DNA from: an uncultured Latescibacterota bacterium
Lineage (GTDB): Bacteria; Latescibacterota; UBA2968
DNA: 64,000 bases
Reading direction: 5' to 3'
NCBI GenBank assembly: GCA_951812755.1
Contig: OX638329.1
Span: 2,341,339-2,405,338, forward strand
In this document: in pieces, positions 1 through 64,000 of the stretch
Layout of the letters: each line of letters starts with the position of its first letter
Numbering within the stretch: the first letter of the stretch is position 1
Translations under genes and position numbers: made by a program
Notes under the pieces: generated by a model
The model's input: only the letters and a program-made list of their open reading frames with translations
What the model was told of the DNA's origin: nothing
The model's database searches: none

Positions 1-612
1 CTCGATATCGAGAATGCCACAGGGCATTGGGACGGTCAGATTTTTGAAGGCGAATTGACACATGGGCGGGTTTATAGCGAAGACGAACTTTGGGAGAATT
101 ACGAATATATGATTCGCAAGGTCGCGCCTGTTGCCGAAGAATCGGGTGTTTATATCGGTATTCATCCCGACGATCCTCCCGTGTATCCTCTGGGCGGGAT
201 TCCGCGCTGTATGTTTGGCAATTTTAAGGGGTACAAGCAGGCGATGGATATTGCTGATAGTCCAAATATTGGGGTGTGTTTGTGCGTGGGGTGCTGGCTC
301 GAAGGGGGAAAAGAAGGCATGGGTGTGGATGTGATTGAGGCCATTCACTATTTTGCGAGTCGCAAGAAGTTGTTTAAGGTGCATTTTCGCAATGTTTCAA
401 ATCCGATGCCAGAGCCTTGGACAGAGACTTTGATAGACGATGGGTACCAGGATATGCATGCGGTGATGAAAGCACTGCGGGAGGTGGAATTTGACGGGGC
501 GATTATTCCCGATCATATCCCACAGATTCTGGGAGGACATCGCGCGGGGGTGGCGTATTCGATTGCCTATATGCGTGCGCTGGTGCAGGCAGTGAACAAC
601 GAAGTGGGTTGA
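1..612 (+). CDS. uxuA: Mannonate dehydratase (UxuA-like), 5' end cut by window
   Basis: The reading frame is open from base 1 and ends with TGA, so the N-terminal part lies outside the window. The visible 203 residues match the C-terminal half of UxuA: an IHPDDPP motif after a VAEESGV strand, then IPRCMFG, a VCLCVGCW segment, a VHFRNV segment and a PDHIPQI segment, which carry the His/Cys/Asp residues that hold the metal in this xylose-isomerase-like TIM barrel. The family dehydrates D-mannonate to 2-keto-3-deoxygluconate in glucuronate breakdown. The sulfatase that follows is convergent, with an 11-base gap. The TTG at 55 is an internal codon, not a start. Confidence 0.88.
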   Translation, partial: LDIENATGHWDGQIFEGELTHGRVYSEDELWENYEYMIRKVAPVAEESGVYIGIHPDDPPVYPLGGIPRCMFGNFKGYKQAMDIADSPNIGVCLCVGCWLEGGKEGMGVDVIEAIHYFASRKKLFKVHFRNVSNPMPEPWTETLIDDGYQDMHAVMKALREVEFDGAIIPDHIPQILGGHRAGVAYSIAYMRALVQAVNNEVG

Positions 613-623
613 TAGGGATAATA

Positions 624-2084
624 TTACGGTCCACGTTTGTTCGTCGCGATGATTGTGCCAGCGGGCAATAAGGTGTCGAGACGGTTTGGCAGGTCGTCGC
701 CGATGCTGTGCAGCCATGTCATGAGTTGATCGCGCAGGTCGTTTTCTGTGGTTGATATGTGGGGGTGCCCACTCAAATTTTTCATTTCGTGTGGGTCGGT
801 TTGCAAGTCGTAAAATTCGTCTATGTCTTGCGGATTCCACACGTATTTGTATCGTTCGTTGCGAATGGCGCGCACTTCAAAGCTATAACCGTTGTAGCGA
901 TAGTAGGTGCCATGTGCGATTTGCGGCCAGTCGGACGGGCGGATTTGCGTACCGACGAGCGGGAGAAGGTTGCGCCCTTCTCGCGGTTGGTCGGGGGATG
1001 ATTCGGCGCGGATGAGAGAGAAGAGGGTTTCGCCGATGTCGAGCAATGAGACATAGGCGTTCTGGGTTGCAGACGGTGTGTTGGGCGCGCGAATGATGAG
1101 CGGGATGCGCCAGACTTCTTCGTAAAAATAAGCCCCTTTGTCAAATCGGTTGTGCGCGCCTTCCATGTCGCCGTGGTCAGATGTGAAGACAACGGTTGTT
1201 GTATCGGCGAGGTTGAGTCGGTCTATGGCGTCGAGAATGCGTCCAATGGCTTCATCGACCATTGTGATGTGTGCGTGGGAATAGGCGATAACGGTTTTCC
1301 ATTCTTCTTCGTCAAGCGGGGATGTGTCCATGCAACCCCACCAGGGTGTTGAATGGAAATAGGGTCGTCCTTCGCAGTTGTCGTTCAGGTTTGTAGGGAG
1401 TTCGACGCGTGTGCGGAGTTCTTGGGCGAGTTTGACGTATTCTTCGGGTAGGTGATGCGGAAAGTGTGGCGGTGCGGAAGATACGGTGAGAAAGAAGGGT
1501 TTGTTTTGATGGCTCTGCGCCCATGTTTCGAGAAATTTTACGCCTTTGTTTATGGCGGGGAAAGGCTGGATATTTTCTTTTTTTTGCGGTGAATCTCCCC
1601 AAAATGGCGCGCGTCCTTTGATGAGGTTTTTGGTTTGATTGGCGTAGCTGGAAACTGTTTTTTCGTAGGTGTGATCATTTGTTTGTGGGTGGTATGGTTT
1701 TGATCTGGTTTCGATGTTGGGATCAAAGCCGTGTGCGCCGCGTTTTTCCGGGTTGATATGCCCGAGGTGCCACTTTCCGTAATAACCGACGTGATAGCCG
1801 AGGCGCACGGCTTCGTCAATCCAGGTCTTTTGGTCGAGCGGCATGGATTCCTGGAGGGAATAGCCGACGGATTGGTTGTCGTAAACGCCATTTTGATGCG
1901 GCCAGCGAGCTGTGAGCAGCGTGCCGCGAGCGGGTGTGCAGAGAGGGCACGATGTGAAAGCATTTGTGAATACCGTGCCCTGGGATGATAGGCGATCAAT
2001 ATTCGGCGTGGGAATGTCGGCACCGAGAAAGCCAAATGCCCATGCAGGCCATTGGTCGGTGAGGATGAATAATGTGTTTTGCAT
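624..2084 (-). CDS. Type I sulfatase (formylglycine-dependent), cytoplasmic form
   Basis: A 486-residue arylsulfatase-family protein that would hydrolyse a sulfate ester. The start of the domain shows the metal-binding LTDQ (D10) and the formylglycine signature C49-T-P-A-R, where Cys is oxidised by a maturation enzyme. A second metal-site block, SDHGD, lies about two thirds along. There is no signal peptide, so the substrate is probably taken up first. The start ATG at 2084 has an AAAGGA ribosome site. The substrate cannot be told from sequence; the mannonate dehydratase next to it suggests sulfated uronates or sugars (inference). Confidence 0.9.
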   Translation of the reverse strand: MQNTLFILTDQWPAWAFGFLGADIPTPNIDRLSSQGTVFTNAFTSCPLCTPARGTLLTARWPHQNGVYDNQSVGYSLQESMPLDQKTWIDEAVRLGYHVGYYGKWHLGHINPEKRGAHGFDPNIETRSKPYHPQTNDHTYEKTVSSYANQTKNLIKGRAPFWGDSPQKKENIQPFPAINKGVKFLETWAQSHQNKPFFLTVSSAPPHFPHHLPEEYVKLAQELRTRVELPTNLNDNCEGRPYFHSTPWWGCMDTSPLDEEEWKTVIAYSHAHITMVDEAIGRILDAIDRLNLADTTTVVFTSDHGDMEGAHNRFDKGAYFYEEVWRIPLIIRAPNTPSATQNAYVSLLDIGETLFSLIRAESSPDQPREGRNLLPLVGTQIRPSDWPQIAHGTYYRYNGYSFEVRAIRNERYKYVWNPQDIDEFYDLQTDPHEMKNLSGHPHISTTENDLRDQLMTWLHSIGDDLPNRLDTLLPAGTIIATNKRGP

Positions 2085-2423
2085 TGTAGGAATCCTTTTG
2101 TAAAGTTAGTGATCAGCCTTGTCTATCCGCTCCAAGTGTGTTTCTCTTTGGCCTACCGAGTCGAGGCAGGGATGCCTCTCCTACAGTCTTTACTCATCTG
2201 CTCTGCGTCCATCTGCGTCCATCTGCGGATAGTTCTTTTCGATAATAAACCGATCTTTGCGATATTTAGCAATCTCAGATTTGCCCTTGATAGATGCACA
2301 TAGAGTCACTATATTATATTACCTCTTATTACTCCCCTGATTTGATCTGCCGCACTTTGTTTTTTCTTCCCCACATGTCCTTTCTGTTATCTTCACCTTC
2401 CAAATAAAGGTCAGGAATGTATT
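2085..2423. other. Non-coding gap upstream of topoisomerase B gene
   Basis: No credible gene was found in these 339 bases. They separate two divergently transcribed genes and should hold both promoters. A small perfect hairpin (GAGGCA / TGCCTC, loop GGGA) lies at 2163-2178, and a copy of the 10-base-period repeat lies at 2195-2230. The stretch just before 2424 is T/A-rich, but no clear promoter boxes could be assigned. Confidence 0.6.
2195..2230 (-). repeat. 10-bp-period GGACGCAGAT repeat, copy 1
   Basis: Read on the minus strand this is ATCCGCAGAT followed by two GGACGCAGA(T/G) units, so the motif recurs every 10 bases. Related copies in the opposite orientation lie at 4324-4371 and 51661-51690. 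With the 4324 copy it forms inverted repeats on either side of the topoisomerase B gene. Confidence 0.75.
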
Positions 2424-4304
2424 ATGGCAACGGCAATAAAATCACGCACTTCTGACGCTACGCAACTCGATTTGCTCTCGTCATCCAGAAGTAATAGTAA
2501 AGCCAATGGCAAGAGCAATGGTGCTCATAACTACGACGAGAGTAAGATCAAAACCCTTTCTTCACTCGAGCATATTCGGTTGCGCACGGGTATGTACATT
2601 GGGCGGCTCGGATCGGGTGCTGATCCCGATGACGGTATATACGTTTTGCTCAAAGAGGTTGTCGATAATGCCGTCGATGAATTTATTTCGGGTTTTGGCA
2701 CAAAAATTGATGTGACAATTGAGGCCAATCACGTCAGGGTGCGCGACTATGGGCGCGGCGTTCCGCTCGGCAAAATTGTCGAGTGCGTTTCTGTGATCAA
2801 TACCGGTGCCAAATACAACGACGATGTTTTCCAATTTAGCGTGGGTCTCAATGGCGTGGGTAGCAAAGCGGTCAACGCGCTTTCTGCGGATTTTCGCGTG
2901 GTTGCCTATCGCGACGGCAAGTACGCCGAAGCCCGCTTTACGCGCGGGAAACTCATTGGCGAAAAAAAGGGGAGGACTTCTGAACCAGATGGCTCTCTTT
3001 TTGAGTTTACACCCGATCCGGAGATTTTTGAGGAATACGATTACAATTTCGAATATGTCGAGCGCCGCATGTGGAACTACGCCTGTCTCAATAGCGGTCT
3101 CACGCTCGTTTTTAACAAACAGAAATTCGTCTCAAGGCGCGGCTTGCTCGATTTTCTCAGCCGCGAAGTCGATGATTCGGCGCTTTATGAAGCCGCGTAT
3201 TACAAGGGGCAATATCTCGAATTTGCATTTACCCATACGTCCAATTATGGGGAGAACTATTTTTCTTTTGTGAATGGGCAATACACTATTGACGGTGGCA
3301 CGCATCAAAGTGCTTTTCGAGAGGGTATTTTGAAAGGCGTCAATGAGTTTTACAAGAAGAATTACAGCGGCGTGGATGTTCGGGAATCCATCAATGGTGC
3401 TGTTGCGGTCAAGCTCAAAGAACCCGTTTTTGAATCCCAAACCAAAAACAAACTCGGCAATACCGAAGTGCGCTCGTGGATTGTTTCTGAAACGCGCAGT
3501 GCGGTGGTCGATTTTTTGCACAAGAATACCGCGGCGGCGCAAAAGCTTCAGGAGAAGATCAATCACAACGAACGCCTGCGGAAAGAACTCAACGATGTAA
3601 AGAAAAAGGCTAAAGAAGTCGCCCGCAAAGTCGCTATCAAAATCCCGCATTTCAAGGATTGTAAATATCACAAGGGCGACAAAAAACGCGGCGATGAATC
3701 TACTATTTTTATTACTGAAGGTCCATCTGCTGCCGGATCTATGGTTGCCGCCCGCGATGTGGAGACTCAGGCTATTTTTGGTCTGAAGGGCGTGCCCCTC
3801 AATGTGTTTGGAAAAACAAAAGCCGCGATTTACAAGAATGAAGAGCTCTACAATCTCATGACGGCTTTGGGCATTGAAGACAGTGTTGAAAATCTCCGTT
3901 TCAACAATGTGGTCATCGCGACTGATGCCGATTACGATGGTTTTCATATCCGCAATTTGCTGATGACTTTTTTCCTCAATTACTTCGAGGAACTCGTCAC
4001 TTCTGGTCACGTCTATATTCTGGAGACGCCAATTTTTCGGGTGCGGAATAGCCGCGAAACGCGCTATTGTTATAGCGAAAAAGAACGCAGTCAAGCTGTT
4101 GACGATTTGCGAAATCCCGAGGTTACGCGCTTCAAGGGATTGGGGGAGATTTCTCCCAGTGAGTTTGGACAGTTCATCGGAGAGGATATGCGCCTGATCA
4201 AAGTCGGCGTGCGCGCGCTCGCCGAGGTTTCAACTACCCTCGAATTTTATATGGGCAAGAATACGCCTGTTCGCAGAGATTATATTGTGGAGCATTTGAT
4301 ATAG
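2424..4304 (+). CDS. parE: Type IIA DNA topoisomerase, B subunit (short ParE/GyrB-like)
   Basis: ATPase and TOPRIM subunit of a gyrase/topoisomerase IV class enzyme, 626 residues, close to the short ParE length. The GHKL fold shows E78-VVDNAVDE with N82, followed by VGLNGVGSKAVNALS. The TOPRIM domain has E432 in TEGPSAAGSM, where most relatives have EGDSA(G/S)GS, and D501-A-D503-Y-D505-G binding magnesium. There is no large GyrB-type insert. The first 40 residues are a low-complexity Ser/Asn/Lys stretch. Its partner subunit starts 4.4 kb downstream at 8744, beyond an accessory insertion. The changed TOPRIM loop is visible; its effect is unknown. Confidence 0.9.
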   Translation: MATAIKSRTSDATQLDLLSSSRSNSKANGKSNGAHNYDESKIKTLSSLEHIRLRTGMYIGRLGSGADPDDGIYVLLKEVVDNAVDEFISGFGTKIDVTIEANHVRVRDYGRGVPLGKIVECVSVINTGAKYNDDVFQFSVGLNGVGSKAVNALSADFRVVAYRDGKYAEARFTRGKLIGEKKGRTSEPDGSLFEFTPDPEIFEEYDYNFEYVERRMWNYACLNSGLTLVFNKQKFVSRRGLLDFLSREVDDSALYEAAYYKGQYLEFAFTHTSNYGENYFSFVNGQYTIDGGTHQSAFREGILKGVNEFYKKNYSGVDVRESINGAVAVKLKEPVFESQTKNKLGNTEVRSWIVSETRSAVVDFLHKNTAAAQKLQEKINHNERLRKELNDVKKKAKEVARKVAIKIPHFKDCKYHKGDKKRGDESTIFITEGPSAAGSMVAARDVETQAIFGLKGVPLNVFGKTKAAIYKNEELYNLMTALGIEDSVENLRFNNVVIATDADYDGFHIRNLLMTFFLNYFEELVTSGHVYILETPIFRVRNSRETRYCYSEKERSQAVDDLRNPEVTRFKGLGEISPSEFGQFIGEDMRLIKVGVRALAEVSTTLEFYMGKNTPVRRDYIVEHLI

Positions 4305-4323
4305 AACCCCAAAAGGCAAAAGC

Positions 4324-4371
4324 ATCCGCAGATGAACGCAGATGAACGCAGATGGGCGCAGATGAATGCAG
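4324..4371 (+). repeat. 10-bp-period GATGAACGCA repeat, copy 2
   Basis: Directly after the topoisomerase B stop codon is a lead ATCCGCA, then four head-to-tail 10-base units (GATGAACGCA twice, GATGGGCGCA, GATGAATGCA). The period equals about one helical turn. It marks the left edge of the accessory DNA and is inverted relative to the copy at 2195-2230. Confidence 0.85.
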
Positions 4372-4399
4372 CAAAAATGTGTAATAAGGAAAGAAAAAA

Positions 4400-4810
4400 A
4401 TGGAGTTGGATAATATAGGATTATGGGAATTGGCTATAGCTTTTCTCATCATTATGATCGGTATTATTCTGATAAGGGTGACTGTATCATTTGACATAAA
4501 CAAGTGGCAAAAGGCCCGACAAGAAAAGCGAAAAATAAAAATGAAGAATACTTGTCCTCACTGCCGAATCAAGAATATTGCTCATAAAAATGGAGATATT
4601 TCTTTTCTAATGGAATCATTTTTTATTTCGCCTCCAGGAAAAGCGGCTTGGATATGTCAACAGTGTAATTGTACGGTATATGATAAAGATTATCCGGAAG
4701 AAATTATGGCGTATTGGCTCGATATGTGTATTTGTCAAGAGTCGCCCAAGCCCTTAAAAGAACAACAGGAGAAATTTCTTAAACTTGCTCGTAAACAGGG
4801 GATAGTTTAA
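4400..4810 (+). CDS. Small membrane-anchored zinc-ribbon protein, unknown function
   Basis: Function not recognised. The 136-residue product has one strong N-terminal membrane segment (about residues 8-28, LAIAFLIIMIGIILI), then a basic linker and two Cys pairs, CPHC and CQQC, about 35 residues apart, which look like a zinc ribbon; one more Cys pair (CIC) follows. It starts 29 bases after the repeat block, with AAGGAAAG upstream of ATG. Base composition is more A/T-rich than in the topoisomerase genes around it, which fits acquired DNA. Confidence 0.6.
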   Translation: MELDNIGLWELAIAFLIIMIGIILIRVTVSFDINKWQKARQEKRKIKMKNTCPHCRIKNIAHKNGDISFLMESFFISPPGKAAWICQQCNCTVYDKDYPEEIMAYWLDMCICQESPKPLKEQQEKFLKLARKQGIV

Positions 4811-5272
4811 GTGAACCAGGAGAGAATAAGCAAGCTACCTAACGTCCAACATCGGACGATATTCACAGGAGATTGTCTGGAGGTTCTGCGGAGGTTTGAC
4901 GATGCCTGTATTGATCTATCTCGATCCGCCCTTCAATTCGAAGTACAACTATGCGCTACCCATAGGTAGTAAGGCGGCGACCGCTTTCCGAGATACATGG
5001 GACTCTGGACGACATTGATGTGGCATAGACTGGCATCGACCTGAGTCAGGTTGCGCGTTGATTCGGCAAGCAAGAAGGGGCTTTGCAACGGTTGTCGCGA
5101 GCAATTTTCCTTCAAAAATCTGACGATTGATCGCATCATTCCAAAATCCAGAGGTGGGCAAGACACGGATAGCAACCTGCAATTGTTGTGTGGCTGGTGT
5201 AACAGCAAGAAAGGAAAAAGGTCACAGGAAGTGTTGATGGCTGAGCTGGTGAAAGAAGGCATTTTGCAATGA
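4811..5272 (+). pseudogene. Decayed DNA methyltransferase with C-terminal HNH domain
   Basis: Three out-of-phase pieces read as one ruined gene. From GTG 4811 the frame gives a strand ending FTGDCLEVL, typical of the start of an amino-methyltransferase. At about 4913 the coding shifts frame and continues LIYLDPPFNSKYNY, the catalytic DPPF motif IV, stopping at 5016-5018. After a missing middle part, 5051-5272 encodes an HNH-type tail (CNGC, LTIDRIIPKSRGGQ, LLCGWCNSKKG). Methyltransferases ending in an HNH domain are a known architecture. The substrate-recognition region is absent, so activity is not expected. It is the third restriction-modification locus in this island. Confidence 0.75.
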
Positions 5273-5287
5273 AAGGAAGCGAAAGCA

Positions 5288-5794
5288 GTGTCGAAAAATA
5301 AGACTTTCTTTGATGTGGCTATGAGACTAAAAAAAGATAAGATCAGTTTGGAGACTCTTATTGCTGAGGAAGCGGCTCAACTTGCAAAATCTTATGATGT
5401 GTTGGTTTTGCCTGAGAATCTGGATAAGATAACAGACAGGTATTTGGATCCACAAGATTCTGAAGTGATTGCTGAACGGTTAAAAGCACATCCAAACATA
5501 AAATGTGGAGATGCTTTTGATTTAGGTATTGATTACACACATATCCAGAGACACGGTGACGAACTTTGGGCGGGGACTATTTGGATATTGGACAAGGTTG
5601 TTTTGCCTTTTGTGATCAATGTTGTTTCTACCCTGCTTAAAAATCGCCCTTCAAAGTTTCCGCAATCCAAGAAAAAAATGCATGCCGAAGTGATATATTA
5701 CGAATCTGGAAAACTAAAAAAAATTGCTATTCAGGGGGAAGATGCAGACGCATGCATAAAAGCGTTAAAAACGATTTACGAGTCTTCAGAATAA
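5288..5794 (+). CDS. Unknown 168-residue protein, first of a gene pair
   Basis: Function not recognised. The product has a charged helical N-terminal half, one hydrophobic stretch (about residues 97-113, ILDKVVLPFVINVVSTLL) followed by a basic segment, and a compact C-terminal unit HAEVIYYESGKLKKIAIQG with a final helix. Helix, hydrophobic linker and small beta unit recall effector-associated constant-component proteins of bacterial conflict systems, but this is only a resemblance of layout. It starts at GTG 5288 after GGAAGCG and is followed 11 bases later by the next gene, so the two are probably co-transcribed. Confidence 0.6.
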   Translation: MSKNKTFFDVAMRLKKDKISLETLIAEEAAQLAKSYDVLVLPENLDKITDRYLDPQDSEVIAERLKAHPNIKCGDAFDLGIDYTHIQRHGDELWAGTIWILDKVVLPFVINVVSTLLKNRPSKFPQSKKKMHAEVIYYESGKLKKIAIQGEDADACIKALKTIYESSE

Positions 5795-5805
5795 GAAGGT
5801 GAACA

Positions 5806-6504
5806 ATGAAACTCAAACAGGAAGATCCAAGACATCCCTTCATCAAAGAGATGATGCAAATGGCAAGGACATGGGAAACGTTCGTCCCAACTAACAAGAA
5901 ATATCGAAGAAAGAAGATATTAGATCATGCGATCCGCAGGTGTGACGCTTTCTTTGCAAAGAGCGATGATGATACAAAACCCATCGCGGATTTGGGTAAA
6001 AAATTTATTATGGGTTTAAAATATGCGGATGACATGATAGGGGATAGAAATTACGTAATGAAAATTCTTGAACAATTTTCTGAATTAGATGAAGAAGAAA
6101 AAGATAGATGGGTAAAAGAGACCAGTAAAGAAAATCTGATTAAAATTGAACAAGTATGGGATAATTTTTGCGAAGCTGTTGATCAGCGATTGAGACACGT
6201 AGAAGCGTTTATAGATTTGACGCCAATACAGTCAACAGTTGATTACTTGGTTGACACAGAAACTATGTTTTCATGTGTTTTTGGTGATTTGTATACAAGT
6301 GTAGAGATCACAAGCGATTATTCTTGTTCGATCTGTCAAAAAAATCCAAGAACCTGTAATCATGTCAATGGTAAATTTTATGATGGAGTTGAATGTGTAA
6401 CACAGGTTGTAAACCCCCAACTTGTGGCTGTGGCTTTCGTTACCAATCCAGTAGATCGGCGACTTAGACTGTGGCCTTGGAATGACCGTCCTGATTTGCA
6501 ATGA
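5806..6504 (+). CDS. Unknown 232-residue protein with Cys/His cluster, second of a gene pair
   Basis: Function not recognised. The first 150 residues are mostly charged helices. The C-terminal part has CSICQKNPRTCNHVNGKFYDG followed by another Cys (EC), a probable zinc-binding knuckle, and then a VAVAFVTNPVDRRLRL strand. A similar order of Cys/His knuckle and 'SFVTNPAD'-like strand occurs in some phage-type proteins, which is a weak hint only. It lies 11 bases after the previous gene with a GAAGGTG ribosome site. Codon use is A/T-rich, unlike the neighbouring topoisomerase genes. Confidence 0.6.
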   Translation: MKLKQEDPRHPFIKEMMQMARTWETFVPTNKKYRRKKILDHAIRRCDAFFAKSDDDTKPIADLGKKFIMGLKYADDMIGDRNYVMKILEQFSELDEEEKDRWVKETSKENLIKIEQVWDNFCEAVDQRLRHVEAFIDLTPIQSTVDYLVDTETMFSCVFGDLYTSVEITSDYSCSICQKNPRTCNHVNGKFYDGVECVTQVVNPQLVAVAFVTNPVDRRLRLWPWNDRPDLQ

Positions 6505-6563
6505 CGAAAATAATATGAAAAAATTTCATAACAATTACCTGATGCTCATATTTTTGCGGGTGT

Positions 6564-6596
6564 TCATCTTGCATATCCTGATTCTGACAGTTTTTG
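6564..6596 (+). repeat. Left copy of 33-bp direct repeat flanking the SacI-like cassette
   Basis: This element contains CATATCCTGATTCTGACAG and ends in a T run. The copy at 8697-8729 matches it at 32 of 33 bases. The two copies bracket exactly the methylase and endonuclease genes (6616-8648). Confidence 0.85.
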
Positions 6597-6615
6597 TAAT
6601 CGCTTAAGGCAAAAA

Positions 6616-7530
6616 ATGGCAAAAAAGACCAGAGGTACATCCCCGATATTTTTAGATGACATGTCAAAAGAAAATGCCAATGACATTCATATCCGAAGCC
6701 ATCGGCGTCGTATTGTATTTGGATGGTATGGCGGTAAGTTTTCGCATTTGGACTGGCTACTTCCGCTTCTTCCAGAGTGTCATCACTATTGCGAGCCGTT
6801 TGCCGGTTCAGGAGCAGTGTTGCTGAATCGAGTGCCATCCCCTGTAGAGACCTACAATGATATTGATGGTGAGGTTGTAAACTTCTTTCGCGTATTGCGC
6901 GATCAGCACGAAGAACTGATACGAGCAATAGCACTAACACCATTTTCCCGTGAAGAATATTATCGCGCTATTCATACAAAAAATGGTGTCAGCGATGTTG
7001 AGCGGGCCAGATTCTTTTATATCAAAGCGAGACAGACCAGGACTGGACTTGCCCAAACTGCATCGCTGGGGCGTTGGGCGAACTGCAAAAATACGAGTCG
7101 CGCCGGAATGTCTGGTGTGGTATCTCGTTGGCTCGGCGGGGTGGGAGCTCTTGATGATATTGCACAACGCCTTATGCGAGTCCAGATTGAGAATCGTCCT
7201 GCGGTAGATGTGATCCGTCTTTATGACAGTCCCAAGACTTTGTTTTATTGCGATCCTCCGTATTTGCATGCGACACGCGGCGATGTTAAGTCTTACGGTT
7301 TTGAGATGGATGAAGAACAGCACCGAGAATTTGCAGAGGTCGTCAATGCGTGCAGTGGCATGGTCGCTGTTTCTGGCTATGAACATCCACTCATGGATAA
7401 GCTGTTTGAGCCGGGAAAATGGTTCAAGACTTTGGGGGCGCGCAAAACTATTCATTCGACTAAGGGTACTCGCCAGGAAGTGCTGTGGACCAATTATGAT
7501 CCAAAGAAGCAAATGGGACTATTTGAATGA
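6616..7530 (+). CDS. DNA adenine N6-methyltransferase, Dam/D12 class
   Basis: Modification enzyme of 304 residues. It shows the D12-class order: a YGGK motif at 38-41, the AdoMet-binding loop EPFAGSGA at 60-67, NDIDGEVVNFF, and the catalytic D213-PPY. This class transfers a methyl group to adenine N6. The stop codon overlaps the start of the endonuclease gene (ATGA), so the two are translationally coupled and form one restriction-modification system. The direct repeats just outside both genes suggest that they moved as a unit. The recognition site is not predictable here. Confidence 0.9.
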   Translation: MAKKTRGTSPIFLDDMSKENANDIHIRSHRRRIVFGWYGGKFSHLDWLLPLLPECHHYCEPFAGSGAVLLNRVPSPVETYNDIDGEVVNFFRVLRDQHEELIRAIALTPFSREEYYRAIHTKNGVSDVERARFFYIKARQTRTGLAQTASLGRWANCKNTSRAGMSGVVSRWLGGVGALDDIAQRLMRVQIENRPAVDVIRLYDSPKTLFYCDPPYLHATRGDVKSYGFEMDEEQHREFAEVVNACSGMVAVSGYEHPLMDKLFEPGKWFKTLGARKTIHSTKGTRQEVLWTNYDPKKQMGLFE

Positions 7531-8648
7531 ATCCCGAAGAAATTTTGCGAGACATTTATGAACGTGCTGTGGCAACATTGAACACGACGGTTATTTCCGA
7601 TTCGGCAATGCGAGAGCGAGTTGACTATGTTTGCCGATGTATAAGCAACCGTGCTGGGGTGCGCTTGCTCATGTCCTGTTTGCTTGGGAAACTCGACGAG
7701 CCAGATGTTGATCCGCGCAAGCCATATACTGAGATCGGCGATGCTGATAGCTTTTCTGGTCGCACCTATGATGAGAGGTTTTTAACCAGGTTCATCGCGG
7801 AACATCGCTTACCTGTCAACGTCACCACAGCATTTCTCACACCGGCGCTGAGGAATATAGATTATCCATTGACTACTGACCGCGAACTTATAGGCAAACC
7901 TCGTGAACTGTACAATAAGACGCTTGAACTTCTGGAAGATGTGTATAAGCAAAATATAGCTGCTGATGTGCTGTTTGTAGAAACAGTGCGAGTTTTGCTG
8001 TTGATGCGAAATGAAAAGTTCGCTCGCATGCATTCGCTGCTAAAGTCATTGGAGCGAACAGAAGGTGCTTTACCGTTATCGTCAGAGGCAATTGTTACCC
8101 TGATAAGTCAGCACCTTGCCTGTAGAAATGCAAGCCGCTTACCGGTTTTGGTCGTAGCGGCTGCCTATGAAGCGGTGGGAACACGCCTTTCTGAGAGGAT
8201 TTTGCCTCTAAACCCACACACTGCCGCTGATTTGCAAACAGGTTCATTGGGTGATGTAGAAATTTGCCTGGTAGGCGAGGACTCTGTTGTTACTGCATAC
8301 GAAATGAAGATGAAGCGCGTTACACAGGACGATATTGATGCGGCGGTGGTTAAAATATCCAGAGCACCGAATAAAATTCACAACTATCTGTTTGTGACTA
8401 CGGATGTAATTGCTCCCATCGTGAGCGAATATGCGGCGACATTTTATGAGCAGACCGATGGGACCGAAATTGCTATTCTCGACTGTATAGGGTTCCTCAG
8501 ACACTTTCTGCATTTTTTTTATCGCATCCGTATTGATTATCTCAATGCTTATCAGGCATTGGTTTTGAATGAGCCAGATTCGGCTGTAAGTCAATCGCTC
8601 AAAGAGGCGTTTTTGGCCCTGCGACAAGTAGCTGAAAGTAGTGAGTAA
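7527..8648 (+). CDS. Type II restriction endonuclease, SacI family
   Basis: The 373-residue product fits the RE_SacI family by its conserved block PYTEIGDADSFSGRTYDERF near residue 68, followed by LPVNVTTAFLTPALRN. Family members cut DNA at a specific short palindrome (SacI itself at GAGCTC), but specificity here is not known. A later segment GDVEICLVGED...EMKMKR (about residues 238-263) could carry the acidic and Lys residues of the nuclease core; this is inference. The start ATG overlaps the methylase stop by four bases. Family assignment is from memory of the motif. Confidence 0.75.
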   Translation: MNPEEILRDIYERAVATLNTTVISDSAMRERVDYVCRCISNRAGVRLLMSCLLGKLDEPDVDPRKPYTEIGDADSFSGRTYDERFLTRFIAEHRLPVNVTTAFLTPALRNIDYPLTTDRELIGKPRELYNKTLELLEDVYKQNIAADVLFVETVRVLLLMRNEKFARMHSLLKSLERTEGALPLSSEAIVTLISQHLACRNASRLPVLVVAAAYEAVGTRLSERILPLNPHTAADLQTGSLGDVEICLVGEDSVVTAYEMKMKRVTQDDIDAAVVKISRAPNKIHNYLFVTTDVIAPIVSEYAATFYEQTDGTEIAILDCIGFLRHFLHFFYRIRIDYLNAYQALVLNEPDSAVSQSLKEAFLALRQVAESSE

Positions 8649-8671
8649 ACGCTATTTGTCATCCCGTGCCC

Positions 8672-8729
8672 TACAGGTTTTCATCCTGTTTATCCTTTCA
8701 TCCTGCATATCCTGATTCTGACAGTTTTT
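8672..8729 (+). repeat. Right copy of 33-bp direct repeat, with extra partial units
   Basis: Bases 8697-8729 repeat 6564-6596 with one difference. Just upstream are two more degenerate units (TTCATCCTG, TTTATCCTT), so the element is built from a CATCCTG-like unit repeated several times. It ends 14 bases before the topoisomerase A start codon and includes much of that gene's leader. Confidence 0.85.
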
Positions 8730-8743
8730 ATTGAGGATACAAA

Positions 8744-10645
8744 ATGGCTTATATCGACAAGTTATTTGACCAGTATTTTTTAGAACACGCTTCTTATGTT
8801 GTGAAAGATCGCGCGATTCCCGACATTGACGATGGGTTCAAGCCCGTACAGCGCCGCATTTTACACGCGCTCAAAGAGCAGGACGATGGGAAATTTCACA
8901 AGGTAGCCAATGTTGTGGGGCAGACGATGAAATACCATCCCCACGGCGATCAGTCGATTTACGGCGCGCTGGTTAACCTGGCAAATAAAGATTTGTTCAT
9001 CGACAAACAGGGCAATTTTGGCAATATTTATACGGGTGACGAAGCCTCAGCTGCGCGCTATATCGAATGCCGGCTTACCCCGCTCGCAAAGGATGTGCTG
9101 TTTAATCCGGAAATTACCGAATACATTGAATCTTACGACGGGCGCAATAGCGAACCCGTTGTTTTTCCGGCGAAAATTCCCGTGCTTCTCGCGCAGGGTA
9201 CCGAGGGTATTGCGCCGGGTATGACCACGCGGGTTTTGTCCCATAATCTGATCGAATTGTTGCAGGCGCAAATTGCCTATCTCCAGGGGGAGGACTTTCA
9301 GGTCTTTCCCGATTTTGCGACGGGCGGTTTTGTCGATGTGACCGAATATGCCGACGGCAATGGCAAAGTGCTCGTGCGAGCCAAACTCGATACCAAAAAT
9401 CCCAAACGCATTATTGTGCGCGAGTTGCCTTTTGGCTCTACGTCTGAGTCTCTCATCGCCTCGATTGAAAGTGCAGCCCGGAAAAACAAGCTCAAAATCG
9501 CGGGTATCAGCGATTATACGGGTGAGGAAGTCGAAATTGAAATTCGCCTTGCCCGGGGCGTGCATACCAAAGATACGGTGGATGCGCTTTACGCTTTTAC
9601 CGATTGCGAACAATCTATCAGTGTCAATGCCCTGGTCATCAAGGACAATCGTCCCTATATCGCCACGGTGAGCGATATTCTCAAACACAATGCCGACCGA
9701 TTGGTCGATGTTCTCATGGCCGAGCTAAAAATTGAGCAGCGCCAGGTGCGCGATAAGTTGCACGCCAAAACTCTCGAACAGATTTTTATCGAGAATCGCG
9801 TTTACAAAGCAATTGAGGAAGTCGCCGATTCCAATGCGATTCACGAGGCGATACGCAAGGGGCTGGAGCCTTTTCTCAGTACAATCAGACGTCAGGTTAC
9901 AGCAGAAGACCTCGATACGCTTTTACAGATTCCCATTCGGCGCATTTCTCTGTACGATATCACGAAAGCGAAAAAGGAAATGCGCGATATGCGCGCGCGG
10001 CTCAGAGAGATCAAGACCAATCTCGAGAATATCATTGGCTTTACCATTGATTTTCTGGAATATCTGATTGATGAATACAAAGACAATTACCCCCGCCGCA
10101 CCGAGGTCACTTCTTTTGATCAGGTGGATGCACGCGAAGCGGCGCAGCGCAATCTCAAATTGCGCTATGATAAGAAAACGGGCTATCTGGGTTATGATGT
10201 CAATGGCAGCACGCTTATAGATGTGTCGCAATACGACCGCGTGCTCGTGATTCGCAAAAATGGCACGTATTCTCTGCACGAAGCACCCGACCGTCTTTTT
10301 GTGGATAAGGGTATGCTATTTTGCGATTTTGTCGATCCCGAACGGGTGTACACTGTGATTTACCGGGATCAGAAGACCAATTATCCCTGTATCAAACGCT
10401 GTAAGCTGGATACATTTATTCTGAACAGGGGATATGAACTCGTGCCGCCGGGATGCCGATTGCTCAAGCTCACAACGGATCGCGAGGTCGAGGTTCACGT
10501 ATCCTATAAACCCAAACCCCGTCTGCGTATTCTCAATGAAGAATTTGCGATCGAAGACTATGCGATTCGCGGCAAGACCGCCAAAGGCATGCGTTTGGCA
10601 GCGCGCGAGGTCAAAAGTGCTAAATTTGTAAAGCCTAAAGTTTGA
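8744..10645 (+). CDS. parC: Type IIA DNA topoisomerase, A subunit (short ParC/GyrA-like)
   Basis: DNA breakage-reunion subunit, 633 residues, shorter than usual GyrA or ParC (about 750-880). The N-terminal winged-helix region shows DGFKPVQRRIL, KYHPHGDQSIYGALV, and the catalytic tyrosine Y106 in SAARYIECRL that links to DNA. The coiled-coil tower follows (about 330-450). The C-terminal beta-pinwheel is reduced to about 150 residues with no GyrA box, so decatenation or relaxation is more likely than negative supercoiling (inference). Its natural partner is at 2424-4304. Its leader is largely the repeat at 8672-8729. Confidence 0.9.
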   Translation: MAYIDKLFDQYFLEHASYVVKDRAIPDIDDGFKPVQRRILHALKEQDDGKFHKVANVVGQTMKYHPHGDQSIYGALVNLANKDLFIDKQGNFGNIYTGDEASAARYIECRLTPLAKDVLFNPEITEYIESYDGRNSEPVVFPAKIPVLLAQGTEGIAPGMTTRVLSHNLIELLQAQIAYLQGEDFQVFPDFATGGFVDVTEYADGNGKVLVRAKLDTKNPKRIIVRELPFGSTSESLIASIESAARKNKLKIAGISDYTGEEVEIEIRLARGVHTKDTVDALYAFTDCEQSISVNALVIKDNRPYIATVSDILKHNADRLVDVLMAELKIEQRQVRDKLHAKTLEQIFIENRVYKAIEEVADSNAIHEAIRKGLEPFLSTIRRQVTAEDLDTLLQIPIRRISLYDITKAKKEMRDMRARLREIKTNLENIIGFTIDFLEYLIDEYKDNYPRRTEVTSFDQVDAREAAQRNLKLRYDKKTGYLGYDVNGSTLIDVSQYDRVLVIRKNGTYSLHEAPDRLFVDKGMLFCDFVDPERVYTVIYRDQKTNYPCIKRCKLDTFILNRGYELVPPGCRLLKLTTDREVEVHVSYKPKPRLRILNEEFAIEDYAIRGKTAKGMRLAAREVKSAKFVKPKV

Positions 10646-10663
10646 TTAAAAGGATTCTGTGTT

Positions 10664-11311
10664 ATGCCGAAGTTTCTTGTCATTGGTCGGTATGTATTTT
10701 TCATCTACTCTGCTGATGAGGTGGAGCGCGCACATATTCATGTGCGAGTTAGAGCATCGGCATTTCCTACGGCGAAGTTCTGGTTGGTTCCTGTTGTCGA
10801 GTTAGCATATAACAATGGTTTTAAGCGTAAAGAAATTTCAGATATCAGGAAATTGGTTGTGAAACACGCGCAAGAATTGTTGACAAAATGGAACGCAGAG
10901 TTTAATCAGAATCAAGCAATGGATAACGGCGAAATACGTGAAGCACTCCTGCGCGGTTATGATAAAGTGCGTTGGTTAGATGAGGCAAAGCGTTTGGAAT
11001 GCCATCGTCCGTCTATTTTGGATATTCGATTCGATGAGTCACACATGCATGTTTATCTTGATGACGATCGGGGTATCTCTGTACCGTTACGGTGGTATCC
11101 GCGTTTGTACTTCGGCTCGCCGGAAGATCGGGCGAATTGGGAACTGTGGTGTCACGAAAGCGAAGATGTGTATGATGTGATTGCCTGGGAAACCCTGGAT
11201 GAACACATACGTCTTGAAAGTTTGCTGGCAGGACGAGCGAGCCGTGAAAGTGTAACATCTATACGTCGATGGTTGAAAGGTGAAAGGTTGTACGAAGTAT
11301 ATGATGAATAA
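10664..11311 (+). CDS. DUF4160-DUF2442 fusion protein, toxin-antitoxin-like
   Basis: Residues 1-85 resemble DUF4160 (MPKFLVIGRYVFFIYSADE, then AHIHVR), and residues 118-205 resemble DUF2442 (LDIRFDESHMHVYLDDDRG, LRWYPRL, NWELW, ESLLAGR). In most genomes these two domains are separate neighbouring genes thought to act as a toxin-antitoxin-like pair; here one 215-residue chain carries both. It begins 18 bases after the topoisomerase A stop with an AAAGGA ribosome site, so read-through from that gene is possible. Biochemical function is unknown. Confidence 0.75.
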   Translation: MPKFLVIGRYVFFIYSADEVERAHIHVRVRASAFPTAKFWLVPVVELAYNNGFKRKEISDIRKLVVKHAQELLTKWNAEFNQNQAMDNGEIREALLRGYDKVRWLDEAKRLECHRPSILDIRFDESHMHVYLDDDRGISVPLRWYPRLYFGSPEDRANWELWCHESEDVYDVIAWETLDEHIRLESLLAGRASRESVTSIRRWLKGERLYEVYDE

Positions 11312-11374
11312 CGTACTTGAGTGTGTAAGGGAATAAAAATTTAACCTTGAGGTAATTTTTTGTGGAGAAATTTC

Positions 11375-12838
11375 ATGGAAGTTGCTGAATTAACACTTGA
11401 ACAGGCGACAACTCTGGAAGATGAGTGCAGAAACGAAGGACACACGCTGCACAGAGATTTGTTAGAAAAGAAGTACGAGAGCCTGATTACTCACAATCCA
11501 AAATTAACAAGGACCCTTGTCAGCTTTCAGGCGAATAAAAACACACCGTATTATCGATGGTTTAAGTACAAAGAAGGCTTCTCGGCGCAGATGGTTCATT
11601 ATCTTCTGAACACATTGGCGAAGAAGCAGGGCGCATTGTTAGATCCGTTCTCAGGAACAGGAGCGGCTTTATTTGCTTCACAGGAATCTGGATGGGAAGC
11701 AACGGGTATTGAGCTTCTTCCTGTAGGATGTGCGATCACCGAAGCCAGACAAGCAGCCGAGCAGGTGGATATTGTACAGCTAAAAAAAGAAATTGAGACT
11801 CTGAGTTGTGTGGATTTTTCGACGATCAAATCCGATAGTCCGATTCAACATATCGCGATTACGGAAGGTGCGTTTTCTCGAGATACGGAAGACCAGCTAA
11901 ATGGTTATTTAACCTATTGCGATAATCAGATTGAAGATGCTCATATTAAGACGCTTCTTCGCTTTGCCGCTTTTTGCATTCTGGAAAGGATCAGTTATAC
12001 CAGGAAGGACGGTCAATATCTCCGCTGGGATTATCGCGCGGGCAGAACGAGAGTAAAGTCGAAATTTAACAAGGGCAAAGTCTATACGTTCGAAGAGGCT
12101 CTTCAACTTCAGCTCAATTTGATGGTTGAGGATCTTCTCTATGAGGACATGGACCTTTTTAAAAAGGAAAATTTGTCTAACACAGAACAGAACATTCGGT
12201 TGATTCAAGGGTCCTGTCTTGAAGAGTTGTGCAAATTCAGTGAGGAGAGTTTTAACTTTATTTTGACGTCTCCGCCTTATTGTAACCGCTATGATTATAC
12301 GCGCACTTACGCGCTTGAACTGGTATTTCTCAATAAGAACGAAGAGGAAGTCAAGCACCTGCGACAGCAAATGCTATCCTGTACAGTTGAAAACAAAGAG
12401 AAAGTTGAATCGTTGGTGACTCAATATGCAGATATGAAAAGAGAAGACTTTTTGCAGAAGGCTATTTTTGCTTTTGAGAACCATAATGCACTGCAAGAAG
12501 TCCTATATTGGCTGAATACATATAACGGGAAAGGCCAGTTGAATAATTCGAATATTCCGCGAATGATCGCAAATTACTTCCTCGAAATGGCTCTGGTTAT
12601 ATTTGAAATGAGTAGAATACTGAAGTCGGGCGGAAAGGTCGCGATGGTGAACGACAATGTCAGGTATGCGGGAGAAGAGATTCCCGTGGATTTAATTCTG
12701 TCTGACTTCGCTGAAGCGGCGGGCTTATCTACCAGGAACATCTGGGTTCTGGGAACAGGTAAGGGGAATAGCAGCCAACAGATGGGCAAGTACGGTCGCG
12801 CAGAATTGCGGAAATGCGTATATATATGGGAAAAATAA
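11375..12838 (+). CDS. Site-specific DNA methyltransferase, SPPY type (probable m4C)
   Basis: A 487-residue modification enzyme. The AdoMet loop is DPFSGTG at 90-96, and the catalytic motif is SPPY at 299-302 in TSPPYCNRYDY; SPPY is commonest in N4-cytosine methylases. About 200 residues between the two motifs could hold the target-recognition region. I chose ATG 11375, with GGAG seven bases upstream, over the TTG at 11360. The gene meets an AvaI/BsoBI-like endonuclease tail to tail with a one-base gap, and AvaI-type systems are known to use m4C methylases, so the two should be a cognate pair. Confidence 0.85.
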   Translation: MEVAELTLEQATTLEDECRNEGHTLHRDLLEKKYESLITHNPKLTRTLVSFQANKNTPYYRWFKYKEGFSAQMVHYLLNTLAKKQGALLDPFSGTGAALFASQESGWEATGIELLPVGCAITEARQAAEQVDIVQLKKEIETLSCVDFSTIKSDSPIQHIAITEGAFSRDTEDQLNGYLTYCDNQIEDAHIKTLLRFAAFCILERISYTRKDGQYLRWDYRAGRTRVKSKFNKGKVYTFEEALQLQLNLMVEDLLYEDMDLFKKENLSNTEQNIRLIQGSCLEELCKFSEESFNFILTSPPYCNRYDYTRTYALELVFLNKNEEEVKHLRQQMLSCTVENKEKVESLVTQYADMKREDFLQKAIFAFENHNALQEVLYWLNTYNGKGQLNNSNIPRMIANYFLEMALVIFEMSRILKSGGKVAMVNDNVRYAGEEIPVDLILSDFAEAAGLSTRNIWVLGTGKGNSSQQMGKYGRAELRKCVYIWEK

Positions 12839-12839
12839 C

Positions 12840-13811
12840 CTAAAGCTCAACCAGCCAGTTCACCAGTCTTTCGATTTGCTGCGGTTTACATAGATTTGCT
12901 ACGCCAGCCAGTTTTCCTTCCTTCATACGCTGGATGATTTCCTGCGCCATTGATTCCTCTATAGCAGCACCGATGAAAACCAGTCCGGGAGGAGTTGAAA
13001 AACTTCCCGCGATCCGATCAAGAGCGGTTCTTGCTGTCTTCCAGTGTTCATCCGCGCCAGCCGGATCAATACCTCCTTTTAATTCTCCACACAGAATGTA
13101 ATTATCTCTCTCGCTTAATAACGCTCTTATGTCAGTGCGTGTGGAAATAATCTTGGGAGTTTTCAAGAGAATGATATCCACATTATTTCCCCTTGAACCG
13201 ACAAAAGAGCATTGCATATTAAAAGCAAGAATCCTGCCGGGCCATTGCAAGGCACTCAAGCCACTTTCAAGGAGAACACAGAAGTCTGTGCCGAGTAGAT
13301 TCATGAAATTATCTATTCTTCTTTGCAAATAGCTTACACCAAAACTTTGATATTTTGTCTGCATCCTCGTCAAAAGATATTTCCCGAATTTTATCTCAGC
13401 TTGCTTACCAGTATCGTTGCGCTTGACGCCTCCGAGTTGATCTCCAGAATTCAGCGCGTATCGGTACAGAATATTGTTGATTATATCCGGTTCAAGGAAA
13501 TCTTGCTTTTTTGCCAAGATGTGTCTTCTCAGGAATTTTTTCGTTTCTTCGGAACCAATAGCATTTCTGGCTTTCTCTGTCAGCCCCAATGCCCCAATGA
13601 GGATTTCTATAATCTCTTGATCTCTTTCCGCTGCATGGAGCAAATTTTCTAAATCCGATCCGATGTATGCGAGTTTTCTTTGGGCTTCAATTATTCCGCT
13701 AACAAAAGGTGATGCCAATGTGAACTGCCTCATGGATTGTTGGCGAAATCCTTCGGCAGTTTCCGCTGGGGTGGTTGTGATTTCGGATGGATGATGATAA
13801 ATGGGCTGCAT
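12840..13811 (-). CDS. Type II restriction endonuclease, AvaI/BsoBI family
   Basis: The 323-residue product has the length of BsoBI and its active-site layout: D212 in NNVDIILLK, then E243-L-K245 and H256 in the near-invariant block ELKGGIDPAGADEHWKTA. In BsoBI the equivalent residues are Asp, Glu, Lys and a catalytic His. AvaI and BsoBI cut CYCGRG; the same site is likely but unproven here. A helical N-terminal domain (about 1-130) matches the part that encircles DNA in BsoBI. It is transcribed toward its methylase, so expression is not simply coupled. Confidence 0.88.
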   Translation of the reverse strand: MQPIYHHPSEITTTPAETAEGFRQQSMRQFTLASPFVSGIIEAQRKLAYIGSDLENLLHAAERDQEIIEILIGALGLTEKARNAIGSEETKKFLRRHILAKKQDFLEPDIINNILYRYALNSGDQLGGVKRNDTGKQAEIKFGKYLLTRMQTKYQSFGVSYLQRRIDNFMNLLGTDFCVLLESGLSALQWPGRILAFNMQCSFVGSRGNNVDIILLKTPKIISTRTDIRALLSERDNYILCGELKGGIDPAGADEHWKTARTALDRIAGSFSTPPGLVFIGAAIEESMAQEIIQRMKEGKLAGVANLCKPQQIERLVNWLVEL

Positions 13812-13958
13812 CTGGTTTCCTTACATTATAGGGGCGGGTGATTTTTCCTTTACAACTTCAAATTGTCTATTAACTTCCTGATCTACACGGCGACATGAAG
13901 TATAGAAAGAATTTTGAAAAAAACAAGACCAGATGTCCTTTCAAACAGGAGAACCTCG

Positions 13959-15290
13959 ATGGGTAGTGCTGCATCTGTTGATTTGCGCGATGTTCGTAGG
14001 CAGGATTTGAATCACGTATGGCATCCTTTGATGCAATACGAGGGTAAGAGTGAAGACGATCTGCTCGTTATTGTGTCGGCAGATGGGTGTGAGATCACGG
14101 ATTCGGACGGGAAAACATATCTCGATGCGTATGGCGGGATCTGGAATGTCAATGTGGGGTATGGGCGGGATGAGATTGTCGAAGCTGTGTATGAACAGAT
14201 GAAGACACTTCCGTTTTATCCCATGACGCAGATCAATGTGCCCGCGGCGCGGCTCGCTGCTCGTTTGGCGGAATTGTCACCGGGCGATCTCAATCATTTC
14301 TTTTTTGTCAATAGCGGTTCAGAGGCAAATGAAACCGCAATTAAAGTTGCGCGACAATACGGCAGGGCGACGCATCCGGGCGAGAGTCGTTTTAAGATCA
14401 TCTGCCGATATCACGGCTATCACGGCTTTACGATGGGGTCTATGTCTGCGACCGGGCAGGTGAGACGACGTGCGCCGTTTGAACCCCTGGCACCGGGATT
14501 TATCCACGTTGAATTGCCCACTGCCGATGCCCATGGGGCGGATGAGATCGCGCGGGTTATCGAACGCGAGGGACCCGATACGGTCGCTGCTGTTCTTGCG
14601 GAACCCGTGGTTGGTGGCGGTGGTGTGCATGTTCCGCCCGACGATTATTTCCCCGCTCTGCGTGAGGTGTGCGACCACTATGGTTGTTTGCTGATGTTTG
14701 ATGAGGTGATTACTGGATTTGGACGCACAGGGAAATTGTTTGCTGCCGAGCACTGGGGTGTTGTGCCCGATGTGATGACGATTGCCAAGGGGGTGTCGAG
14801 CGGGTACCTGCCGCTGGGGGCATGTGGTGTTACTGAAAAGGTCTGGGCGGCATTTCTGGGAGGGGCGGATGAGGGAAAAGAATTTGCTCAGGTTTCCACG
14901 TATGGCGGACATCCCGCATGTTGTGCTGCGGCGCTTGCCAATATCGATATTCTGACCCGGGAACGGCTGTGGGAAAATTCGGAGACTGTGGGTGCGTACT
15001 TGTTGGTGCGGCTCAAAGACCTGTCATCGCCTCTTATCAAAGAAGTTAGAGGTCTGGGGCTTATGCTCGCGGTTGAACTTCAAAATGAAGATGGGACGGA
15101 ACTGGATAGCGAGAGGACAAAAAAATTTGGTGGCGCGCTTCGAGACGCGGGTGTGATTACCGGGAAGATGAGCCATGTTATGGTGGGATCAGAGCCTGTA
15201 TTCACACTGGCGCCACCACTGATTCTTACGGAGGAGCAAGCCGACCGAATAGCAGGTGCTTTTGTGACTGCGCTACGGGCTATAAGTTGA
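13959..15290 (+). CDS. Class III PLP-dependent aminotransferase
   Basis: A 443-residue omega-amino-acid:pyruvate or BioA-like aminotransferase. HVWHPLMQY opens the chain, NSGSEANETAIK holds the cofactor phosphate region, and K277 in TIAKGVSSGYLPLGA should form the Schiff base with pyridoxal phosphate; FDEVITGFGRTG supplies the Asp that contacts the ring. I chose ATG 13959, with AGGAG eight bases upstream, rather than the TTG at 13914. The Nudix gene follows at once. The substrate is unknown, since members act on many amino compounds. Confidence 0.88.
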   Translation: MGSAASVDLRDVRRQDLNHVWHPLMQYEGKSEDDLLVIVSADGCEITDSDGKTYLDAYGGIWNVNVGYGRDEIVEAVYEQMKTLPFYPMTQINVPAARLAARLAELSPGDLNHFFFVNSGSEANETAIKVARQYGRATHPGESRFKIICRYHGYHGFTMGSMSATGQVRRRAPFEPLAPGFIHVELPTADAHGADEIARVIEREGPDTVAAVLAEPVVGGGGVHVPPDDYFPALREVCDHYGCLLMFDEVITGFGRTGKLFAAEHWGVVPDVMTIAKGVSSGYLPLGACGVTEKVWAAFLGGADEGKEFAQVSTYGGHPACCAAALANIDILTRERLWENSETVGAYLLVRLKDLSSPLIKEVRGLGLMLAVELQNEDGTELDSERTKKFGGALRDAGVITGKMSHVMVGSEPVFTLAPPLILTEEQADRIAGAFVTALRAIS

Positions 15291-15311
15291 ATGGGAAAAA
15301 AGGAAACCGCG

Positions 15312-15791
15312 ATGATCAATGCGACCCTGTGCTATGTCAAAAATGGCAGTAAGACTCTGATGCTACATCGGGTAAAAAAAGAAAATGACATACACGAGGG
15401 CAAATGGAATGGTCTGGGCGGCAAAATGGAAGCGGGTGAGACGCCCGAGGAATGCGTGATTCGAGAAGTGCATGAAGAGAGTGGCCTGCAGATTCAAAAT
15501 CCCGCTTTGAGAGGTGTGCTTACTTTTCCAAATTTTGATGGGCTCAATGACTGGCTGGCTTTTGTGTTTACCGCGGAGAGGTTCACGGGTGAGTTGATCG
15601 ACTCGAGCGAAGGTGTCCTGAAATGGATTGACGACTCAAAACTTCTCGATCTCAATCTTTGGGAAGGCGATAAAATTTTTCTGAAATGGTTATACCGAGA
15701 TGCGTTTTTTTCGGGTAAATTTACGTATAAAAATAAACGATTGATCGATCACGATGTCGTATTTCACACATTTCCTGGATCTGTGCCGTGA
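15312..15791 (+). CDS. Nudix hydrolase, MutT/8-oxo-dGTPase-like
   Basis: A 159-residue Nudix pyrophosphatase. A complete Nudix box runs from G37 to L59: G-x5-E43-x7-R51-E-V-x-E55-E56-x-G-L, the magnesium-binding catalytic loop. The preceding MLHRVKKENDIHEGKWNGLGG resembles the MTH1/MutT branch that cleans 8-oxo-dGTP or related nucleotides; the exact substrate is inference. The ATG at 15312 has AAAGGA upstream and is preferred to ATG 15291, which abuts the previous stop. It is probably co-transcribed with the aminotransferase. Confidence 0.88.
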   Translation: MINATLCYVKNGSKTLMLHRVKKENDIHEGKWNGLGGKMEAGETPEECVIREVHEESGLQIQNPALRGVLTFPNFDGLNDWLAFVFTAERFTGELIDSSEGVLKWIDDSKLLDLNLWEGDKIFLKWLYRDAFFSGKFTYKNKRLIDHDVVFHTFPGSVP

Positions 15792-15961
15792 ACGAAAAAG
15801 CCGAAGCGATTAAAAAGAGATACCGGTATCGCCGCCTTATTCTCACGGGCAAAATCGGTCTGTCCAGACACGCGGCGGTCAAATTCATTGGCGCAGATAC
15901 GGCGTATCACCTGTATGCCCATACAACGCCTCAACATCGTGCGGCAAAGAAAAGCGCGTGA
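15788..15961 (+). CDS. Small basic 57-residue ORF coupled to the Nudix gene
   Basis: Starts at a GTG that overlaps the Nudix stop (GTGA), an arrangement typical of translational coupling, and ends at TGA 15961. The product is strongly basic, with RYRYRRLILTGKIGLSRHAA as its core and a Lys-rich C-terminus. No family was recognised. Support is only the overlap and the uninterrupted frame; it ends 10 bases before a convergent gene. Confidence 0.4.
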   Translation: MNEKAEAIKKRYRYRRLILTGKIGLSRHAAVKFIGADTAYHLYAHTTPQHRAAKKSA

Positions 15962-15971
15962 TGCGATGGTT

Positions 15972-16829
15972 TTATACAGCGTCTGCGATAATTTTTCGCA
16001 GATAAGTCGCGTCTTCTTTTGCCCATGCCTCCAAATTGGGTGGCGATGTTTGCGCGTAACCGACTTGACGGATGATGGTTTCGTCAAATTTGTATTCGGT
16101 GTGAATGGATAATGGTCCGTCAAATCCCATCTCGTGCAATAGCCCCAGGCAGCGATGCCAATCTACGCACCCTTCTCCAGCTTTTGTAAAGCAAGGGCGA
16201 TAGCGCGGCGTTTGTCCCTCCTGTTGCGGTAGATAATACGCATCTTTAATTCCCACGACTGAGATATAATCCCGAATCATCGCCAATCCCATTGCCCAGT
16301 CTTCTCCATCCAGCGCGAGATGTCCGAAATCGGGGTACGCGCCCACGTATTGCGGGTCAAAGCCTTTGATGAGGTGCATCAATCCCGCACAGTTACTTCC
16401 CAGGCAAGGCCCGCTATGAATCTGATAGCAAGTCTGCACGCCGTATTTTTCACTCAGGATCACAATTTTTTCCAGGTCTCTTCGCGCTGTATCCACAACC
16501 TGCCAGTAATCATTACCGGGCTGATATTTCCAGAATCCGATTTTGAGACGGGGAATTTCGGCTTCGGCACAGGCGGTATAGTAATTTTCTATTTCAGGTG
16601 ATTCTGGATCTACCAGTGTCACGGGCGCGGTTATCATAGGGCAGACCAGGCCCTGACTGCGCCAGACTTCGGCAGCTTTGGGCAATGCCTCGATCACATT
16701 GTCTGCGTGAATGGGATGGCCCGGACGCACACACAGGTCAATGCCGTCGTAGCCCAGTTCAATCGCTTTTTCGCCGAGTTCAGGCACGGAATACTGCGCG
16801 AAAAATTTGGAGTTGATAATGAGGTCCAT
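15972..16829 (-). CDS. Sugar phosphate isomerase/epimerase family (AP endonuclease 2 TIM barrel)
   Basis: A 285-residue TIM-barrel protein of the xylose-isomerase-like superfamily. Metal and substrate residues typical of the fold appear in order: the GYDGIDLCVRPGHP strand, CYQIHSGPCLGSN, AYPDFGHLALDG, VVGIKDAYY, and a final HTEYKF. Relatives isomerise or epimerise ketoses, or act as inosose-type dehydratases; the substrate here is not clear. It starts 18 bases after the Tat-exported sulfatase on the same strand with an AAGGA site, so the two likely form an operon. Confidence 0.82.
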   Translation of the reverse strand: MDLIINSKFFAQYSVPELGEKAIELGYDGIDLCVRPGHPIHADNVIEALPKAAEVWRSQGLVCPMITAPVTLVDPESPEIENYYTACAEAEIPRLKIGFWKYQPGNDYWQVVDTARRDLEKIVILSEKYGVQTCYQIHSGPCLGSNCAGLMHLIKGFDPQYVGAYPDFGHLALDGEDWAMGLAMIRDYISVVGIKDAYYLPQQEGQTPRYRPCFTKAGEGCVDWHRCLGLLHEMGFDGPLSIHTEYKFDETIIRQVGYAQTSPPNLEAWAKEDATYLRKIIADAV

Positions 16830-16847
16830 TTGAATGTTTCCTTATTG

Positions 16848-18332
16848 TTAGATGGGAAAATCGTACGTTTCATCGCCCAGGCCATAGGGCTTGAGGGAAA
16901 TTTTGAGGATTCGCCTTGAGGGCCAGAGGGGCGCGACGAGTTGCGATTCCCATTCTGCGAGTGCTTGTTCTAATTCTTTTACAACCTGCGACTTTTCTTT
17001 TGAGAGGTCTGTGTGTTCCCCAATGTCGGTTTTCAGATCAAATAAGAGGGTTCTTTTGTCGTTTAGATTGATATATTTCCATTTTTCCTTTCGCACGCCC
17101 TTATTTGGCCCCGATCGCCAAAAGAGTGCGTCGTGAGGCTGGGTATCTGTCTTACCCGTGAGAAATGGTACGAGATTGACCCCATCAATCGCACGGTCGA
17201 GTTTCACGCCGGCAAGACCAACTGCTGTTGCGAATATATCGAGCGATGAGACAGGTGCTTCAATGACTTTGCCCGCGGGAAAATGCCCGGGCCATTGCAC
17301 CATGAACGGCACCCGCAGCCCGCCTTCAAATGGCAATATTTTCCCCGCATTTAGGGGATCGTTATAACAGGCCTGGGTGTAGTTGGCACACCCGTTGTCG
17401 CTTAAAAAAAATACAATGGTATTTTCTTCGATATCGAGGTCCTTCAACTTTTGCAAGACGGCACCTACACTGTCGTCAATGGCACTGACCATGGCCGAAT
17501 AGATACGTTTTTTTTTGTCCTTTATTTGTGGGAAACGGTTGTAATATTTGTCGGTTGCTTGTAACGGCGTGTGGGGGGCATTGTGAGCCAGATATAAAAA
17601 AAAGGGGTTATCCGCGTTTTGATCGATAAAGCTCAGGGCTTCTCGCGTGAAGGCGTCTGGCAAATACGTTGCTTCCTGGACTGTTGCGGTGTTTCGATAA
17701 ATCTGATGATGTGGCCCTCGTTTTTCCAGCTCTAATCTGCGCCGTTCGCCAGCCGTTCTGATCACCGTGTGTGTGTCTGGCCTGAGAGGCGGTTCCACAT
17801 AGCTGTTTTCACCGTGAAGAAATCCGAAATACGAATCAAAACCCCTGTTGGTTGGCAGGAATTGCGCTTGTGAACCCAGGTGCCACTTGCCGACCATGCC
17901 GGTTGTATATCCCGCAGTTTTCAACACCTCGGCTAAGGTGGTTTCCGAAGTAGGCAAACCGAGTCCTTCGCGATGCGCCCGAGCCGCGCCACCGGCATTG
18001 TATTCATGTCCAAAGCGTTGCTGATATCGGCCCGTGAGTAGCCCAGCCCGCGATGGACTGCACAGAGGCGCAGTGACATACCCGTCGGTGAATTTGATGC
18101 CCCGTTTTGCGAGCGAAGATATATTGGGTGTGGAGACTTCGGGGCGTCCATAGCAGCATACGTCGCCATATCCCAGATCATCGGCGAGGATCACGATGAT
18201 ATTGGGGTGTTTGTTTGCCAACTGTTCTCGTCCGTGCAATGCCCCCGGCATCATCAGACCCGCCGCGCCCGCACCCGCAAGTGCCATAAAATTTCGACGA
18301 TCCATATTGTCAGTATCTGTTTTCTTTTTCAT
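16848..18332 (-). CDS. Exported type I sulfatase (Tat signal)
   Basis: A 494-residue sulfatase with a twin-arginine signal (DRRNFMALAGAGAAGLM, residues 11-27), so it folds in the cytoplasm and acts in the periplasm or outside. Metal-binding DD51-52 and the formylglycine signature C91-S-P-S-R are present, as are the KWHLGS and FFLSDNGC blocks. Export contrasts with the three other sulfatases in this window, which lack signals, and suits attack on sulfated polymers or oligosaccharides (inference). The sugar isomerase gene follows in the same direction. PhyH at 18476 is divergent. Confidence 0.93.
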   Translation of the reverse strand: MKKKTDTDNMDRRNFMALAGAGAAGLMMPGALHGREQLANKHPNIIVILADDLGYGDVCCYGRPEVSTPNISSLAKRGIKFTDGYVTAPLCSPSRAGLLTGRYQQRFGHEYNAGGAARAHREGLGLPTSETTLAEVLKTAGYTTGMVGKWHLGSQAQFLPTNRGFDSYFGFLHGENSYVEPPLRPDTHTVIRTAGERRRLELEKRGPHHQIYRNTATVQEATYLPDAFTREALSFIDQNADNPFFLYLAHNAPHTPLQATDKYYNRFPQIKDKKKRIYSAMVSAIDDSVGAVLQKLKDLDIEENTIVFFLSDNGCANYTQACYNDPLNAGKILPFEGGLRVPFMVQWPGHFPAGKVIEAPVSSLDIFATAVGLAGVKLDRAIDGVNLVPFLTGKTDTQPHDALFWRSGPNKGVRKEKWKYINLNDKRTLLFDLKTDIGEHTDLSKEKSQVVKELEQALAEWESQLVAPLWPSRRILKISLKPYGLGDETYDFPI

Positions 18333-18475
18333 GACAGTCTCTATCTTTTTTTGACAATCTCAAATGGAATGCGCGATCAACTATTCGATCTCAGAACCAG
18401 TTTGATTTCTGACCACTGACCCATTATACTGATTATGCGGTGTATTCGGTAGTTAAAACGACAAAGGAAAATAAA

Positions 18476-19291
18476 ATGAAGACCCTGAACGCAAAAGAAA
18501 TCGAAGCATTTAGAGAGCGGGGATACCACGTTGCGCGGGGCGTGTTTGATCGGGATGAGATTGCGCGTTTGCGCGAAGGATATGACTATATTCTCGAACT
18601 GGCTGCTCGGACAGACCTTCCGGATGCAATTCTTCAGGGCAAAGACCGCGAAGTGCATATTCACTTGCAGACGCCCAGGCCGATGGTTGGCACAAAGGCT
18701 GTTCCGTATCTGCGAAAAGTCCAGTGGCCGTCTCTCATTCACCCTGCGTTTGAGGAGATTCGGAATAGTGCAAAATTTCCTACTCTATTGGAGCCGTTGA
18801 TCGGAACGTCATTGAAGCAGTATATCAATCAGATTAATTTCAAGATGCCTGGCGGGGATATTCACTTTCCATGGCATCAGGATATCCGCCCCATACCGGC
18901 GTTTCGCGATCAGGTGAACAATTATGTACAGACCATTATTGTGGTGGATGAAGCGACTGTTGCCAATGGCTGTTTGCACATTGTTCCCGGCAGTCACAAG
19001 TTGGGAAATTTGAAGGTGATGCGCTATGCAAAAGGAGAAGTTGAAGATCAGGTGGATGTGTCATCGGCTGTACCTTGTGAGGCAATGCCGGGTGATGTGG
19101 TGATGTTCACGTCTTATACGGTTCACGGCTCGTCACCAAATACGACGGATAAGCCACGGCGTTCGTATATCAATGGATTTGTTCGCGCTTCGGCATGTGA
19201 TGTGGGAAAGTGGGCATTTCTGGACGGGAAACCCGTTCCGATTACGAGTGACCGCGATTATCACGAGATTCGCTATGGGACTGCCGGTTAA
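18476..19291 (+). CDS. Phytanoyl-CoA dioxygenase (PhyH) family protein
   Basis: A 271-residue non-haem Fe(II)/2-oxoglutarate oxygenase. H134-x-D136 in FPWHQDIRP plus a distal His in YTVHGSSPN form the iron facial triad, and RRSYINGF provides the Arg that binds 2-oxoglutarate. The family hydroxylates many small molecules, so the name does not imply phytanoyl-CoA as substrate. ATG 18476 with AAAGGA is preferred to the GTG-type start 36 bases upstream. It is followed 17 bases later by the ceramidase-like gene. Confidence 0.9.
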   Translation: MKTLNAKEIEAFRERGYHVARGVFDRDEIARLREGYDYILELAARTDLPDAILQGKDREVHIHLQTPRPMVGTKAVPYLRKVQWPSLIHPAFEEIRNSAKFPTLLEPLIGTSLKQYINQINFKMPGGDIHFPWHQDIRPIPAFRDQVNNYVQTIIVVDEATVANGCLHIVPGSHKLGNLKVMRYAKGEVEDQVDVSSAVPCEAMPGDVVMFTSYTVHGSSPNTTDKPRRSYINGFVRASACDVGKWAFLDGKPVPITSDRDYHEIRYGTAG

Positions 19292-19308
19292 ATAAAGAGA
19301 GGTTCATA

Positions 19309-20625
19309 ATGCGTAAGGCAAAAGCCGGTTGGGCACAGTTTGATTCAACGCCGCCGCTGGGGCTGCCAATGGGCGGTCGAGGTCCGCGGTTTTCACCCGG
19401 GGCTGAGGTGCTTGATCCTCTGGTTGCGCAGGCGGTTGTTATTGAGGATCAAAAGGGTTATCGCACGGTCTGGGTCTCGATTGATATGATCGGGATGACA
19501 TGGCATGTGACGAGTCGTTTGCGCTGCGAGCTGGCTGCGATAGCGGGTATTCCTTTTGAAGCGATTATTGTCAATTTTTCGCATACGCACAGCGGTCCCA
19601 TGTCCGGGTTTGAAGGATATGCTACGACTGTGGCTAAACCAGAAGAACTCGAGGCTTATGAAACTGATTTGCTGTCTCGCACGATAAAAGTGGTGGTCGA
19701 AGCCATCGAGAATATGCGAGAAGTCTCTATTTGTGTGCATCGCGGCACGTCTGAGATTGGGATTAACAGGCGCAGGCGGGGTGCCGATGGCAGTATGGAG
19801 ATGAGGCCGAATCCAGACGGATATATGAATCGAGATCTCTGGGTGCTCGATCTCGTCGCGGAAGACGGTCGTTGTGTGCTGTTTAACTATGGATGCCATC
19901 CGGTGATGGTTTACGGTTTTGCCTGGGATGGCATTTCTGCTGATTTTCCAGGCGTATGTCGCAATCGACTGGTCGAATCTCTCGGTCCGAATACGCACGC
20001 ACAGTTTATTCAAGGGCTTGCGGGCAATATTCGACCGCGCCGCCTCGCGGAGGCAGACGCATTTCGCAAATCTACGCCAGAGGATGTTATTGCAACGGGG
20101 TCTCAACTCGCCGATGATGTTCTCGCGGCTATGGATGCGGGCGGTGAATTGTTGGAATTGGACATCAATTGCGTTTCGGAATTCGCACTGGCTCCGCGCG
20201 ATTGTGATGCGATTCCGCCCCTTGCCCACTGGGAAACACTTGCCAAGAGCGAGGCAGAACTCGAACAAAATCTCGGTGCGTATTGGGTCGAGCGTTTGGG
20301 GTCTGGCATACCGCCAGCGCGTTTTTTCCCCTGGTCGGTGGGTCTTATTCGCTTGACGGAGAAACACACTATTGCGTGGCTTGGCAATGAGGTTGTTGCC
20401 GAGTGGCTTCCCCTGTTGAGATCTTATCTCAATGATCCGGATCTCATTGCCTGGGGATATTGTCAGGATGGGCGCAATTACATGCCGACAGACGCGCTTA
20501 TTCCCGAAGGTGGGTACGAAGTTGTCCACGCGAATGCCTATACCAAAGCTGGTCCCGGTCCGTTCCAGATTGGTATTGACGAGGTGACAAAGAAGACATT
20601 TCTGGAACTGGCCAAAAGGCTGTGA
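19309..20625 (+). CDS. Neutral/alkaline ceramidase N-terminal-domain-like hydrolase
   Basis: A 438-residue protein whose first half resembles the neutral ceramidase N-terminal domain: an early FDSTPPLGLPMGG segment, VWVSIDMIGM, and H92-T-H94-S-G-P, which are zinc ligands in that family; a later NYGCHPVMVYG gives another His. There is no signal peptide, and it is shorter than true ceramidases. Related proteins are common in environmental genomes without known activity, so 'amidase-like hydrolase' is as far as sequence goes. Probably co-transcribed with the PhyH gene. Confidence 0.7.
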   Translation: MRKAKAGWAQFDSTPPLGLPMGGRGPRFSPGAEVLDPLVAQAVVIEDQKGYRTVWVSIDMIGMTWHVTSRLRCELAAIAGIPFEAIIVNFSHTHSGPMSGFEGYATTVAKPEELEAYETDLLSRTIKVVVEAIENMREVSICVHRGTSEIGINRRRRGADGSMEMRPNPDGYMNRDLWVLDLVAEDGRCVLFNYGCHPVMVYGFAWDGISADFPGVCRNRLVESLGPNTHAQFIQGLAGNIRPRRLAEADAFRKSTPEDVIATGSQLADDVLAAMDAGGELLELDINCVSEFALAPRDCDAIPPLAHWETLAKSEAELEQNLGAYWVERLGSGIPPARFFPWSVGLIRLTEKHTIAWLGNEVVAEWLPLLRSYLNDPDLIAWGYCQDGRNYMPTDALIPEGGYEVVHANAYTKAGPGPFQIGIDEVTKKTFLELAKRL

Positions 20626-20628
20626 CGG

Positions 20629-21720
20629 TCAGTTCTGATTAGATCGCCTGCGCCGTCCGCGTCGCCGCTCTTCGCGCCACCGTTCGTATGCTTCTTCGTC
20701 AAATGTGATAACGGGGACCTCACCTCGCCACGCATTGGCAATGATGGGCATAATGCGCGATGTCGCCAATTGGAAATCCCGTCCAAAAGGTCTCGGGTTT
20801 GGAAACCATTTCCACAGCAGAGCGCCCGCAATGCGCGGTTCATTTTCAATGGCTTCAAGCGCGACGCGCCAGCACATTTCCTGTAAGGCGCGCGCGCCAT
20901 CGTCATCTACGAGATATGTCCACGGTTCTGACGCTGCTTTATAAGATTGGTTGTATCCCAATTCGGTAAATACGATGTCGCGATCTATTTTTTTAGCATA
21001 AGCTCGCAATTCTTTTACCAGACGATTCCATCCTGTACGGAGGTCGGCCTCTGTGGGGTCTTGGTTTTTCGCTATCGGGAAATAGCTCTGAATACCAATC
21101 GCATCCAGGGCATCCCAGAATGGCACGCGCGTGTAATCTGACCAATTCGCCGCATAGGTGATCCGTCCTTTATATATTTTTCGCACATCTGCAATCAGGG
21201 AACGCCATTCGGCTTCGTGATGCAGGGTTTTGTCCAATTCTGTCCCGACGACAAATGCATCGGCGTCTTTGCAGGCTTCGGCCACGGCCAAAATCCAGGC
21301 GCGATAATCCGCCCAGAAGCGCTTCCATTCTTCCTCAGAGCGAAACGCAATTTCGCCGCGCCACTCAAATCCCGACCGCCAGTATGCCAGATGCGGCTTG
21401 ATGCAAATTTTCAATCCCCGTTTGTGGGCTTCTACAATGGGTCGCGTCCAGTGCGCGGGAGCCAAATCACTGGCGCCTTCAAACCGTCTCACCCTGACCG
21501 ATCCGTCCTGCGAGATGCCCGCATAGGGATGGGTCGCCACCCAGTTTGCCCCCAGAATTTCAATATCTCGCAGTGTTGAAACCATTTCGTCACTCGCCCA
21601 ATCTCGCCCACCCCCGTGCGTTGAAATCGTGATCCCCCGCATTGGCGCATCATCGTCAAATGCATGGGGTTCAAACGCGGTTAATAAGCTGAATAATAGA
21701 ATGAAGCAATAACGAGGCAT
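20629..21720 (-). CDS. Exported glycoside hydrolase, GH113/GTA-TIM-like
   Basis: A 363-residue protein with an N-terminal signal sequence (about residues 1-20, CFILLFSLLTAFEPHA) and a TIM-barrel glycosidase. MRGITIST starts strand 1, KPHLAYW lies near residue 108, E161 in VVGTELDKT fits the acid/base, and E253 in VFTELGYNQS fits the nucleophile, the spacing seen in GH113 beta-mannanases. The C-terminus is very basic (RRRGRRRRS). The substrate, probably a mannan or related glycan, is inference. It is convergent with the ceramidase-like gene with three bases between stops. Confidence 0.75.
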   Translation of the reverse strand: MPRYCFILLFSLLTAFEPHAFDDDAPMRGITISTHGGGRDWASDEMVSTLRDIEILGANWVATHPYAGISQDGSVRVRRFEGASDLAPAHWTRPIVEAHKRGLKICIKPHLAYWRSGFEWRGEIAFRSEEEWKRFWADYRAWILAVAEACKDADAFVVGTELDKTLHHEAEWRSLIADVRKIYKGRITYAANWSDYTRVPFWDALDAIGIQSYFPIAKNQDPTEADLRTGWNRLVKELRAYAKKIDRDIVFTELGYNQSYKAASEPWTYLVDDDGARALQEMCWRVALEAIENEPRIAGALLWKWFPNPRPFGRDFQLATSRIMPIIANAWRGEVPVITFDEEAYERWREERRRGRRRRSNQN

Positions 21721-21739
21721 GATGGCCTTTCATTTATGC

Positions 21740-21766
21740 AAAAAAGGCGCAGTTTATACTGCGCCC
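21740..21766 (-). terminator. Rho-independent terminator after gltD
   Basis: On the minus strand a perfect 8-bp stem GGCGCAGT / ACTGCGCC with a 4-base loop is followed by a run of six T. It lies 75 bases past the gltD stop codon. Confidence 0.85.
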
Positions 21767-21840
21767 TCCCGTGTGGTCTGATTCGTTTTTATCACTGGAT
21801 AGAATCATTCCAGTGCAGGCTCTGAAAATCCTGATCCTTG

Positions 21841-23334
21841 TTACGGTAGATCGGTCGATCCCATGAGGTAGCGGTCAGCTTCTCGGGCGGCACCGCGACC
21901 TTCTGCGAAGGCGAAGACAACGAGGCTCATGCCCCGGCGCACATCACCTGCGACAAAGAGACCGGGGATTCTGGTGGTGAACTCGCCTTCGATGGCTTTG
22001 GCGTTGGAGCGTTCGTCGCGTTCGAGTTCGAGTTCTTCCAGAATGGTATCTTCGGGACCGAGCCACCCCATAGATAGGAAGACGAGATCCGCGGGCCATT
22101 CTTTTTCCGTGCCGGGCACTTCGCGGAATGGCGCGCCATTTTCTGCGGGTACCCATTCCACTTGCATGGTTTTTAATGCTTTGAGTGTGCCGTTTTTATC
22201 ACCGATAAATTCCGTGGTGCTGATGAGATATTCGCGTGGATCTCTGCCAAAAATGGCGGCGGCTTCCTCTTGACCATAATCGGTTTTGAAAATGAGTGGC
22301 ATTTGTGGCCAGGGGTTGCTGTCGGTGCGCGTTTTGGGGGGTTCGGGAATAATGTCGAATTGGTACAGGCTTTTGCATCTGTGGCGCATTGCCGTGCCCA
22401 CGCAGTCGGTTCCCGTATCCCCTCCGCCGAGCACGATAACGTGTTTGTCTTTGGCGTTTATATAATTGCCGTCTTCATGGTTGGAGTCGAGCAGGCTTTT
22501 GGTGTTTTTGTGCAAATACTCAATGGCCTGATGCACGCCGTTGAGTTCGCGGCCTTTGATGGGAAGGTCGCGGGGTTTGAGTGCGCCAATGCAGAGCACG
22601 ACCGCGTCGTATTCATTGAGGAGATCTTTTGCCAGCAGGTCTTTGCCAATTTCGGTATTGGCGATAAACTCGATACCCGATTCGATCATGAGGTCAATGC
22701 GGCGTTGCACAACTTCTTTTTTGTCGAGTTTCATGTTGGGAATACCGTACATGAGCAATCCGCCAATGCGGTCGGAACGCTCGTAAACGGTAACTTTGTG
22801 CCCGGCTTTGTTGAGTTGTGCCGCGCAAGAGAGGCCTGCTGGACCTGAACCCACGACGGCCACGCGCTTGCCCGTTCGCTTGTCGGGTATATCGGGTATT
22901 ACCCAGCCTTCTTCCCAGCCTTTGTCAATGATGGAAACTTCGATGTTTTTGATGGTGACGGCAGGGTCTGTCATGCCCAGCACGCAGGATCCCTCGCAGG
23001 GGGCTGGACAAACGCGACCCGTAAATTCGGGAAAGTTGTTGGTTTTGTGCAATCGTTCGAGGGCTTCTTTCCAGAGGCCGCGATACACGAGGTCATTCCA
23101 CTCGGGAATGAGGTTGTTGATGGGACAGCCAGAAGGAAAGGGTGTGGATTCGGGCAGGCGTACACCGGTATGGCAAAAAGGTATGCCACAGTCCATACAT
23201 CGCGCACCCTGTTCCTGAAGTTTTACATCGGGGTGATGGTGATGAAATTCTTCCCAGTCTTTGATGCGCTGTGCGGGGTCTCTATCGGCCGGAAGTTCTC
23301 GCTGAAATTCCATGAATCCGGTCGGTTTTCCCAT
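21841..23334 (-). CDS. gltD: Glutamate synthase small subunit
   Basis: A 497-residue FAD/NAD(P)H oxidoreductase subunit that feeds electrons to GltB. Cys-rich N-terminal [4Fe-4S] motifs ([10 protein letters not shown] and CPAPCEGSC) precede the FAD Rossmann loop [15 protein letters not shown], the NADPH loop [11 protein letters not shown], and a closing [12 protein letters not shown] 23334 with AAAGGAG six bases upstream is chosen over an upstream in-frame start at 23352. The ATG lies 14 bases downstream of the gltB stop, so both belong to one operon. It converts 2-oxoglutarate plus glutamine to two glutamate with GltB. Confidence 0.95.
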
Positions 23335-23348
23335 AAGTACTCCTTTTC

Positions 23349-26300
23349 TCAAGCTTCAACTTCTACGCCTTGGCGGAATGCTTCAAGCCATGCATCTTCG
23401 CCTTTCAAACCCTCTTGTTGTGCGGTTTCATAAGCTGATAGAATGCGCTTGTAGGGTTTGGGGAAGACTTTGACAAATTTGGGCAACATGTCATCCCAAT
23501 GGACGAGGATGTGTTGCGCCACGCTGCTCTCGGTGTAGTCGGCGTGTTTGGTGATCATGCTTTTGAGTTCTTCAATGTCTTCGTCGTTTTGGACGGGTTC
23601 GAGATCGACGAGTTCGGGATTGCAGCGTATGTGGAAATCACCGTCTTCGTCGAGCACATAAGCAATGCCACCGGACATGCCGGCTGCAAAGTTGCGTCCG
23701 GTTTTGCCCAAAATGACAGCCATCCCACCCGTCATATATTCACAGCCGTGATCACCAATGCCTTCGACGACCGCGCTAACGCCCGAGTTGCGTACGCAAA
23801 AGCGTTCTCCTGCCTGACCGCGAATGAAGGCTTGCCCATTGGTCGCACCGTAGAAAGATACGTTGCCGATGATGATGTTGTCTTCAGCTTTAAAGGTAGA
23901 TCCTTTGCGCGGATAGACAATCAGTTTGCTGCCGCACAGTCCCTTGCCAAAGTAGTCATTGGCGTCGCCTTCGAGGCGGAAGGTGATACCCGGTGGTGTA
24001 AAGGCCGCAAAAGATTGTCCGGCCGATCCCTCAAAGGTGACGTCAATAGTGTCTTCGGGCAGGCCATCGGGTCCGAAGCGTCGCGTGATTTCGCTACCGA
24101 GGATGGTGCCGACCACGCGGTTGGTATTTTTGATGTCGAATTTCGCGTGTACTTTGCTACCATCCTTGAGGGCGGGTTCGCAAAGTTCGAGGAGGATCTG
24201 GTTGTCCATGGCGTTTTCGAGACCGTGATCCTGTTCGATCTGGCAATAACGCCCGATTTCTGGATCGGCGTCTGGTTTTTCAAGAATGGGGGACAGGTCC
24301 AGATATTTCGCTTTCCAGTGATCGGTTTTTGCCTGGTGGAGCAGGTCGGTGCGGCCAATGAGTTCATCGATGGTGCGCACGCCGAGTTGCGCCATTATTT
24401 CGCGCATGTCCTGTGCGATAAAACGCAAGAAATTGACGACCTGGTCGGGATCGCCCATAAATTTTTTGCGCAGTTCGGGATGCTGCGTGGCCACACCCAC
24501 AGGGCAGGTATCGAGGTGGCAAACGCGCATCATAATACAGCCCATGGCGACGAGTGCTGTGGTGGCAAATCCAAATTCTTCGGCACCGAGCATGGCTGCA
24601 ATAATCACATCGCGACCGGTTTTGAGTTGTCCGTCGGTTTCGACTACGATGCGCGATCTCAGATTGTTGAGCACGAGGGTCTGGTGGGTTTCGGCAACGC
24701 CGAGTTCCCAGGGTAGGCCAGCGTGTTTGATGCTGGTTTGCGGCGATGCGCCGGTGCCGCCGTCAAGCCCGGAGATGAGTACCACATCGCCGTGCCCCTT
24801 GGACACGCCCGCTGCGACGATGCCTACATTGATTTCTGCGACGAGCTTGACGTTAATTCTGGCATGGTGGTTGGCATTTTTGAGATCGTGAATGAGTTGC
24901 GCCAGATCTTCGATGGAGTAAATATCGTGATGCGGCGGGGGTGAAATGAGTTCTACGCCCGGTGTGGAGTGCCGAACCGTGGCAATCCACGGATACACCT
25001 TTTTGCCAGGCAATTCACCGCCTTCGCCCGGTTTGGCACCTTGCGCCATTTTGATCTGTAATTCTTTGGCATTGACCAGATAATTGCTGGTGACGCCAAA
25101 GCGTCCAGAAGCCACTTGTTTGATGGCGCTGTTTTTGGAATCGCCATTGGGTTCGAGGGTATAACGCGCCGGATCTTCCCCTCCTTCGCCGGTGTTGCTT
25201 TTGCCACCCAGACGATTCATCGCAATGGCGAGTGCCTCGTGAGCTTCTTTGGATATCGATCCGTAGGACATGGCGCCGGACTTAAAGCGCCTGGTGATTG
25301 CTTCGACGGGTTCGACTTCGTCGATGGGAATGGGTTCGCTAGCATAGTTGAAGTCCAGGAGACCGCGCAGGGTCGCCAGGTTTTTGGCCTGTTGATCGAT
25401 GAGAACGGCGTATTCTTTGTACACGTCGTAGTCGTTGATGCGCGTGGCATGCTGGAGCTTGTGAATCGTAAGAGGATTAAAGAGGTGATATTCCCCACCT
25501 TGCCGCCACTGAAAATGCCCGCCCACATCGAGGGTGCTGCCATTGACTGAAATTTCGGGATACGCATCGCGATGCCGCATCAGGGCTTCTCGGGCAATGA
25601 CATCGAGGCCAATGCCATCTATGCGGGAGTCTGTCCAGGTAAAGTATTGGTCAACGATGTTTTTTGAAATGCCAACTGCTTCAAAAATTTGAGCACCCCG
25701 ATACGACTTGATGGTGGAGATGCCCATTTTGGCCATGACTTTGACCACGCCTTTGGTTGCGGATTTGACATATCCCTTGACCGCATCGCGGTAGGAGATA
25801 TCGGTCAATTGCTTTTCGGCGATCATGTCGGCCAGGCTTTCATAAGCCATATAGGGATTGATCGCCTGAGCGCCGTAGCCGATGAGCAAGCAGAAGTGAT
25901 GCACTTCGCGGGGTTCACCTGTTTCGAGGGCAATCCCGGTTTTGGTGCGCTTGCCTTCTCGGATGAGGTGGTGGTGAAGACCGCTCATGGCCAGGAGCGC
26001 GGGAATGGGCGCGCGGTCTTTGTCGATACCGCGATCTGAAAGAATGAGAATGGTATAACCGTCTTCAATAGCTTTGTCGGCTTCTGCACACAATTTGTGC
26101 ATGGCTTTTTCGAGGCCGGCTTCGCCATCGGCCACGTCAAAGAGCATGGGAATAGTGATGGCTTTGAGGCCCGGGCGGTCAACGTTGCGCAATTGCTCGA
26201 GTTCTTCATTGGTCAAAACGGGCGTATCGAGATGGATTTGCCTGCAACTTTCGGGTTCGGGAATCAGCAGATTGCGCTCGGGACCAATGGTGGCGTCAGC

Positions 26301-27923
26301 CGAGGTGATGACCTCTTCTTTGAGGGGATCGAGGGGTGGGTTGGTCACCTGGGCAAAGAGCTGTTTGAAGTAGTTGTAGAGCAGGTGTGGTTTGTTGGAC
26401 AATACCGCCAATGGCGCGTCGTTGCCCATTGATCCGACGGGATCGCGCCCAATTTTGGACATGGGACCAACAAAAATTTTGAGGTCTTCAAACGTATAGC
26501 CAAAAGCCTGTTGCCGCATGAGCACTTCGGCGTGATTTGTAGGGGGTGCAATGGGTGTGACTGCGGGCAGGTTCTTGAGTGAAATGAGATGGTCGTCGAG
26601 CCATTGCTGGTAGGGATACTCGGAAACCATTGACTGTTTGACTTCGTCGTCGGAAATGATGCGGCCCTTTTGGGTATCGACGAGGAGGATACGGCCGGGT
26701 TGCAATCGACCTTTGTAAGCGATGCGCTCGGGTTCTAATTCGCAGACACCCGCCTCGGAACTGAGGATGAGCAGGTCGTCTTTGGTGACGTAATAACGCG
26801 AGGGACGCAAGCCATTGCGGTCGAGGCAGGCACCCACGATCTCGCCATCGGTAAAGCCAATAGAAGCCGGGCCATCCCAGGGCTCCATGAGACAGGAATG
26901 GTATTCGTAGAAAGCGCGCCTTTCGGGACTCATGCTCTCGTGATTTTCCCAGGGTTCGGGAATCATCATGACGGCTGCGTGTGCCATTGAGCGGCCAGAG
27001 AGAGATAAAAATTCAAAACAGTTGTCAAAAATTGCGGAATCTGAGCCATCTTCGTAGAGTATGGGAGATATTTTTTCTATGTCGTCGCCCCAGAGCGCGG
27101 AAGCCAGCATGGCCTGTCGGGTTTTCATCCAGTTTTGATTCCCGCGCAGGGTATTGATTTCACCGTTGTGAATGAGGTAGCGATAGGGGTGCGACCGTTC
27201 CCAGGAGGGAAAGGTATTGGTGGAAAACCGGGAATGCACGAGGACAATCGCGGCTTCCATGCGGTGATCTTGCAGGTCGGGATAAAATTCGGGCACTTGC
27301 ATGGGCGTGAGCATGCCTTTGTACACAATGGTGCGAGACGACAGGCTGGGGATGTAAAAATTTTCGTCGTGCCCGGTATAGCGGATAGAATTGGTGGCGC
27401 GCTTGCGAATGACGTAGAGTTTGCGTTCAAATGCCATTGGGTCGGGCAAGTCGGCACTGCGACCGATAAAAATTTGCCACACAACGGGTTCACAGGATCT
27501 GGAGGTGAGGCCCAGATAGAAGTTGTCGGTGGGCACTTTGCGCCAGCCGAGGACTTCCTGCCCTTCTTCTTTGACAATATCCTCAATGATTTGACGCGTC
27601 CTTTGGCGGATGGACCGATCATCGTGATCGGTCATAAAAACCATGCCGACACCGTAGTGACCGGGATCTGGTATATCGATGCCAACTCCATTGCAGGCGT
27701 GTTCAAAGAACCGATGTGGAATTTGCATCAAAATGCCAGCACCGTCGCCCGTGTTATCTTCGGCACCGCGTGCGCCTCGGTGGTCGAGACAGACAAGGGA
27801 TTCGAGGGCCATTTTGACGATCTGGTTGGATTTTTCGCCTTTGATATTCACGACAAATCCAATGCCACAGGCGTCGCGTTCGTATTTGGGATTGTAGAGT
27901 CCGTGCTTGCGAGGATATGCCAT
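23349..27923 (-). CDS. gltB: Glutamate synthase large subunit
   Basis: A 1524-residue glutamine-2-oxoglutarate amidotransferase. Cleavage before C19 (DACGIGF) would free the N-terminal nucleophile that takes ammonia from glutamine. The class II amidotransferase domain fills about the first 430 residues, the FMN-binding synthase barrel is about 800-1200 ([25 protein letters not shown], and [17 protein letters not shown] for the 3Fe-4S cluster), and the C-terminal beta-helix GXGXG domain follows. The small subunit gene next to it suggests the NAD(P)H type, though a ferredoxin gene lies just upstream. Confidence 0.97.
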
Positions 27924-27951
27924 AAAATTATTCCTTAATCACATGGCGCGA

Positions 27952-27984
27952 AAATGCCAGAACCGCGATCCGGCCCTGGCATTT
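27952..27984 (-). terminator. Hairpin between ferredoxin and gltB genes
   Basis: A 9-bp perfect stem AAATGCCAG / CTGGCATTT encloses a G/C-rich loop that could pair further; on the minus strand it is followed by a short T run. It could be a terminator for the ferredoxin gene or an attenuator controlling read-through into gltB. No regulator site was recognised. Confidence 0.55.
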
Positions 27985-28008
27985 GAAAACCGGTTGTTTT
28001 GTTAGACG

Positions 28009-28272
28009 CTATTCAAAGGCGACTGCATTGATTTCGATGTACTCCAACCATTCGTCGGGCGTGTCTTCTTCGGCGAAGATCGCTTCAACTGGGCATTCGG
28101 GTTCACAGGCTCCGCAGTCGATGCATTCCTCTGGATGAATATAAAGCATATTGAGACGTTCATCTTCCGGTAAGTCGGTTGCATCGGGTTCGTAGATGCA
28201 GTCCACCGGACAAACTTCCACACAGGACCTGTCCATAACATCAATGCATGGCTCGGCGATAATATAGGCCAT
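28009..28272 (-). CDS. fdxA: 7Fe-type ferredoxin ([3Fe-4S][4Fe-4S])
   Basis: An 87-residue electron carrier. C9-x7-C17-x3-C21-P with C25 and then C50-xx-C53-xx-C56-xxx-C60-P is the pattern of actinobacterial/Azotobacter 7Fe ferredoxins, and the flanking sequence ([22 protein letters not shown]) agrees closely. The acidic C-terminus is usual. It is upstream of gltBD and downstream of the siroheme reductase on the same strand, so it may supply electrons to that reductase (inference). The start ATG has AGAGG upstream. Confidence 0.95.
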
Positions 28273-28410
28273 TTTTATTACCTCTTTCCTTTGCTATTGT
28301 TTCGATCTCATCGGGCGTTGACTTTGCCAAATATACTTATTTGGTTGGCTTTGTCAAGTATTGTAAGTTAAAATTATGATTGCAGGTACACAAAAGAAGC
28401 ATTTTTACTT

Positions 28411-28974
28411 TTAGGACAGATTTTCGAGGAGTTTTGCGATAGGCCAATCGCCCTCGGCGCGAATGTCGAGGGTGAATCGTTGCTTGGCCTCTTTTCTGCG
28501 TTTGGCAATCACCTCTGAACCGTTGTAAAGCTGGTGCAACAACGCCTGTAAGTCGTCAGTTATGGCGTTGTGCGTATTTTCGTTATTGGGGGCATTGAGG
28601 CGGTCGTTGAGGATGAGCCTGAGTTCATTCCCTCGGAACGCGACCGCTTCTTCTGTTTCAAGACGCCGACAGGTTTCACAGGCCGCGCGAACCGCAGCAG
28701 ATAATTGCTGTGCAAAACCACCTCCGTTGGGTTGCTTGCGGTTGTAGAGCAGGCCGCGTTTTGCGTCTGTGTCGTCAATGCTGATGTCGTATTCGTGACC
28801 AAGGAGCAAGGTCACAGGGCCATTGGGTACGTGACTGTAATCGGCTACGTCGAGTAGCACATCTGACCCATTGTGTGCAGAAATCCAATTGTTAAAGGTT
28901 TGAAACCATGTATCAGGCGCAATATTGTGCCCCTGATCGAGATAAAATTTGACACTGATTTTATGGGTTGGCAT
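28411..28974 (-). CDS. Conserved-looking hypothetical protein, 187 residues
   Basis: Function not recognised. The product is soluble, starts MPTHKISVKFYLDQG, and contains LLDVADYSHVPNGPVTLLLGHEYDI, then a helical half with a CETC pair. No catalytic signature was seen. ATG 28974 is preferred, since the 18-residue extension to 29028 lies in a repeat-like leader. It sits between the ferredoxin and siroheme reductase genes in the same direction and may belong with them. Confidence 0.65.
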   Translation of the reverse strand: MPTHKISVKFYLDQGHNIAPDTWFQTFNNWISAHNGSDVLLDVADYSHVPNGPVTLLLGHEYDISIDDTDAKRGLLYNRKQPNGGGFAQQLSAAVRAACETCRRLETEEAVAFRGNELRLILNDRLNAPNNENTHNAITDDLQALLHQLYNGSEVIAKRRKEAKQRFTLDIRAEGDWPIAKLLENLS

Positions 28975-29019
28975 AAATGACTCGTTTTTGGGGTAATACG
29001 TAAGAGGTGAGTGCCTTTC

Positions 29020-29055
29020 ATGTCTCACGTCTTACTTCTCACGTTTTACGTTTCA
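29020..29055. repeat. TCTCACGT/TTTTACGT dispersed repeat
   Basis: This is a run of degenerate 9-10-base units (TGTCTCACG, TCTTACTTC, TCACGTTTTACG, TTTCAT). A close relative is at 51717-51745 (CTCACCTTTTACGTTTTACG). It sits exactly at the end of the reductase gene. Confidence 0.55.
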
Positions 29056-31281
29056 TACCACATTCATTTGACCATAACAGGCATAGGCTTCTTCGATGAA
29101 GAGTTGCGCTTCTTCAACGACCTGGTGGGCAATGTCGCGGGTGTATTCGGCAACTTCGTCTTCGTGAACGCGGAAGAGATAATTGGCAAATTTTGCGCCG
29201 GCAAACTGGTTGTAGAACAACTCGGTATCGCAAAAGCGCGTGCGAAATTCTTCGACAATGGCATCGGCATCTTCGGGTACGTCGAGAAACTGCGTTTTGA
29301 CCAGTGCTTTGGCGGCGTGCAACATGGCGTTGAAAGCCGTTTTGTACGCGGCTTCGTAGTCGCCTTCCTCCAGGTGAATCTGCGATTCAAAGGATTCGGT
29401 TTCGCAGCCAGACAGTTCAAATTGCACCAGTGAAACCACTTCGCCAGCGCATTCACCTTTGCCCATATCGCCGATGGTAAATTCGCGTATGTCACCCCAG
29501 TCCGTATAGTAGGATGCGTCGATTTCATGTGCGGGAACTTGCGTGAGGCCCTGAAGCAGTTCTTTGACGTCTTTTTTTCCGATGCGCTGAATATAGGCCT
29601 GAAAGCTTTCGTCTTTTTCGCGGTTTTCGACGTAGTTGTCGGTGATGCGTTCAATGACGTCCGGAATATTTTTGGAGGGAATAGCGCCCATGGCCAGGCC
29701 GTAAGAGGCCGCATTTTCGGTCCATTGTCCGCCGAGTACGACCTGGAAGTGAGGCACGGTATAGCCATTGATTTTTCGGCTGTTGCCGTAAAAACCGAGA
29801 TCGGCTACGTGGTGTTGACCACAGGAGTTAAAACACCCGCTGATTTTGATGCGGAAGTTTTTGATGGCGTCGTCGAGTTGGAGGTTCTGTTGCGCCAATT
29901 GCGTTCGCAACTCCGCTGCGAGACCGCGCGACGAGGAAATGCCCAATTTGCAAGTGTCGGTGCCCGGACAGGCGGTGACATCGACAATGGTGCCAGCCCC
30001 TGGTTCGGCTAATTCCAGTTCACAAAGGTCATTGTAGAGTGAAACGACATCGGATTCGCTGACCCATCGAAGTATGATGTTTTGCTCGACGGTGGTGCGA
30101 ATGGTGTCTTTGACGTATTTGCGCGCGATATCGGCCAGGTTCCTCATCTGTTCGGATGTGATATCCCCAAGAGGCAGACATATCGTTGCGACCACATAGC
30201 CTTCTTGCCGTTGTTGGTAGATGTTGGTTTCTGCCCAGGCGTCAAATGCTTTGGGGCGCGCAACCCCATTGAGGGGAGCAGCGATTTTGAGGGGTTCTTC
30301 CCCGTAGCTATCCAGGTCGTCGAGATAGGCTGTCCAGGCGGGGTCTTCGGGCATGATTTTGCGTTCTTCTTCGACCAGGCGAATAAATTCTTCGATGCCG
30401 AGCTTGGCGACGAGGAACTTAATACGCGCACGGGCGCGATTAGTTTTTTCGCCCAGGCGAGCAAAAACGCGGCATATTGCTTGCGCTGTGGGCAAGAGTT
30501 CTTCGGGAGGCAAAAATTCCGAGTAGAGCTTGGCCTGGTGGGGCACGGCGCCCAAACCGCCACCGACATAGGTTTCGAACCCGCGTTTGCCATCTTTGAT
30601 GCGCGCGATCATGCCCATGTCGTGCATGCTGGTCAAACCGCATGCTTCCTGGGCGCATCCGGAAAAGGCGATTTTGAATTTGCGACCAAAGTCCTGGCAG
30701 TCGGGATGCCCGAGGAGGAATTCGGCAAGGGCCTGAGAATACGGCGTGACATCAAATGTTTCGGTGTGACACACGCCCGAAAGCGGACAGGCAGTGACAT
30801 TGCGGATGGAGTTTCCGCAGGCTTCTCGGGTGGTAATGCCCACGGCGGCGAGGCGGCGCATGAGGTCGGGTGTGTCTTCGATGTGTACGTAGTGAATTTG
30901 AATATCCTGGCGCGTGGTGATGTGCAATATGCCGTCAGAATATTCTTCGGCTATGTCGGCCAATACCTCCATTTGATCGGTGGTCAGGCCGCCATAAGGG
31001 ATTTTGATGCGCTGCATACCCGGCGCATCCCAGACCGTGTCTGGACCTTTGAGAAGGTCGCCGCTGGGGTATTGGAGTGCTTTGGTTACCTGGCCGTCAA
31101 AGCGTTGCCCATTGTCGTAGCGCTGGCCGTAAACACCGCGGCGAAGACGGGTTTCGGCAAAGACGCGGTCGTCGATTTGTCCCTGTTTTTTTTGTTCGAT
31201 CTGCGCTTCAAATGTATCGATTTCGGTACTTAGATCTTCCGGGATCAGATCGCGCAATTCTTCTTTCCAGTTCGCGTTCAT
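29053..31281 (-). CDS. Ferredoxin-dependent nitrite/sulfite reductase with C-terminal extension
   Basis: A siroheme/[4Fe-4S] reductase of 742 residues. It has the two-fold repeat of this family: ferrodoxin-like half-domains near residues 75-140 and 360-420, and cluster Cys residues in TACPGTDTCKLG and SGCFNSCGQHH. It would reduce nitrite to ammonia or sulfite to sulfide with electrons from ferredoxin. About 150 extra C-terminal residues form an all-helical domain (AAYKTAFNAMLHAAKALVK) resembling a HEPN-type helix bundle. Neighbours gltBD, ferredoxin and moaA favour the nitrite role (inference). Confidence 0.9.
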   Translation of the reverse strand: MNANWKEELRDLIPEDLSTEIDTFEAQIEQKKQGQIDDRVFAETRLRRGVYGQRYDNGQRFDGQVTKALQYPSGDLLKGPDTVWDAPGMQRIKIPYGGLTTDQMEVLADIAEEYSDGILHITTRQDIQIHYVHIEDTPDLMRRLAAVGITTREACGNSIRNVTACPLSGVCHTETFDVTPYSQALAEFLLGHPDCQDFGRKFKIAFSGCAQEACGLTSMHDMGMIARIKDGKRGFETYVGGGLGAVPHQAKLYSEFLPPEELLPTAQAICRVFARLGEKTNRARARIKFLVAKLGIEEFIRLVEEERKIMPEDPAWTAYLDDLDSYGEEPLKIAAPLNGVARPKAFDAWAETNIYQQRQEGYVVATICLPLGDITSEQMRNLADIARKYVKDTIRTTVEQNIILRWVSESDVVSLYNDLCELELAEPGAGTIVDVTACPGTDTCKLGISSSRGLAAELRTQLAQQNLQLDDAIKNFRIKISGCFNSCGQHHVADLGFYGNSRKINGYTVPHFQVVLGGQWTENAASYGLAMGAIPSKNIPDVIERITDNYVENREKDESFQAYIQRIGKKDVKELLQGLTQVPAHEIDASYYTDWGDIREFTIGDMGKGECAGEVVSLVQFELSGCETESFESQIHLEEGDYEAAYKTAFNAMLHAAKALVKTQFLDVPEDADAIVEEFRTRFCDTELFYNQFAGAKFANYLFRVHEDEVAEYTRDIAHQVVEEAQLFIEEAYACYGQMNVV

Positions 31282-31372
31282 AATATACCACCTGTGGCGG
31301 AGATTTTTAGTTGAGCAGGATCAAAAATGAATGTGAAACTTAGTGTATTATGGGGATTTGTCAAGGGTAAAA

Positions 31373-31410
31373 GGAGAGAAGTGTGAAGTGAGAAGTGTGA
31401 AGTGAGAAGT
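31373..31410. repeat. 14-bp tandem repeat GTGTGAAGTGAGAA
   Basis: Two perfect head-to-tail copies lie at 31381-31408, flanked by partial units (GAGAGAA before, GT after). The surrounding gap 31282-31475 otherwise holds only TTCATCC-rich sequence and no gene. Confidence 0.75.
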
Positions 31411-31475
31411 CCACCCATCACTACCCAGAGGCTGGTGTCTTATCATCCTTCACCCTTCATCCTTCTCCCTTTCCG

Positions 31476-32486
31476 TTATCCCCCGATTTGATACATCTCG
31501 ATTTTGCGAGTTGCAGGGGTGTGATTAGAGCGGATTTCGGAGTAGCGGTCTGTGCGGCGGCGCCATATCCGGGCGATCTGGTCGCGGAGGTGGGCATTGG
31601 ATGCCCCTCGTCTCAGGCTATCGCGCAGGTCTGTTCCCTCTGAGGCGAAGAGGCAGGTGTAGAGTTTGCCGTCGGTGGATAAGCGCGCGCGCGTACAGTC
31701 GCCGCAAAAGGGTTGCGTGACAGAGGCGATGATGCCAATTTCACCACCGCCGTCGAGATAGCGATAGCGTTTTGCGACTTCGCCTGTGTAGTTGGGGTCG
31801 AGGGGTTCGAGAGGTAAGACGGTGTGAATGCGGTCGATAATTTCTGCGGCGGGCACGACCTGATCCAGGTTCCAGTTGTTGCGATTGCCAACGTCCATAA
31901 ACTCGATGAATCGCAGGATGTGTCCCGTGTTGTGGAAGTGTTGCGCGAGGTCGATGACGAGGTGATCGTTGATGTCTTTTTGGACGACTGCGTTGATTTT
32001 TATGGCCTGAAATCCCGCCTTTTCAGCCGCGCGAATGCCTTTGAGGACGCGCTCGCTGCCATGGGTGCGACCGCTCATGCGATTAAATGTCTGGTCGTCA
32101 ATCGCATCGAGGCTCACGGTGAGGCGGTGCAGACCAGCGTCTTTGAGGCTTTGCGCTTTGTCGGCGAGGAGATAGCCGTTGGTGGTGAGGGTGAGGTCTT
32201 GAACGCCAGAGATCTGCGATAGTTTGGCGATGAGGGTTTCGAGGTCTCGGCGCAGGAGAGGCTCACCGCCGGTGACGCGGATTTTGGTGACGCCGAGTGC
32301 GACGAAAATTCTGGCGAGGCGGGTGATTTCTTCAAAGGTGAGGATTTCTGCTTTGGGAAGAAATTCGTACTTTTCGCCAAAAATTTCGGCAGGCATGCAA
32401 TAGGGACAGCGGAAATTGCATTTGTCTGTGACCGAAATACGCAGGTCGCGAATGGGGCGTTGCAAGGTGTCGAGGAGATCGGACAT
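31476..32486 (-). CDS. moaA: GTP 3',8-cyclase (molybdenum cofactor biosynthesis)
   Basis: A 336-residue radical-SAM enzyme that starts molybdopterin synthesis from GTP. The N-terminal cluster is C23-x3-C27-x2-C30 (DKCNFRCPYC), VTGGEPLLRRD binds AdoMet, and the C-terminal cluster has CGDCTRARLS...YTCLF. The chain ends in Gly-Gly, the tail required in MoaA. Mo-cofactor need fits a nitrate reductase encoded elsewhere and the nitrite reductase next door. The leader has no clear ribosome site; it is made of the A/T repeat at 32489-32521. Confidence 0.95.
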   Translation of the reverse strand: MSDLLDTLQRPIRDLRISVTDKCNFRCPYCMPAEIFGEKYEFLPKAEILTFEEITRLARIFVALGVTKIRVTGGEPLLRRDLETLIAKLSQISGVQDLTLTTNGYLLADKAQSLKDAGLHRLTVSLDAIDDQTFNRMSGRTHGSERVLKGIRAAEKAGFQAIKINAVVQKDINDHLVIDLAQHFHNTGHILRFIEFMDVGNRNNWNLDQVVPAAEIIDRIHTVLPLEPLDPNYTGEVAKRYRYLDGGGEIGIIASVTQPFCGDCTRARLSTDGKLYTCLFASEGTDLRDSLRRGASNAHLRDQIARIWRRRTDRYSEIRSNHTPATRKIEMYQIGG

Positions 32487-32488
32487 TG

Positions 32489-32521
32489 GAATTAAAAATT
32501 AAAAATTAAGAATTAAAAATT
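32489..32521. repeat. A/T-rich heptad repeat (ATTAAAA) at the moaA start
   Basis: Four units of AATTAAAA/AATTAAG directly precede the moaA start codon. The same repeat type occurs at 58146-58165, 58425-58466 and 63184-63213. Confidence 0.8.
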
Positions 32522-32555
32522 GATCATCATTCGGCAAGGGGCTAAAAATAGTCGC

Positions 32556-33572
32556 TTAGAATTTCAAGATTGTCCATACGGGTATGTGATCCGAAGCAAA
32601 GTCGCCGCGTGTGGTATAGACGATTTCGTCACCGGAGAATCTGATGCGCGAGCGGGTTCCCTTCACGGCTTCGGCGTGGGTGAAAACGCCCGATGAGTGA
32701 ACGTTATCTTTCAGGTTTTGGGACACGAGGATTTGGTCGAAAAGGATTGCTTTGACTTTGACGTCCCGGGCAAAATTGTGGGGTTTGTCCCGCCATTTGT
32801 TGTTTTCAGCACGCGCACCCGGGACCATGGGATCAAAAATATCGCTTTCGATTTTGTCGTATATATCGTGGTACCCGTAAGAACAATGGTCCCGATCTAA
32901 CAGGCTCTCGGATGTGTTGTAGAGAAATGCATCGGGCATCTGGTCGATTCCGGGAAGTGCGTCGGGATTGCCGTATTCGAGAATATTGAGCGAGCGGTCG
33001 TCTGGATTGTCGTTGAAGTCGCCGAGCAATACAATGTGGTCGTATTTCACGCGGCTGGTGAGATAGCGCATGGTCATGGTCGCGCTGGCTTCTCGGCGCG
33101 GGTTGGTTTTGTCGCGCCCGCCCGATCGCGATTTGGCGTGGTGAACCAGAATAATTAAGCGGCGTCCATATCCCTCGACATAAGCCTGGAGGAGATCGCG
33201 CTTTCGAGGAAATGCCTGGTCGTGTACTTTTTCTGGAAAGACCATTTTGAAATCGGTAATCTCATAAGGCTCGCGCACTGCTATGGCGAGTTCCTGGAGT
33301 TCTTCGGGATCATCGAGCATGCCAATGGTATAGTTGTCGGGCAAAATGCGCTCGAGCGCAGATTTTGATTGGATTTCCTGAAAGCCGATAATGTCTGCAT
33401 TGAGTTCGCGCATAACTGTTTGCAGGCGTTCCTGGCGCGCATTGGAAATGCCATCGTCGAGCCAATAGATGTTGTAAGTCGCAATCTTGATCTCGGCAGG
33501 CTGTGGGCCACACGCAAAAAATAGAAGCAGAATCAGGGAGGCGAGATATGTTTTCCACACTCGTTTTTGCAT
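32556..33572 (-). CDS. Lipoprotein, endonuclease/exonuclease/phosphatase superfamily
   Basis: A 338-residue protein with a lipoprotein signal (SLILLLFFAC, lipobox Cys21), then an EEP (DNase I-like) fold: IATYNIYWLDD, IIGFQEIQ with the metal-binding Glu, VHHAKSRSGG, LLGDFNDNPDD and the closing SDHIPV with the catalytic Asp-His pair. It is probably anchored outside the inner membrane and hydrolyses a phosphodiester (nucleic acid or lipid). I chose ATG 33572 because the upstream 39 residues lack a ribosome site and would bury the signal. It starts 118 bases after smc. Confidence 0.85.
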   Translation of the reverse strand: MQKRVWKTYLASLILLLFFACGPQPAEIKIATYNIYWLDDGISNARQERLQTVMRELNADIIGFQEIQSKSALERILPDNYTIGMLDDPEELQELAIAVREPYEITDFKMVFPEKVHDQAFPRKRDLLQAYVEGYGRRLIILVHHAKSRSGGRDKTNPRREASATMTMRYLTSRVKYDHIVLLGDFNDNPDDRSLNILEYGNPDALPGIDQMPDAFLYNTSESLLDRDHCSYGYHDIYDKIESDIFDPMVPGARAENNKWRDKPHNFARDVKVKAILFDQILVSQNLKDNVHSSGVFTHAEAVKGTRSRIRFSGDEIVYTTRGDFASDHIPVWTILKF

Positions 33573-33628
33573 GCAAATCTCCGGATAGGGAACAGGTATG
33601 GCTATCTGCTTTATAATATACACGATTG

Positions 33629-33668
33629 CAAAAAAAATAAAAGGGCAACGGTATAAACCGCCGCCCTT
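33629..33668 (-). terminator. Rho-independent terminator after smc
   Basis: On the minus strand a 7-bp AAAGGGC / GCCCTTT stem, topped by a 4-bp CGGT / ACCG stem and the loop TTAT, is followed by TTTTATTTTTTTT. It lies just downstream of the smc stop and ends transcription before the lipoprotein gene. Confidence 0.85.
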
Positions 33669-33689
33669 TGTGTTGTCCGCCGCGAACAA

Positions 33690-36600
33690 TCAATCGTCAT
33701 CTGCGGGTTGTGCCACGGCTTCGGGGAACGAGGCGACATCATTGACCTGGTTTTCGCTATTGTCGGACATTTTGACGGAAACGAGCCTGGAGACGCCGGG
33801 TTCTTCCATGGTTACGCCGTGCAGGGTTTCGCCAGATTCCATCGTCCCTTTGTTGTGGGTGACAACGATGAACTGCGACTGTTCGGAGAATTTTTTGATG
33901 ACTTTGACAAAGCGCGCGATATTGGCATCATCGAGGGGCGCATCGACTTCGTCGAGGACGCAAAAGGGACTGGGTTTGACCAGATAAATTGCAAAGAGAA
34001 GGGCAATGGCCGTCAGCGCGCGTTCGCCACCCGAAAGCAGGTTAATGCTTTGAAGGCGTTTACCCCAGGGCCGGGCTGTGATGATGATGGGGGCCTCGAG
34101 GGGATCTTCTTCGGGCGGCATAGTCAGGTCGGCTTCTCCGCCCTCAAAAAATTCCTGGAATGTGTTCTGGAAGTGTTCTCGAATGCTACCGAAGGTATTG
34201 AGAAAGCGCTGGCGCGCCGTGCGATCGATACGCGTGATGGTGCGCTTGACAATTTCTTCGGCCTCCAAAAGGTCGTTGCGCTGTTGCGTGAGAAATTCAA
34301 GACGTTCTTTTTGAACTTCGTACTCTTCGAGTGCTGCCAGGTTGACAGATCCCATGCGCCGCATACGCTCTTGCAGTTCGTGGGTCTTTTTTTCGGCCAT
34401 ATCCGCGTTAAATTCGGGATCTTGAAAACGCCCCTGTTCGGCAATATCGACTTCGTAATCTCGTTTGAGGCGTTCGATAATCCCCTCGCCGCGCTCTTTG
34501 ATGTGCGCCATGGCGACCTGAAGTTCGCTTAGACGCTCGCGGTGTTGTGTTGTGCGGCGGTTCTTTTCGCGCAATTTTTCTTCAATGGCACGCGCCGCCA
34601 TCACGATTTCGTGTTGTCTGCGTGCTTGTGCATCGCGTTTGTGCTCAATGCGGGATTGTTGCTTGTGCAGGACTTCGAGTTCTCCAGACGCTGTTCCGAT
34701 GCTTTCTTCGCGTTCTCGTTTGCGGTTTTGGCTCTCATCAGCCTCGGCGGACAATCGCTCGATTTCGCGGGAAATGGCTTCGTGCTCTCGACCCTGGCGC
34801 ACGGCTTCATGTGCGAGGCTTTCGATGCGTTCTTTCAAAGAAGCGATGTCCACGCGCACAGCGGCGACGCCATCTTGAAGTACGCGCCGTTGGTGTTCTT
34901 TTTCGCGCAAGTCTTCATCCGCACGGTGAACTATATCTTCGAGGGTCTCGCGTTTGGCATCGAGCTTTGTTTGTTCCTCCTCTGCCTGAGAAATCAAATG
35001 CATCAATTCGCTTTCGCGCTCGGCAAGTTGTGCGGTCTCCTGGTCGAGTTCTGTCACTGCCCGAGCCTGGCGCTTGGCTTCTGTTTCGGCATTTTGCCTG
35101 TCTCTTTGAAGGCCCGCGCGGCGGTTGTGCAAATCGGCCAATGCGTTATCGCAGGCCTCAATTTGCGCGAGGTGTTTATCGAGTGTTTTGAGCGTGCGTG
35201 CCACTTGTGTTTCGATTTTTGAGAACTCGGATTGGGCGGATTTTATAGCCGACTGAAGGTCGTCAATTTGTTGCTGGCGACCGATGAGGCCCGATTCTGA
35301 GGTTGCATCTGCGCCGCCATATACCGTGCCATCGGCGGAAAAAACTTCGCCGCTGAGTGTCACAATCTCAACGCCTTTGGCATGCATGGTCCCACTGTGA
35401 ACAAGCGCGGTTTGTGCATCGCTTACAATCAAGGTGTGGCGCAACAGCGCGGATACGGCACCGTGTACATCGCGCTGTGGGTTTAACAGATCGCTTGCCA
35501 GCCCGACAATCCCTTCTCCTTTGGGGACTTCGCAAGGTGTGCCATTCGTGGAGATGACGCGTTCGAGGGGCAAAAATGCGGCAGCACCGTGCTCTCCTTG
35601 TCTGAGAAAGTCAATGGCCCAACGGGCGTCGTCGGTATTGCGTACGATCAGACATTCCAATGCCCGTCCCAGCGCGGCTTCAATGGCGGTGACATATTCG
35701 GAATTGACATCGACCATGTCGGCGACAACACCCTGTATGCGATTGGAAAAAGGCGAATCTACAGCCAGAGCGCGCACGCCTTTGGAATAGCCTTCAAAGC
35801 CTTCTCTCAGTTTTTGGAGGAGGGCGATTCGCGCCTGATCGGCTTCGATATTTGTGCGCAAGCGGTTGCGCGATTCGATTTGTTCGTCTCGCTGGGCAAT
35901 ACAGCGATCTCGCCCCGCGATCTGTTGCTGTCGTTCTTCGGTGTGTTGGGCAATTTGACCTTCAACTGCGGCGATTTGTGCTGCGGACTGATTGGCGATT
36001 TCGTCGGCCTCCTGGCGGCGTGCAGCCACGCGCTCAATATCCTGGGTCAAACGCGCCTGTCGCTGCACGATGCCCTCGCGTTCGGCCTGCATGCGCTCGA
36101 GGCCCTTGCCCTGATCGCTGCTTTGGCGCAACTGGTTCATCAACTGAGATTTTTGGGCATCAACTTGTGTGCGCTGTGTGTCCAGATCCCGGATTTCCGC
36201 TTCGAGTTTGGCGGTTTCCTCTTCGAGCGTTGCTTTTGCAGCTTCGAGTTTTTTAGCGGCTTCGCGTCTGTCTTGTTCTGCGGCTTTTTGGCCTTTTTGG
36301 GCACTGTCGAGACGCAATTTGAGCGATTTTTGCTGGTGCTCAGCGCGTTCTAAAAACGCCTGAATGCTGCGTATCTCTTCGCGTGCAACGAGTATTTCGC
36401 TGTCTTTGCCGTGTACGCGCTCGATGTGTTGCGATAGCTCGATATTGACCTCGGCCAGTACGCGGTCCTGATCGGTTAGTTCGACGCGCATTTCTTCGAG
36501 TTGGGCTTCGAGGGTGGTCGTGTTGGTTTCTGAAATTTCGATGTCTTCTTTGAGGAAGACCATTTCCTCGCGCATCGGCCCAGACTGGTCGGCCAGATCG

Positions 36601-37304
36601 AAGTATTGGAATCGCGCCAGTTTGATTTCGAGGTCGCGCAATTCATCAGATAGTGTTTTATAGAGCCTGGCTTTTCGCTCTTGCCGCTGTAGCGATGCGA
36701 CCTGACGTTGGATTTCTCCGAGCCAGTCTTCCATTCTCTGCAGGTCTTGTCGCACGGCAATGAGCCGATTCCACGCAGATCGTCGTCGGATTTTATACCG
36801 CGTCACACCGGCGGCTTCTTCAAAGCATCGGCGGCGTTCTTCGGCATTGTCGCTGATGATCTCATCCACCATCCCCTGTTCAATAACATAGGAAGACTGA
36901 GTGCCCAGTCCGGTATCCATCAGCAAGTTTTGGATGTCTTTCAGGCGGCACGGAATTTTATTGAGCAGGTAGTCGCTTTCGCCGGACCGGAACAAACGGC
37001 GGGTGATGGTGACTTCGGAAAATTCGGTGGGCAAAACTTTTTTGGAATTATCGAGTGTGAGCGATACTTCGGACATACCGAGGGGTTTGCGCGAGCGCGT
37101 ACCGGAAAAAATCACATCTCCCATACTGCCGCTACGCAAAGATCGGGGGCGCTGTTCGCCCAATGCCCAGCGCAGCGCATCGACCACATTGGACTTGCCA
37201 CAACCATTTGGTCCCACAACACATGTAATGCCTTTTTGGAAGGGCATGTCGAGCTTTTGAGCAAAGGACTTAAAACCCAGTGCTTGCAAACGAGTCAGGT
37301 GCAA
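33690..37304 (-). CDS. smc: Chromosome partition protein SMC
   Basis: A 1204-residue condensin ATPase. Walker A GPNGCGKS at 31-38; two long coiled coils (about 165-500 and 680-1030); between them the globular hinge (GFEGYSKGVRAL to GGADATSESGLIGR); C-terminal signature LLSGGERALTAIALLFA and Walker B VLDEVDAPLDDANI. It works as a homodimer with ScpA/ScpB in chromosome organisation. The start is a TTG preceded six bases earlier by a perfect AGGAGG, which looks genuine since no ATG is available nearby. A strong terminator follows the gene. Confidence 0.97.
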   Translation of the reverse strand: MHLTRLQALGFKSFAQKLDMPFQKGITCVVGPNGCGKSNVVDALRWALGEQRPRSLRSGSMGDVIFSGTRSRKPLGMSEVSLTLDNSKKVLPTEFSEVTITRRLFRSGESDYLLNKIPCRLKDIQNLLMDTGLGTQSSYVIEQGMVDEIISDNAEERRRCFEEAAGVTRYKIRRRSAWNRLIAVRQDLQRMEDWLGEIQRQVASLQRQERKARLYKTLSDELRDLEIKLARFQYFDLADQSGPMREEMVFLKEDIEISETNTTTLEAQLEEMRVELTDQDRVLAEVNIELSQHIERVHGKDSEILVAREEIRSIQAFLERAEHQQKSLKLRLDSAQKGQKAAEQDRREAAKKLEAAKATLEEETAKLEAEIRDLDTQRTQVDAQKSQLMNQLRQSSDQGKGLERMQAEREGIVQRQARLTQDIERVAARRQEADEIANQSAAQIAAVEGQIAQHTEERQQQIAGRDRCIAQRDEQIESRNRLRTNIEADQARIALLQKLREGFEGYSKGVRALAVDSPFSNRIQGVVADMVDVNSEYVTAIEAALGRALECLIVRNTDDARWAIDFLRQGEHGAAAFLPLERVISTNGTPCEVPKGEGIVGLASDLLNPQRDVHGAVSALLRHTLIVSDAQTALVHSGTMHAKGVEIVTLSGEVFSADGTVYGGADATSESGLIGRQQQIDDLQSAIKSAQSEFSKIETQVARTLKTLDKHLAQIEACDNALADLHNRRAGLQRDRQNAETEAKRQARAVTELDQETAQLAERESELMHLISQAEEEQTKLDAKRETLEDIVHRADEDLREKEHQRRVLQDGVAAVRVDIASLKERIESLAHEAVRQGREHEAISREIERLSAEADESQNRKREREESIGTASGELEVLHKQQSRIEHKRDAQARRQHEIVMAARAIEEKLREKNRRTTQHRERLSELQVAMAHIKERGEGIIERLKRDYEVDIAEQGRFQDPEFNADMAEKKTHELQERMRRMGSVNLAALEEYEVQKERLEFLTQQRNDLLEAEEIVKRTITRIDRTARQRFLNTFGSIREHFQNTFQEFFEGGEADLTMPPEEDPLEAPIIITARPWGKRLQSINLLSGGERALTAIALLFAIYLVKPSPFCVLDEVDAPLDDANIARFVKVIKKFSEQSQFIVVTHNKGTMESGETLHGVTMEEPGVSRLVSVKMSDNSENQVNDVASFPEAVAQPADDD

Positions 37305-37682
37305 TGAAAACCTCCTACTCGAATTCTTCTAAGAGCGTAAGACGCGAAAAAATAAAGGGATATGGTAATGCAAATCAAGATCCCATTGTGTCAAAACCCG
37401 ATGAAAAAAAATAGGGGATGCACTTTTGGACCGCATTTACACACAGCAGTCTGGGGAGATTTGGGGGACTACATTTTGTGGAGGGGAGGGTTGTTATATG
37501 TCGCTATAATACTATATCTTGTGGCAGTCGTCAAGGGTAAAAAATGGAGGTGGTGCCCCCGTGCCAGCCCGTTGGAGGTGCGGAGTGGGGTTCTTTGGCG
37601 ATTGACATTATATTATAGGCAGTCTAATTTAAGCAGGGCGTTTCTTACCTGTGCGACATTTTCTTAAAAACAGGAGTTTTTT
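37305..37682. other. Non-coding gap between smc and an enolase-superfamily gene
   Basis: These 378 bases separate divergent genes and contain no convincing ORF. They include a G-rich stretch (about 37440-37495), a TATAAT at 37506-37511, and a TTGACA at 37602-37607. No repeats or hairpins of note were seen. Confidence 0.6.
37602..37630 (+). promoter_or_regulatory. Possible sigma-70 promoter for the gene at 37683
   Basis: A perfect -35 TTGACA is followed after 17 bases by TAATTT, a weak -10 match. It lies 53 bases before the start codon. The strength of the -10 box makes this tentative. Confidence 0.3.
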
Positions 37683-38816
37683 ATGCCAAATTTACACGGT
37701 GAAAAAATTGTTCGGATTGAAAAAGTGGTTATGAAATTTAAGCGGCCCCGCTTGATCGGACGCAATGCGCGTATTGGCGTTCACGGGGATATGGTGACGG
37801 ATCCCGTGGTTCGCATTCATACGAGTAGCGGTGCTATTGGCGTTGGGTGGTCGCGGTTGGGGCGGGAAGAAGCCGAGGCATTGGTGGGCAAAAGCATTGG
37901 GGATGTGTTCCAATTGCCGGGGGGATCAAACGAAGCTGGAACGGCGATTGATTTGCCTCTGTGGGATTTGGGGGCCAAATTATCGGGCCAGCCATTGTAC
38001 AAACTTCTGGGTGCTCGGGGGTCTCGGGCGGTCGAGTTGTACGATGGCTCGGTTTATATAGACGATCTGGATGCCTCGGACGAAGAGGCCGTGGAGATAT
38101 TTCGGGAAGAAGTTAAGACCGGACACGATTACGGGTATAAAAATTTTAAAATTAAAATTGGTCGTGGCGCGCGATGGATGCCCGTTACAGAAGGTACGGA
38201 TCGAGATGTTCTGGTTATTCACACTGTTCGGGAAGCCGCTGGTGAAGATGCAAAAATACTCGTTGATGCGAATAATGGCACGACGCTCAATATTGCAAAA
38301 GACATTCTCACGCGCTGTGAAGATGTAGGCATTTACTGGTTTGAAGAACCTTTTCCCGAAGATGGCGCTTTTAACGAAGATTTCAAGCAATTTATCATCG
38401 AAAAAGGATACGATACGCTCGTAGCCGATGGGGAATCGGGTCCTCCGCCTCCCAGTTACTTTGATATGGTCAAAAGGGGATGGATCGATGTGGTACAACA
38501 CGATTTTCGCGCCAAGGGTCTTACGTGGTGGCGCGAGACTGCCGCGATGATCGAACCGTGGGGCGGCCAGTGTGCGCCTCATTGCTGGGGTAGCTTGATC
38601 GAGCGCTATGCCCACGCGCATTTTGCCGCTTCAGTCCCCCATTTTTCACTTCAAGAAGCCGCTCCTGCGGATATGCCGGGTGTTGTGCTGGATGGCTGGA
38701 CGATGCAGGATGGGTGTTTGATTGTGCCAGATACGCCGGGTACGGGGTTTGACCTCGAGGCAGATGTGATTGAGGAAGGCGTGAAACGAGAGGATGGGTT
38801 CAGGATTGGTCAATGA
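37683..38816 (+). CDS. Mandelate racemase/muconate lactonizing enzyme family protein
   Basis: A 377-residue enolase-superfamily enzyme, likely an acid-sugar dehydratase or racemase. The capping domain is at about 1-120, then the barrel: FKIKIGRG with the K-x-K catalytic pair, ILVDANNG and YWFEEPFPED with metal-binding Asp and Glu, VADGESG with the third ligand, and APHCWGS with a His in the C-terminal part. The substrate cannot be read from sequence. The start has AGGAG upstream. It is transcribed away from smc and followed by an unrelated gene after 31 bases. Confidence 0.88.
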   Translation: MPNLHGEKIVRIEKVVMKFKRPRLIGRNARIGVHGDMVTDPVVRIHTSSGAIGVGWSRLGREEAEALVGKSIGDVFQLPGGSNEAGTAIDLPLWDLGAKLSGQPLYKLLGARGSRAVELYDGSVYIDDLDASDEEAVEIFREEVKTGHDYGYKNFKIKIGRGARWMPVTEGTDRDVLVIHTVREAAGEDAKILVDANNGTTLNIAKDILTRCEDVGIYWFEEPFPEDGAFNEDFKQFIIEKGYDTLVADGESGPPPPSYFDMVKRGWIDVVQHDFRAKGLTWWRETAAMIEPWGGQCAPHCWGSLIERYAHAHFAASVPHFSLQEAAPADMPGVVLDGWTMQDGCLIVPDTPGTGFDLEADVIEEGVKREDGFRIGQ

Positions 38817-38847
38817 ACCATATCCTGAAGTAAAGGAATAATGAGCT

Positions 38848-40656
38848 ATGGAAAAAGAATCGGGAACACTTGAAGAATTGCTGAACGTGCGCGTGGTTCT
38901 TGAACTGAAGAAACTCGCGCGTTTGTTGACCGGCGTGAAACTACCCACGCGCAAGGCGGAGATTATCGCCGTTATTGTGCGCGAGATGATGGAGTACACA
39001 CGCGATTATTGGGATATACTGGATGATTTACAACAAAAAGCCGTGGCGGAAGCACTTTACGCGCCGTGGTTTGACGAAGAGGGATTTGTTGCCAAATATG
39101 GCGCAAAGCCAGATTGGGGAAAGACGCCCGCCTGGTCCGACTACAATCACGATCCATCGCTGCTCAACCTGTTTATTCTAAGTAGCAGAAGCTATGGTTA
39201 TTCCGGCAGCCAGAAGGTCGTGCCCGAGGATTTGAAAGTTATATTAAAAAAGTTTGTGCCCAGGCCACCTCCTGCAAAATTGCGCGTTGAAACAGAACGC
39301 CCAGAATATGTAGAAATTCCCCAGTATAATTTTTTGACGGGCAAAAAGAAAATAAGACAGATTCCGCTTTATCACGCAGATACCGAGCAGACAGCACAGG
39401 AAGACCTGATGTCTGTATTGCGATTGATCGATATGGGCAAAGTGCGCCTCACTGAGAAGACCAGACGCCCAACAGCGGTCAGTCTTCGCACCATTGGCGA
39501 GGTTCTTCGAGGCGGTGATTTTTATCCAGACCGCGAAAAGCGCGACAAATGGGAAGAGTTGCCGGGACCGATAAAAGCGCATGCATGGCCGTTGCTCATT
39601 CACGCGGCAAAGCTGGCGCGTTTGAAAAGTGGCAAGTTGCAGTTGACGCCCGCGGGGCGAAAGACATTTGACGCGCCACCTCACGAAACAATTAAGACAT
39701 TGTGGCAGGCGTGGCTCAAAAATGCAAAGACAGATGAGTTGCAACGGGTAAATGCCATTCGCGGACAAACTGGAGAGGGTAAATCGGGTCTGACTTCTCC
39801 GGTAAAGCGGCGCGGTGTGATTGTCAGAGCACTTAAAAAATGCCCGATAGAAAAGTGGTTTGGTTGTGACGCCTTTTGCAATTTTATGCGTGCGGCGGGC
39901 TATTTACTCATTGTGTCGGATGAGCCGTGGGAGCTTTATATTCAAGATGAGTATGGACATCTGAACGATGGCTGGGGGTTGTTGGCGTCTCAATATACAC
40001 AGGTCTTGCTTTTTGAATATGCCGCGACATTGGGGCTTATAGATGTGGCCTATATTGATCCAGTGGATGCGCCCTTAGATGTAGATTCCGAACCAGATAT
40101 TGAGTTTTTAAGTCGCTATGATGGGTTGATGTATTTGCGTATCAATGCATTGGGGGCTTTTTGTTTCGGGCGAAAGCGGTCTTATACGCCTTCGGAAGTG
40201 GAGGTTGAACATGTGCTCAAAGTGTTGCCCAATTTCGATGTGGTCGCATTCAAGCCTTTGCCTGTTGGCGATCAAATTGCTCTGGAACAATTTGCGGAGA
40301 AGACTGCTGACAGCGTGTGGACTATTCAGTCTGAGCGAATGCTCAAAGGTCTGGAGAGTGGACAATCGCTCGATCAAATACGATCATTTCTCAAGCACAA
40401 AAGCAGCGAGGAATTGCCACAGCCTGTGGCCGTGCTGTTTGACGATATGGCCGGTAAAGTATCGCGTTTGCATGCGAAAGGCACAGCGCATTTGATTGAG
40501 GTGACAGATGTTGAGACCGCACAGTTTCTCGCACATGACCGAGGCGTAAGCAAACACTGCTATCTGGCTGGTGACCGCCAACTTGTTGTGCCGGAAAAAT
40601 CGCTGACAGCATTTCGCAACGCACTGAGAAAAGTTGGATACATATTGCCGAAGTAG
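38848..40656 (+). CDS. XPB/Ssl2 N-terminal-domain (Helicase_C_3-like) protein
   Basis: A 602-residue protein with a SAP-like N-terminal helix pair (LEELLNVRVVLELKKLARLLTG) and a C-terminal module of about 150 residues (DQIALEQFAEKTADSVWTIQ, then LPQPVAVLFDDMAGKVSRLH and a final VVPEKSLTAFRNALRKVGYI) resembling the XPB/Ssl2 N-terminal domain, usually linked to a helicase. No helicase motor motifs (no Walker A or DEAH) occur in this gene. Such stand-alone proteins are seen in several bacteria, with unknown role; DNA binding or repair is a guess. The ATG has AAAGGA upstream. Confidence 0.65.
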   Translation: MEKESGTLEELLNVRVVLELKKLARLLTGVKLPTRKAEIIAVIVREMMEYTRDYWDILDDLQQKAVAEALYAPWFDEEGFVAKYGAKPDWGKTPAWSDYNHDPSLLNLFILSSRSYGYSGSQKVVPEDLKVILKKFVPRPPPAKLRVETERPEYVEIPQYNFLTGKKKIRQIPLYHADTEQTAQEDLMSVLRLIDMGKVRLTEKTRRPTAVSLRTIGEVLRGGDFYPDREKRDKWEELPGPIKAHAWPLLIHAAKLARLKSGKLQLTPAGRKTFDAPPHETIKTLWQAWLKNAKTDELQRVNAIRGQTGEGKSGLTSPVKRRGVIVRALKKCPIEKWFGCDAFCNFMRAAGYLLIVSDEPWELYIQDEYGHLNDGWGLLASQYTQVLLFEYAATLGLIDVAYIDPVDAPLDVDSEPDIEFLSRYDGLMYLRINALGAFCFGRKRSYTPSEVEVEHVLKVLPNFDVVAFKPLPVGDQIALEQFAEKTADSVWTIQSERMLKGLESGQSLDQIRSFLKHKSSEELPQPVAVLFDDMAGKVSRLHAKGTAHLIEVTDVETAQFLAHDRGVSKHCYLAGDRQLVVPEKSLTAFRNALRKVGYILPK

Positions 40657-40677
40657 GGACGTATTGGAGACAATAAT

Positions 40678-41715
40678 ATGGACATGACATTTCCAGGATC
40701 AGAATGGGAGACGAGACCGCCCGGTGATCTCGGGTTTGACGCGGATAAACTCGTGCGGGTACAGAGGTGGTTGCTCGAGGTGGCTGGCGGCAGGCCCTTT
40801 CAAGTGGGGATTACGCGTTACGGGTATCTCGCGGCAGAGTGGCGGCAAGGTGTTGAGGCTGATTCCAGTCACTCACAGGCGTCCGCTGCAAAGTCGTATT
40901 ATTCGACGCTTTTGGGGATTATAGTGGCCGAAGGGAAGCTATCTTCGCCGGATGAAAGGGTTGTCGATTACTATCCAGAGATGATGGATGTGGGCGAGCA
41001 GGAGGGGCCAAAGCCCGGGCGGTATGCGTTTGAGAAAGATCGCGATATTACTTTTCGGCATTTGATATGCAATGTGTCGGGCTATATGAAGCCGGGGGAG
41101 AAACCGGGGGAGGTTTTTCACTATCAGACGTATGGGATGAATATTCTTACCCATGCAATGGCTAAAATTTACGGGTGTTACGATGCAGATGATCCCGAGG
41201 GGTCGCCGGGATGTGGAAAGGTGATAGGAGAAAAGTTGCGCGATCCAATTGGCGGGACCTGGACACATTCACATTCCAATTTTGATCTGTGGCCCAGTGC
41301 GAGATTAAATATCTTTGGGTATTACACGCAGGTGCATACCACATTGCGCGATCAGTTGCGGGTGGGACATTTGTGGGTCAATTACGGCAATTGGAATGGG
41401 GTTCAGGTTGCGCCGGAGAGTTACCTGCGCGAGGCAACGGTGACGAATGATTTTATTCTGGAAAATGAACCCGAAGAGAACTGGAAATACGGGCATGGGT
41501 TCTGGTGCAATGATCGCGGGATGCAGTGGGCAGATGCACCGAGAGATTCTTTTGCAGCATCGGGCGCAGGTGCCAAGCATATCTGGATGTGCCCGCGGTT
41601 GGGTCTGGTTATCGCGCAAAATCCTGGGCTGTGGGATCAGTTCAGAGAAGAGCGGGATAAGGTCGGAAGCCAGAATGAGGTGATTGCTCGAATTGTGAAT
41701 GCGGTAAAGGAATAA
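40678..41715 (+). CDS. Serine hydrolase, beta-lactamase/DD-peptidase-like fold
   Basis: A 345-residue class C beta-lactamase-related hydrolase. S69-A-A-K72 (SQASAAKSYYS) is the nucleophile motif with its Lys; a second-motif tyrosine is probably in YQTYGMN, and the third motif is in the C-terminal GAGAKHIW. There is no signal peptide, so a cytoplasmic esterase or amidase role is more likely than antibiotic resistance. It lies 21 bases after the previous gene with a GGAG site. Confidence 0.8.
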   Translation: MDMTFPGSEWETRPPGDLGFDADKLVRVQRWLLEVAGGRPFQVGITRYGYLAAEWRQGVEADSSHSQASAAKSYYSTLLGIIVAEGKLSSPDERVVDYYPEMMDVGEQEGPKPGRYAFEKDRDITFRHLICNVSGYMKPGEKPGEVFHYQTYGMNILTHAMAKIYGCYDADDPEGSPGCGKVIGEKLRDPIGGTWTHSHSNFDLWPSARLNIFGYYTQVHTTLRDQLRVGHLWVNYGNWNGVQVAPESYLREATVTNDFILENEPEENWKYGHGFWCNDRGMQWADAPRDSFAASGAGAKHIWMCPRLGLVIAQNPGLWDQFREERDKVGSQNEVIARIVNAVKE

Positions 41716-41872
41716 GCAGTAGGTATTCAAGGTATTTTTGTATATTGCACCGCGGAGTGAAAAGACTGCACGACTAAAAGAGATCGAGAAATGATTATTC
41801 CCAGGGTCATAAAGATGGATGTAAAACCAAAAAATCACAGGTCATTCAGGCTGTGAAGAGGATATTTGCGTC

Positions 41873-43447
41873 ATGCGCTTCTTCAATACCGCTGGCCCCA
41901 TCAAGCCCGAAAGGCACTATTGCATCCCGCCTTTGGAACGCTTAAATATGGACGAGGTGTTCGCACTCATCCGAGACGAGAAATACTTTGTCTTGCACGC
42001 GCCTCGGCAGACGGGCAAGACTTCTGCTTTGCTGGCGCTGCGTGATCTGCTCAACGTTCAGGATACCTATCACTGTGTGTACGTCAACGTTGAAGGTGGA
42101 CAGGCCGCGCGCGAAGATGTGGAACTGGTGACGCGCACCTTTTTGGGTGAGTTGGCATCTCGGGCGCGTTCAGAAGGTGACGAATTTTTGGACGAGATCT
42201 GGTTCGACATCCTGGCGAAATACGGGCCTCACGTTGCGCTGCGCGAGGCGTTGACGCGCTGGGCACAGGCTGCCCCAAAGCCATTGGTGCTGCTCATTGA
42301 CGAGATCGATTCTCTGATCGGCGATTCTCTGCTATCCGTGCTGCGGCAGTTGCGGGCTGGCTATGACCGTCGCCCGGAGGATTTTCCGCAAAGTGTGGTG
42401 CTGTGTGGGGTGCGCGATGTGCGCGATTACCGCATCCAATCAACGGCAGAGAACGCGATCATTGCCGGTGGCAGTGCGTTCAACATTCGCGCCGAGTCCC
42501 TGCGCCTGGGAGACTTCTCACAGGACGAGGTATTCGATCTAATCGCACAGCACACTGCAGAAACAGGGCAGGCATTCACAGCCGAGGCACTGGAGACGAT
42601 CTGGACGCAGACCCGGGGACAACCGTGGCTGGTGAACGCATTGGCTTACGAAGCTTGCTTTAAGAACAAGACCGGGCAGGATCGTAGCCAGCCCATCACG
42701 GACAAGGCGATATGCGACGCACGGGAGCAACTCATCTTGCGTCGGGAGATACACCTTGACCAGTTAGCCGACAAATTGCAGGAGAAGCGCGTGCAGCGTG
42801 TGATTGAACCGCTGCTGAGTGGTGGAGAGGACAGCGACTTCTCCACTCGCGATCTCGAATACGTCCGCGATCTGGGTTTGATCGCATCCGAAGATCCTCT
42901 CCGTATTGCCAATCCGATCTATGCAGAAATCGTCCCGCGCGAATTGACCTACGCAGCCCAGGTCGGGATCAACGAGGACACAGCATGGTATGTCAATGCC
43001 GATGGCAGTTTGAATGTGGTGAAATTAATGACCGCGTTTCAGACCTTCTTTCGCGAGCACTCAGAGCACTGGGTAGCGCGATTCCAATATCAGGAGGCAG
43101 GGCCGCAACTTTTGCTCCAGGCATTTCTCCAGCGCATTGTGAACAGTGGTGGACGCATTGAACGGGAGTATGGTCTGGGGCGGATGCGTACGGATTTGTT
43201 GATCGTCTGGCCGCAGGGCGATCAGACGCGCAAGGTTGTGATCGAGTGCAAACTTCTCCACAAGAGTTTGGATCAGACCATTGTCGATGGCCTGGATCAG
43301 ACCGTCGAGTACATGGATCGGTGCGATGCAGAGGCGGGTCATCTGGTGGTTTTTGACCGCCGTGAAGGGAGACGTTGGGCGGACAAAGTATTCCACGATC
43401 GCCGGACATCAAGTAGCGGGATCGAGATTGAGGTGTGGGGAATGTGA
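41873..43447 (+). CDS. AAA ATPase with C-terminal PD-(D/E)xK nuclease-like domain
   Basis: A 524-residue protein. Residues 1-330 are a STAND/AAA-like ATPase with Walker A APRQTGKTS at 43-51 and Walker B PLVLLIDEIDSL, followed by winged-helix-like segments (about 270-350). The C-terminal 130 residues read LGRMRTDLLIVW and VVIECKLLHKSLDQT, the D...E-x-K arrangement of a PD-(D/E)xK nuclease. Similar ATPase-nuclease proteins are widespread and suspected of roles in defence or mobile elements; none is proven. The gene stands alone, with a 157-base leader and A/T-rich DNA before it. Confidence 0.75.
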   Translation: MRFFNTAGPIKPERHYCIPPLERLNMDEVFALIRDEKYFVLHAPRQTGKTSALLALRDLLNVQDTYHCVYVNVEGGQAAREDVELVTRTFLGELASRARSEGDEFLDEIWFDILAKYGPHVALREALTRWAQAAPKPLVLLIDEIDSLIGDSLLSVLRQLRAGYDRRPEDFPQSVVLCGVRDVRDYRIQSTAENAIIAGGSAFNIRAESLRLGDFSQDEVFDLIAQHTAETGQAFTAEALETIWTQTRGQPWLVNALAYEACFKNKTGQDRSQPITDKAICDAREQLILRREIHLDQLADKLQEKRVQRVIEPLLSGGEDSDFSTRDLEYVRDLGLIASEDPLRIANPIYAEIVPRELTYAAQVGINEDTAWYVNADGSLNVVKLMTAFQTFFREHSEHWVARFQYQEAGPQLLLQAFLQRIVNSGGRIEREYGLGRMRTDLLIVWPQGDQTRKVVIECKLLHKSLDQTIVDGLDQTVEYMDRCDAEAGHLVVFDRREGRRWADKVFHDRRTSSSGIEIEVWGM

Positions 43448-43502
43448 CGGCATTCCCGCATATTATCCACTATAATGGATCGTTATTAGAGAGAGGATGA
43501 AA

Positions 43503-44825
43503 ATGGATGCAAAAACAAAAAAATTGCAGGTGGATCAGGCTGTGAAATCGCAATCGCGGCGGGCGTTTAATCTGTCGCGGAGTATTCACGGCTGGGCTGA
43601 GCGGCCGTTTCGGGAATACGAGTCGTCAAAAGCGTTGGCGGCGTATCTGGAGGAGAACGGATTTCAAATTGAATTTCCGTTCAAGAATATCCCAACGGCT
43701 TTTCGCGCTACATGGGGCACGGGCAACCCTACTATTGGCATGTTGGGGGAGTACGACGCCTTGCCCAATTGCGGTGCGGAGGAGGGCACCTGGGGCCACG
43801 GCTGAGGCCATAATCTTTTGGGCGTTGCCCCGGCCGCAGGTGCGGTTGCTGCAAAAACAGTATTGGAAAATTTGAAATCGCCCGGTCAGATCATTTATTA
43901 TGGCTGTCCGGCTGAAGAAACTCTGGCGGGCAAGGTGTATATGGCCCGCGATGGCGCGTTTCGAGATTTGGATGCGGTGCTGGCATGGCATCCGGGATCG
44001 AGTACGGGTGTTAGCAATTATGGCGGTTCGTCGCTGGATTCGCTGGTCTATGAGTTTTTTGGCAAGACGTCTCACGGCGCGAGTGCCCACAATGGGCGCA
44101 GTGCATTGGATGGGGTGATGTTGATGGATGTTGCGGCGAATTATTTGCGCGAACACGTTCCCGAAAATGTGCGTATTCACTGTGTGATTCGAGACGGTGG
44201 GGACGCGCCCAATGTGGTTCCTGCCTATGCGAAGGTGTGGTATTATGTGCGAGGAAAGAATCGCGCACAGGTCAACGAAATACGCAAGCGATTGACCAAA
44301 TGCGCCAAAGGTGCGGCAATGGCCACGGAAACGACTATGAAATGGCATCGGATTACGGCTGTGTACCCGCGCTTGCCAAATGATGTGATGTGCAAAACCG
44401 TGCGTCAAAATCTCAAATTATTCGGTCCGCCGCGCGCGTCTAAAAAAGATAAGGAACGCGTAAAGGAACTGGGATACAAAGGTGAATTTGACGGAAAGGT
44501 CAAAAAGGGGAAGGGTTCACAGGGGCGCGGGTCTTCGGATGAAGACAATGTGTCGTGGCTGGCACCGATGGGTCGGTTTCAGATGGTGTGTTATACAAAG
44601 GGCACGCCGGGCCATCACCGCGATATGACCGCGCAGGCGATAATGCCTTATGCCGAGCGCGCGGTTTTGCAAACGGCCAAGGTGTTTGCAGGATCGGCTG
44701 TTGATTTGGTTTTGGACAAAAAGGTGTTGCAAGCAGCGCGTGCGGAATTTAAGAAGGGAACGAAGGGGTTTGAGTACGATCCGCTGATTAAAAAAAGTCA
44801 GAAGGTCCCCGTGGATCCTCCATAG
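43503..44825 (+). CDS. abgB: M20 (AbgB-like) amidohydrolase with in-frame TGA, probable selenoprotein
   Basis: The family hydrolyses N-acyl or aminobenzoyl-glutamate-type amides with two metal ions. The frame is interrupted once, by TGA at 43803-43805, and then continues in the same frame for 340 codons without damage. Around the TGA the protein reads GTWGHG-[TGA]-GHNLLGVAP; relatives such as AbgB have Cys there (GHGCGHNLLG), and in M20D enzymes that Cys is a metal ligand. So TGA probably encodes selenocysteine 101. A hairpin like the bacterial SECIS follows (43825-43854). Other family blocks are intact: GEYDALP, YGCPAEE, WHPGSS, GKTSHGASAHNGRSA, TPGHHRD. I chose ATG 43503, six bases after GAGAGG. 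A recent nonsense mutation is the main alternative. Confidence 0.7.
43825..43854 (+). promoter_or_regulatory. Candidate SECIS hairpin after the in-frame TGA
   Basis: The stem TTGC / GCAA, a 2x2 internal loop, and a 7-bp upper stem CGGCCGC / GCGGTTG (two G-U pairs) carry a 4-base apical loop AGGT. The apical loop begins 32 bases after the TGA. The GCAGGT at its tip also occurs in the E. coli fdhF SECIS, where it starts about 15 bases nearer the TGA. Bases were paired by eye; no folding energy was computed. Confidence 0.5.
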
Positions 44826-44837
44826 AAGGAGATGGTC

Positions 44838-45830
44838 GTGAAAGCACAAAGATTAATATGCACAGATATCCGGCGGATAGAATTAGATGACTTTGATTTG
44901 CCGCGTGTGCCAGATAATGGCATTTTGGTTCAAAACGATTATACCGCTGTGAGCGTTGGCACGGAAATTTACAATTATGCACACGGGGGTGAGCCGTCGC
45001 GTGCGAGGACATTTCCGCGACCAACGGGGTATTGTAATACGGGTGTGGTGCTCGAGGTGGGCAAAGATGTGAAGGGGATAGAGCCAGGTGATCGCGTTTC
45101 CGCGCAGGGCAATCACGCCAGTCATGCGGTTATGAGTGGGAATTTTTTTAGAGTGCCCGAAGGTGTTTCGCCCAAATCCGCAGCTTTTATGGTTATGTGT
45201 GCTATTGCCATGCACGGGCATCGGGTTGGACGGCCGGAATTGGGCGAGGCTGTGGCGATTACTGGTATGGGTATTGTGGGGCAATTGGCAGCGACCTTTG
45301 CGCGATTGGCTGGCGCGCTCCCGGTTATTGCGATTGATCTGGATGATTTTCGGTTGGGTAAAGCGAGAGACAGGGGCGCAGATGTTTGTGTCAATCCCAA
45401 TGCGGAAGGGGATGTCGCCGAGGAGGTGCGCCAGCATTGCGTGGGCGATGGTGTCGATCTGGTCATTGAAGCGACGGGTATTCCCGCGGTTTATCCCATG
45501 GCGTTGACTTTACCGCGGTTGGGTGGCCGTCTGGTCGCGCTGGGATCTCCTCGGGGTACTGTGGAGGTGAGTTTTTTGCCCGAGATTCACTTGCGCGAGA
45601 TTACTGTTCTGGGCGCGCATCAGCCCAAAACGCCGGATAATGACCATATTTATTATCCGTGGAGCAAGCGCAGAGATCGCGAGCTGATTTTGCGTTTGAT
45701 GGCTGCGGGCAAGCTGCCCATTGAAGATTTGATTACCCATGTCGCCAATCCCGCCGATTGCCAGGCCACCTACGACATGCTCGCCGATAATCCGAGAGAA
45801 GTATTGGGTGTGGTATTTGAGTGGGTGTAA
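44838..45830 (+). CDS. Zinc-type alcohol/polyol dehydrogenase (MDR family)
   Basis: A 330-residue medium-chain dehydrogenase. The GroES-like half (1-130) contains SVGTEIYNY, GVVLEVGKDVKGIEPGDRV; the Rossmann half has ITGMGIVGQLA and VIAIDLDD for NAD(P). The usual catalytic Cys and the structural zinc Cys cluster are missing, as in the threonine-dehydrogenase-like/BchC-type branch. I chose GTG 44838, six bases after AAGGAG, over ATG 44832, which touches that site. It follows the M20 gene by 12 bases, so they are probably co-transcribed. A broken copy of its 3' end lies at 46729-46812. Confidence 0.87.
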   Translation: MKAQRLICTDIRRIELDDFDLPRVPDNGILVQNDYTAVSVGTEIYNYAHGGEPSRARTFPRPTGYCNTGVVLEVGKDVKGIEPGDRVSAQGNHASHAVMSGNFFRVPEGVSPKSAAFMVMCAIAMHGHRVGRPELGEAVAITGMGIVGQLAATFARLAGALPVIAIDLDDFRLGKARDRGADVCVNPNAEGDVAEEVRQHCVGDGVDLVIEATGIPAVYPMALTLPRLGGRLVALGSPRGTVEVSFLPEIHLREITVLGAHQPKTPDNDHIYYPWSKRRDRELILRLMAAGKLPIEDLITHVANPADCQATYDMLADNPREVLGVVFEWV

Positions 45831-45875
45831 TTTTTTAAAATACAATCTCTGTCAGAACCATAGAGGAGATCGAAT

Positions 45876-46700
45876 ATGAGACGCCACTCTTTTAAAAATT
45901 ACAAGTACGGCCCCCATGAGCGGAACGTATTTGATTTTTATCCGGCACAATCAGACGAACCCACCCCTGTTGCAGTGTTTATTCACGGCGGCGGTTTCAG
46001 AAACGGCAGCAAGGACGGGATTAATAATAAGACATTGAAAGCTTTATTAGATGCGGGCATTTCTGTCGCGGCTTTTAACTATCGTTATGTCCAGCAGGCT
46101 CCTTTGCCTGCTGCGCACTACGATTGTCGACGAGCGCTTCAGCTTCTGCGTTCCAAAGCCACCGAATGGAATATCGATAAAAATCGGATCGGTGCATTTG
46201 GCGGATCGGCCGGGGCACAAATTTGCATGTATCTTGCTTTTCACGAAGACATGGCCCGTCCAGACAGCGATGATCCAATCGAACGCGAATCTACCAGACT
46301 TCAGGCCGTGGCCACATCTGGCGGTCAGACCACGATGGACATTGCCTGGTGGAAGAAGAATATTCCTGGGTACGACGAATCCCATAGAGATTTTTATCAG
46401 ACATTGGGCGCAACGACCCAGGAAGAATATCAGAATCGCGTAAGTGAGATTTCGGCACTTGATTTGGTATCAAAGGACGACCCCGCTATTTATATGAGTT
46501 ATAAAATGTCACCGGAAGATCCTGTGCCAGAAGGACAGGCTGCTCGCGGTTGGAAAGTGCATCACGTTCAGTTTGGTGTTGCTTTACAAGAAAAAATGGC
46601 AGCACTTGGTATAGAATCTGATCTGGTTTATCCAGGTTCAAAAAATAAATATCAAAGCAATGTTGACTACTTTATCTCAATGTTAAAAAATAGGAAATAG
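45876..46700 (+). CDS. Alpha/beta hydrolase, BD-FAE/esterase-like
   Basis: A 274-residue esterase. The oxyanion-hole motif HGGG is at 37-40, and the nucleophile elbow G109-G-S111-A-G carries the catalytic Ser. A C-terminal VHHVQFG supplies a candidate His. There is no signal peptide. It starts 46 bases after the dehydrogenase gene with GAGGAG upstream, and closes the M20-dehydrogenase-esterase set on this strand. The acyl substrate is unknown. Confidence 0.87.
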   Translation: MRRHSFKNYKYGPHERNVFDFYPAQSDEPTPVAVFIHGGGFRNGSKDGINNKTLKALLDAGISVAAFNYRYVQQAPLPAAHYDCRRALQLLRSKATEWNIDKNRIGAFGGSAGAQICMYLAFHEDMARPDSDDPIERESTRLQAVATSGGQTTMDIAWWKKNIPGYDESHRDFYQTLGATTQEEYQNRVSEISALDLVSKDDPAIYMSYKMSPEDPVPEGQAARGWKVHHVQFGVALQEKMAALGIESDLVYPGSKNKYQSNVDYFISMLKNRK

Positions 46701-46728
46701 ACGGGTTTGAGACACCAGTCAAGACCCT

Positions 46729-46812
46729 GTCGCCAATCCCGCCGATTGCCAGACTATCTACGACATGCTCGCTGGCAATTCCACAGCAGAGTTAGGCGTA
46801 GTATTTGAGTGG
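46729..46812 (+). pseudogene. Remnant of a second MDR dehydrogenase 3' end
   Basis: These 84 bases match 45741-45824, the end of the dehydrogenase gene, at about 69 of 84 positions by eye. Translation gives VANPADCQTIYDMLAGNS and GVVFEW, against VANPADCQATYDMLADNP and GVVFEW. There is no start or upstream part, so a duplicated gene has been lost, or the esterase gene arrived between two copies. Confidence 0.8.
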
Positions 46813-46829
46813 ACTTACTTCCTATATAA

Positions 46830-46867
46830 AAAAATCCTCGTCAGATGTGATTATGACGGGGATTTTT
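46830..46867. terminator. Bidirectional terminator between convergent genes
   Basis: A 14-bp stem (AAAAATCCTCGTCA / TGACGGGGATTTTT, one T-G pair) with a 10-base loop carries A and T runs on both sides, so it can stop transcription from either strand. It separates the esterase side from the minus-strand gene ending at 46894. Confidence 0.9.
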
Positions 46868-46893
46868 ACTTATATCACAAAATGGCAATCCCG

Positions 46894-47637
46894 TTATGTT
46901 GATGCACTACGAGGTAAATTATAAGGAATCCACTCCCATACCGATTGCCCGTTGTGCAATACTCTTATGCCACCGAGCCTGGACAAGTCCGCTCTCGACT
47001 TGTCGGTGATCCACTCGGATACGAAAGGGTATAATTCTCCGTAGAGTTTCTTAAAATCAGAAGTGACAGAGTGCGGTAATTTAACGCAGTCAGTGCTTAC
47101 ATCTGGACCAAATTCTTTCCGCAATCGTCTTTTACTTTCTGAATTGAGTGCAAAATACCGATATTCCTCATCCTGTGTTTCAATAATCTCAAGAGGGGAT
47201 AGAGTGTTTAGAAGATTGCGATTGCGAAATAGCTCGATAGCCGCGTTATAGAGTTGGTCGAAATTTTCGTGTATGTGATTACTCTCACCAAGGCTCACAG
47301 CGAAATCTATCGCGACCACACCAAGCGTTAGCCTTGTTCGGGCTGAGTGAATAGATTTTCGGAATTTCGAAAGAGATGTTTTAAGTTCAAGCTCAGAAAA
47401 ATCATCGGGAAATACAACGTCAAGAAAGCATTCTACTGCATTTCCTCCTGGTTTAATATCTATACGACACATTGTCTGAGTTCCGAGATTTCCCGATGTA
47501 ATATCATCAAGGTCTGGAGGATTCCAGGCCGGATCTCGTCGATCTGTACCATGTGTATAGAGGGCACCATTGATTCCGCGCGTAGCCTGGTGCGAAACTA
47601 CTCTGTGAACGGTCAAGTACATATCAAGCAGCTTCAC
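46894..47637 (-). CDS. Unknown 247-residue protein, third gene of a three-gene operon
   Basis: Function not recognised. The product is soluble, with a VECFLDVVFPDDFSELEL strand, RTRLTLGVVAIDFAVSLGES, a helical middle and a Trp-rich end (SVWEWIPYNLP). Its start overlaps the end of the preceding gene (47624-48001) by 14 bases, so the two are translationally linked. G/C content is lower than in the surrounding metabolic genes. No membrane segment or known catalytic motif was seen. Confidence 0.65.
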   Translation of the reverse strand: MKLLDMYLTVHRVVSHQATRGINGALYTHGTDRRDPAWNPPDLDDITSGNLGTQTMCRIDIKPGGNAVECFLDVVFPDDFSELELKTSLSKFRKSIHSARTRLTLGVVAIDFAVSLGESNHIHENFDQLYNAAIELFRNRNLLNTLSPLEIIETQDEEYRYFALNSESKRRLRKEFGPDVSTDCVKLPHSVTSDFKKLYGELYPFVSEWITDKSRADLSRLGGIRVLHNGQSVWEWIPYNLPRSAST

Positions 47638-48001
47638 GTATAGAGTTATGAGGGTTGTTTACGAAGTCATTCTCTGTATGCGGCATTTCACTCTGAGGTT
47701 GAACAGAGGTAATACATTGATCAGAGATAATACATTTAGCTATGACTGTACTCCCCAGTGTGAGCTTAAATGGCTTGAGAGGAGGAAGTTCTGCAAAGGG
47801 AGCTTTGGGAGAGAGAAATGATATCCAGGCGAATGATATTCCGCTTTGATCCGGTGGGAGCAAGAGGTCCGCATGTATTGACCAGGGTCCCACATCTTCA
47901 TTGTTGTCGTTCAGATGTGCCTCGGCAGTTAGAAACACTGTCGGCCAAAAGTCTTGCAGTTCTGGAGAAAAACGTATCTTTGCAAAGAGCTTTTGCTTCA
48001 T
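47624..48001 (-). CDS. Unknown 125-residue protein, second gene of a three-gene operon
   Basis: Function not recognised. The product is mostly beta strand: KLFAKIRFSPE, WSIHADLLLPPDQSG, then FKLTLGSTVIAKCII, which recalls an EF-Tu domain-3-like small barrel (weak resemblance). Its ATG overlaps the stop of the upstream frame (ATGA), and its 3' end overlaps the next gene by 14 bases. This tight packing implies that the three products are made together. Confidence 0.65.
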   Translation of the reverse strand: MKQKLFAKIRFSPELQDFWPTVFLTAEAHLNDNNEDVGPWSIHADLLLPPDQSGISFAWISFLSPKAPFAELPPLKPFKLTLGSTVIAKCIISDQCITSVQPQSEMPHTENDFVNNPHNSIREAA

Positions 48002-48427
48002 AGCGTCACCTCGGATATTTTCGCGCCTTTTAATTGGTCAAAACGAGCAAAGTAGCACGCTCCGATGTCATCAATTCTTGAACCTACAAAGTCTATTTCT
48101 TTAGCAATAGTTACAGACAAGCGTACTTCTAAGACAAAACCTATCTCCTGTTCAAAACCTTCATCCACCTTCAGTTGTCCCCATTTTAGTGCCAGTTTTG
48201 GCGTGGTGGTGAGGTGCTTGCCGAATTCCGTACCGCCCAGTTTCGGTTCAAGACGACGAGAGCCTCTTACACTTTCAAGCTCTGCTTTGCTGACTCGTCG
48301 AAAGAAGACTGCTTCATTGCAGTCAATTCGATAGCTGGATGGCGGATTATTTGGTACCGGCCGCTTCTAGGGCATAGGTGTGAGTTCTGAGAAATTGTCT
48401 TAGAACATCGAAATTGGCGTATCTCAT
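47998..48427 (-). pseudogene. First gene of the three-gene operon, apparently frameshifted
   Basis: From ATG 48427 the frame reads MRYANFDVLRQFLRTHTYALEAAG and then stops at TAA. One base over, from 48366, a clean 122-codon frame runs to TGA 47998, which overlaps the next gene's ATG; it lacks ATG, GTG or TTG near its start. The simplest reading is one gene of about 142 residues with a +1 shift near 48366, by mutation, sequence error or programmed shifting. The body has FFRRVSKAELESVRG and GKHLTTTPKLALKWG, which loosely recalls ADP-ribosyltransferase-like toxin folds. That is only a suggestion. Confidence 0.55.
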
Positions 48428-48761
48428 CGTAGCCTGTGTAAAAATATATTCATATAGAACTGATAAGTCCAGTGGGGATTTGAGAATATAGACTCACTGG
48501 TAAAAAAAATTACTAACATTTGTTGTTTTATTTCATAGACTGGATTACTGGCGTTGTGCCTTCGGCGTGGCGGCTAAAACCATGCCGCAATGACACCCGT
48601 CATTCGTCACTCCGGCAAACGCCGGAGTTCTGCGGATTAAGACACAGAACATGCACGCTATCCGTCACATGGCTTTTTTCTTTGACAAGTGGCTTTTGGG
48701 GCGCAATTATAGGGGCGTAGAAATACAAATACACTGTTCAAAATATTTTAAGAGGTGATTA
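48428..48761. other. Non-coding gap before the rraA-like gene
   Basis: No gene was recognised in these 334 bases between divergent genes. The left part is A/T-rich (48430-48530) and may hold the promoter of the three-gene operon. The right part contains a palindromic repeat-like element (48590-48640) and a run ending 48761 with AAGAGGTG before the next ATG. Confidence 0.6.
48609..48628. repeat. Perfect palindrome ACTCCGGC-AAAC-GCCGGAGT
   Basis: An 8-bp perfect stem with a four-base loop, within a CGTCATTCGTC...TTCTGCGG context reminiscent of dispersed palindromic elements found in many environmental bacterial genomes. Only one copy was noticed here. It lacks a T run, so it is not a typical terminator. 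Confidence 0.6.
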
Positions 48762-49259
48762 ATGGCTTTCAAAACCACTGATTTGTGCGATGAACACGAA
48801 ACTGATCCAGCACTTCAAGTTGTTGAGCCGATATTTAATGACTATGGGGGTGTTACGGCATTTTGCGGTCCGATTGCCACGGTCAAAGTTCGCGAAGACA
48901 ATGTGCTGGTGCGCGAGATACTCGAAACACCGGGGGAGGGGCGCGTGCTTGTCGTCGATGGCGAGGGTTCGATGTGGTGCGCGCTTTTGGGGGATATGGT
49001 CGCTGAAATCGCCAGCGACAACGGCTGGTCGGGGGTTGTCATAAATGGCGGTGTGCGCGATGTATCTGAACTTGCACAAATTGAAATAGGTGTCAAAGCG
49101 CGCTTTGCTGTGCCGCGCCGAAGCCGAAAAGAAGGGCAGGGACGACAGGATACGCCTCTTGCATTTGCCGGTGTCACCTTTCTCCCGGGCGATTATCTCT
49201 ACGCCGATGAAGATGGGATCCTGGTTGCTACGAGAGATTTGTTAGATGCGCAGGCTTGA
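48762..49259 (+). CDS. RraA-like protein (HMG/CHA aldolase or RNase E regulator family)
   Basis: A 165-residue protein of the RraA fold: TTDLCDEH opens the chain, VLVVDG and ALLGDMVAEIASDNGWSGVVINGGVRD form the central block that binds metal and substrate in aldolase members, followed by GDYLYADEDGILVA. In an operon with a sulfatase and an aldo-keto reductase, an aldolase or decarboxylase role is likelier than control of RNase E (inference). The ATG follows AAGAGGTG. The sulfatase start lies 35 bases past its stop. Confidence 0.85.
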   Translation: MAFKTTDLCDEHETDPALQVVEPIFNDYGGVTAFCGPIATVKVREDNVLVREILETPGEGRVLVVDGEGSMWCALLGDMVAEIASDNGWSGVVINGGVRDVSELAQIEIGVKARFAVPRRSRKEGQGRQDTPLAFAGVTFLPGDYLYADEDGILVATRDLLDAQA

Positions 49260-49293
49260 CCTGCAATACAACCTTATATTACGGAGACAAACT

Positions 49294-50661
49294 ATGCAGC
49301 AGACAGATCGACCCAATATTTTATTTATTATGGATGACCAGCATCGTTTTGATTATATGGGTTGTGCAGGTGCTGATTTTGTTCGCACACCCAATATTGA
49401 CCGCCTGGCAAAGCAGGGGGTGCATTTTACCCAATGTACGACAAATTGCCCAGTTTGCGCGCCTTCGCGCATTGCACTGGCTTCTGGCATGCAGCCCTCG
49501 CGCCTCGGTTGCGTTGGGAACAATTGCTTCTTGCCTCGCAGCCAACCAACTTATTATCAGCAATTGCGCGATTACAATTATTACGTGGGTTGTGTGGGCA
49601 AGCTCGATCTGGCCAAACCCGACGGGTATAATGGACGCGATGGCGACAGGCCCGCTACGTATATGTGGGGCTTTACACATCCGGTCGAATGCGAGGGCAA
49701 AATGCACGCTGGGCATTCCAAAACACCGCAGGGTCCTTATAACCATTTTTTGGAGGAAAGAGGGTTGCTCGGTGCTTTTGTCGATGATTATACCCGTCGC
49801 TCCAACGAGGGTTATCACGCTTCCTGTCACGATTCGGTCTTGCCTACCGAAGCTTTTGAGGATGTGTATATTGGGCAGCGATCTGTCGAGTGGATTGAGA
49901 ATATTCCCGGGGATTTCCCCTGGCATTTATTTGTGAGCTTTGTAGGACCTCACGATCCTTTTGATCCGCCAGCCGAATATGGGGAGAAGTACCGCGATGC
50001 AGAGATGCCACCCGCCACGCCTGCAAATTTGCCGGGTAAACCCGTTTACTTAAAAGATCGCATCAAAGACATGACCCCGGAAAAAATAGCAGAGACCCGA
50101 CGACAATATTGCGCGGCAATTGAAGTTATTGACGATCAGATCGGTGAGATGCTCGCGGCAGTTGAACGGCGGGGGATGACCGATAATACGTATGTCATCT
50201 TTTCCAGCGATCACGGAGAAATGCTGGGCGATCACGGTTTGTACACCAAAAGCGTGCCTTACGAAGCATCGGTACACGTTCCTCTCATTGTTGCGGGACC
50301 CGGTATTGAAGGCGGTCGCGTCTCAGATGCTCTCGTTGAACTCATTGACATGAATCCAACGATATGTGATCTTGCTGGCGTGCCCCCGCTTGCGGATATC
50401 GACGCGCGATCAATTGGCGAGGTGCTTCGCGGAGAGGCAGAGGAACACCGCACGGAAACCGTGAGTGGCATACAAAATTTCAGGTGTATCCGTACGCGGG
50501 AGTACAAATTGGTGGAGAACTACAACGATGTTACGGAACTCTACGATTTGATTGCAGATCCTGCAGAAGAACACAATATCGCCGAACAGGAGCCAGAGGT
50601 ACGGCGCGAATTGTCTCGCCGTCTCTCAGCGCGTTATTTAGAAGGCACATGGTATCGGTAG
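49294..50661 (+). CDS. Type I sulfatase (formylglycine-dependent), no signal peptide
   Basis: A 455-residue sulfatase. Metal site MDD14-15, formylglycine signature C55-A-P-S-R, VGKLDL and FSSDHGEMLGDHG are all present. There is no signal peptide, so it acts inside the cell. ATG 49294 has GGAGA upstream and is preferred to an in-frame ATG 48 bases earlier that lies inside the previous gene. It is followed nine bases later by an aldo-keto reductase, so sulfate release and redox processing of one substrate are probably linked (inference). Confidence 0.93.
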   Translation: MQQTDRPNILFIMDDQHRFDYMGCAGADFVRTPNIDRLAKQGVHFTQCTTNCPVCAPSRIALASGMQPSRLGCVGNNCFLPRSQPTYYQQLRDYNYYVGCVGKLDLAKPDGYNGRDGDRPATYMWGFTHPVECEGKMHAGHSKTPQGPYNHFLEERGLLGAFVDDYTRRSNEGYHASCHDSVLPTEAFEDVYIGQRSVEWIENIPGDFPWHLFVSFVGPHDPFDPPAEYGEKYRDAEMPPATPANLPGKPVYLKDRIKDMTPEKIAETRRQYCAAIEVIDDQIGEMLAAVERRGMTDNTYVIFSSDHGEMLGDHGLYTKSVPYEASVHVPLIVAGPGIEGGRVSDALVELIDMNPTICDLAGVPPLADIDARSIGEVLRGEAEEHRTETVSGIQNFRCIRTREYKLVENYNDVTELYDLIADPAEEHNIAEQEPEVRRELSRRLSARYLEGTWYR

Positions 50662-50670
50662 GAGAGAATT

Positions 50671-51654
50671 GTGAAATACACCAAACTTCCCGGTACGGAT
50701 ATCGATGTCTCTGTTATTGCTCTGGGCTGCTGGCCTTTTGCTGGTGGTGATGTTTGGGGTGAGCAAGACGACGATGTATCTATTGCCACGGTGCATGCCG
50801 CGCTCGATGCGGGTATCACTTTTTTTGATACTGCAGAAGGCTATGGCAAGTCCGAACGCGTGCTCGGACGAGGTCTCAAAGGTCGTCGGCAAGACGCGGT
50901 GATCGCCACCAAAGTTGGCGGTGGACATCTTTCGTCTGATGATTTGCCCAAAGCCTGCGAACAAAGCCTGAAAAATCTGCAAACAGATTATATCGATTTG
51001 TACCAAATTCACTGGCCCAATCACAATATTCCCATTGCAGAAACAGCAAGCGCGCTTCAGCGTCTCCGCGATCAGGGAAAAATTCGGGCCATTGGCGTTT
51101 GCAATTTTGCCTGCGGTGATCTGAGTGACTTGATCGCCGTTGCCGATATTGTCACCAATCAGTTGTCCTTTAGCTTGCTCTGGCGCGTTATTGAACGCGA
51201 GATTCAACCGATGTGTTTGGAAAACAATATTGGCATTATCTGTTATAGCCCACTGATGCAGGGGTTGCTTACCGGACGTTATGTCTCTGCGGATGATGTG
51301 CCAGATGGGCTGGCGCGAACGCGCCTGTTTGCAAGTGATCGCCCCATGTCCAAACACGGCGAAGAAGGCTGTGAGACCGAAGTGTTTGATGCGCTGGAAA
51401 AAATTTGCGCTGTCGCCGATGAGTCAGGTGTCGCAATGGCCGAGATTGCCCTTGCCTGGGCATTACAACAACCCGGCATTACATCGCTTCTGGTGGGTGC
51501 GAGAAATCCCGATGAAGTACAATGGAATCTTCCGTCGGTTGATCTCATATTGTCAGAAGATATTCTGCAACGCCTATCTGAAATTACAGAAGGTGTTAAA
51601 GACAAACTCGGCAATAATCCCGATATGTGGATGTCGGACTCGAGGATGAGGTGA
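50671..51654 (+). CDS. Aldo/keto reductase
   Basis: A 327-residue NAD(P)H-dependent TIM-barrel reductase. The catalytic set is D (FFDTAEGYG), Y in the same block, K in VIATKVGG and H in YQIHWPNH; the cofactor site lies in the C-terminal SLLVGARNPDEV block. It starts at GTG with AGGAGA upstream and is the last gene of the rraA-sulfatase-reductase operon. It probably acts on the sugar or polyol freed by the sulfatase (inference). Confidence 0.92.
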   Translation: MKYTKLPGTDIDVSVIALGCWPFAGGDVWGEQDDDVSIATVHAALDAGITFFDTAEGYGKSERVLGRGLKGRRQDAVIATKVGGGHLSSDDLPKACEQSLKNLQTDYIDLYQIHWPNHNIPIAETASALQRLRDQGKIRAIGVCNFACGDLSDLIAVADIVTNQLSFSLLWRVIEREIQPMCLENNIGIICYSPLMQGLLTGRYVSADDVPDGLARTRLFASDRPMSKHGEEGCETEVFDALEKICAVADESGVAMAEIALAWALQQPGITSLLVGARNPDEVQWNLPSVDLILSEDILQRLSEITEGVKDKLGNNPDMWMSDSRMR

Positions 51655-51660
51655 GAAGTA

Positions 51661-51690
51661 TCCGCAGATGGACGCAGATGGACACAGATG
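51661..51690 (+). repeat. 10-bp-period GACGCAGATG repeat, copy 3
   Basis: TCCGCAGATG, GACGCAGATG and GACACAGATG run head to tail, beginning six bases after the aldo-keto reductase stop. Same family and orientation as 4324-4371. Confidence 0.8.
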
Positions 51691-51716
51691 AAAGGTAAGG
51701 AAGTGAGGGGTGGACA

Positions 51717-51745
51717 TCTCACCTTTTACGTTTTACGTCTTACCC
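51717..51745. repeat. TCTCACCTTTTACG dispersed repeat, second copy
   Basis: CTCACCTTTTACGTTTTACG followed by TCTTACCC; related to 29020-29055. It directly follows the 10-base-period repeat, so two families are stacked in one gap. Confidence 0.55.
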
Positions 51746-51821
51746 TTTGTTTGAAACAAATTTTATTCGTATTTGTCTTATGTTTTAGATATGCTAAGTT
51801 AAAGACGATCAGGAGGATCGC

Positions 51822-52169
51822 ATGGCTCATCTTCAGATTGACGACGCAGAAATATTTTTTCGCACTTTTGCAGATCTTTTGGCTGCTGGCGAAGACGACA
51901 AACACATGGCTCGAAAATTGGGATGCTCGCGGGGCGAAAGCAAGCGCAGGCGGCAGGCATTTCAAAAAGGGGGCATTGTGACGGAGAATGGCGTATCTAA
52001 AGAAAAATTGGATGCGTGGCTGTCTTCAAATGACGGTCAGCGCGCACAACGTCAGTGGGAAGCCCATCACAGACGACAACAGGCTCTGGGGGCAACGGGT
52101 ACCAAACCACAAAAGGGATTCCGCAGACAGCCAGAAGTCAAACGCGGTTGGTCGCGGCAAAAGATTTGA
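51822..52169 (+). CDS. Small basic HTH-like protein, 115 residues
   Basis: Function not recognised. A helix-turn-helix-like stretch DKHMARKLGCSRGESKRRRQAF (about 26-47) is followed by a short GIVTENGVSKEKLDAWLSS unit and a strongly basic, Arg/Gln-rich tail. It may bind nucleic acid. ATG 51822 is preceded by a near-perfect AGGAGG, good evidence that it is translated. It is a single-gene unit ending at the terminator at 52198. Confidence 0.7.
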   Translation: MAHLQIDDAEIFFRTFADLLAAGEDDKHMARKLGCSRGESKRRRQAFQKGGIVTENGVSKEKLDAWLSSNDGQRAQRQWEAHHRRQQALGATGTKPQKGFRRQPEVKRGWSRQKI

Positions 52170-52197
52170 GGTAACAATATTAGTTTGGGATTACAAT

Positions 52198-52228
52198 AAA
52201 GGCCGATGGGCAATATCCATCGGCCTTT
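52198..52228. terminator. Strong bidirectional terminator
   Basis: A perfect 12-bp stem AAAGGCCGATGG / CCATCGGCCTTT with a 7-base loop. It ends transcription of the small HTH-like gene and, from the other side, of the six-gene minus-strand operon ending at 52335. Confidence 0.92.
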
Positions 52229-52265
52229 AATATTTTCCAGCGACTCAACGAATCAACGGAACGGG

Positions 52266-52290
52266 GTACAACTGGTTCAGGCCAGTTCAT
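52266..52290. repeat. TACAACTGG...CCAGTTCAT hairpin element, copy 1
   Basis: A 6-bp stem AACTGG / CCAGTT with a 6-base loop, flanked by CGGAACGG on the left. The same element with a longer stem is at 58179-58202. Confidence 0.65.
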
Positions 52291-52334
52291 CAACGACTTT
52301 GGGTGGCGGGATGGGGGTCGTCTATTCGCGCTTT

Positions 52335-53309
52335 TCATCGCTCGTCGCGTTTCAAGTCCAGCCAATCGAGCTCTTCTTGTGTGATTTTCAAATTGAGGGC
52401 TTCGATATTGGCTTTGCACTCATCGGGATGGAATACGCCGATTAGTGAAAAGAGATTCAGGGGCTGATTCAAGTTGAATGCCAGCGCGATTTGTGGCACG
52501 GTTAGCCCTTTTTCTTTTGCCAGTTCACCCGCGCGGTCCAGGCGTTTGAAGTTTTGTTCGTAACAATAGGCATCGACACAGGAACCCGGTAGATTTGTTT
52601 TGTAGTCTTCATAAGTGTCGCGCGTAAATCTGCCAGAGAAAAATCCCTGTGCGAGACTCGACCAGGTAAACAGGGGCATGTTTTGTTTTGCGTACCAGGC
52701 GCGGTCCGCCTCGTTGTCAGGCCCACTGATGCTGATACAACCTCTCCAGGGTTCTTTCACCTGTTCTGCAAGGCTGTAATTGGGACTGCTCACGGTAAAT
52801 GGTTCCAGATTGTGCTTGTATGCGTATTCATTGGCTTCCTGTATGCGCGGCACGGTCCAGTTCGATCCGCCAAATAGTCCGATCCGGCCTGCTGCTTTGT
52901 GTTCGTTTAATATCTCTACTATTGGTCCAACTTCGACATTGAGATCATCGCGGTGTAATACATAGATGTCGATAAAATCCGTCCGGCAACGCTCTAATGA
53001 GGTGGTCAGATCTGCTGTAATATCAACTGGCGTGACTTTGTTTTTCTTCCCAGTGTGGTGTGCGCCCTTTGTCAATATAACGGCTTTGTCGTGCAGGCCG
53101 CGCTCGTCGAGCCATTGCCCCAAAACGCGCTCACACTGTCCGCCGCCGTAAATATATGCTCCGTCAAAGCCGTTGACGCCGAGTGCCCATACGCCATCTA
53201 ACAGGTCAAATGATCCTTGCAAGTCGTCTTCGCGCAACATCATTGTACCTTGCAAAATACGCGAAATTTTTTTGTCCATTCCTTCAATTGTGCCGTATTC
53301 CATTGGCAT
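52335..53309 (-). CDS. Aldo/keto reductase
   Basis: A 324-residue aldo-keto reductase, sixth and last gene of the operon starting at 58067. It has FDGAYIYGGGQCE with Asp and Tyr, VILTKGAHH with Lys, and YVLHRDDL with His; the cofactor block is SLIGVFHPDECKANIEAL. Its start lies four bases after the Gfo/Idh stop. It belongs to a different branch from the reductase at 50671. The substrate is probably a sugar or sugar acid. Confidence 0.9.
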   Translation of the reverse strand: MPMEYGTIEGMDKKISRILQGTMMLREDDLQGSFDLLDGVWALGVNGFDGAYIYGGGQCERVLGQWLDERGLHDKAVILTKGAHHTGKKNKVTPVDITADLTTSLERCRTDFIDIYVLHRDDLNVEVGPIVEILNEHKAAGRIGLFGGSNWTVPRIQEANEYAYKHNLEPFTVSSPNYSLAEQVKEPWRGCISISGPDNEADRAWYAKQNMPLFTWSSLAQGFFSGRFTRDTYEDYKTNLPGSCVDAYCYEQNFKRLDRAGELAKEKGLTVPQIALAFNLNQPLNLFSLIGVFHPDECKANIEALNLKITQEELDWLDLKRDER

Positions 53310-53313
53310 GATA

Positions 53314-54300
53314 TTATTCCCTTTCCATCGGATATTTCAATCCCCATTGTTCCCGAATTGCGTCCAGTGTCTGCATATTGGCGAGCGTATCGTCGTGTGA
53401 CATGAGATCGCTTTCCAGCTTGCCTTCTCTTACGCAATGCGCTACTTCGGCGGCTTCATACTCGTACCCATTTCCAGCGCATTCCAGTGTTATGACTTCC
53501 TCTTTGTCGCCGGCGGACAGGGTTGCCGTGCGTCCATCCCAAAACTGCGGCACTGTGATCATGCCATCTGTACCCAATATTTTTGCCTCGTGTGGGGTCT
53601 TGATTCGCACACCGCACGAAATCAATGCGAGTTGTCCTTTGTCGTAGCCAAATACCATAGCCGCCTGTTCATCTACCCCGGTCTCGCCGATATGCGCCTG
53701 GCTCGCAATGGTGGCAGGTTGCGTGTCGAAGATCAGGGATGCATAAGAGATGGGGTAGATTCCAATATCGAGCAGCCCGCCGCCGCCGAGTGCGAGATCG
53801 AACAAGCGACCTTTGGGATTGAGGCGGGCGCGAAATCCAAAATCGGCATATAACATTCGCACCTCGCCAATTGCGCCGTCTGTGACCCACGCCTTTACCT
53901 GTTTGGTAATGGGCAAGAATCGGGTCCACATGGCTTCCATCAAAAACACGCCCTCGCTGCGGGCGACTTCGATAACTTCTCTGGCTTCGTGCTGGTTGAT
54001 TGTAAAGGGTTTTTCGCACAACACGGGCTTGCCCGCTTTAAGGCATAAGATACTGTTCTCTTTGTGAAAGGGATGGGGCGTTGCCACATAAACCGCATCG
54101 ACTTCTGGGTCTTCGGCGAGTGCTTCATAAGAGGCGTGGCGATTGGGTACATCATACTTATCGGCAAAGGCGTCGGCGCGATCCTGGCTGCGCGATCCCA
54201 CGGCTACGAGTTGTGCATCGTCGAGTGCGCGCAATCCCGTGGCGAACTTGTGTGCAATACTGCCGGGGCCGATAATGCCCCAGCGAAAGATATTACCCAT
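53314..54300 (-). CDS. Gfo/Idh/MocA family oxidoreductase
   Basis: A 328-residue NAD(P)-dependent sugar or inositol-type dehydrogenase. The Rossmann loop is WGIIGPGSIAHKF, VYVATPHPFH follows, and CEKPF has the family's catalytic Lys; the C-terminal half is the open beta-sheet substrate domain (GGGGLLDIGIYPI). I chose ATG 54300, since the upstream 154 residues of open frame run into the permease gene on the same strand and have no domain. Fifth gene of the operon. Confidence 0.92.
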   Translation of the reverse strand: MGNIFRWGIIGPGSIAHKFATGLRALDDAQLVAVGSRSQDRADAFADKYDVPNRHASYEALAEDPEVDAVYVATPHPFHKENSILCLKAGKPVLCEKPFTINQHEAREVIEVARSEGVFLMEAMWTRFLPITKQVKAWVTDGAIGEVRMLYADFGFRARLNPKGRLFDLALGGGGLLDIGIYPISYASLIFDTQPATIASQAHIGETGVDEQAAMVFGYDKGQLALISCGVRIKTPHEAKILGTDGMITVPQFWDGRTATLSAGDKEEVITLECAGNGYEYEAAEVAHCVREGKLESDLMSHDDTLANMQTLDAIREQWGLKYPMERE

Positions 54301-54317
54301 TATTGATCCTTTTCTGA

Positions 54318-55046
54318 TTATGAGGTTGAAAATAGAACATACAAAATCATGCGTACGGCGAGCAGTGTTACCAGCCACCTTAAAAGTACGCGAAAATGGT
54401 GCTCGGGTACGCGCCCGCGGATCAGCGTTCCCAGGTAAGACCCAAGAGATGCCGAAGCGATCATACCAACGACCAATTTCCAATACGGTGCAAAGACAAA
54501 ACCCAAAAATCCAAAGGTCAAAATTTTCATCGCATGGCTCGATGTCATCTGAACCGAATGCGTGATTACCGTGCGATCTCGGGGCAGGTTTTCCCGCAGG
54601 AGAAATGGCATATTGAGCGGACCACTTACGCCAAGAAACAGAGATAAAGCGGTTTGAAAAGCACCCAGAAGTGTGAATTTTGCGGGTAAATCGGGTGCGC
54701 GGGAAAATTTGGGCATCCACGTAATGAGCAAAATAAAAATACCCAAAAAGAGGGGCATGGTTTCCCATTTAAAGTCGGCAATAAAACGAGAACCCAACAC
54801 GGCACCGATCACTGCTCCGATTGCGTATTGCCCCACAAGACGCCATTCGGTATGCTTGAGGCCAAAGAGCGCACGGCTCAAGTTGCTGGCAATTTGAGCC
54901 AATCCGTGGACCGGGATAATCGCCGCTGCGGGGAGAAAACCCGGCATAATCGCAATGAGGGCAACGCCGCCGCCAACGCCGCCAATAGCCGCGATCATCG
55001 ATGTGATACACGCCGCGCCAATTAAAAACCAATCCGATATCTCCAT
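54318..55046 (-). CDS. TauE/SafE family sulfite/anion exporter
   Basis: A 242-residue inner-membrane permease with about seven or eight membrane segments. The family glycine-rich motif AAIGGVGGGVALIA lies in the first segment pair, and LFLGVSGPLNMPFLL opens the second half. TauE/SafE proteins export sulfite, sulfoacetate or related anions. Position right after a sulfatase gene, seven bases apart, makes export of a sulfur anion plausible (inference). Fourth gene of the operon. Confidence 0.87.
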   Translation of the reverse strand: MEISDWFLIGAACITSMIAAIGGVGGGVALIAIMPGFLPAAAIIPVHGLAQIASNLSRALFGLKHTEWRLVGQYAIGAVIGAVLGSRFIADFKWETMPLFLGIFILLITWMPKFSRAPDLPAKFTLLGAFQTALSLFLGVSGPLNMPFLLRENLPRDRTVITHSVQMTSSHAMKILTFGFLGFVFAPYWKLVVGMIASASLGSYLGTLIRGRVPEHHFRVLLRWLVTLLAVRMILYVLFSTS

Positions 55047-55053
55047 GCACTCA

Positions 55054-56490
55054 TCACCAGGTCATATAATGCGTTATAGGGCCACCCTGTTTGGCGGTAA
55101 AACGATCGTATTTCGGATGGATAAAATCTTCGGTCGCATCCATGTGGGCGTAAAAAGCTCGCGTCATCTCTTCTCTTTTTTTCGGCTGTGTATCGTATAA
55201 GTTGTTCAATTCAAAGGGATCGTCGATTAGATTGTACAACTCGCCGTAATTTTTTGCCGGATAGTGAATATATTTCCATTCTCGCGTGCGGATGCAGCGT
55301 TTATCGACCGCTTCGGCAAAGATTATGTCTCGTATTTTCGATTGTTCGCCGTTCATCAGCGGCGATAAATCCATGCCCTGCACGCATTCGGGCGCATCAA
55401 AACCCGATAGCTGTGCGAGTGTGGGAAATAGATCTACGGTTTCGGTCAGGGCATCGCAGTCGCTGCCAGCACGGCCGGGCACGGCAATAAAACACGGTAT
55501 GTGTAACATACAATCCAGAAGAAATGGCGCTTTGGCCGGAATACCGTGATCGCCTAAAAATTCACCGTGGTCCGATAGAAAAACCACGACGGTCTCATCA
55601 GCTACGCCCTTTTTTTCTAATGTCTCGACGATCAGGCCCACCTGATGGTCAATTTGGGATACCATGCCGTAATACGCCGCCTTCATCTTGCGAAATATTT
55701 CATCGGAGGCCTGGTCAAATCCACGGTATTTGTGGTGTTCTGCTTTGAAATACAAACCGTATTCAGGTGGCTTTTTTGCAATGTCGTCTTCTGCGTGTCG
55801 AAAGGGGGGCATTGCATTGGGATCGTACATGTTTGCAAAATGCCCAGAGGGAACATAAGGATGGTGAGGTCCGTAGAATCCCACCCATAAGAAAAAGGGA
55901 TTGCTCGTATCCAGTCCTTCGAGGTATTCAATGCTTTTCATTCCTACATAGGCATCAATGTGGCAATCTTCGGGGAGATCGGATGGCACGGCACCGAGGT
56001 TTTTGCGAAAATTGGGCAGGGCGTATCCCGTTTTATACTCGTATCCCTGGTCGCGAACATATTGCTCAAATGGATTGGGATCGGTGACTGTATAATTTCC
56101 ATCTGCGCGCTCTTTCCATCCCCGGCGTATTCCCACGGCGTCCATGTGATCGAGTATCTGTCGAAAACGCTGCTGTCCAATGCCGTGTTTGCCCACACTG
56201 GCGGTTGTGTAGCCCTGGTTTTTGAATGCTTCTACCATTGTTATTTCATTTTCGTTGAGCTTTGAACCGTTCCATTTTACGCCGTGATTTTTTGGATAAC
56301 GTCCGGTCATAAATGTCGCACGCGACGGTGAACATACGGGATTTTGTACAAAGCAGTTTGAAAATCGCGTGCTCTTCTCAGATAGGGCGTCAATTGCAGG
56401 CGTTTGTATGACGCGATCCCCCGTGCATCCCAGCGTATCATACCGCAAGTGGTCTGTCGTAATAAATAAGATATTGGGCTGTTTACTCAT
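55054..56490 (-). CDS. Type I sulfatase (formylglycine-dependent), no signal peptide
   Basis: A 478-residue sulfatase; metal site TTDH (D13), formylglycine signature C53-S-P-S-R, VGKHGIG and FLSDHGEFLGDHG. No signal peptide. ATG 56490 with GAGG upstream is preferred to a start four codons earlier. Third gene of the operon, eight bases after the isochorismatase-like gene and seven before the TauE-type permease. Confidence 0.93.
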   Translation of the reverse strand: MSKQPNILFITTDHLRYDTLGCTGDRVIQTPAIDALSEKSTRFSNCFVQNPVCSPSRATFMTGRYPKNHGVKWNGSKLNENEITMVEAFKNQGYTTASVGKHGIGQQRFRQILDHMDAVGIRRGWKERADGNYTVTDPNPFEQYVRDQGYEYKTGYALPNFRKNLGAVPSDLPEDCHIDAYVGMKSIEYLEGLDTSNPFFLWVGFYGPHHPYVPSGHFANMYDPNAMPPFRHAEDDIAKKPPEYGLYFKAEHHKYRGFDQASDEIFRKMKAAYYGMVSQIDHQVGLIVETLEKKGVADETVVVFLSDHGEFLGDHGIPAKAPFLLDCMLHIPCFIAVPGRAGSDCDALTETVDLFPTLAQLSGFDAPECVQGMDLSPLMNGEQSKIRDIIFAEAVDKRCIRTREWKYIHYPAKNYGELYNLIDDPFELNNLYDTQPKKREEMTRAFYAHMDATEDFIHPKYDRFTAKQGGPITHYMTW

Positions 56491-56498
56491 CGCATACC

Positions 56499-57239
56499 TC
56501 ATAGCAAATCATTGCTCAAAATTGTTGGACACCAGAATTTTTCAATATACGAGATGACTAATTGTGTGCCCGCTTCATGGCTCACATAAGGCGATTTTGC
56601 CGGGTTGTACATCGCATCGGTCAAATCTCGAATTAGCGCGACCTGAATGCCCCAGCGCGTCATTTGTTTGATTGCAAATGTGCGATGCAATACACACATG
56701 TTGGTATGAACGCCCATGATGATCATTTTGTCGATTTCCCGATGCTGCATATAGCTATAAATTTCTTGTCCCTGATCGGAAATAATATCCCGTTTATGGT
56801 CAATATCTATCCCTGCGTGTTGCCGCGTCCAGACCTGCGTATTGATTTTTTTAGGATCTTCCCCTGTGTCTGACCCGCCATCCGAATCATCGATTGGCAG
56901 TGGGAGATCAGCGTGATCCAGATTTTCAGGCGGTTCAACGGATGGGACATCCAATACCCGTCTCCGCGCAGGCGTGTTGGCATAAACATCGAGCGTGTTC
57001 GAGGGGGCGTGAATAATGGTTATACCTTGCTTTCGCGCGCTTTGCACAACAGCGTTCATGCGGGGAATCATCGCTTCTAATCGCTCGACCGCACCGCGAC
57101 ACCAGTGGTTGTTCCACACGTCGCATAACAGCAGGACTGTTTGCTCGGGAGGCCAATAGATCCGTTCTGTTATTGTTTCCCAAACCGTATGTTCACTGTC
57201 ATCCCACAATAAGGACTGCCTCTGCATGGTCAAGTTCAC
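56499..57239 (-). CDS. Isochorismatase-family cysteine hydrolase
   Basis: A 246-residue hydrolase. The catalytic Asp is in LLLCDVWNNHW (D40), and the nucleophile C182 is in GVHTNMCVLHRTFAI; the family's usual cis-peptide block VHTNMC is complete. The middle insertion (about 90-135) is longer than in nicotinamidases. Amides or related small molecules are hydrolysed by relatives; the substrate is unknown. It starts at GTG 57239 with a perfect AGGAGG six bases upstream. Second gene of the operon. Confidence 0.87.
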   Translation of the reverse strand: MNLTMQRQSLLWDDSEHTVWETITERIYWPPEQTVLLLCDVWNNHWCRGAVERLEAMIPRMNAVVQSARKQGITIIHAPSNTLDVYANTPARRRVLDVPSVEPPENLDHADLPLPIDDSDGGSDTGEDPKKINTQVWTRQHAGIDIDHKRDIISDQGQEIYSYMQHREIDKMIIMGVHTNMCVLHRTFAIKQMTRWGIQVALIRDLTDAMYNPAKSPYVSHEAGTQLVISYIEKFWCPTILSNDLL

Positions 57240-57272
57240 GATACACCTCCTGTATTAGCGGTCAGCAGCTTC

Positions 57273-58067
57273 TCAATACCTCACATCAACCAGCCACGCG
57301 CTTTTGGGATTTTTTTCCCAGTGTTGGCGCAGTACCTGTTCGTTTGGGCAAAATTCACCGCGGTAGGCGACTCCACCATGAGAAATATTAAAGCTCATGG
57401 CGACTTCATCTTCGCCCGCATCAACCCAGTGGGGCGTTAATAACTGGTTCCAAAGCAAATCGCCAGGCTGCATGTCATAGGTCAAAATATCTGCCGGATC
57501 TATTTGGGGAATATCAATGCGCGTAACGCCTGTTCGATTTTCCACGAGTTTCTGCACAGGTTCGCGTTTTTCCGGTTCTAAAAACCCGTGAAAGTGTTTT
57601 TCCCCATAAACTTGCCACGCGAGTACATGCGAAGAATCTGCATGATAGGTTGAGCTACACCCTTTTCCAGAGATAAAAATAATGGGATAACATCTTTGCC
57701 ACGTAAACCCGAGTTGAGACAGGAATGTGCGCCAGGGAATCATCACACATTCTTGAAAGTATTCGAGAAATTGTCCCGCGCCATAAAAATTTTGCAAATG
57801 AAAATGCGCCAGGCTAATCGGCATTTCGACGGCTTTTTCTATGGGGGCAGTCTTAAATTTTTCGACCAGAGCATTTTGCTCTGCATCGCTTAAGCTGTCA
57901 TCTAAAAATTGAATACGAGCCTCGGAATTGCGCCGCAAAATATCTATAACTTCTTCGACGGACCTGAGTGGCATTTCAAATTTGAACAACTCAGAATCGA
58001 TAAGAAAATTTCGTTCGCCATTCCAGAACTGGCGAAAATCGTCTGCTGTCATGGCAATCAGATGCAT
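57273..58067 (-). CDS. Cupin/JmjC-like Fe(II)/2-oxoglutarate oxygenase
   Basis: A 264-residue protein of the cupin_8/JmjC-like group. STYHADSSHVLAWQVYGEKHF gives the H-x-D metal motif and the Lys that binds 2-oxoglutarate, and DLLWNQLLTPHWVDAG supplies the distal His. An N-terminal helical domain of about 100 residues precedes the barrel. It is the first gene of the six-gene operon, with GGAG upstream of ATG 58067, and may hydroxylate the operon's substrate (inference). Confidence 0.78.
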   Translation of the reverse strand: MHLIAMTADDFRQFWNGERNFLIDSELFKFEMPLRSVEEVIDILRRNSEARIQFLDDSLSDAEQNALVEKFKTAPIEKAVEMPISLAHFHLQNFYGAGQFLEYFQECVMIPWRTFLSQLGFTWQRCYPIIFISGKGCSSTYHADSSHVLAWQVYGEKHFHGFLEPEKREPVQKLVENRTGVTRIDIPQIDPADILTYDMQPGDLLWNQLLTPHWVDAGEDEVAMSFNISHGGVAYRGEFCPNEQVLRQHWEKNPKSAWLVDVRY

Positions 58068-58145
58068 TGTTTGCTCCGGTGGTTAAGTGAGGAGTAGCCC
58101 CTTTAACATACATCATCGCACAAAGAGATTCAAGCAATCAGAAGA

Positions 58146-58165
58146 GAATTAAAAATTAAAAATTG
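58146..58165. repeat. A/T-rich heptad repeat
   Basis: AATTAAAAATTAAAAATTG, the same type as 32489-32521. It lies inverted to 58425-58466. Confidence 0.75.
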
Positions 58166-58178
58166 AGGAGCGGTGTAC

Positions 58179-58202
58179 AACTGGTCGCAGTCCAGACCAG
58201 TT
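58179..58202. repeat. AACTGGTC / GACCAGTT hairpin element, copy 2
   Basis: A perfect 8-bp stem with an 8-base loop, followed by TTCATTAAGAATTGCGGAACGG. It matches 52266-52290 in both the TACAACTGG side and the CCAGTTCAT side, with CGGAACGG also shared. Confidence 0.7.
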
Positions 58203-58424
58203 CATTAAGAATTGCGGAACGGCGTATGAAGGGGAGAAAACCTTAAACCGCCTTTGCGGTATGATTTTGACGTGTTTTACGCTTGCTTTTTACTTGGCGT
58301 GATGCTAATTTGGGCGTTTTGGGGCTCCTTTGGGTTGGATATCACGTTCCTGATTGTTCATTACGGTGAATCCAATTTATTCAGGAGCCTTGATTTTTGC
58401 AATTCTTTCTTTTGTGCAACAAAC

Positions 58425-58466
58425 CGTTTTTAATTCTTAATTTCTAATTCTTAATTCCCAATTCCC
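58425..58466. repeat. A/T-rich heptad repeat before the gene at 58483
   Basis: TTTTTAATTCTTAATTTCTA and further AATTC units end 17 bases before the start codon; the AGGAGG ribosome site lies between. Confidence 0.8.
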
Positions 58467-58482
58467 CTTCAGGAGGCCGAAG

Positions 58483-59706
58483 ATGAAAATCACCGATATT
58501 GAAGTCATCCCGATTGCGATGCCATTGGCAAAACGCTACGATAACCATCACGGGCGCACGCGTATGTATGATATCGATCAGCATGTGGTGGTCAAAATCC
58601 ATACGGATAACGGCTTGATCGGCTATGGCGATTACGAAGACCGTTCTGCGATTGCGTCCGAGGAAATCGAGCCGTTGATTGGGCGCAATCCCTTTGATTT
58701 TTTGCACAATAATTTCAATATGGCTCTTGGCATGGCGCTCTACGATGTTATGGGTAAGTACCTCGAAGTGCCTGCCTATAAGCTCCTGGGGCAAAAGGTA
58801 AGAGATGCAGTACCTGCGGCGGCATGGACGCGGCCCTGCCCGCCCGAAGTGTTTGCCGAAGAAATCCAGCGCGCTGTCGATCAGGGGTATCGCATTTTCA
58901 AAATGCACTCCGACGTGCGATATGATGTTATTGAACAAACGCGAGCCGCCGCCGAGGTCGCGCCAGAGGGCTTTAAGCTCCACTGGGATTTTAACCACAA
59001 CCGCACGATGGGTGTTGTGCTTCCCATTGTTGCCGAGCTCGAACGCAATTATCCGGTGGTCGGTTTTATTGAAGACCCGCTACCCTGGGCCGATATTGAT
59101 GGCTGGCGCACATTGAGACAAAAAACGCAACTGCCCCTTATCATGCACAATCCCCAACTCGGCGGTATGCAGGAAGTCTTACACGGCACTGCTGATATTT
59201 ACATGATTGGTGGCCGCATTGGCGATACTATGCAAAAAGGGTTTGCGTACGGTCAGGCCAATATCCAGACGCTTCTCCAGCAATCGGGCAATACCCTGAT
59301 GAAGGCTTTTACGTTGCATCAGGCGGCGGTCTTGCCCACGGCAACTGCGCATATTATTACCCTGGACGATCAATACGAAGACGATATTACCACATCGCAA
59401 ATGCTACCGACCGAAGGCTTTTGTCGTGTGCCCGAAGGTGTGGGGCTCGGTATTGAGGTCGATGAAGAGAAACTCAAGCAGGCCGCCCAACGCCAACACA
59501 TTCCCAAACTCGATGTCATTGGCGTGGTCCATTTGCCTTATGGGCGCAAGTATTATACCCGTGGCGAACCCAATGTTCAAAATCTTACGGGCTTTGAAGA
59601 AGGCGCGTTGCGCGGTATCCATTTCGAACGCCTCGTCAGAAACGAATCTCCCGACTTTGAGCGCGTTCAAAAGCGGCTCGAGGAGGAGGGGCCATTTATT
59701 GAGTAA
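58483..59706 (+). CDS. Mandelate racemase/muconate lactonizing enzyme family protein, atypical active site
   Basis: A 407-residue enolase-superfamily protein unlike the one at 37683. FKMHSDVRYD has K-x-H in place of K-x-K, HWDFNHN and GFIEDPLPW keep the first two metal ligands, and the third ligand position reads LIMHNPQLGG, Asn rather than Glu or Asp. The C-terminal block TLHQAAVLPTATAHI holds a conserved His. Related sequences are frequent in Poribacteria/Latescibacterota-type genomes (from memory). The substrate is unknown. An AGGAGG site precedes the ATG. Confidence 0.8.
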   Translation: MKITDIEVIPIAMPLAKRYDNHHGRTRMYDIDQHVVVKIHTDNGLIGYGDYEDRSAIASEEIEPLIGRNPFDFLHNNFNMALGMALYDVMGKYLEVPAYKLLGQKVRDAVPAAAWTRPCPPEVFAEEIQRAVDQGYRIFKMHSDVRYDVIEQTRAAAEVAPEGFKLHWDFNHNRTMGVVLPIVAELERNYPVVGFIEDPLPWADIDGWRTLRQKTQLPLIMHNPQLGGMQEVLHGTADIYMIGGRIGDTMQKGFAYGQANIQTLLQQSGNTLMKAFTLHQAAVLPTATAHIITLDDQYEDDITTSQMLPTEGFCRVPEGVGLGIEVDEEKLKQAAQRQHIPKLDVIGVVHLPYGRKYYTRGEPNVQNLTGFEEGALRGIHFERLVRNESPDFERVQKRLEEEGPFIE

Positions 59707-59862
59707 TTCAGTTCTTAAAAAACCTTGTTTTTAATGCAAAAATTGTATATATTCCCAAAGAGGGAAACAATTTTATGTTCTCAGTGTGGGAAATTTTTTA
59801 CTAAAACGAAAGGGGCCAAGACATGAGATACATTAGATACCACTCGGGAAAGGGGAAAAAAC

Positions 59863-60150
59863 ATGCAAGTCACTGGATTACTGGCCCTTCAGGATTTGAA
59901 AAACCGGTATGCAGATGTAAAGACACAGGTTGATGCCTGGCTTAGTGAAGTTGAAATAGCACAATGGGATTCTCCACAAGACATAAAATTGCGGTATCCA
60001 AGTGCAAGCATTTTATCTGATAATCAAGTGGTTTTTAACTTAAAGGGGAACAAATATAGATTGTTAGTCAAAATAGACTATAAACGTAGACTTATTTCAG
60101 TACAAAAAGCTGGGACCCATGCAGAGTATTCCAAATGGAAGTTAAAGTAA
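59863..60150 (+). CDS. higB: HigB-type mRNA interferase toxin
   Basis: A 95-residue RelE-superfamily ribonuclease toxin. The core VVFNLKGNKYRLLVKIDYKRRLISVQKAGTHAEYSKW holds the basic residues and the conserved GTHAEY end of HigB_toxin members. It would cut mRNA on the ribosome when not held by its antitoxin. The start ATG has AGGGGA upstream. Toxin-first order with the HTH gene 122 bases downstream is the usual hig layout. Confidence 0.85.
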   Translation: MQVTGLLALQDLKNRYADVKTQVDAWLSEVEIAQWDSPQDIKLRYPSASILSDNQVVFNLKGNKYRLLVKIDYKRRLISVQKAGTHAEYSKWKLK

Positions 60151-60271
60151 GGCAATCAATAGGCCGATACTTTTTCAAAAACTGGTCTCTTAAAGTCCAT
60201 AAATATCTAATTTACAAAAAATTGTGAAATTTACTGTCGATTCCATAAATTATACTATTGAAGAGGATGAT

Positions 60272-61477
60272 ATGATTGTCAAAATTATTAAATCTAAATC
60301 CGACTATGAAAACGCCCTCATTGCGGTTGATGAGTTGATCGATCTCGGCCCAGATGAAGACACGTCCGAAGCGGAGAAACTGGAACTCTTGATTCTTTTG
60401 ATTCAAGACTATGAATCCAAACGGTACAAAAAAGAATTGCCCGATCCAATTGAAGCTATTCGTTTTCGAATGGAGCAGCAGAGTTTGAGCCAGAAAGATA
60501 TGATGCCTTATTTGGGCAGTCGAAGTAAGGTTTCAGAAGTTTTAGCGCGAAAACGACCACTTACACTGTCTATGATTCGCGCGCTTCACACGGGGTTGGG
60601 CATCCCTGCAGAGGTGTTACTTCAAGAGGGAGATCCTTCATATCTGGAAGAAATGGATATAGAATGGCATCGCTTTCCCATCCGTGAAATGGTAAAACGC
60701 AATTGGATCACTCAGGATGCTGCGAAAGCAGATGTAGAAAAAGCTATTCGCGATTTTTTGGATATTGATATTGGACAGGAGATATTCGATTTCGCTTTTC
60801 GAAAGACGCAAAATTTTCGGACTGCCCGATCAATCAATAGATACGCTTTGTGGGCCTGGGTTACGCAAGTCATAAAAAAAGCTTTGGCCTCTCCCCCTGA
60901 TAGTCATTATGTACCAGGAACAATAACTTTGAAATTCATGCGTGAAGTTGCCCAGTTAAGCTGGTTTGAACAAGGCCCCGTTCTCGCACAAGAATTTTTG
61001 CACAAATATGGAATTTCTCTGATTATTGAGCCGCATTTACCCAAAACCTATCTCGATGGTGCGGCCATTCGTGTAAAAGAAAAAAATCCTATCATTGGTT
61101 TGAGTATTCGATATGATAGGATTGATAATTTTTGGTTTTGTCTAATGCACGAATTAGCACATATCGCATACCATCTGAATGATAAAAATAACGCTTTCTA
61201 CGATGATCAGGATTTTAGAGCGGAGGGAGATGCTCGAGAAAAAGAGGCTGATGAGTCCGCACAAGAAGCATTAATTCCAAAGGATGTTTGGATAAAAAGT
61301 GCGGCTTCTTATCAACCTACTGCAGAGTCTGTTCAAAAGCTGGCCGACGAGTTGCGTATCCATCCAGCGATTGTTGTAGGACGCATACACTATGAGGCCA
61401 AATCTTATCGCGTATTAAATCGCTGGGTAGGACACAAGCAGGTAAGAAGATGTTTTCCTGATATAGATTGGGGATAA
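60272..61477 (+). CDS. higA: HigA-type HTH antitoxin fused to an ImmA/IrrE-like metallopeptidase domain
   Basis: A 401-residue protein. Residues 1-115 form a HigA-like antitoxin: helices starting VKIIKSKSDYENALIAVDEL, then an XRE helix-turn-helix (SLSQKDMMPYLGSRSKVSEVLARKRPLTLSMIRAL). The C-terminal half is a minimal zinc peptidase with H293-E-L-A-H297 and downstream Glu residues, as in ImmA/IrrE regulators that cut repressors. It probably represses its own promoter and neutralises the HigB-like toxin; the peptidase may make the antitoxin self-regulated (inference). ATG 60272 with GAGG upstream is chosen over 60224. Confidence 0.85.
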   Translation: MIVKIIKSKSDYENALIAVDELIDLGPDEDTSEAEKLELLILLIQDYESKRYKKELPDPIEAIRFRMEQQSLSQKDMMPYLGSRSKVSEVLARKRPLTLSMIRALHTGLGIPAEVLLQEGDPSYLEEMDIEWHRFPIREMVKRNWITQDAAKADVEKAIRDFLDIDIGQEIFDFAFRKTQNFRTARSINRYALWAWVTQVIKKALASPPDSHYVPGTITLKFMREVAQLSWFEQGPVLAQEFLHKYGISLIIEPHLPKTYLDGAAIRVKEKNPIIGLSIRYDRIDNFWFCLMHELAHIAYHLNDKNNAFYDDQDFRAEGDAREKEADESAQEALIPKDVWIKSAASYQPTAESVQKLADELRIHPAIVVGRIHYEAKSYRVLNRWVGHKQVRRCFPDIDWG

Positions 61478-61485
61478 AATAAAAC

Positions 61486-62931
61486 TTAAAAGAATCGATC
61501 TACATCGCGAGGTGGTGTGGTGGCGAAAGACACGAGGATGAGAATGAGGGCGGAAACAGGGACGATAATGCCGGCGGGGATCAGGCCGGTTCCACCAATA
61601 CTGTACGCACCTTCTACATTCAGGGAATCTGCATAAAAAAATAGCCATAGACCAATTACACTCAGGATTGCCGCGGTTGCGCCCTGCTTTGTGCTGCGTT
61701 TCCAGTATAGTGCGCCGACAAATACAGGTACCAGTCCAGCGAAGCCCGTGAGTGACCAGGCGCCGAGTTCAAAAATTGACCGCGTTGTAAATAGCGACGC
61801 GACAAAGGCCAATACGAGGAATGCAGCGACAAATAGGCGTCCGAACAAGATTTGCTGTTTTTCGGACAACTGATTGTCAAAACCGTAAAATCGCACAATA
61901 TCTTCGGTAAACATCGCCCCCAGGGCAAGGGTTTGAGAGTCGAGCGAAGACATAATTGCCGCAAAAACGCCTGCCGCCAGGCACCCTGCCAGCACGCCGC
62001 CCGTATGTGCCAGAATTAATTCAATCAGAATGGGGCCGTTCAGCGGCGCTGTAAAATCGATGCGACCAACCATTCCCAGAGTGACACTGGGCACCCACAC
62101 GGCGGCGATACACAGGGGATAGAATACAATAGGCGTTTGAAATGACCGCGCGGTTCGGGCGGAAAGCCAATGGCCGTAAATATGGGGAAATGCCGCAACA
62201 CTGATGGGCAGGAGGAGATAGGAGAGTATTTTGAACACGGTATAAGAGCCGCTGCCAAAAACCACAAATTCGGGGTGCGTATCGCGCAGCGTTGCCATAG
62301 CCTCGCCGATCCCGCCGTAGTGATCCATAATGACGAGATAGGCAATGATGCCCACGAGAATAAATACTGTTGTTTGAAAGGTATTTGCCCAGGCGGTACT
62401 TCGCATTCCGCCATAGGTTACGTACAAAAATGTCACACCACATACGAGCAAACTGCCAGCCCAACCCGGCCACTCACCGCGCGTGATTGCCGCGAGTGCA
62501 TCGCCCCCGCCTTTGACTCCTATCAGGATGTAGGGTAGCATCAACAACACCACTACGACAAATAAGAGCGTTCCCAGTGCCGGGGATGTATAGCGGTCCC
62601 GGATCATTTGGATTTGGGTGACATAAGAGAACCGTTTGCCCAGCCACCAGCTTTTTGTGCCGAGATAATAAAAGAGAAATGGAATCAAAATGGACGAACT
62701 CGCGCCCATCAGACCGAAGACGACAATTCCCAGGCGATAGGCTTCTCCAGATGCCCCCAGCATTGTAAATGCAGTGAGGTTGGTGCCCAGCAGTGTCATC
62801 AACAGGACTACAGGACCAATGCTTCGGCTTGCGACAAAGTAATCTTCTGCGGTATTGCGAAATAGCCGATGCCCCAGAGTGCCGACTACTATGACCAGCC
62901 CCAGATAAATTGCGACAACCGCAATAATCAT
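61486..62931 (-). CDS. Sodium:solute symporter (SSS family)
   Basis: A 481-residue inner-membrane transporter with about 13 membrane helices. VGTLGHRLFRNTAEDYFVASR near the start is the typical SSS opening, and GANSSILIP-like and ALGAMFTEDIVRFYG blocks follow. It should bring in a sugar, acid or similar solute with sodium. Its start overlaps the preceding DUF3311 gene by four bases (ATGA), a common pairing for this transporter type. Confidence 0.9.
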   Translation of the reverse strand: MIIAVVAIYLGLVIVVGTLGHRLFRNTAEDYFVASRSIGPVVLLMTLLGTNLTAFTMLGASGEAYRLGIVVFGLMGASSSILIPFLFYYLGTKSWWLGKRFSYVTQIQMIRDRYTSPALGTLLFVVVVLLMLPYILIGVKGGGDALAAITRGEWPGWAGSLLVCGVTFLYVTYGGMRSTAWANTFQTTVFILVGIIAYLVIMDHYGGIGEAMATLRDTHPEFVVFGSGSYTVFKILSYLLLPISVAAFPHIYGHWLSARTARSFQTPIVFYPLCIAAVWVPSVTLGMVGRIDFTAPLNGPILIELILAHTGGVLAGCLAAGVFAAIMSSLDSQTLALGAMFTEDIVRFYGFDNQLSEKQQILFGRLFVAAFLVLAFVASLFTTRSIFELGAWSLTGFAGLVPVFVGALYWKRSTKQGATAAILSVIGLWLFFYADSLNVEGAYSIGGTGLIPAGIIVPVSALILILVSFATTPPRDVDRFF

Positions 62932-63143
62932 TCCGCAACCTCCTCATCTAAATGATGAGGCCATGCCAGGCGCACAATTACGAGCATAGAGAGTGTGGTC
63001 AGGACGCACAGGCCGATGTGGTAAAGCAAATTGATCGGCATTCCCAGGATCAGTGCGTTGTTGTCCCACATCCAGAAATTAAAAAATAAAATCAGCAGAA
63101 GGAACAAAATACTCAAAGGCCAGATTTTTGTTTTTTCTGACAT
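62928..63143 (-). CDS. DUF3311-like small membrane protein paired with the symporter
   Basis: A 71-residue protein with two membrane segments (LSILFLLLILFFNFWMW and IGLCVLTTLSMLVIVRLAW). Small DUF3311 proteins regularly precede SSS symporters and are presumed accessory subunits. ATG 63143 with AGGAGAA upstream is chosen over an in-frame start 10 codons earlier. The stop overlaps the symporter's start, so translation is coupled. Confidence 0.85.
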   Translation of the reverse strand: MSEKTKIWPLSILFLLLILFFNFWMWDNNALILGMPINLLYHIGLCVLTTLSMLVIVRLAWPHHLDEEVAE

Positions 63144-63183
63144 AAATATTCTCCTGTCATTACCCCTGTCCATCTGTGGTTGC

Positions 63184-63213
63184 TTTTAATTTTTAATTCT
63201 CAATTCTTAATTT
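63184..63213. repeat. A/T-rich heptad repeat
   Basis: TTTTAATTTTTAATTCTCAA and then TTCTTAATTTTC, the same family as 32489-32521, between the SMP-30 and DUF3311 genes. Confidence 0.75.
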
Positions 63214-64000
63214 TCATGGCCTTTGCGCGCCTTTGGTTTCGACATACACTGAGTACAAACACATGCCGCCTGTCATGAAGAGGCGGTTTTTCTTTTTTCC
63301 GCCAAAGCAGAGGTTGGAACACACTTCGGGCAGGTGAATTTTGCCAATGAGGTCCCCATCGGGCGCGAAAATCTTGACGCCGTTATCTTCGGGGTTGCCC
63401 CAACCCGAGCTACTCCACAGGTTGCCGTCAATGTCGCAGCGAATGCCATCGGCAAATCCGGGCGCCATGTCGGCAAAGATGCGACTGTTTTTGAGGCGGC
63501 CATTTTCCACATCAAAAGCGCGAATATGCGCGGGGCCTCCCAGGCCATGAGAGGAGCCGGTATCGGTGATATAAAGAGTTTTTTCGTCGGGTGAGAAACA
63601 CAGCCCATTGGGGCGCACAAAATCGTCGACAACAACCGTGGCATTTCCGGTATTGGGATCGAGGCGATAGACGCTGATGGGCAATTCATAGTCGGCAATG
63701 TGGCCTTCGTAGTCGATCATGATGCCGTATCCCGGGTCGGTGAACCATATACTGCCGTCGGAATGCGTGGTGATGTCATTGGGCGCATTGAGCGGTTTGC
63801 CCTCAAAGCTGTCGATGAGCACGGTGATGGTTCCGTCGTATTCGGTGCGGGTGACGCGGCGCGTGCCGTGTTCACAGGTGATCAGACGTCCTGCTCGGTC
63901 GCGGGTGTGTCCATTGCAATAATTGGAAGGCTGACGATAGACGCTGAGGCTGCCATCGATTTCGTTCCAGCGCATGATGCGATTGTTGGGAATGTCGCTG
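63214..64000 (-). CDS. SMP-30/gluconolactonase/LRE-family protein, 5' end cut by window
   Basis: The frame is open to the window edge (upstream residues read SDIPNNRI), so the N-terminus is missing. The visible 262 residues are a six-bladed beta-propeller lactonase: YCNGHTRDRAG, LNAPNDITTHSDGSIWFTDPGYG with the calcium-binding Asn and Asp, RPNGLCFSPDEKTLYITDTG, and FADGIRCDIDGNLW with the catalytic Asp. It opens sugar lactones such as gluconolactone. It lies 71 bases upstream of the DUF3311/symporter pair on the same strand and probably shares its transcript. Confidence 0.9.
   Translation of the reverse strand, partial: SDIPNNRIMRWNEIDGSLSVYRQPSNYCNGHTRDRAGRLITCEHGTRRVTRTEYDGTITVLIDSFEGKPLNAPNDITTHSDGSIWFTDPGYGIMIDYEGHIADYELPISVYRLDPNTGNATVVVDDFVRPNGLCFSPDEKTLYITDTGSSHGLGGPAHIRAFDVENGRLKNSRIFADMAPGFADGIRCDIDGNLWSSSGWGNPEDNGVKIFAPDGDLIGKIHLPEVCSNLCFGGKKKNRLFMTGGMCLYSVYVETKGAQRP

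Follow-up and report, generated by a model that had tools for sequence, protein, structure and literature searches.

The gene at positions 43497–44825 raises the question of whether its in-frame TGA ends the protein or is read as selenocysteine (Sec). The gene lies on the forward strand of the window, the 64,000-nucleotide stretch of DNA analyzed here, whose source genome is a single contig of 6.53 Mb (99.6% complete). Its frame holds 442 sense codons, the TGA at 43803–43805 (codon 103) included, and ends with TAG. This confirmed the initial annotation, which had reported a single in-frame TGA inside a GHG-x-GHNLLG frame; the context is GHG-[TGA]-GHNLLG. The same annotation had described TGA as a normal stop in this genome, which is the case at 610–612 and 10643–10645 and for 17 of the 39 non-overlapping long ORFs of the window. 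Frames interrupted once by TGA with both arms long were common in the window (49 in total), so our claim rests on comparison and not on the open frame. We propose that the gene very probably encodes an M20D selenoprotein, a metallo-amidohydrolase or dipeptidase in which a hairpin directs Sec103 to the cysteine (Cys) position of the di-metal site. Comparative evidence makes it almost certain that this member of the Latescibacterota and its relatives produce an M20 metal enzyme with Sec at the spot of the metal-gripping Cys.

The predicted protein belongs to the M20D family, with a TIGR01891 score of 195.5 bits against a cut-off of 153.75, and has the M20 fold of a catalytic domain plus a dimerization domain (M20_dimer, PF07687). 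The first Foldseek matches of its AlphaFold model (pLDDT 94.1, pTM 0.92) were PM20D2 (8zel, 7yh4) and HmrA (3ram), with TM values of 0.77–0.91. The earlier assignment to AbgB-like M20 proteins therefore stood as far as M20D is concerned, but PM20D2 and HmrA took the place of AbgB as the closest relatives. Residues C/U103, H105, E140, E141, H165, and H373 were invariant in 45 homologues (U written as C), and the spacing of this C/H/EE/H/H set fits the M20D metal site. By the pattern of the M20D family, we take residue 103 to be the metal-ligand Cys position of GHGCGHN, H105 (43809–43811) the second ligand at this site, E140-E141 of PAEE (43914–43919) the general base and a metal ligand, H165 of WHPG (43989–43991) a metal ligand, and H373 of GHH (44613–44615) the distal metal ligand, all encoded on the forward strand. 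That the Cys is an M20D metal ligand had already been stated in the initial annotation, and it is borne out by the plant enzymes BrILL2, in which the equivalent Cys coordinates metal, and PpILR1, in which C137S abolished hydrolysis (PMC8149794).

Homologues were collected by a search of 147 genomes and a search of genome contigs, the relatives being members of Candidatus Latescibacterota. All 23 closest orthologues (71–100% identity, the window's own gene included) carried TGA at exactly the same codon, and they come from many separate assemblies that cover three families and eight genera. The pattern GHG-TGA-GHN, searched for in 64 genomes of the Latescibacterota phylum and four genomes of one other phylum, occurred as one copy each in 23 of the 64. 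The reversed-pattern control gave zero matches, and the conservation of codon and pattern is beyond chance. No match was found in the four genomes of the other phylum, and none of the four matches in IMG/VR encoded an M20 protein. A nearby orthologue (L040/L060, genome G023) had TGC at the Sec column, and no other orthologue in the class carried Cys. The remoter homologues, from Planctomycetota, Kiritimatiellota, Chloroflexota, and others, all had TGC or TGT with one exception (L047), as expected from the earlier statement that relatives have Cys at this point. Phylogenetic analysis of the proteins placed the TGA genes in a single clade (support 87/95) within the Cys genes, suggesting that Sec probably replaced Cys a single time in this class and that one event was observed repeatedly.

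The exception L047 (genome G100) is a remote M20 homologue with Asp (GAC) at the Cys/Sec column, in the context GHGDSHQ. Other M20 subfamilies use Asp as a bridging ligand, and the column may therefore take Cys, Sec, or Asp.

A predicted bacterial SECIS element follows the TGA on the forward strand, with an apical hairpin, CGGCCGC-AGGU-GCGGUUG, at 43831–43848 and a lower mini-hairpin, GGGC-GUU-GCCC, beside it at 43820–43830. In the bSECISearch model, a SECIS hairpin carries an apical-loop G ~16–37 nt past the UGA. Across the aligned TGA orthologues the hairpin consensus was CGGCCGY-RGGU-GCGGUYG, with a conserved RGGU loop whose Gs are 34 and 35 nt past the UGA. Pairing was kept in 100% of cells over 17 distinct sequences, with variation only between GC and GU and between CG and UG; two-sided compensatory changes were not found among these sequences because the stem is nearly invariant. 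The small stem immediately 5′ of the SECIS hairpin (GGGC-NNN-GCCC) had invariant arms and a variable loop, and its candidate roles are an extended SECIS or coaxial stacking.

Codons +6 to +14 past the TGA read GGC GTN GCC CCG GCC GYR GGT GCG GTY in the TGA orthologues, with one ACA in L028 as the sole deviation. Among the 198 testable columns, which are degenerate and hold one amino acid throughout the 22 full-length TGA genes, seven had nucleotide-invariant codons, and six of these seven were in the hairpin region (hypergeometric p = 6e-10). The same-codon frequency at +6 to +14 was 0.93, compared to 0.46 gene-wide, in the TGA genes; in the Cys homologues the constraint was absent (0.36 in the same region, 0.54 gene-wide). 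Thermodynamic stability of the hairpin was rejected as evidence, being not above that of dinucleotide shuffles or, in most sequences, synonymous shuffles, which is a limit of the test in a GC-rich stretch. Codon invariance was used as evidence for this reason.

The initial annotation had proposed a check for selA, selB, selD, and the tRNA-Sec gene (selC), and the complete set was found in the same genome. Profile scores were 580 bits for selA, 385 bits for selB, and 365 bits for selD, and the tRNA-Sec, with anticodon UCA, scored 73 bits. The selA and selB genes adjoin each other away from selD, and the tRNA-Sec gene directly adjoins selD, distant from selA-selB. Only one of 47 genomes of the class lacked selD, namely G023, the home of the Cys orthologue, in which selA, selB, and tRNA-Sec also gave no hits over the cut-offs. 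G023 is 86% complete, and part of this absence could be an assembly gap; each lone absence is weak evidence, but the joint absence is strong. The TGA form tracks the presence of the Sec machinery.

The selD gene carries its own in-frame TGA in the context CGG-TGA-ASK, and SelD is itself a selenoprotein with a GGU-loop hairpin 3′ of the TGA (loci L015, at G000:C1:5934980-5935903 on the minus strand, and L001). SelD with Cys (TGT/TGC) was found despite the presence of selA and selB at L112, L113, L119, and L134 (genomes G036, G030, G039, and G026). These genomes belong to one genus of family f4, where SelD marks another switch between Sec and Cys in the class, in one direction or the other. Genome G012 apparently has two tRNA-Sec genes with equal scores (G012:C12:44763-44856 and G012:C31:164838-164931).

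A frame broken by a single in-frame stop could belong to a pseudogene, or the TGA could come from a sequencing or assembly error. However, the 23 orthologues, assembled independently of one another, share the identical TGA, which rules out a read error, and the wobble positions after the TGA are constrained. Downstream of the TGA, dN/dS was 0.06–0.09 in the nearer pairs, where dS was unsaturated (other pairs being saturated at synonymous sites), which indicates strong purifying selection. Decay in close relatives, which the initial annotation had named as a sign against its reading, was thus not seen: the aligned frame had no second stop in any TGA gene, and neither relaxed selection nor frameshifts were found. 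The pseudogene reading is refuted by the conservation of the TGA and the downstream frame, and pseudogene and error together retain a negligible probability. It is equally hard to credit that the locus makes two proteins, one of 102 aa at the N-terminus and one of 335 aa restarted at TTG 43818. The ORFs 43497–43805 and 43818–44825 exist mechanically, but the break would split the GHGxGHN active-site motif and come right ahead of the first long catalytic helix (H105–125) in a single fold predicted with confidence, and the Cys homologues are uninterrupted. Any stop would serve two separate proteins, yet TAA or TAG stood at codon 103 in none of the 23 genes. The terminal stop of every full-length TGA gene is TAA or TAG.

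The Cys carried by homologues at this column would also suit an ordinary Cys enzyme, the UGA being translated into Cys or a different standard amino acid through code reassignment or a suppressor tRNA. We consider this very improbable, since UGA serves as a stop in the long ORFs counted above, the full selA/selB/selD/tRNA-Sec set with its UCA anticodon is present, a SECIS-type hairpin follows the TGA, and the TGA form goes with the machinery. Some Cys misinsertion at UGA 103 during selenium starvation is possible. The homologue column, the machinery, the hairpin, selection, and the machinery-less Cys genome all agree with the initial proposal that the TGA probably encodes Sec. If Sec is inserted, its value might be redox, in a peroxide, thiol-exchange, or switch role, with the protein no longer mainly a hydrolase, and most known selenoproteins are indeed thought to be redox proteins (PMC13188914). 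Such a role seems unlikely here, however: the protein lacks a UxxC or CxxU arrangement that would supply a partner Cys or Sec, and H105, E140, E141, H165, and H373 are all invariant, as a working hydrolase requires. We think it likely that Sec is itself a direct ligand of the metal in a di-metal center that works by hydrolysis and not by redox chemistry.

Sequence comparison supports UGA recoding, the SECIS hairpin, the M20D family, and the metal-ligand position; selenium is presumably present at residue 103 and would there coordinate metal. In the proposed mechanism, the ribosome would arrive at UGA 103, SelA would make Sec-tRNA-Sec from selenophosphate supplied by SelD, and SelB with Sec-tRNA-Sec would bind the hairpin at 43831–43848 via its GGU loop, with Sec being inserted and translation running on to the TAG. 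The product would be a metallo-amidohydrolase or dipeptidase of the PM20D2/HmrA type, presumably located in the cytosol. Its Sec103, together with H105, E141, H165, and H373, would hold a di-metal center, and water activated there would attack an amide or peptide bond, with E140 as general base. Compared with thiolate, selenolate is the softer and more acidic ligand and is more readily restored after oxidation; it therefore could change which metal is preferred, give bound water a lower pKa, or shield the site. We infer that Sec tunes the metal site in one of these ways, as a softer, lower-pKa ligand, through another metal preference, or as a ligand that recovers from oxidation.

As a first guess by analogy, candidate substrates are PM20D2-like dipeptides and N-acyl amino acids. 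The neighboring genes gave no substrate clue. A zinc-type alcohol dehydrogenase gene (44832–45830) comes after the M20 gene, as in the nearer relatives (L048–L050, L052–L054, L059); it may share a pathway with the M20 enzyme.

The best reading is that of a new selenoprotein family in which Sec binds metal at a site for hydrolysis and not for redox chemistry. The initial annotation knew of no M20 selenoprotein, and an inventory published in 2026, which covers 119 families of prokaryotic selenoproteins, includes none from M20, amidohydrolase, or peptidase families (PMC13188914). No M20 selenoprotein is named in the main text of earlier surveys (PMC12013277, PMC9312934, PMC2398784, PMC5330540), a comparison that covered openly accessible journal articles, and the publications mentioning both selenoprotein and M20 were unrelated. 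If the reading is true, the use of Sec in bacteria extends beyond redox or redox-metal chemistry to the tuning of Lewis-acid hydrolysis. The Sec form in eight Latescibacterota genera and the Cys orthologue in a machinery-less genome would make a clean natural Sec/Cys pair, with which one can ask what benefit selenium brings outside redox chemistry. Such genes are currently likely annotated as two broken fragments.

Among known systems, the M20D enzymes, including human PM20D2, S. aureus HmrA, plant ILR1/ILL2, YxeP, and AbgB, share with the product of 43497–44825 the GHxCGHN motif, the invariant C/H/EE/H/H set, and TIGR01891, but these known members have a metal-ligand Cys where the present protein has a predicted Sec. 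In the same genome, the gene for SelD resembles the M20 gene in having an in-frame TGA and a GGU-loop hairpin (ATCCAGC-GGT-GCTGGAT) just downstream; its loop Gs are 21–22 nt past the UGA, compared to 34–35 nt in the M20 gene, and SelD, unlike the M20 product, is a known selenoprotein family and not a hydrolase. UshA is a metallo-phosphoesterase. Two UshA-like selenoprotein families (NF041198, NF049981) bear this hydrolase-derived name (PMC13188914). They differ from the present protein in having a CxU/CxxU motif, belonging to another name family, and showing no relation to M20. To our knowledge, the known catalytic Sec-metal ligands are all in redox enzymes. In the formate dehydrogenase FdhA and in [NiFeSe] hydrogenases, Sec is a direct ligand of the catalytic metal (Mo/W or Ni; PMC13188914). 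These are redox enzymes, whereas the M20D product is a predicted hydrolase whose fold is unrelated to theirs and whose di-metal site would activate water.

Follow-up and report, generated by a model that had tools for sequence, protein, structure and literature searches.

The locus and its flanks

The stretch that we analysed, 64,000 nucleotides from an uncultured Latescibacterota bacterium and hereafter the window, carries six co-directed open reading frames on its minus strand at positions 52335-58067. In transcript order they are jmj, isoch, sulfatase, tauE, gfo and akr (Table 1). An earlier description made from the letters alone, hereafter the sequence-only reading, had proposed a six-gene operon here, and the set proves real: the frames lie where it placed them, and 7 of 10 relatives from the genus have all six in this order on a single contig, the other three being cut by contig ends. 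It had also put the gaps at 4 to 33 bases. The distances along the transcript are 33, -4, 7, 17 and 4 bases, so four gaps agree, but the isoch/sulfatase junction is an ATGA overlap, or a gap of 8 if the sulfatase begins at its second ATG, at 56490. Five of the six products pass a Pfam cut-off (AKR, Gfo/Idh/MocA, TauE, sulfatase and isochorismatase) and the oxygenase falls below. Purifying selection acts on all six genes (dN/dS 0.04-0.17 in 24 gene-by-genome comparisons); with the order kept in the genus, this makes the set more than a chance arrangement, and the sequence evidence supports an operon-like unit.

Table 1. Coordinates of the six genes, the terminator and two neighbouring genes in the window.
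Feature	Position	Strand	Evidence and remarks
jmj, JmjC-fold non-haem iron oxygenase, first gene	57273..58067	-	predicted structure
isoch, divergent isochorismatase-like cysteine hydrolase	56499..57239	-	PF00857, 42.9 bits (cut-off 27); GTG start
sulfatase, S1-type	55054..56502	-	PF00884, 156.3 bits (cut-off 25; model positions 1-300 of 301); start possibly 56490
tauE, TauE/SafE-type membrane anion transporter	54318..55046	-	PF01925, 83.2 bits (cut-off 32.6)
gfo, Gfo/Idh/MocA NAD(P)-dependent dehydrogenase	53314..54300	-	PF01408, 92.6 bits
akr, aldo/keto reductase, last gene	52335..53309	-	PF00248, 169.1 bits
hairpin terminator	52197-52229		14 pairs; between operon and convergent ORF 51822-52169
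enolase-superfamily gene, mandelate racemase/sugar-acid dehydratase type	58483..59706	+ (divergent)	PF13378, 70.8 bits
sodium:solute symporter	61486..62931	-	PF00474, 104.8 bits

The terminator noted in the sequence-only reading was recovered. The terminator scanner reported the hairpin for the plus strand only, where it serves the convergent frame too; read on the operon strand, the hairpin leads into a T-rich tail, TTTATTG or similar, and it is found on that strand in six of eight genomes examined, being absent from the stretches of G001 and G008. It is probably bidirectional. Sigma-70-like promoter hits in the region do not exceed those in shuffled sequence (9 versus 9.6), and we therefore claim no promoter. 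By eye, a TTGAAT-17-TATGTT arrangement can be seen on the operon strand at 58133-58105, common to the window and most relatives and broken in G009.

Two genes beyond the operon recur with it. The divergent enolase-superfamily gene is present at 8 of 13 related loci, including every genus relative whose contig reaches that far, and a homologue (52%) lies near isoch in G029, a member of another family (locus L126); it is a probable pathway neighbour outside the operon. The symporter gene accompanies the enolase gene at 7 of the 13 loci and at L060 (G008), a conserved neighbour in the genus and a possible importer.

Conservation within the genus and modules beyond it

Gene order persists across the genus, even in G008, where protein identity is 78-90%. 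Relatives' versions of the unit also carry extra genes inside, beyond the six first described: a metallophosphoesterase gene between the oxygenase and hydrolase genes in 8 of 10 genus relatives (missing from the window's genome, G009 and G008), two inserted genes between tauE and gfo in 3 of 10, and a transposase gene inside jmj in G008. With PADLOC the metallophosphoesterase had a single weak match; the two-gene cassette and the transposase had none.

Relatives with scattered genes would count against the sequence-only reading, and in part they do: the order holds within the genus, but four other genera of the family have the set split, with isoch-sulfatase-tauE and gfo-akr as separate modules. 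Genus g5 (G014) has the former trio, and g4 (G013) has isoch-sulfatase; gfo and akr stand next to each other in G011 and G012 as well. In G011 the orthologues are scattered, and some of them are absent from G012 and G013. Nevertheless, gfo, akr and tauE lie within about 12 kb in G011, where jmj and tauE are on separate contigs, and within about 16 kb together with jmj in G012; the modules thus keep meeting.

The sulfatase, hydrolase, transporter and oxidoreductases

The sulfatase has a Cys-type C-x-P-x-R motif (C57-S-P-S-R61), conserved as C-[SA]-P-S-R in all four aligned orthologues, the window's included. It lacks a signal peptide and is therefore probably cytosolic. The formylglycine maturation family is present in the same genome, with 20 FGE-family (PF03781) matches at E<=0.001, the best at 281.4 bits. 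The closest solved chains mix sulfatases with phosphonate monoester hydrolases and include a GH78/sulfatase chain and choline sulfatases. The genome holds at least 152 PF00884 sulfatase matches and 108 Gfo/Idh/MocA matches; because these families are so abundant, some neighbourhoods arise by chance.

The isochorismatase-like protein gives only weak matches to solved members of its family. D40 and C182 are invariant in all nine sequences of the subfamily alignment, and an invariant Gln140 aligns with the catalytic Lys position in a single weak profile alignment, that with nicotinamidase 2wt9. Of 14 neighbourhoods of isoch-subfamily genes, 11 have a Gfo-like gene no more than 5 kb away; these 11 are not independent, because 6 of the 14 come from one genus (g13). 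For comparison, the 108 Gfo matches of the window's genome are spread over 6.53 Mb. The three neighbourhoods with no Gfo-like gene all belong to genus g14. We counted as an independent pairing the locus in G033, from another family, which runs Gfo, xylose-isomerase-like barrel, isoch, sulfatase and then an ABC transporter binding protein and permeases; its sulfatase is 28% identical to the operon's and overlaps isoch by 4 bases. No isoch relative was found in the plasmid collection.

A crude scan gives TauE five hydrophobic windows, as a multi-pass membrane protein; the characterised TauE is described in passages of PMC12421959 as a sulfite exporter. As listed, the gfo frame runs to 54768 and overlaps tauE; from the ATG at 54300 it encodes a 328-aa protein that fits the family models. 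Its closest solved chain is dimeric dihydrodiol dehydrogenase (2o48, 211 bits), and sugar, polyol or diol substrates give many of the closest solved Gfo chains their names. The chains nearest to the aldo/keto reductase are 7utf and IolS.

A predicted JmjC-fold oxygenase at the head of the unit

The most surprising part of the locus is an oxygenase of JmjC fold in a putative catabolic unit; enzymes of this fold are familiar chiefly as modifiers of proteins or tRNA. No Pfam family scores over its cut-off with the jmj product (JmjC_2 16.1 bits, cut-off 22; Cupin_8 16.1, cut-off 27.4), and 6 of 24 family members match JmjC_2 at E<=0.01; the relation is therefore one of fold, outside both families. 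A PDB sequence search with a 5-row profile returned one weak, unrelated match, and there was no match at E 1 to PhyH (PF05721), the family of PhnY. An AlphaFold2 model from 24 sequences (the window protein and 23 of 24 non-redundant filtered ones, L064 being dropped for an ambiguous residue) reached pLDDT 93.5 and pTM 0.90; a first prediction from five sequences (pLDDT 51.9) went unused. The model is closest to JMJD5 (best VIA Z 16.3, 204 aligned, 3.3 A), followed by FIH (Z 15.4) and YcfD (Z 14.8), and its HxD...H facial triad, H142, D144 and H213, is invariant in 24 of 24 sequences. Fold is no proof of activity, and the enzyme is presumably 2-oxoglutarate-dependent.

Oxygenases of this type occur in 29 of 47 genomes of the class, mostly unlinked to this sulfatase, and among 21 loci listed class-wide, a count that leaves the genus loci L051-L056 aside, isoch is near jmj in only two (L057 and L060). 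We had considered jmj a dedicated partner of the sulfatase and dropped this, as class-wide neighbourhoods mostly lack isoch. The sequence-only reading had counted an oxygenase in the set, and the predicted fold bears this out as JmjC-type; being mostly away from the sulfatase across the class, however, it may be a passenger in the operon.

The jmj orthologues of G011, G012 and G014 neighbour an HD gene and an MFS gene. The Phn-HD and TmpB scores of these HD genes are below cut-off (for G014, Phn-HD TIGR03276 gives 206.7 bits against 214.6). The window locus has no HD-domain gene; the sole HD match in the genome (46%) is at 463857, about 464 kb, between ABC-transporter-like genes.

A candidate route for a small sulfated compound

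We favour, at about even confidence, an operon for the cytosolic breakdown of a sulfate ester, the substrate being a small sulfated sugar or polyol. The compound would be imported, with the upstream sodium symporter as candidate importer, and then desulfated in the cytosol by the formylglycine sulfatase. A further group, perhaps an amide or ester, would be removed by the isochorismatase-like hydrolase, while the Gfo/Idh/MocA and aldo/keto reductase enzymes would interconvert alcohol and carbonyl groups. The sugar-acid dehydratase encoded by the divergent enolase gene may carry the route further, and TauE would push the anion out. The JmjC-fold oxygenase, with the least certain role, would have joined from another locus. 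The substrate, the exported anion and the part of the oxygenase are what we infer. The sequence-only reading had likewise supposed intracellular desulfation, anion export and oxidation or reduction of the sugar; the operon-like unit, the Cys-type sulfatase lacking a signal peptide, the FGE matches and the sugar-type oxidoreductases are in keeping with it, while sulfate as the TauE anion and a sugar as the carbon part are suppositions of that reading.

In favour of a sulfated-sugar route stand the tight co-directed genes with their hairpin, the conserved order and purifying selection, the recurrence of isoch beside a sulfatase in g5, g4 and G033, the Gfo-like genes close to isoch, the adjacency of gfo and akr in G011 and G012, and the substrates after which many close Gfo chains are named. 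Other observations sit awkwardly with it: the operon itself has no importer, known TauE members handle sulfite or organosulfonates rather than sulfate, phosphonate monoester hydrolases are among the closest solved relatives of the sulfatase, the abundance of the families lets some neighbourhoods arise by chance, orthologues are scattered or partly missing in G011, G012 and G013, and the oxygenase has no evident step.

Alternatively, the unit may serve no single pathway. Three modules, isoch-sulfatase-tauE, gfo-akr and jmj (perhaps a protein hydroxylase), each useful alone, would have been joined in one genus under a shared promoter with no shared substrate. The separation of the modules in the four other genera, the entry of unrelated genes into the unit, the abundance of sulfatase and Gfo matches in the genome and the recurrence of jmj in unrelated contexts all suit this account, but the order maintained through the genus and the repeated meeting of the modules tell against it, and we consider it unlikely.

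We judge quite improbable an oxygenolytic desulfonation in which the Fe/2OG oxygenase cuts the C-S bond of a sulfonated sugar, TauE exports sulfite and the aldo/keto reductase reduces the aldehyde, the sulfatase removing a second, ester-bound group. Oxygenase, reductase and exporter are parts of the sulfo-ASDO (sulfo-SDO) route as set out in passages of PMC12890257, TauE suits sulfite better than sulfate, and the jmj model has a predicted 2OG-oxygenase fold and triad. Its fold neighbours, however, are JmjC hydroxylases of proteins and tRNA (JMJD5, FIH, NO66, YcfD, TYW5), and jmj mostly keeps apart from this sulfatase set.

Phosphorus scavenging, in which the 'sulfatase' would hydrolyse phosphonate monoesters or phosphodiesters and jmj would be the former partner of a PhnZ/TmpB-kind HD oxygenase, we hold to be very doubtful. 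The mixed structural matches of the sulfatase, its NCBIfam PehA score (200.8 bits, far under the cut-off of 900), the HD genes of the sister loci and the metallophosphoesterase of most genus relatives point this way, whereas the window locus lacks both the HD gene and the metallophosphoesterase, the Phn-HD and TmpB scores are below cut-off, and TauE and Gfo fit poorly. Least credible is a reading in which a Latescibacterota-centred JmjC-fold oxygenase family, unnamed in Pfam, serves the catabolism of small molecules. In sister genera it would form a bond-cleaving system of two oxygenases together with a PhnZ/TmpB-like HD enzyme; in the window's genus it would have been recruited to the sulfatase/TauE operon to open a sugar carrying both a sulfate and a C-S or C-P bond, and the isochorismatase-like hydrolase without a catalytic Lys would be a third new activity.

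The enzyme families that make up the operon are common, and as a whole it is no more than mildly unusual. The sulfated-sugar reading, if true, overturns no known principle; it would offer a testable entry point into intracellular use of sulfated compounds by sulfatase-rich Latescibacterota, and would make the isochorismatase-like subfamily a marker for such clusters.

Comparison with known systems

S1 sulfatase gene clusters are known for sulfated glycans. The six-gene unit differs from these in having no polysaccharide lyase or glycoside hydrolase, in a sulfatase without a signal peptide, and in its TauE transporter and JmjC-fold oxygenase; it shares with them, and with Latescibacteria sulfatases as reported in passages of PMC4454575, a formylglycine-type PF00884 sulfatase and sugar-processing genes. 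Two Latescibacteria single-cell genomes are credited there with 14 and 3 sulfatases, unlike the far larger complement of PF00884 matches in the window's genome. In the open-licence literature searched, three of isochorismatase, sulfatase, Gfo and TauE came together only in an unrelated proteomics study, Latescibacterota, sponge and sulfatase were not found together, and nothing among the literature matches listed placed TauE in sulfatase operons.

With the sulfo-ASDO/sulfo-SDO sulfoquinovose pathway (SqoD, SquF) the operon has in common a 2OG-type oxygenase, an oxidoreductase and a sulfite-type exporter. SqoD, compared by description, is an iron and 2OG-dependent dioxygenase; the 6-dehydroglucose is then reduced and sulfite excreted (passages of PMC12890257). 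Unlike that pathway as described there, the operon has sulfatase, isochorismatase-like and Gfo genes and an oxygenase of JmjC fold, and no sulfoquinovosidase among its six genes. The PhnY/PhnZ and TmpA/TmpB phosphonate pairs, in passages of PMC8177086, are echoed by the jmj orthologue beside a PhnZ/TmpB-kind HD gene in three sister genera, but differ in the missing HD gene at the window locus, the family scores below cut-off and the lack of a PhyH match for jmj. Finally, the isoch product belongs with the isochorismatase-like cysteine hydrolases (nicotinamidase and others) by PF00857 and its Asp and Cys positions, and departs from the nicotinamidase type in the invariant Gln that aligns, weakly, with the catalytic Lys.

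Conservation of a six-gene operon within the genus

The genes jmj, isoch, sulfatase, tauE, gfo and akr form a real operon, conserved at the genus level, that brings known enzyme families together in an unusual mix. Successive intergenic gaps are 33, -4, 7, 17 and 4 bases. We searched 60 genomes, including the window's own (G000), for close sulfatase matches (E<=1e-100), and found one per genome in all ten genus relatives, likewise one each in three of four genomes from the family's other genera, and none in the 45 genomes outside the family. Seven relatives (G002, G003, G004, G006, G007, G008 and G009) carry the six genes in order on one contig, with akr cut by the contig end in G003 and jmj broken in G008; in G001, G005 and G010 the genes are separated by contig ends, which do not contradict the order. 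dN/dS lies between 0.04 and 0.17 for all six genes against G009, G002, G006 and G008 (24 comparisons).

Outside the genus the set breaks into modules. G014 encodes, on one strand, MFS, HD, jmj, PPIase, metallophosphoesterase, a 605-aa protein, isoch, sulfatase and tauE, with its gfo matches on other contigs. G013 has isoch and sulfatase close together and no match for tauE, gfo or jmj. In G011, sulfatase, isoch and jmj lie on three contigs while tauE, gfo and akr share a fourth; G012 holds gfo, akr, tauE and jmj inside about 16 kb, and neither sulfatase (E<=1e-100) nor isoch (E<=1e-15) has a match in that genome. The sequence-only reading had proposed a six-gene operon and named scattering in relatives as evidence against it; the proposal stands for the genus, whereas these four genomes of other genera split the set.

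The listed gfo ORF reaches 54768, through tauE, and its start is likely at 54300. The second ATG, at 56490, may be an alternative sulfatase start, as the purine-rich stretch before it is better placed. Operon-strand T-rich tails follow the 3' hairpin in six of eight genomes and, taken with the scanner's plus-strand call, suggest that it probably terminates both converging units.

Features of the operon, its surroundings and related loci
Feature	Position	Strand or direction	Description
Operon	58067 to 52335	minus	six co-directed genes (ORF listing)
jmj		minus	264 aa, oxygenase-like
isoch		minus	246 aa, isochorismatase-like, GTG start
sulfatase		minus	482 aa
tauE		minus	242 aa, TauE/SafE protein
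gfo		minus	328 aa, Gfo/Idh/MocA dehydrogenase
akr		minus	324 aa, aldo/keto reductase
Hairpin	52197-52229	scanner call on plus	14 pairs, 3' of operon
Palindromic repeat	52266-52290		shorter copy, outside gapped pattern
Palindromic repeat	58175-58205		within >200 extra bases absent from six aligned relatives
Second unit	48762-51654	convergent	RraA-like gene, another sulfatase without signal peptide, AKR
ORF and IrrE-type gene	59863-61477		95-aa ORF, then Peptidase_M78 gene
Two-gene cassette	L031:12113-16491; L027:3137-7530; L029:8709-13102	operon direction	between tauE and gfo
DDE transposase gene	L031:6921-7976		splits jmj in G008
MFS and PhnZ/TmpB-like HD genes	L058:7202-11552; L070:5314-8442; L057:2229-6338		precede jmj in three sister genera

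Insertions, losses and flanking features

Eight of the ten genus relatives carry a metallophosphoesterase gene, placed between jmj and isoch or, where a contig ends there, beside jmj; G000, G009 and G008 lack it. Its presence near isoch in G013 and G014, which belong to other genera, makes a loss in the window's lineage the more economical account. The cassette (about 1160 and 300 aa) occurs in three of ten relatives (G004, G005 and G008). Its large protein matches a STAND NTPase below threshold only, and a PADLOC search of the pair gave no match; the cassette could be a unit of a mobile or defence-like kind.

Copies of an intergenic palindromic repeat (GTACAACTGGT...CCAGTTCAT) lie on either side of the operon; across the genome the gapped pattern matches exactly 11 times, versus 0 for the reversed control. 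The second unit adjoins the operon in genus relatives whose contigs extend that far. The 95-aa ORF and IrrE-type gene, which we take to resemble a toxin-antitoxin-like pair, had no match at >=40% identity in 13 related loci.

Protein families and their partners

No Pfam model scored above cut-off against jmj. Its predicted structure (pLDDT 93.5) has a JmjC fold; the best structural match is JMJD5 (Z 16.3, 204 residues, 3.3 A), followed by FIH and YcfD, and 24 of 24 sequences carry the HxD...H triad unchanged. On this confident model, jmj is a predicted JmjC-fold protein. It occurs in 29 of 47 class genomes; its close copies come from records titled Candidatus Latescibacterota or Gemmatimonadota, almost all of them metagenome assemblies. 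Among 21 jmj loci, isoch is nearby in two and an HD-domain gene in three (L057, L058 and L070), so the original partners of jmj were other genes. The two HD proteins tested score just below the cut-off (214.6) of a phosphonate HD-oxygenase model (206.7 in G014, 204.7 in G013). A further small gene separates HD and jmj in these three loci, a PPIase gene lies 3' of jmj in L057 and L058, and by eye the loop that is YxxE in PhnZ appears as YDGGE in L057.

The sulfatase is likely cytosolic and formylglycine-dependent, given its C57-S-P-S-R61 motif, the conservation of the motif residues among orthologues and an N-terminus with no hydrophobic stretch. No NCBIfam equivalog scored over cut-off for it, and the closest solved chains mix sulfatases with phosphonate monoester hydrolases, a GH78/sulfatase chain and choline sulfatases.

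Relatives of isoch, some of them distant matches, occur in 37 of 47 class genomes. A closer subfamily (52-70% identity to the window protein) keeps Asp40 and Cys182 in a nine-row alignment, and in one weak alignment the invariant Gln140 falls at what we take to be the catalytic Lys of nicotinamidase. A Gfo-like gene lies within 5 kb of isoch in 11 of 14 fetched neighbourhoods, which cover six genera only; the three lacking it are all from genus g14. G033, which belongs to another family, has Gfo, xylose-isomerase-like barrel, isoch and sulfatase in that order, followed by an ABC transporter binding protein and permeases; there the isoch and sulfatase genes share 4 bases, yet this sulfatase is only 28% identical to the window's. 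The strongest evidence that isoch and sulfatase would work in one kind of route, concerned with sugars, is this recurrence of isoch next to a different sulfatase. Near isoch in G029, also of another family, the divergent enolase gene has a 52% homologue.

A proposed route and its rivals

Our best reading, every enzymatic step of which we infer, is a sulfated-sugar route: a small sulfated sugar would be taken up, the sulfatase would remove its sulfate in the cytosol, the isochorismatase-like hydrolase would take off one more group, Gfo and AKR would carry out redox conversion, and TauE would export the anion. TauE is no less suggestive of sulfite than of sulfate (PMC12421959), which sustains oxygenolytic desulfonation as a rival (PMC12890257). 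A second rival, a role in phosphorus metabolism, draws on the mixture of sulfatases and phosphonate monoester hydrolases among the sulfatase's nearest relatives and on the HD-domain link of jmj (PMC8177086).

The operon is ordinary in kind, with two less known protein subfamilies. G000, a 6.53-Mb genome on a single contig, has at least 152 matches to PF00884, 108 to PF01408 and 20 to PF03781 (FGE-family). Given this abundance, a sulfatase adjoining a Gfo gene is weak evidence by itself, and the argument rests on conservation. By comparison, PMC4454575 gives 14 and 3 sulfatases for two Latescibacteria single-cell genomes, against the at least 152 PF00884 matches here.
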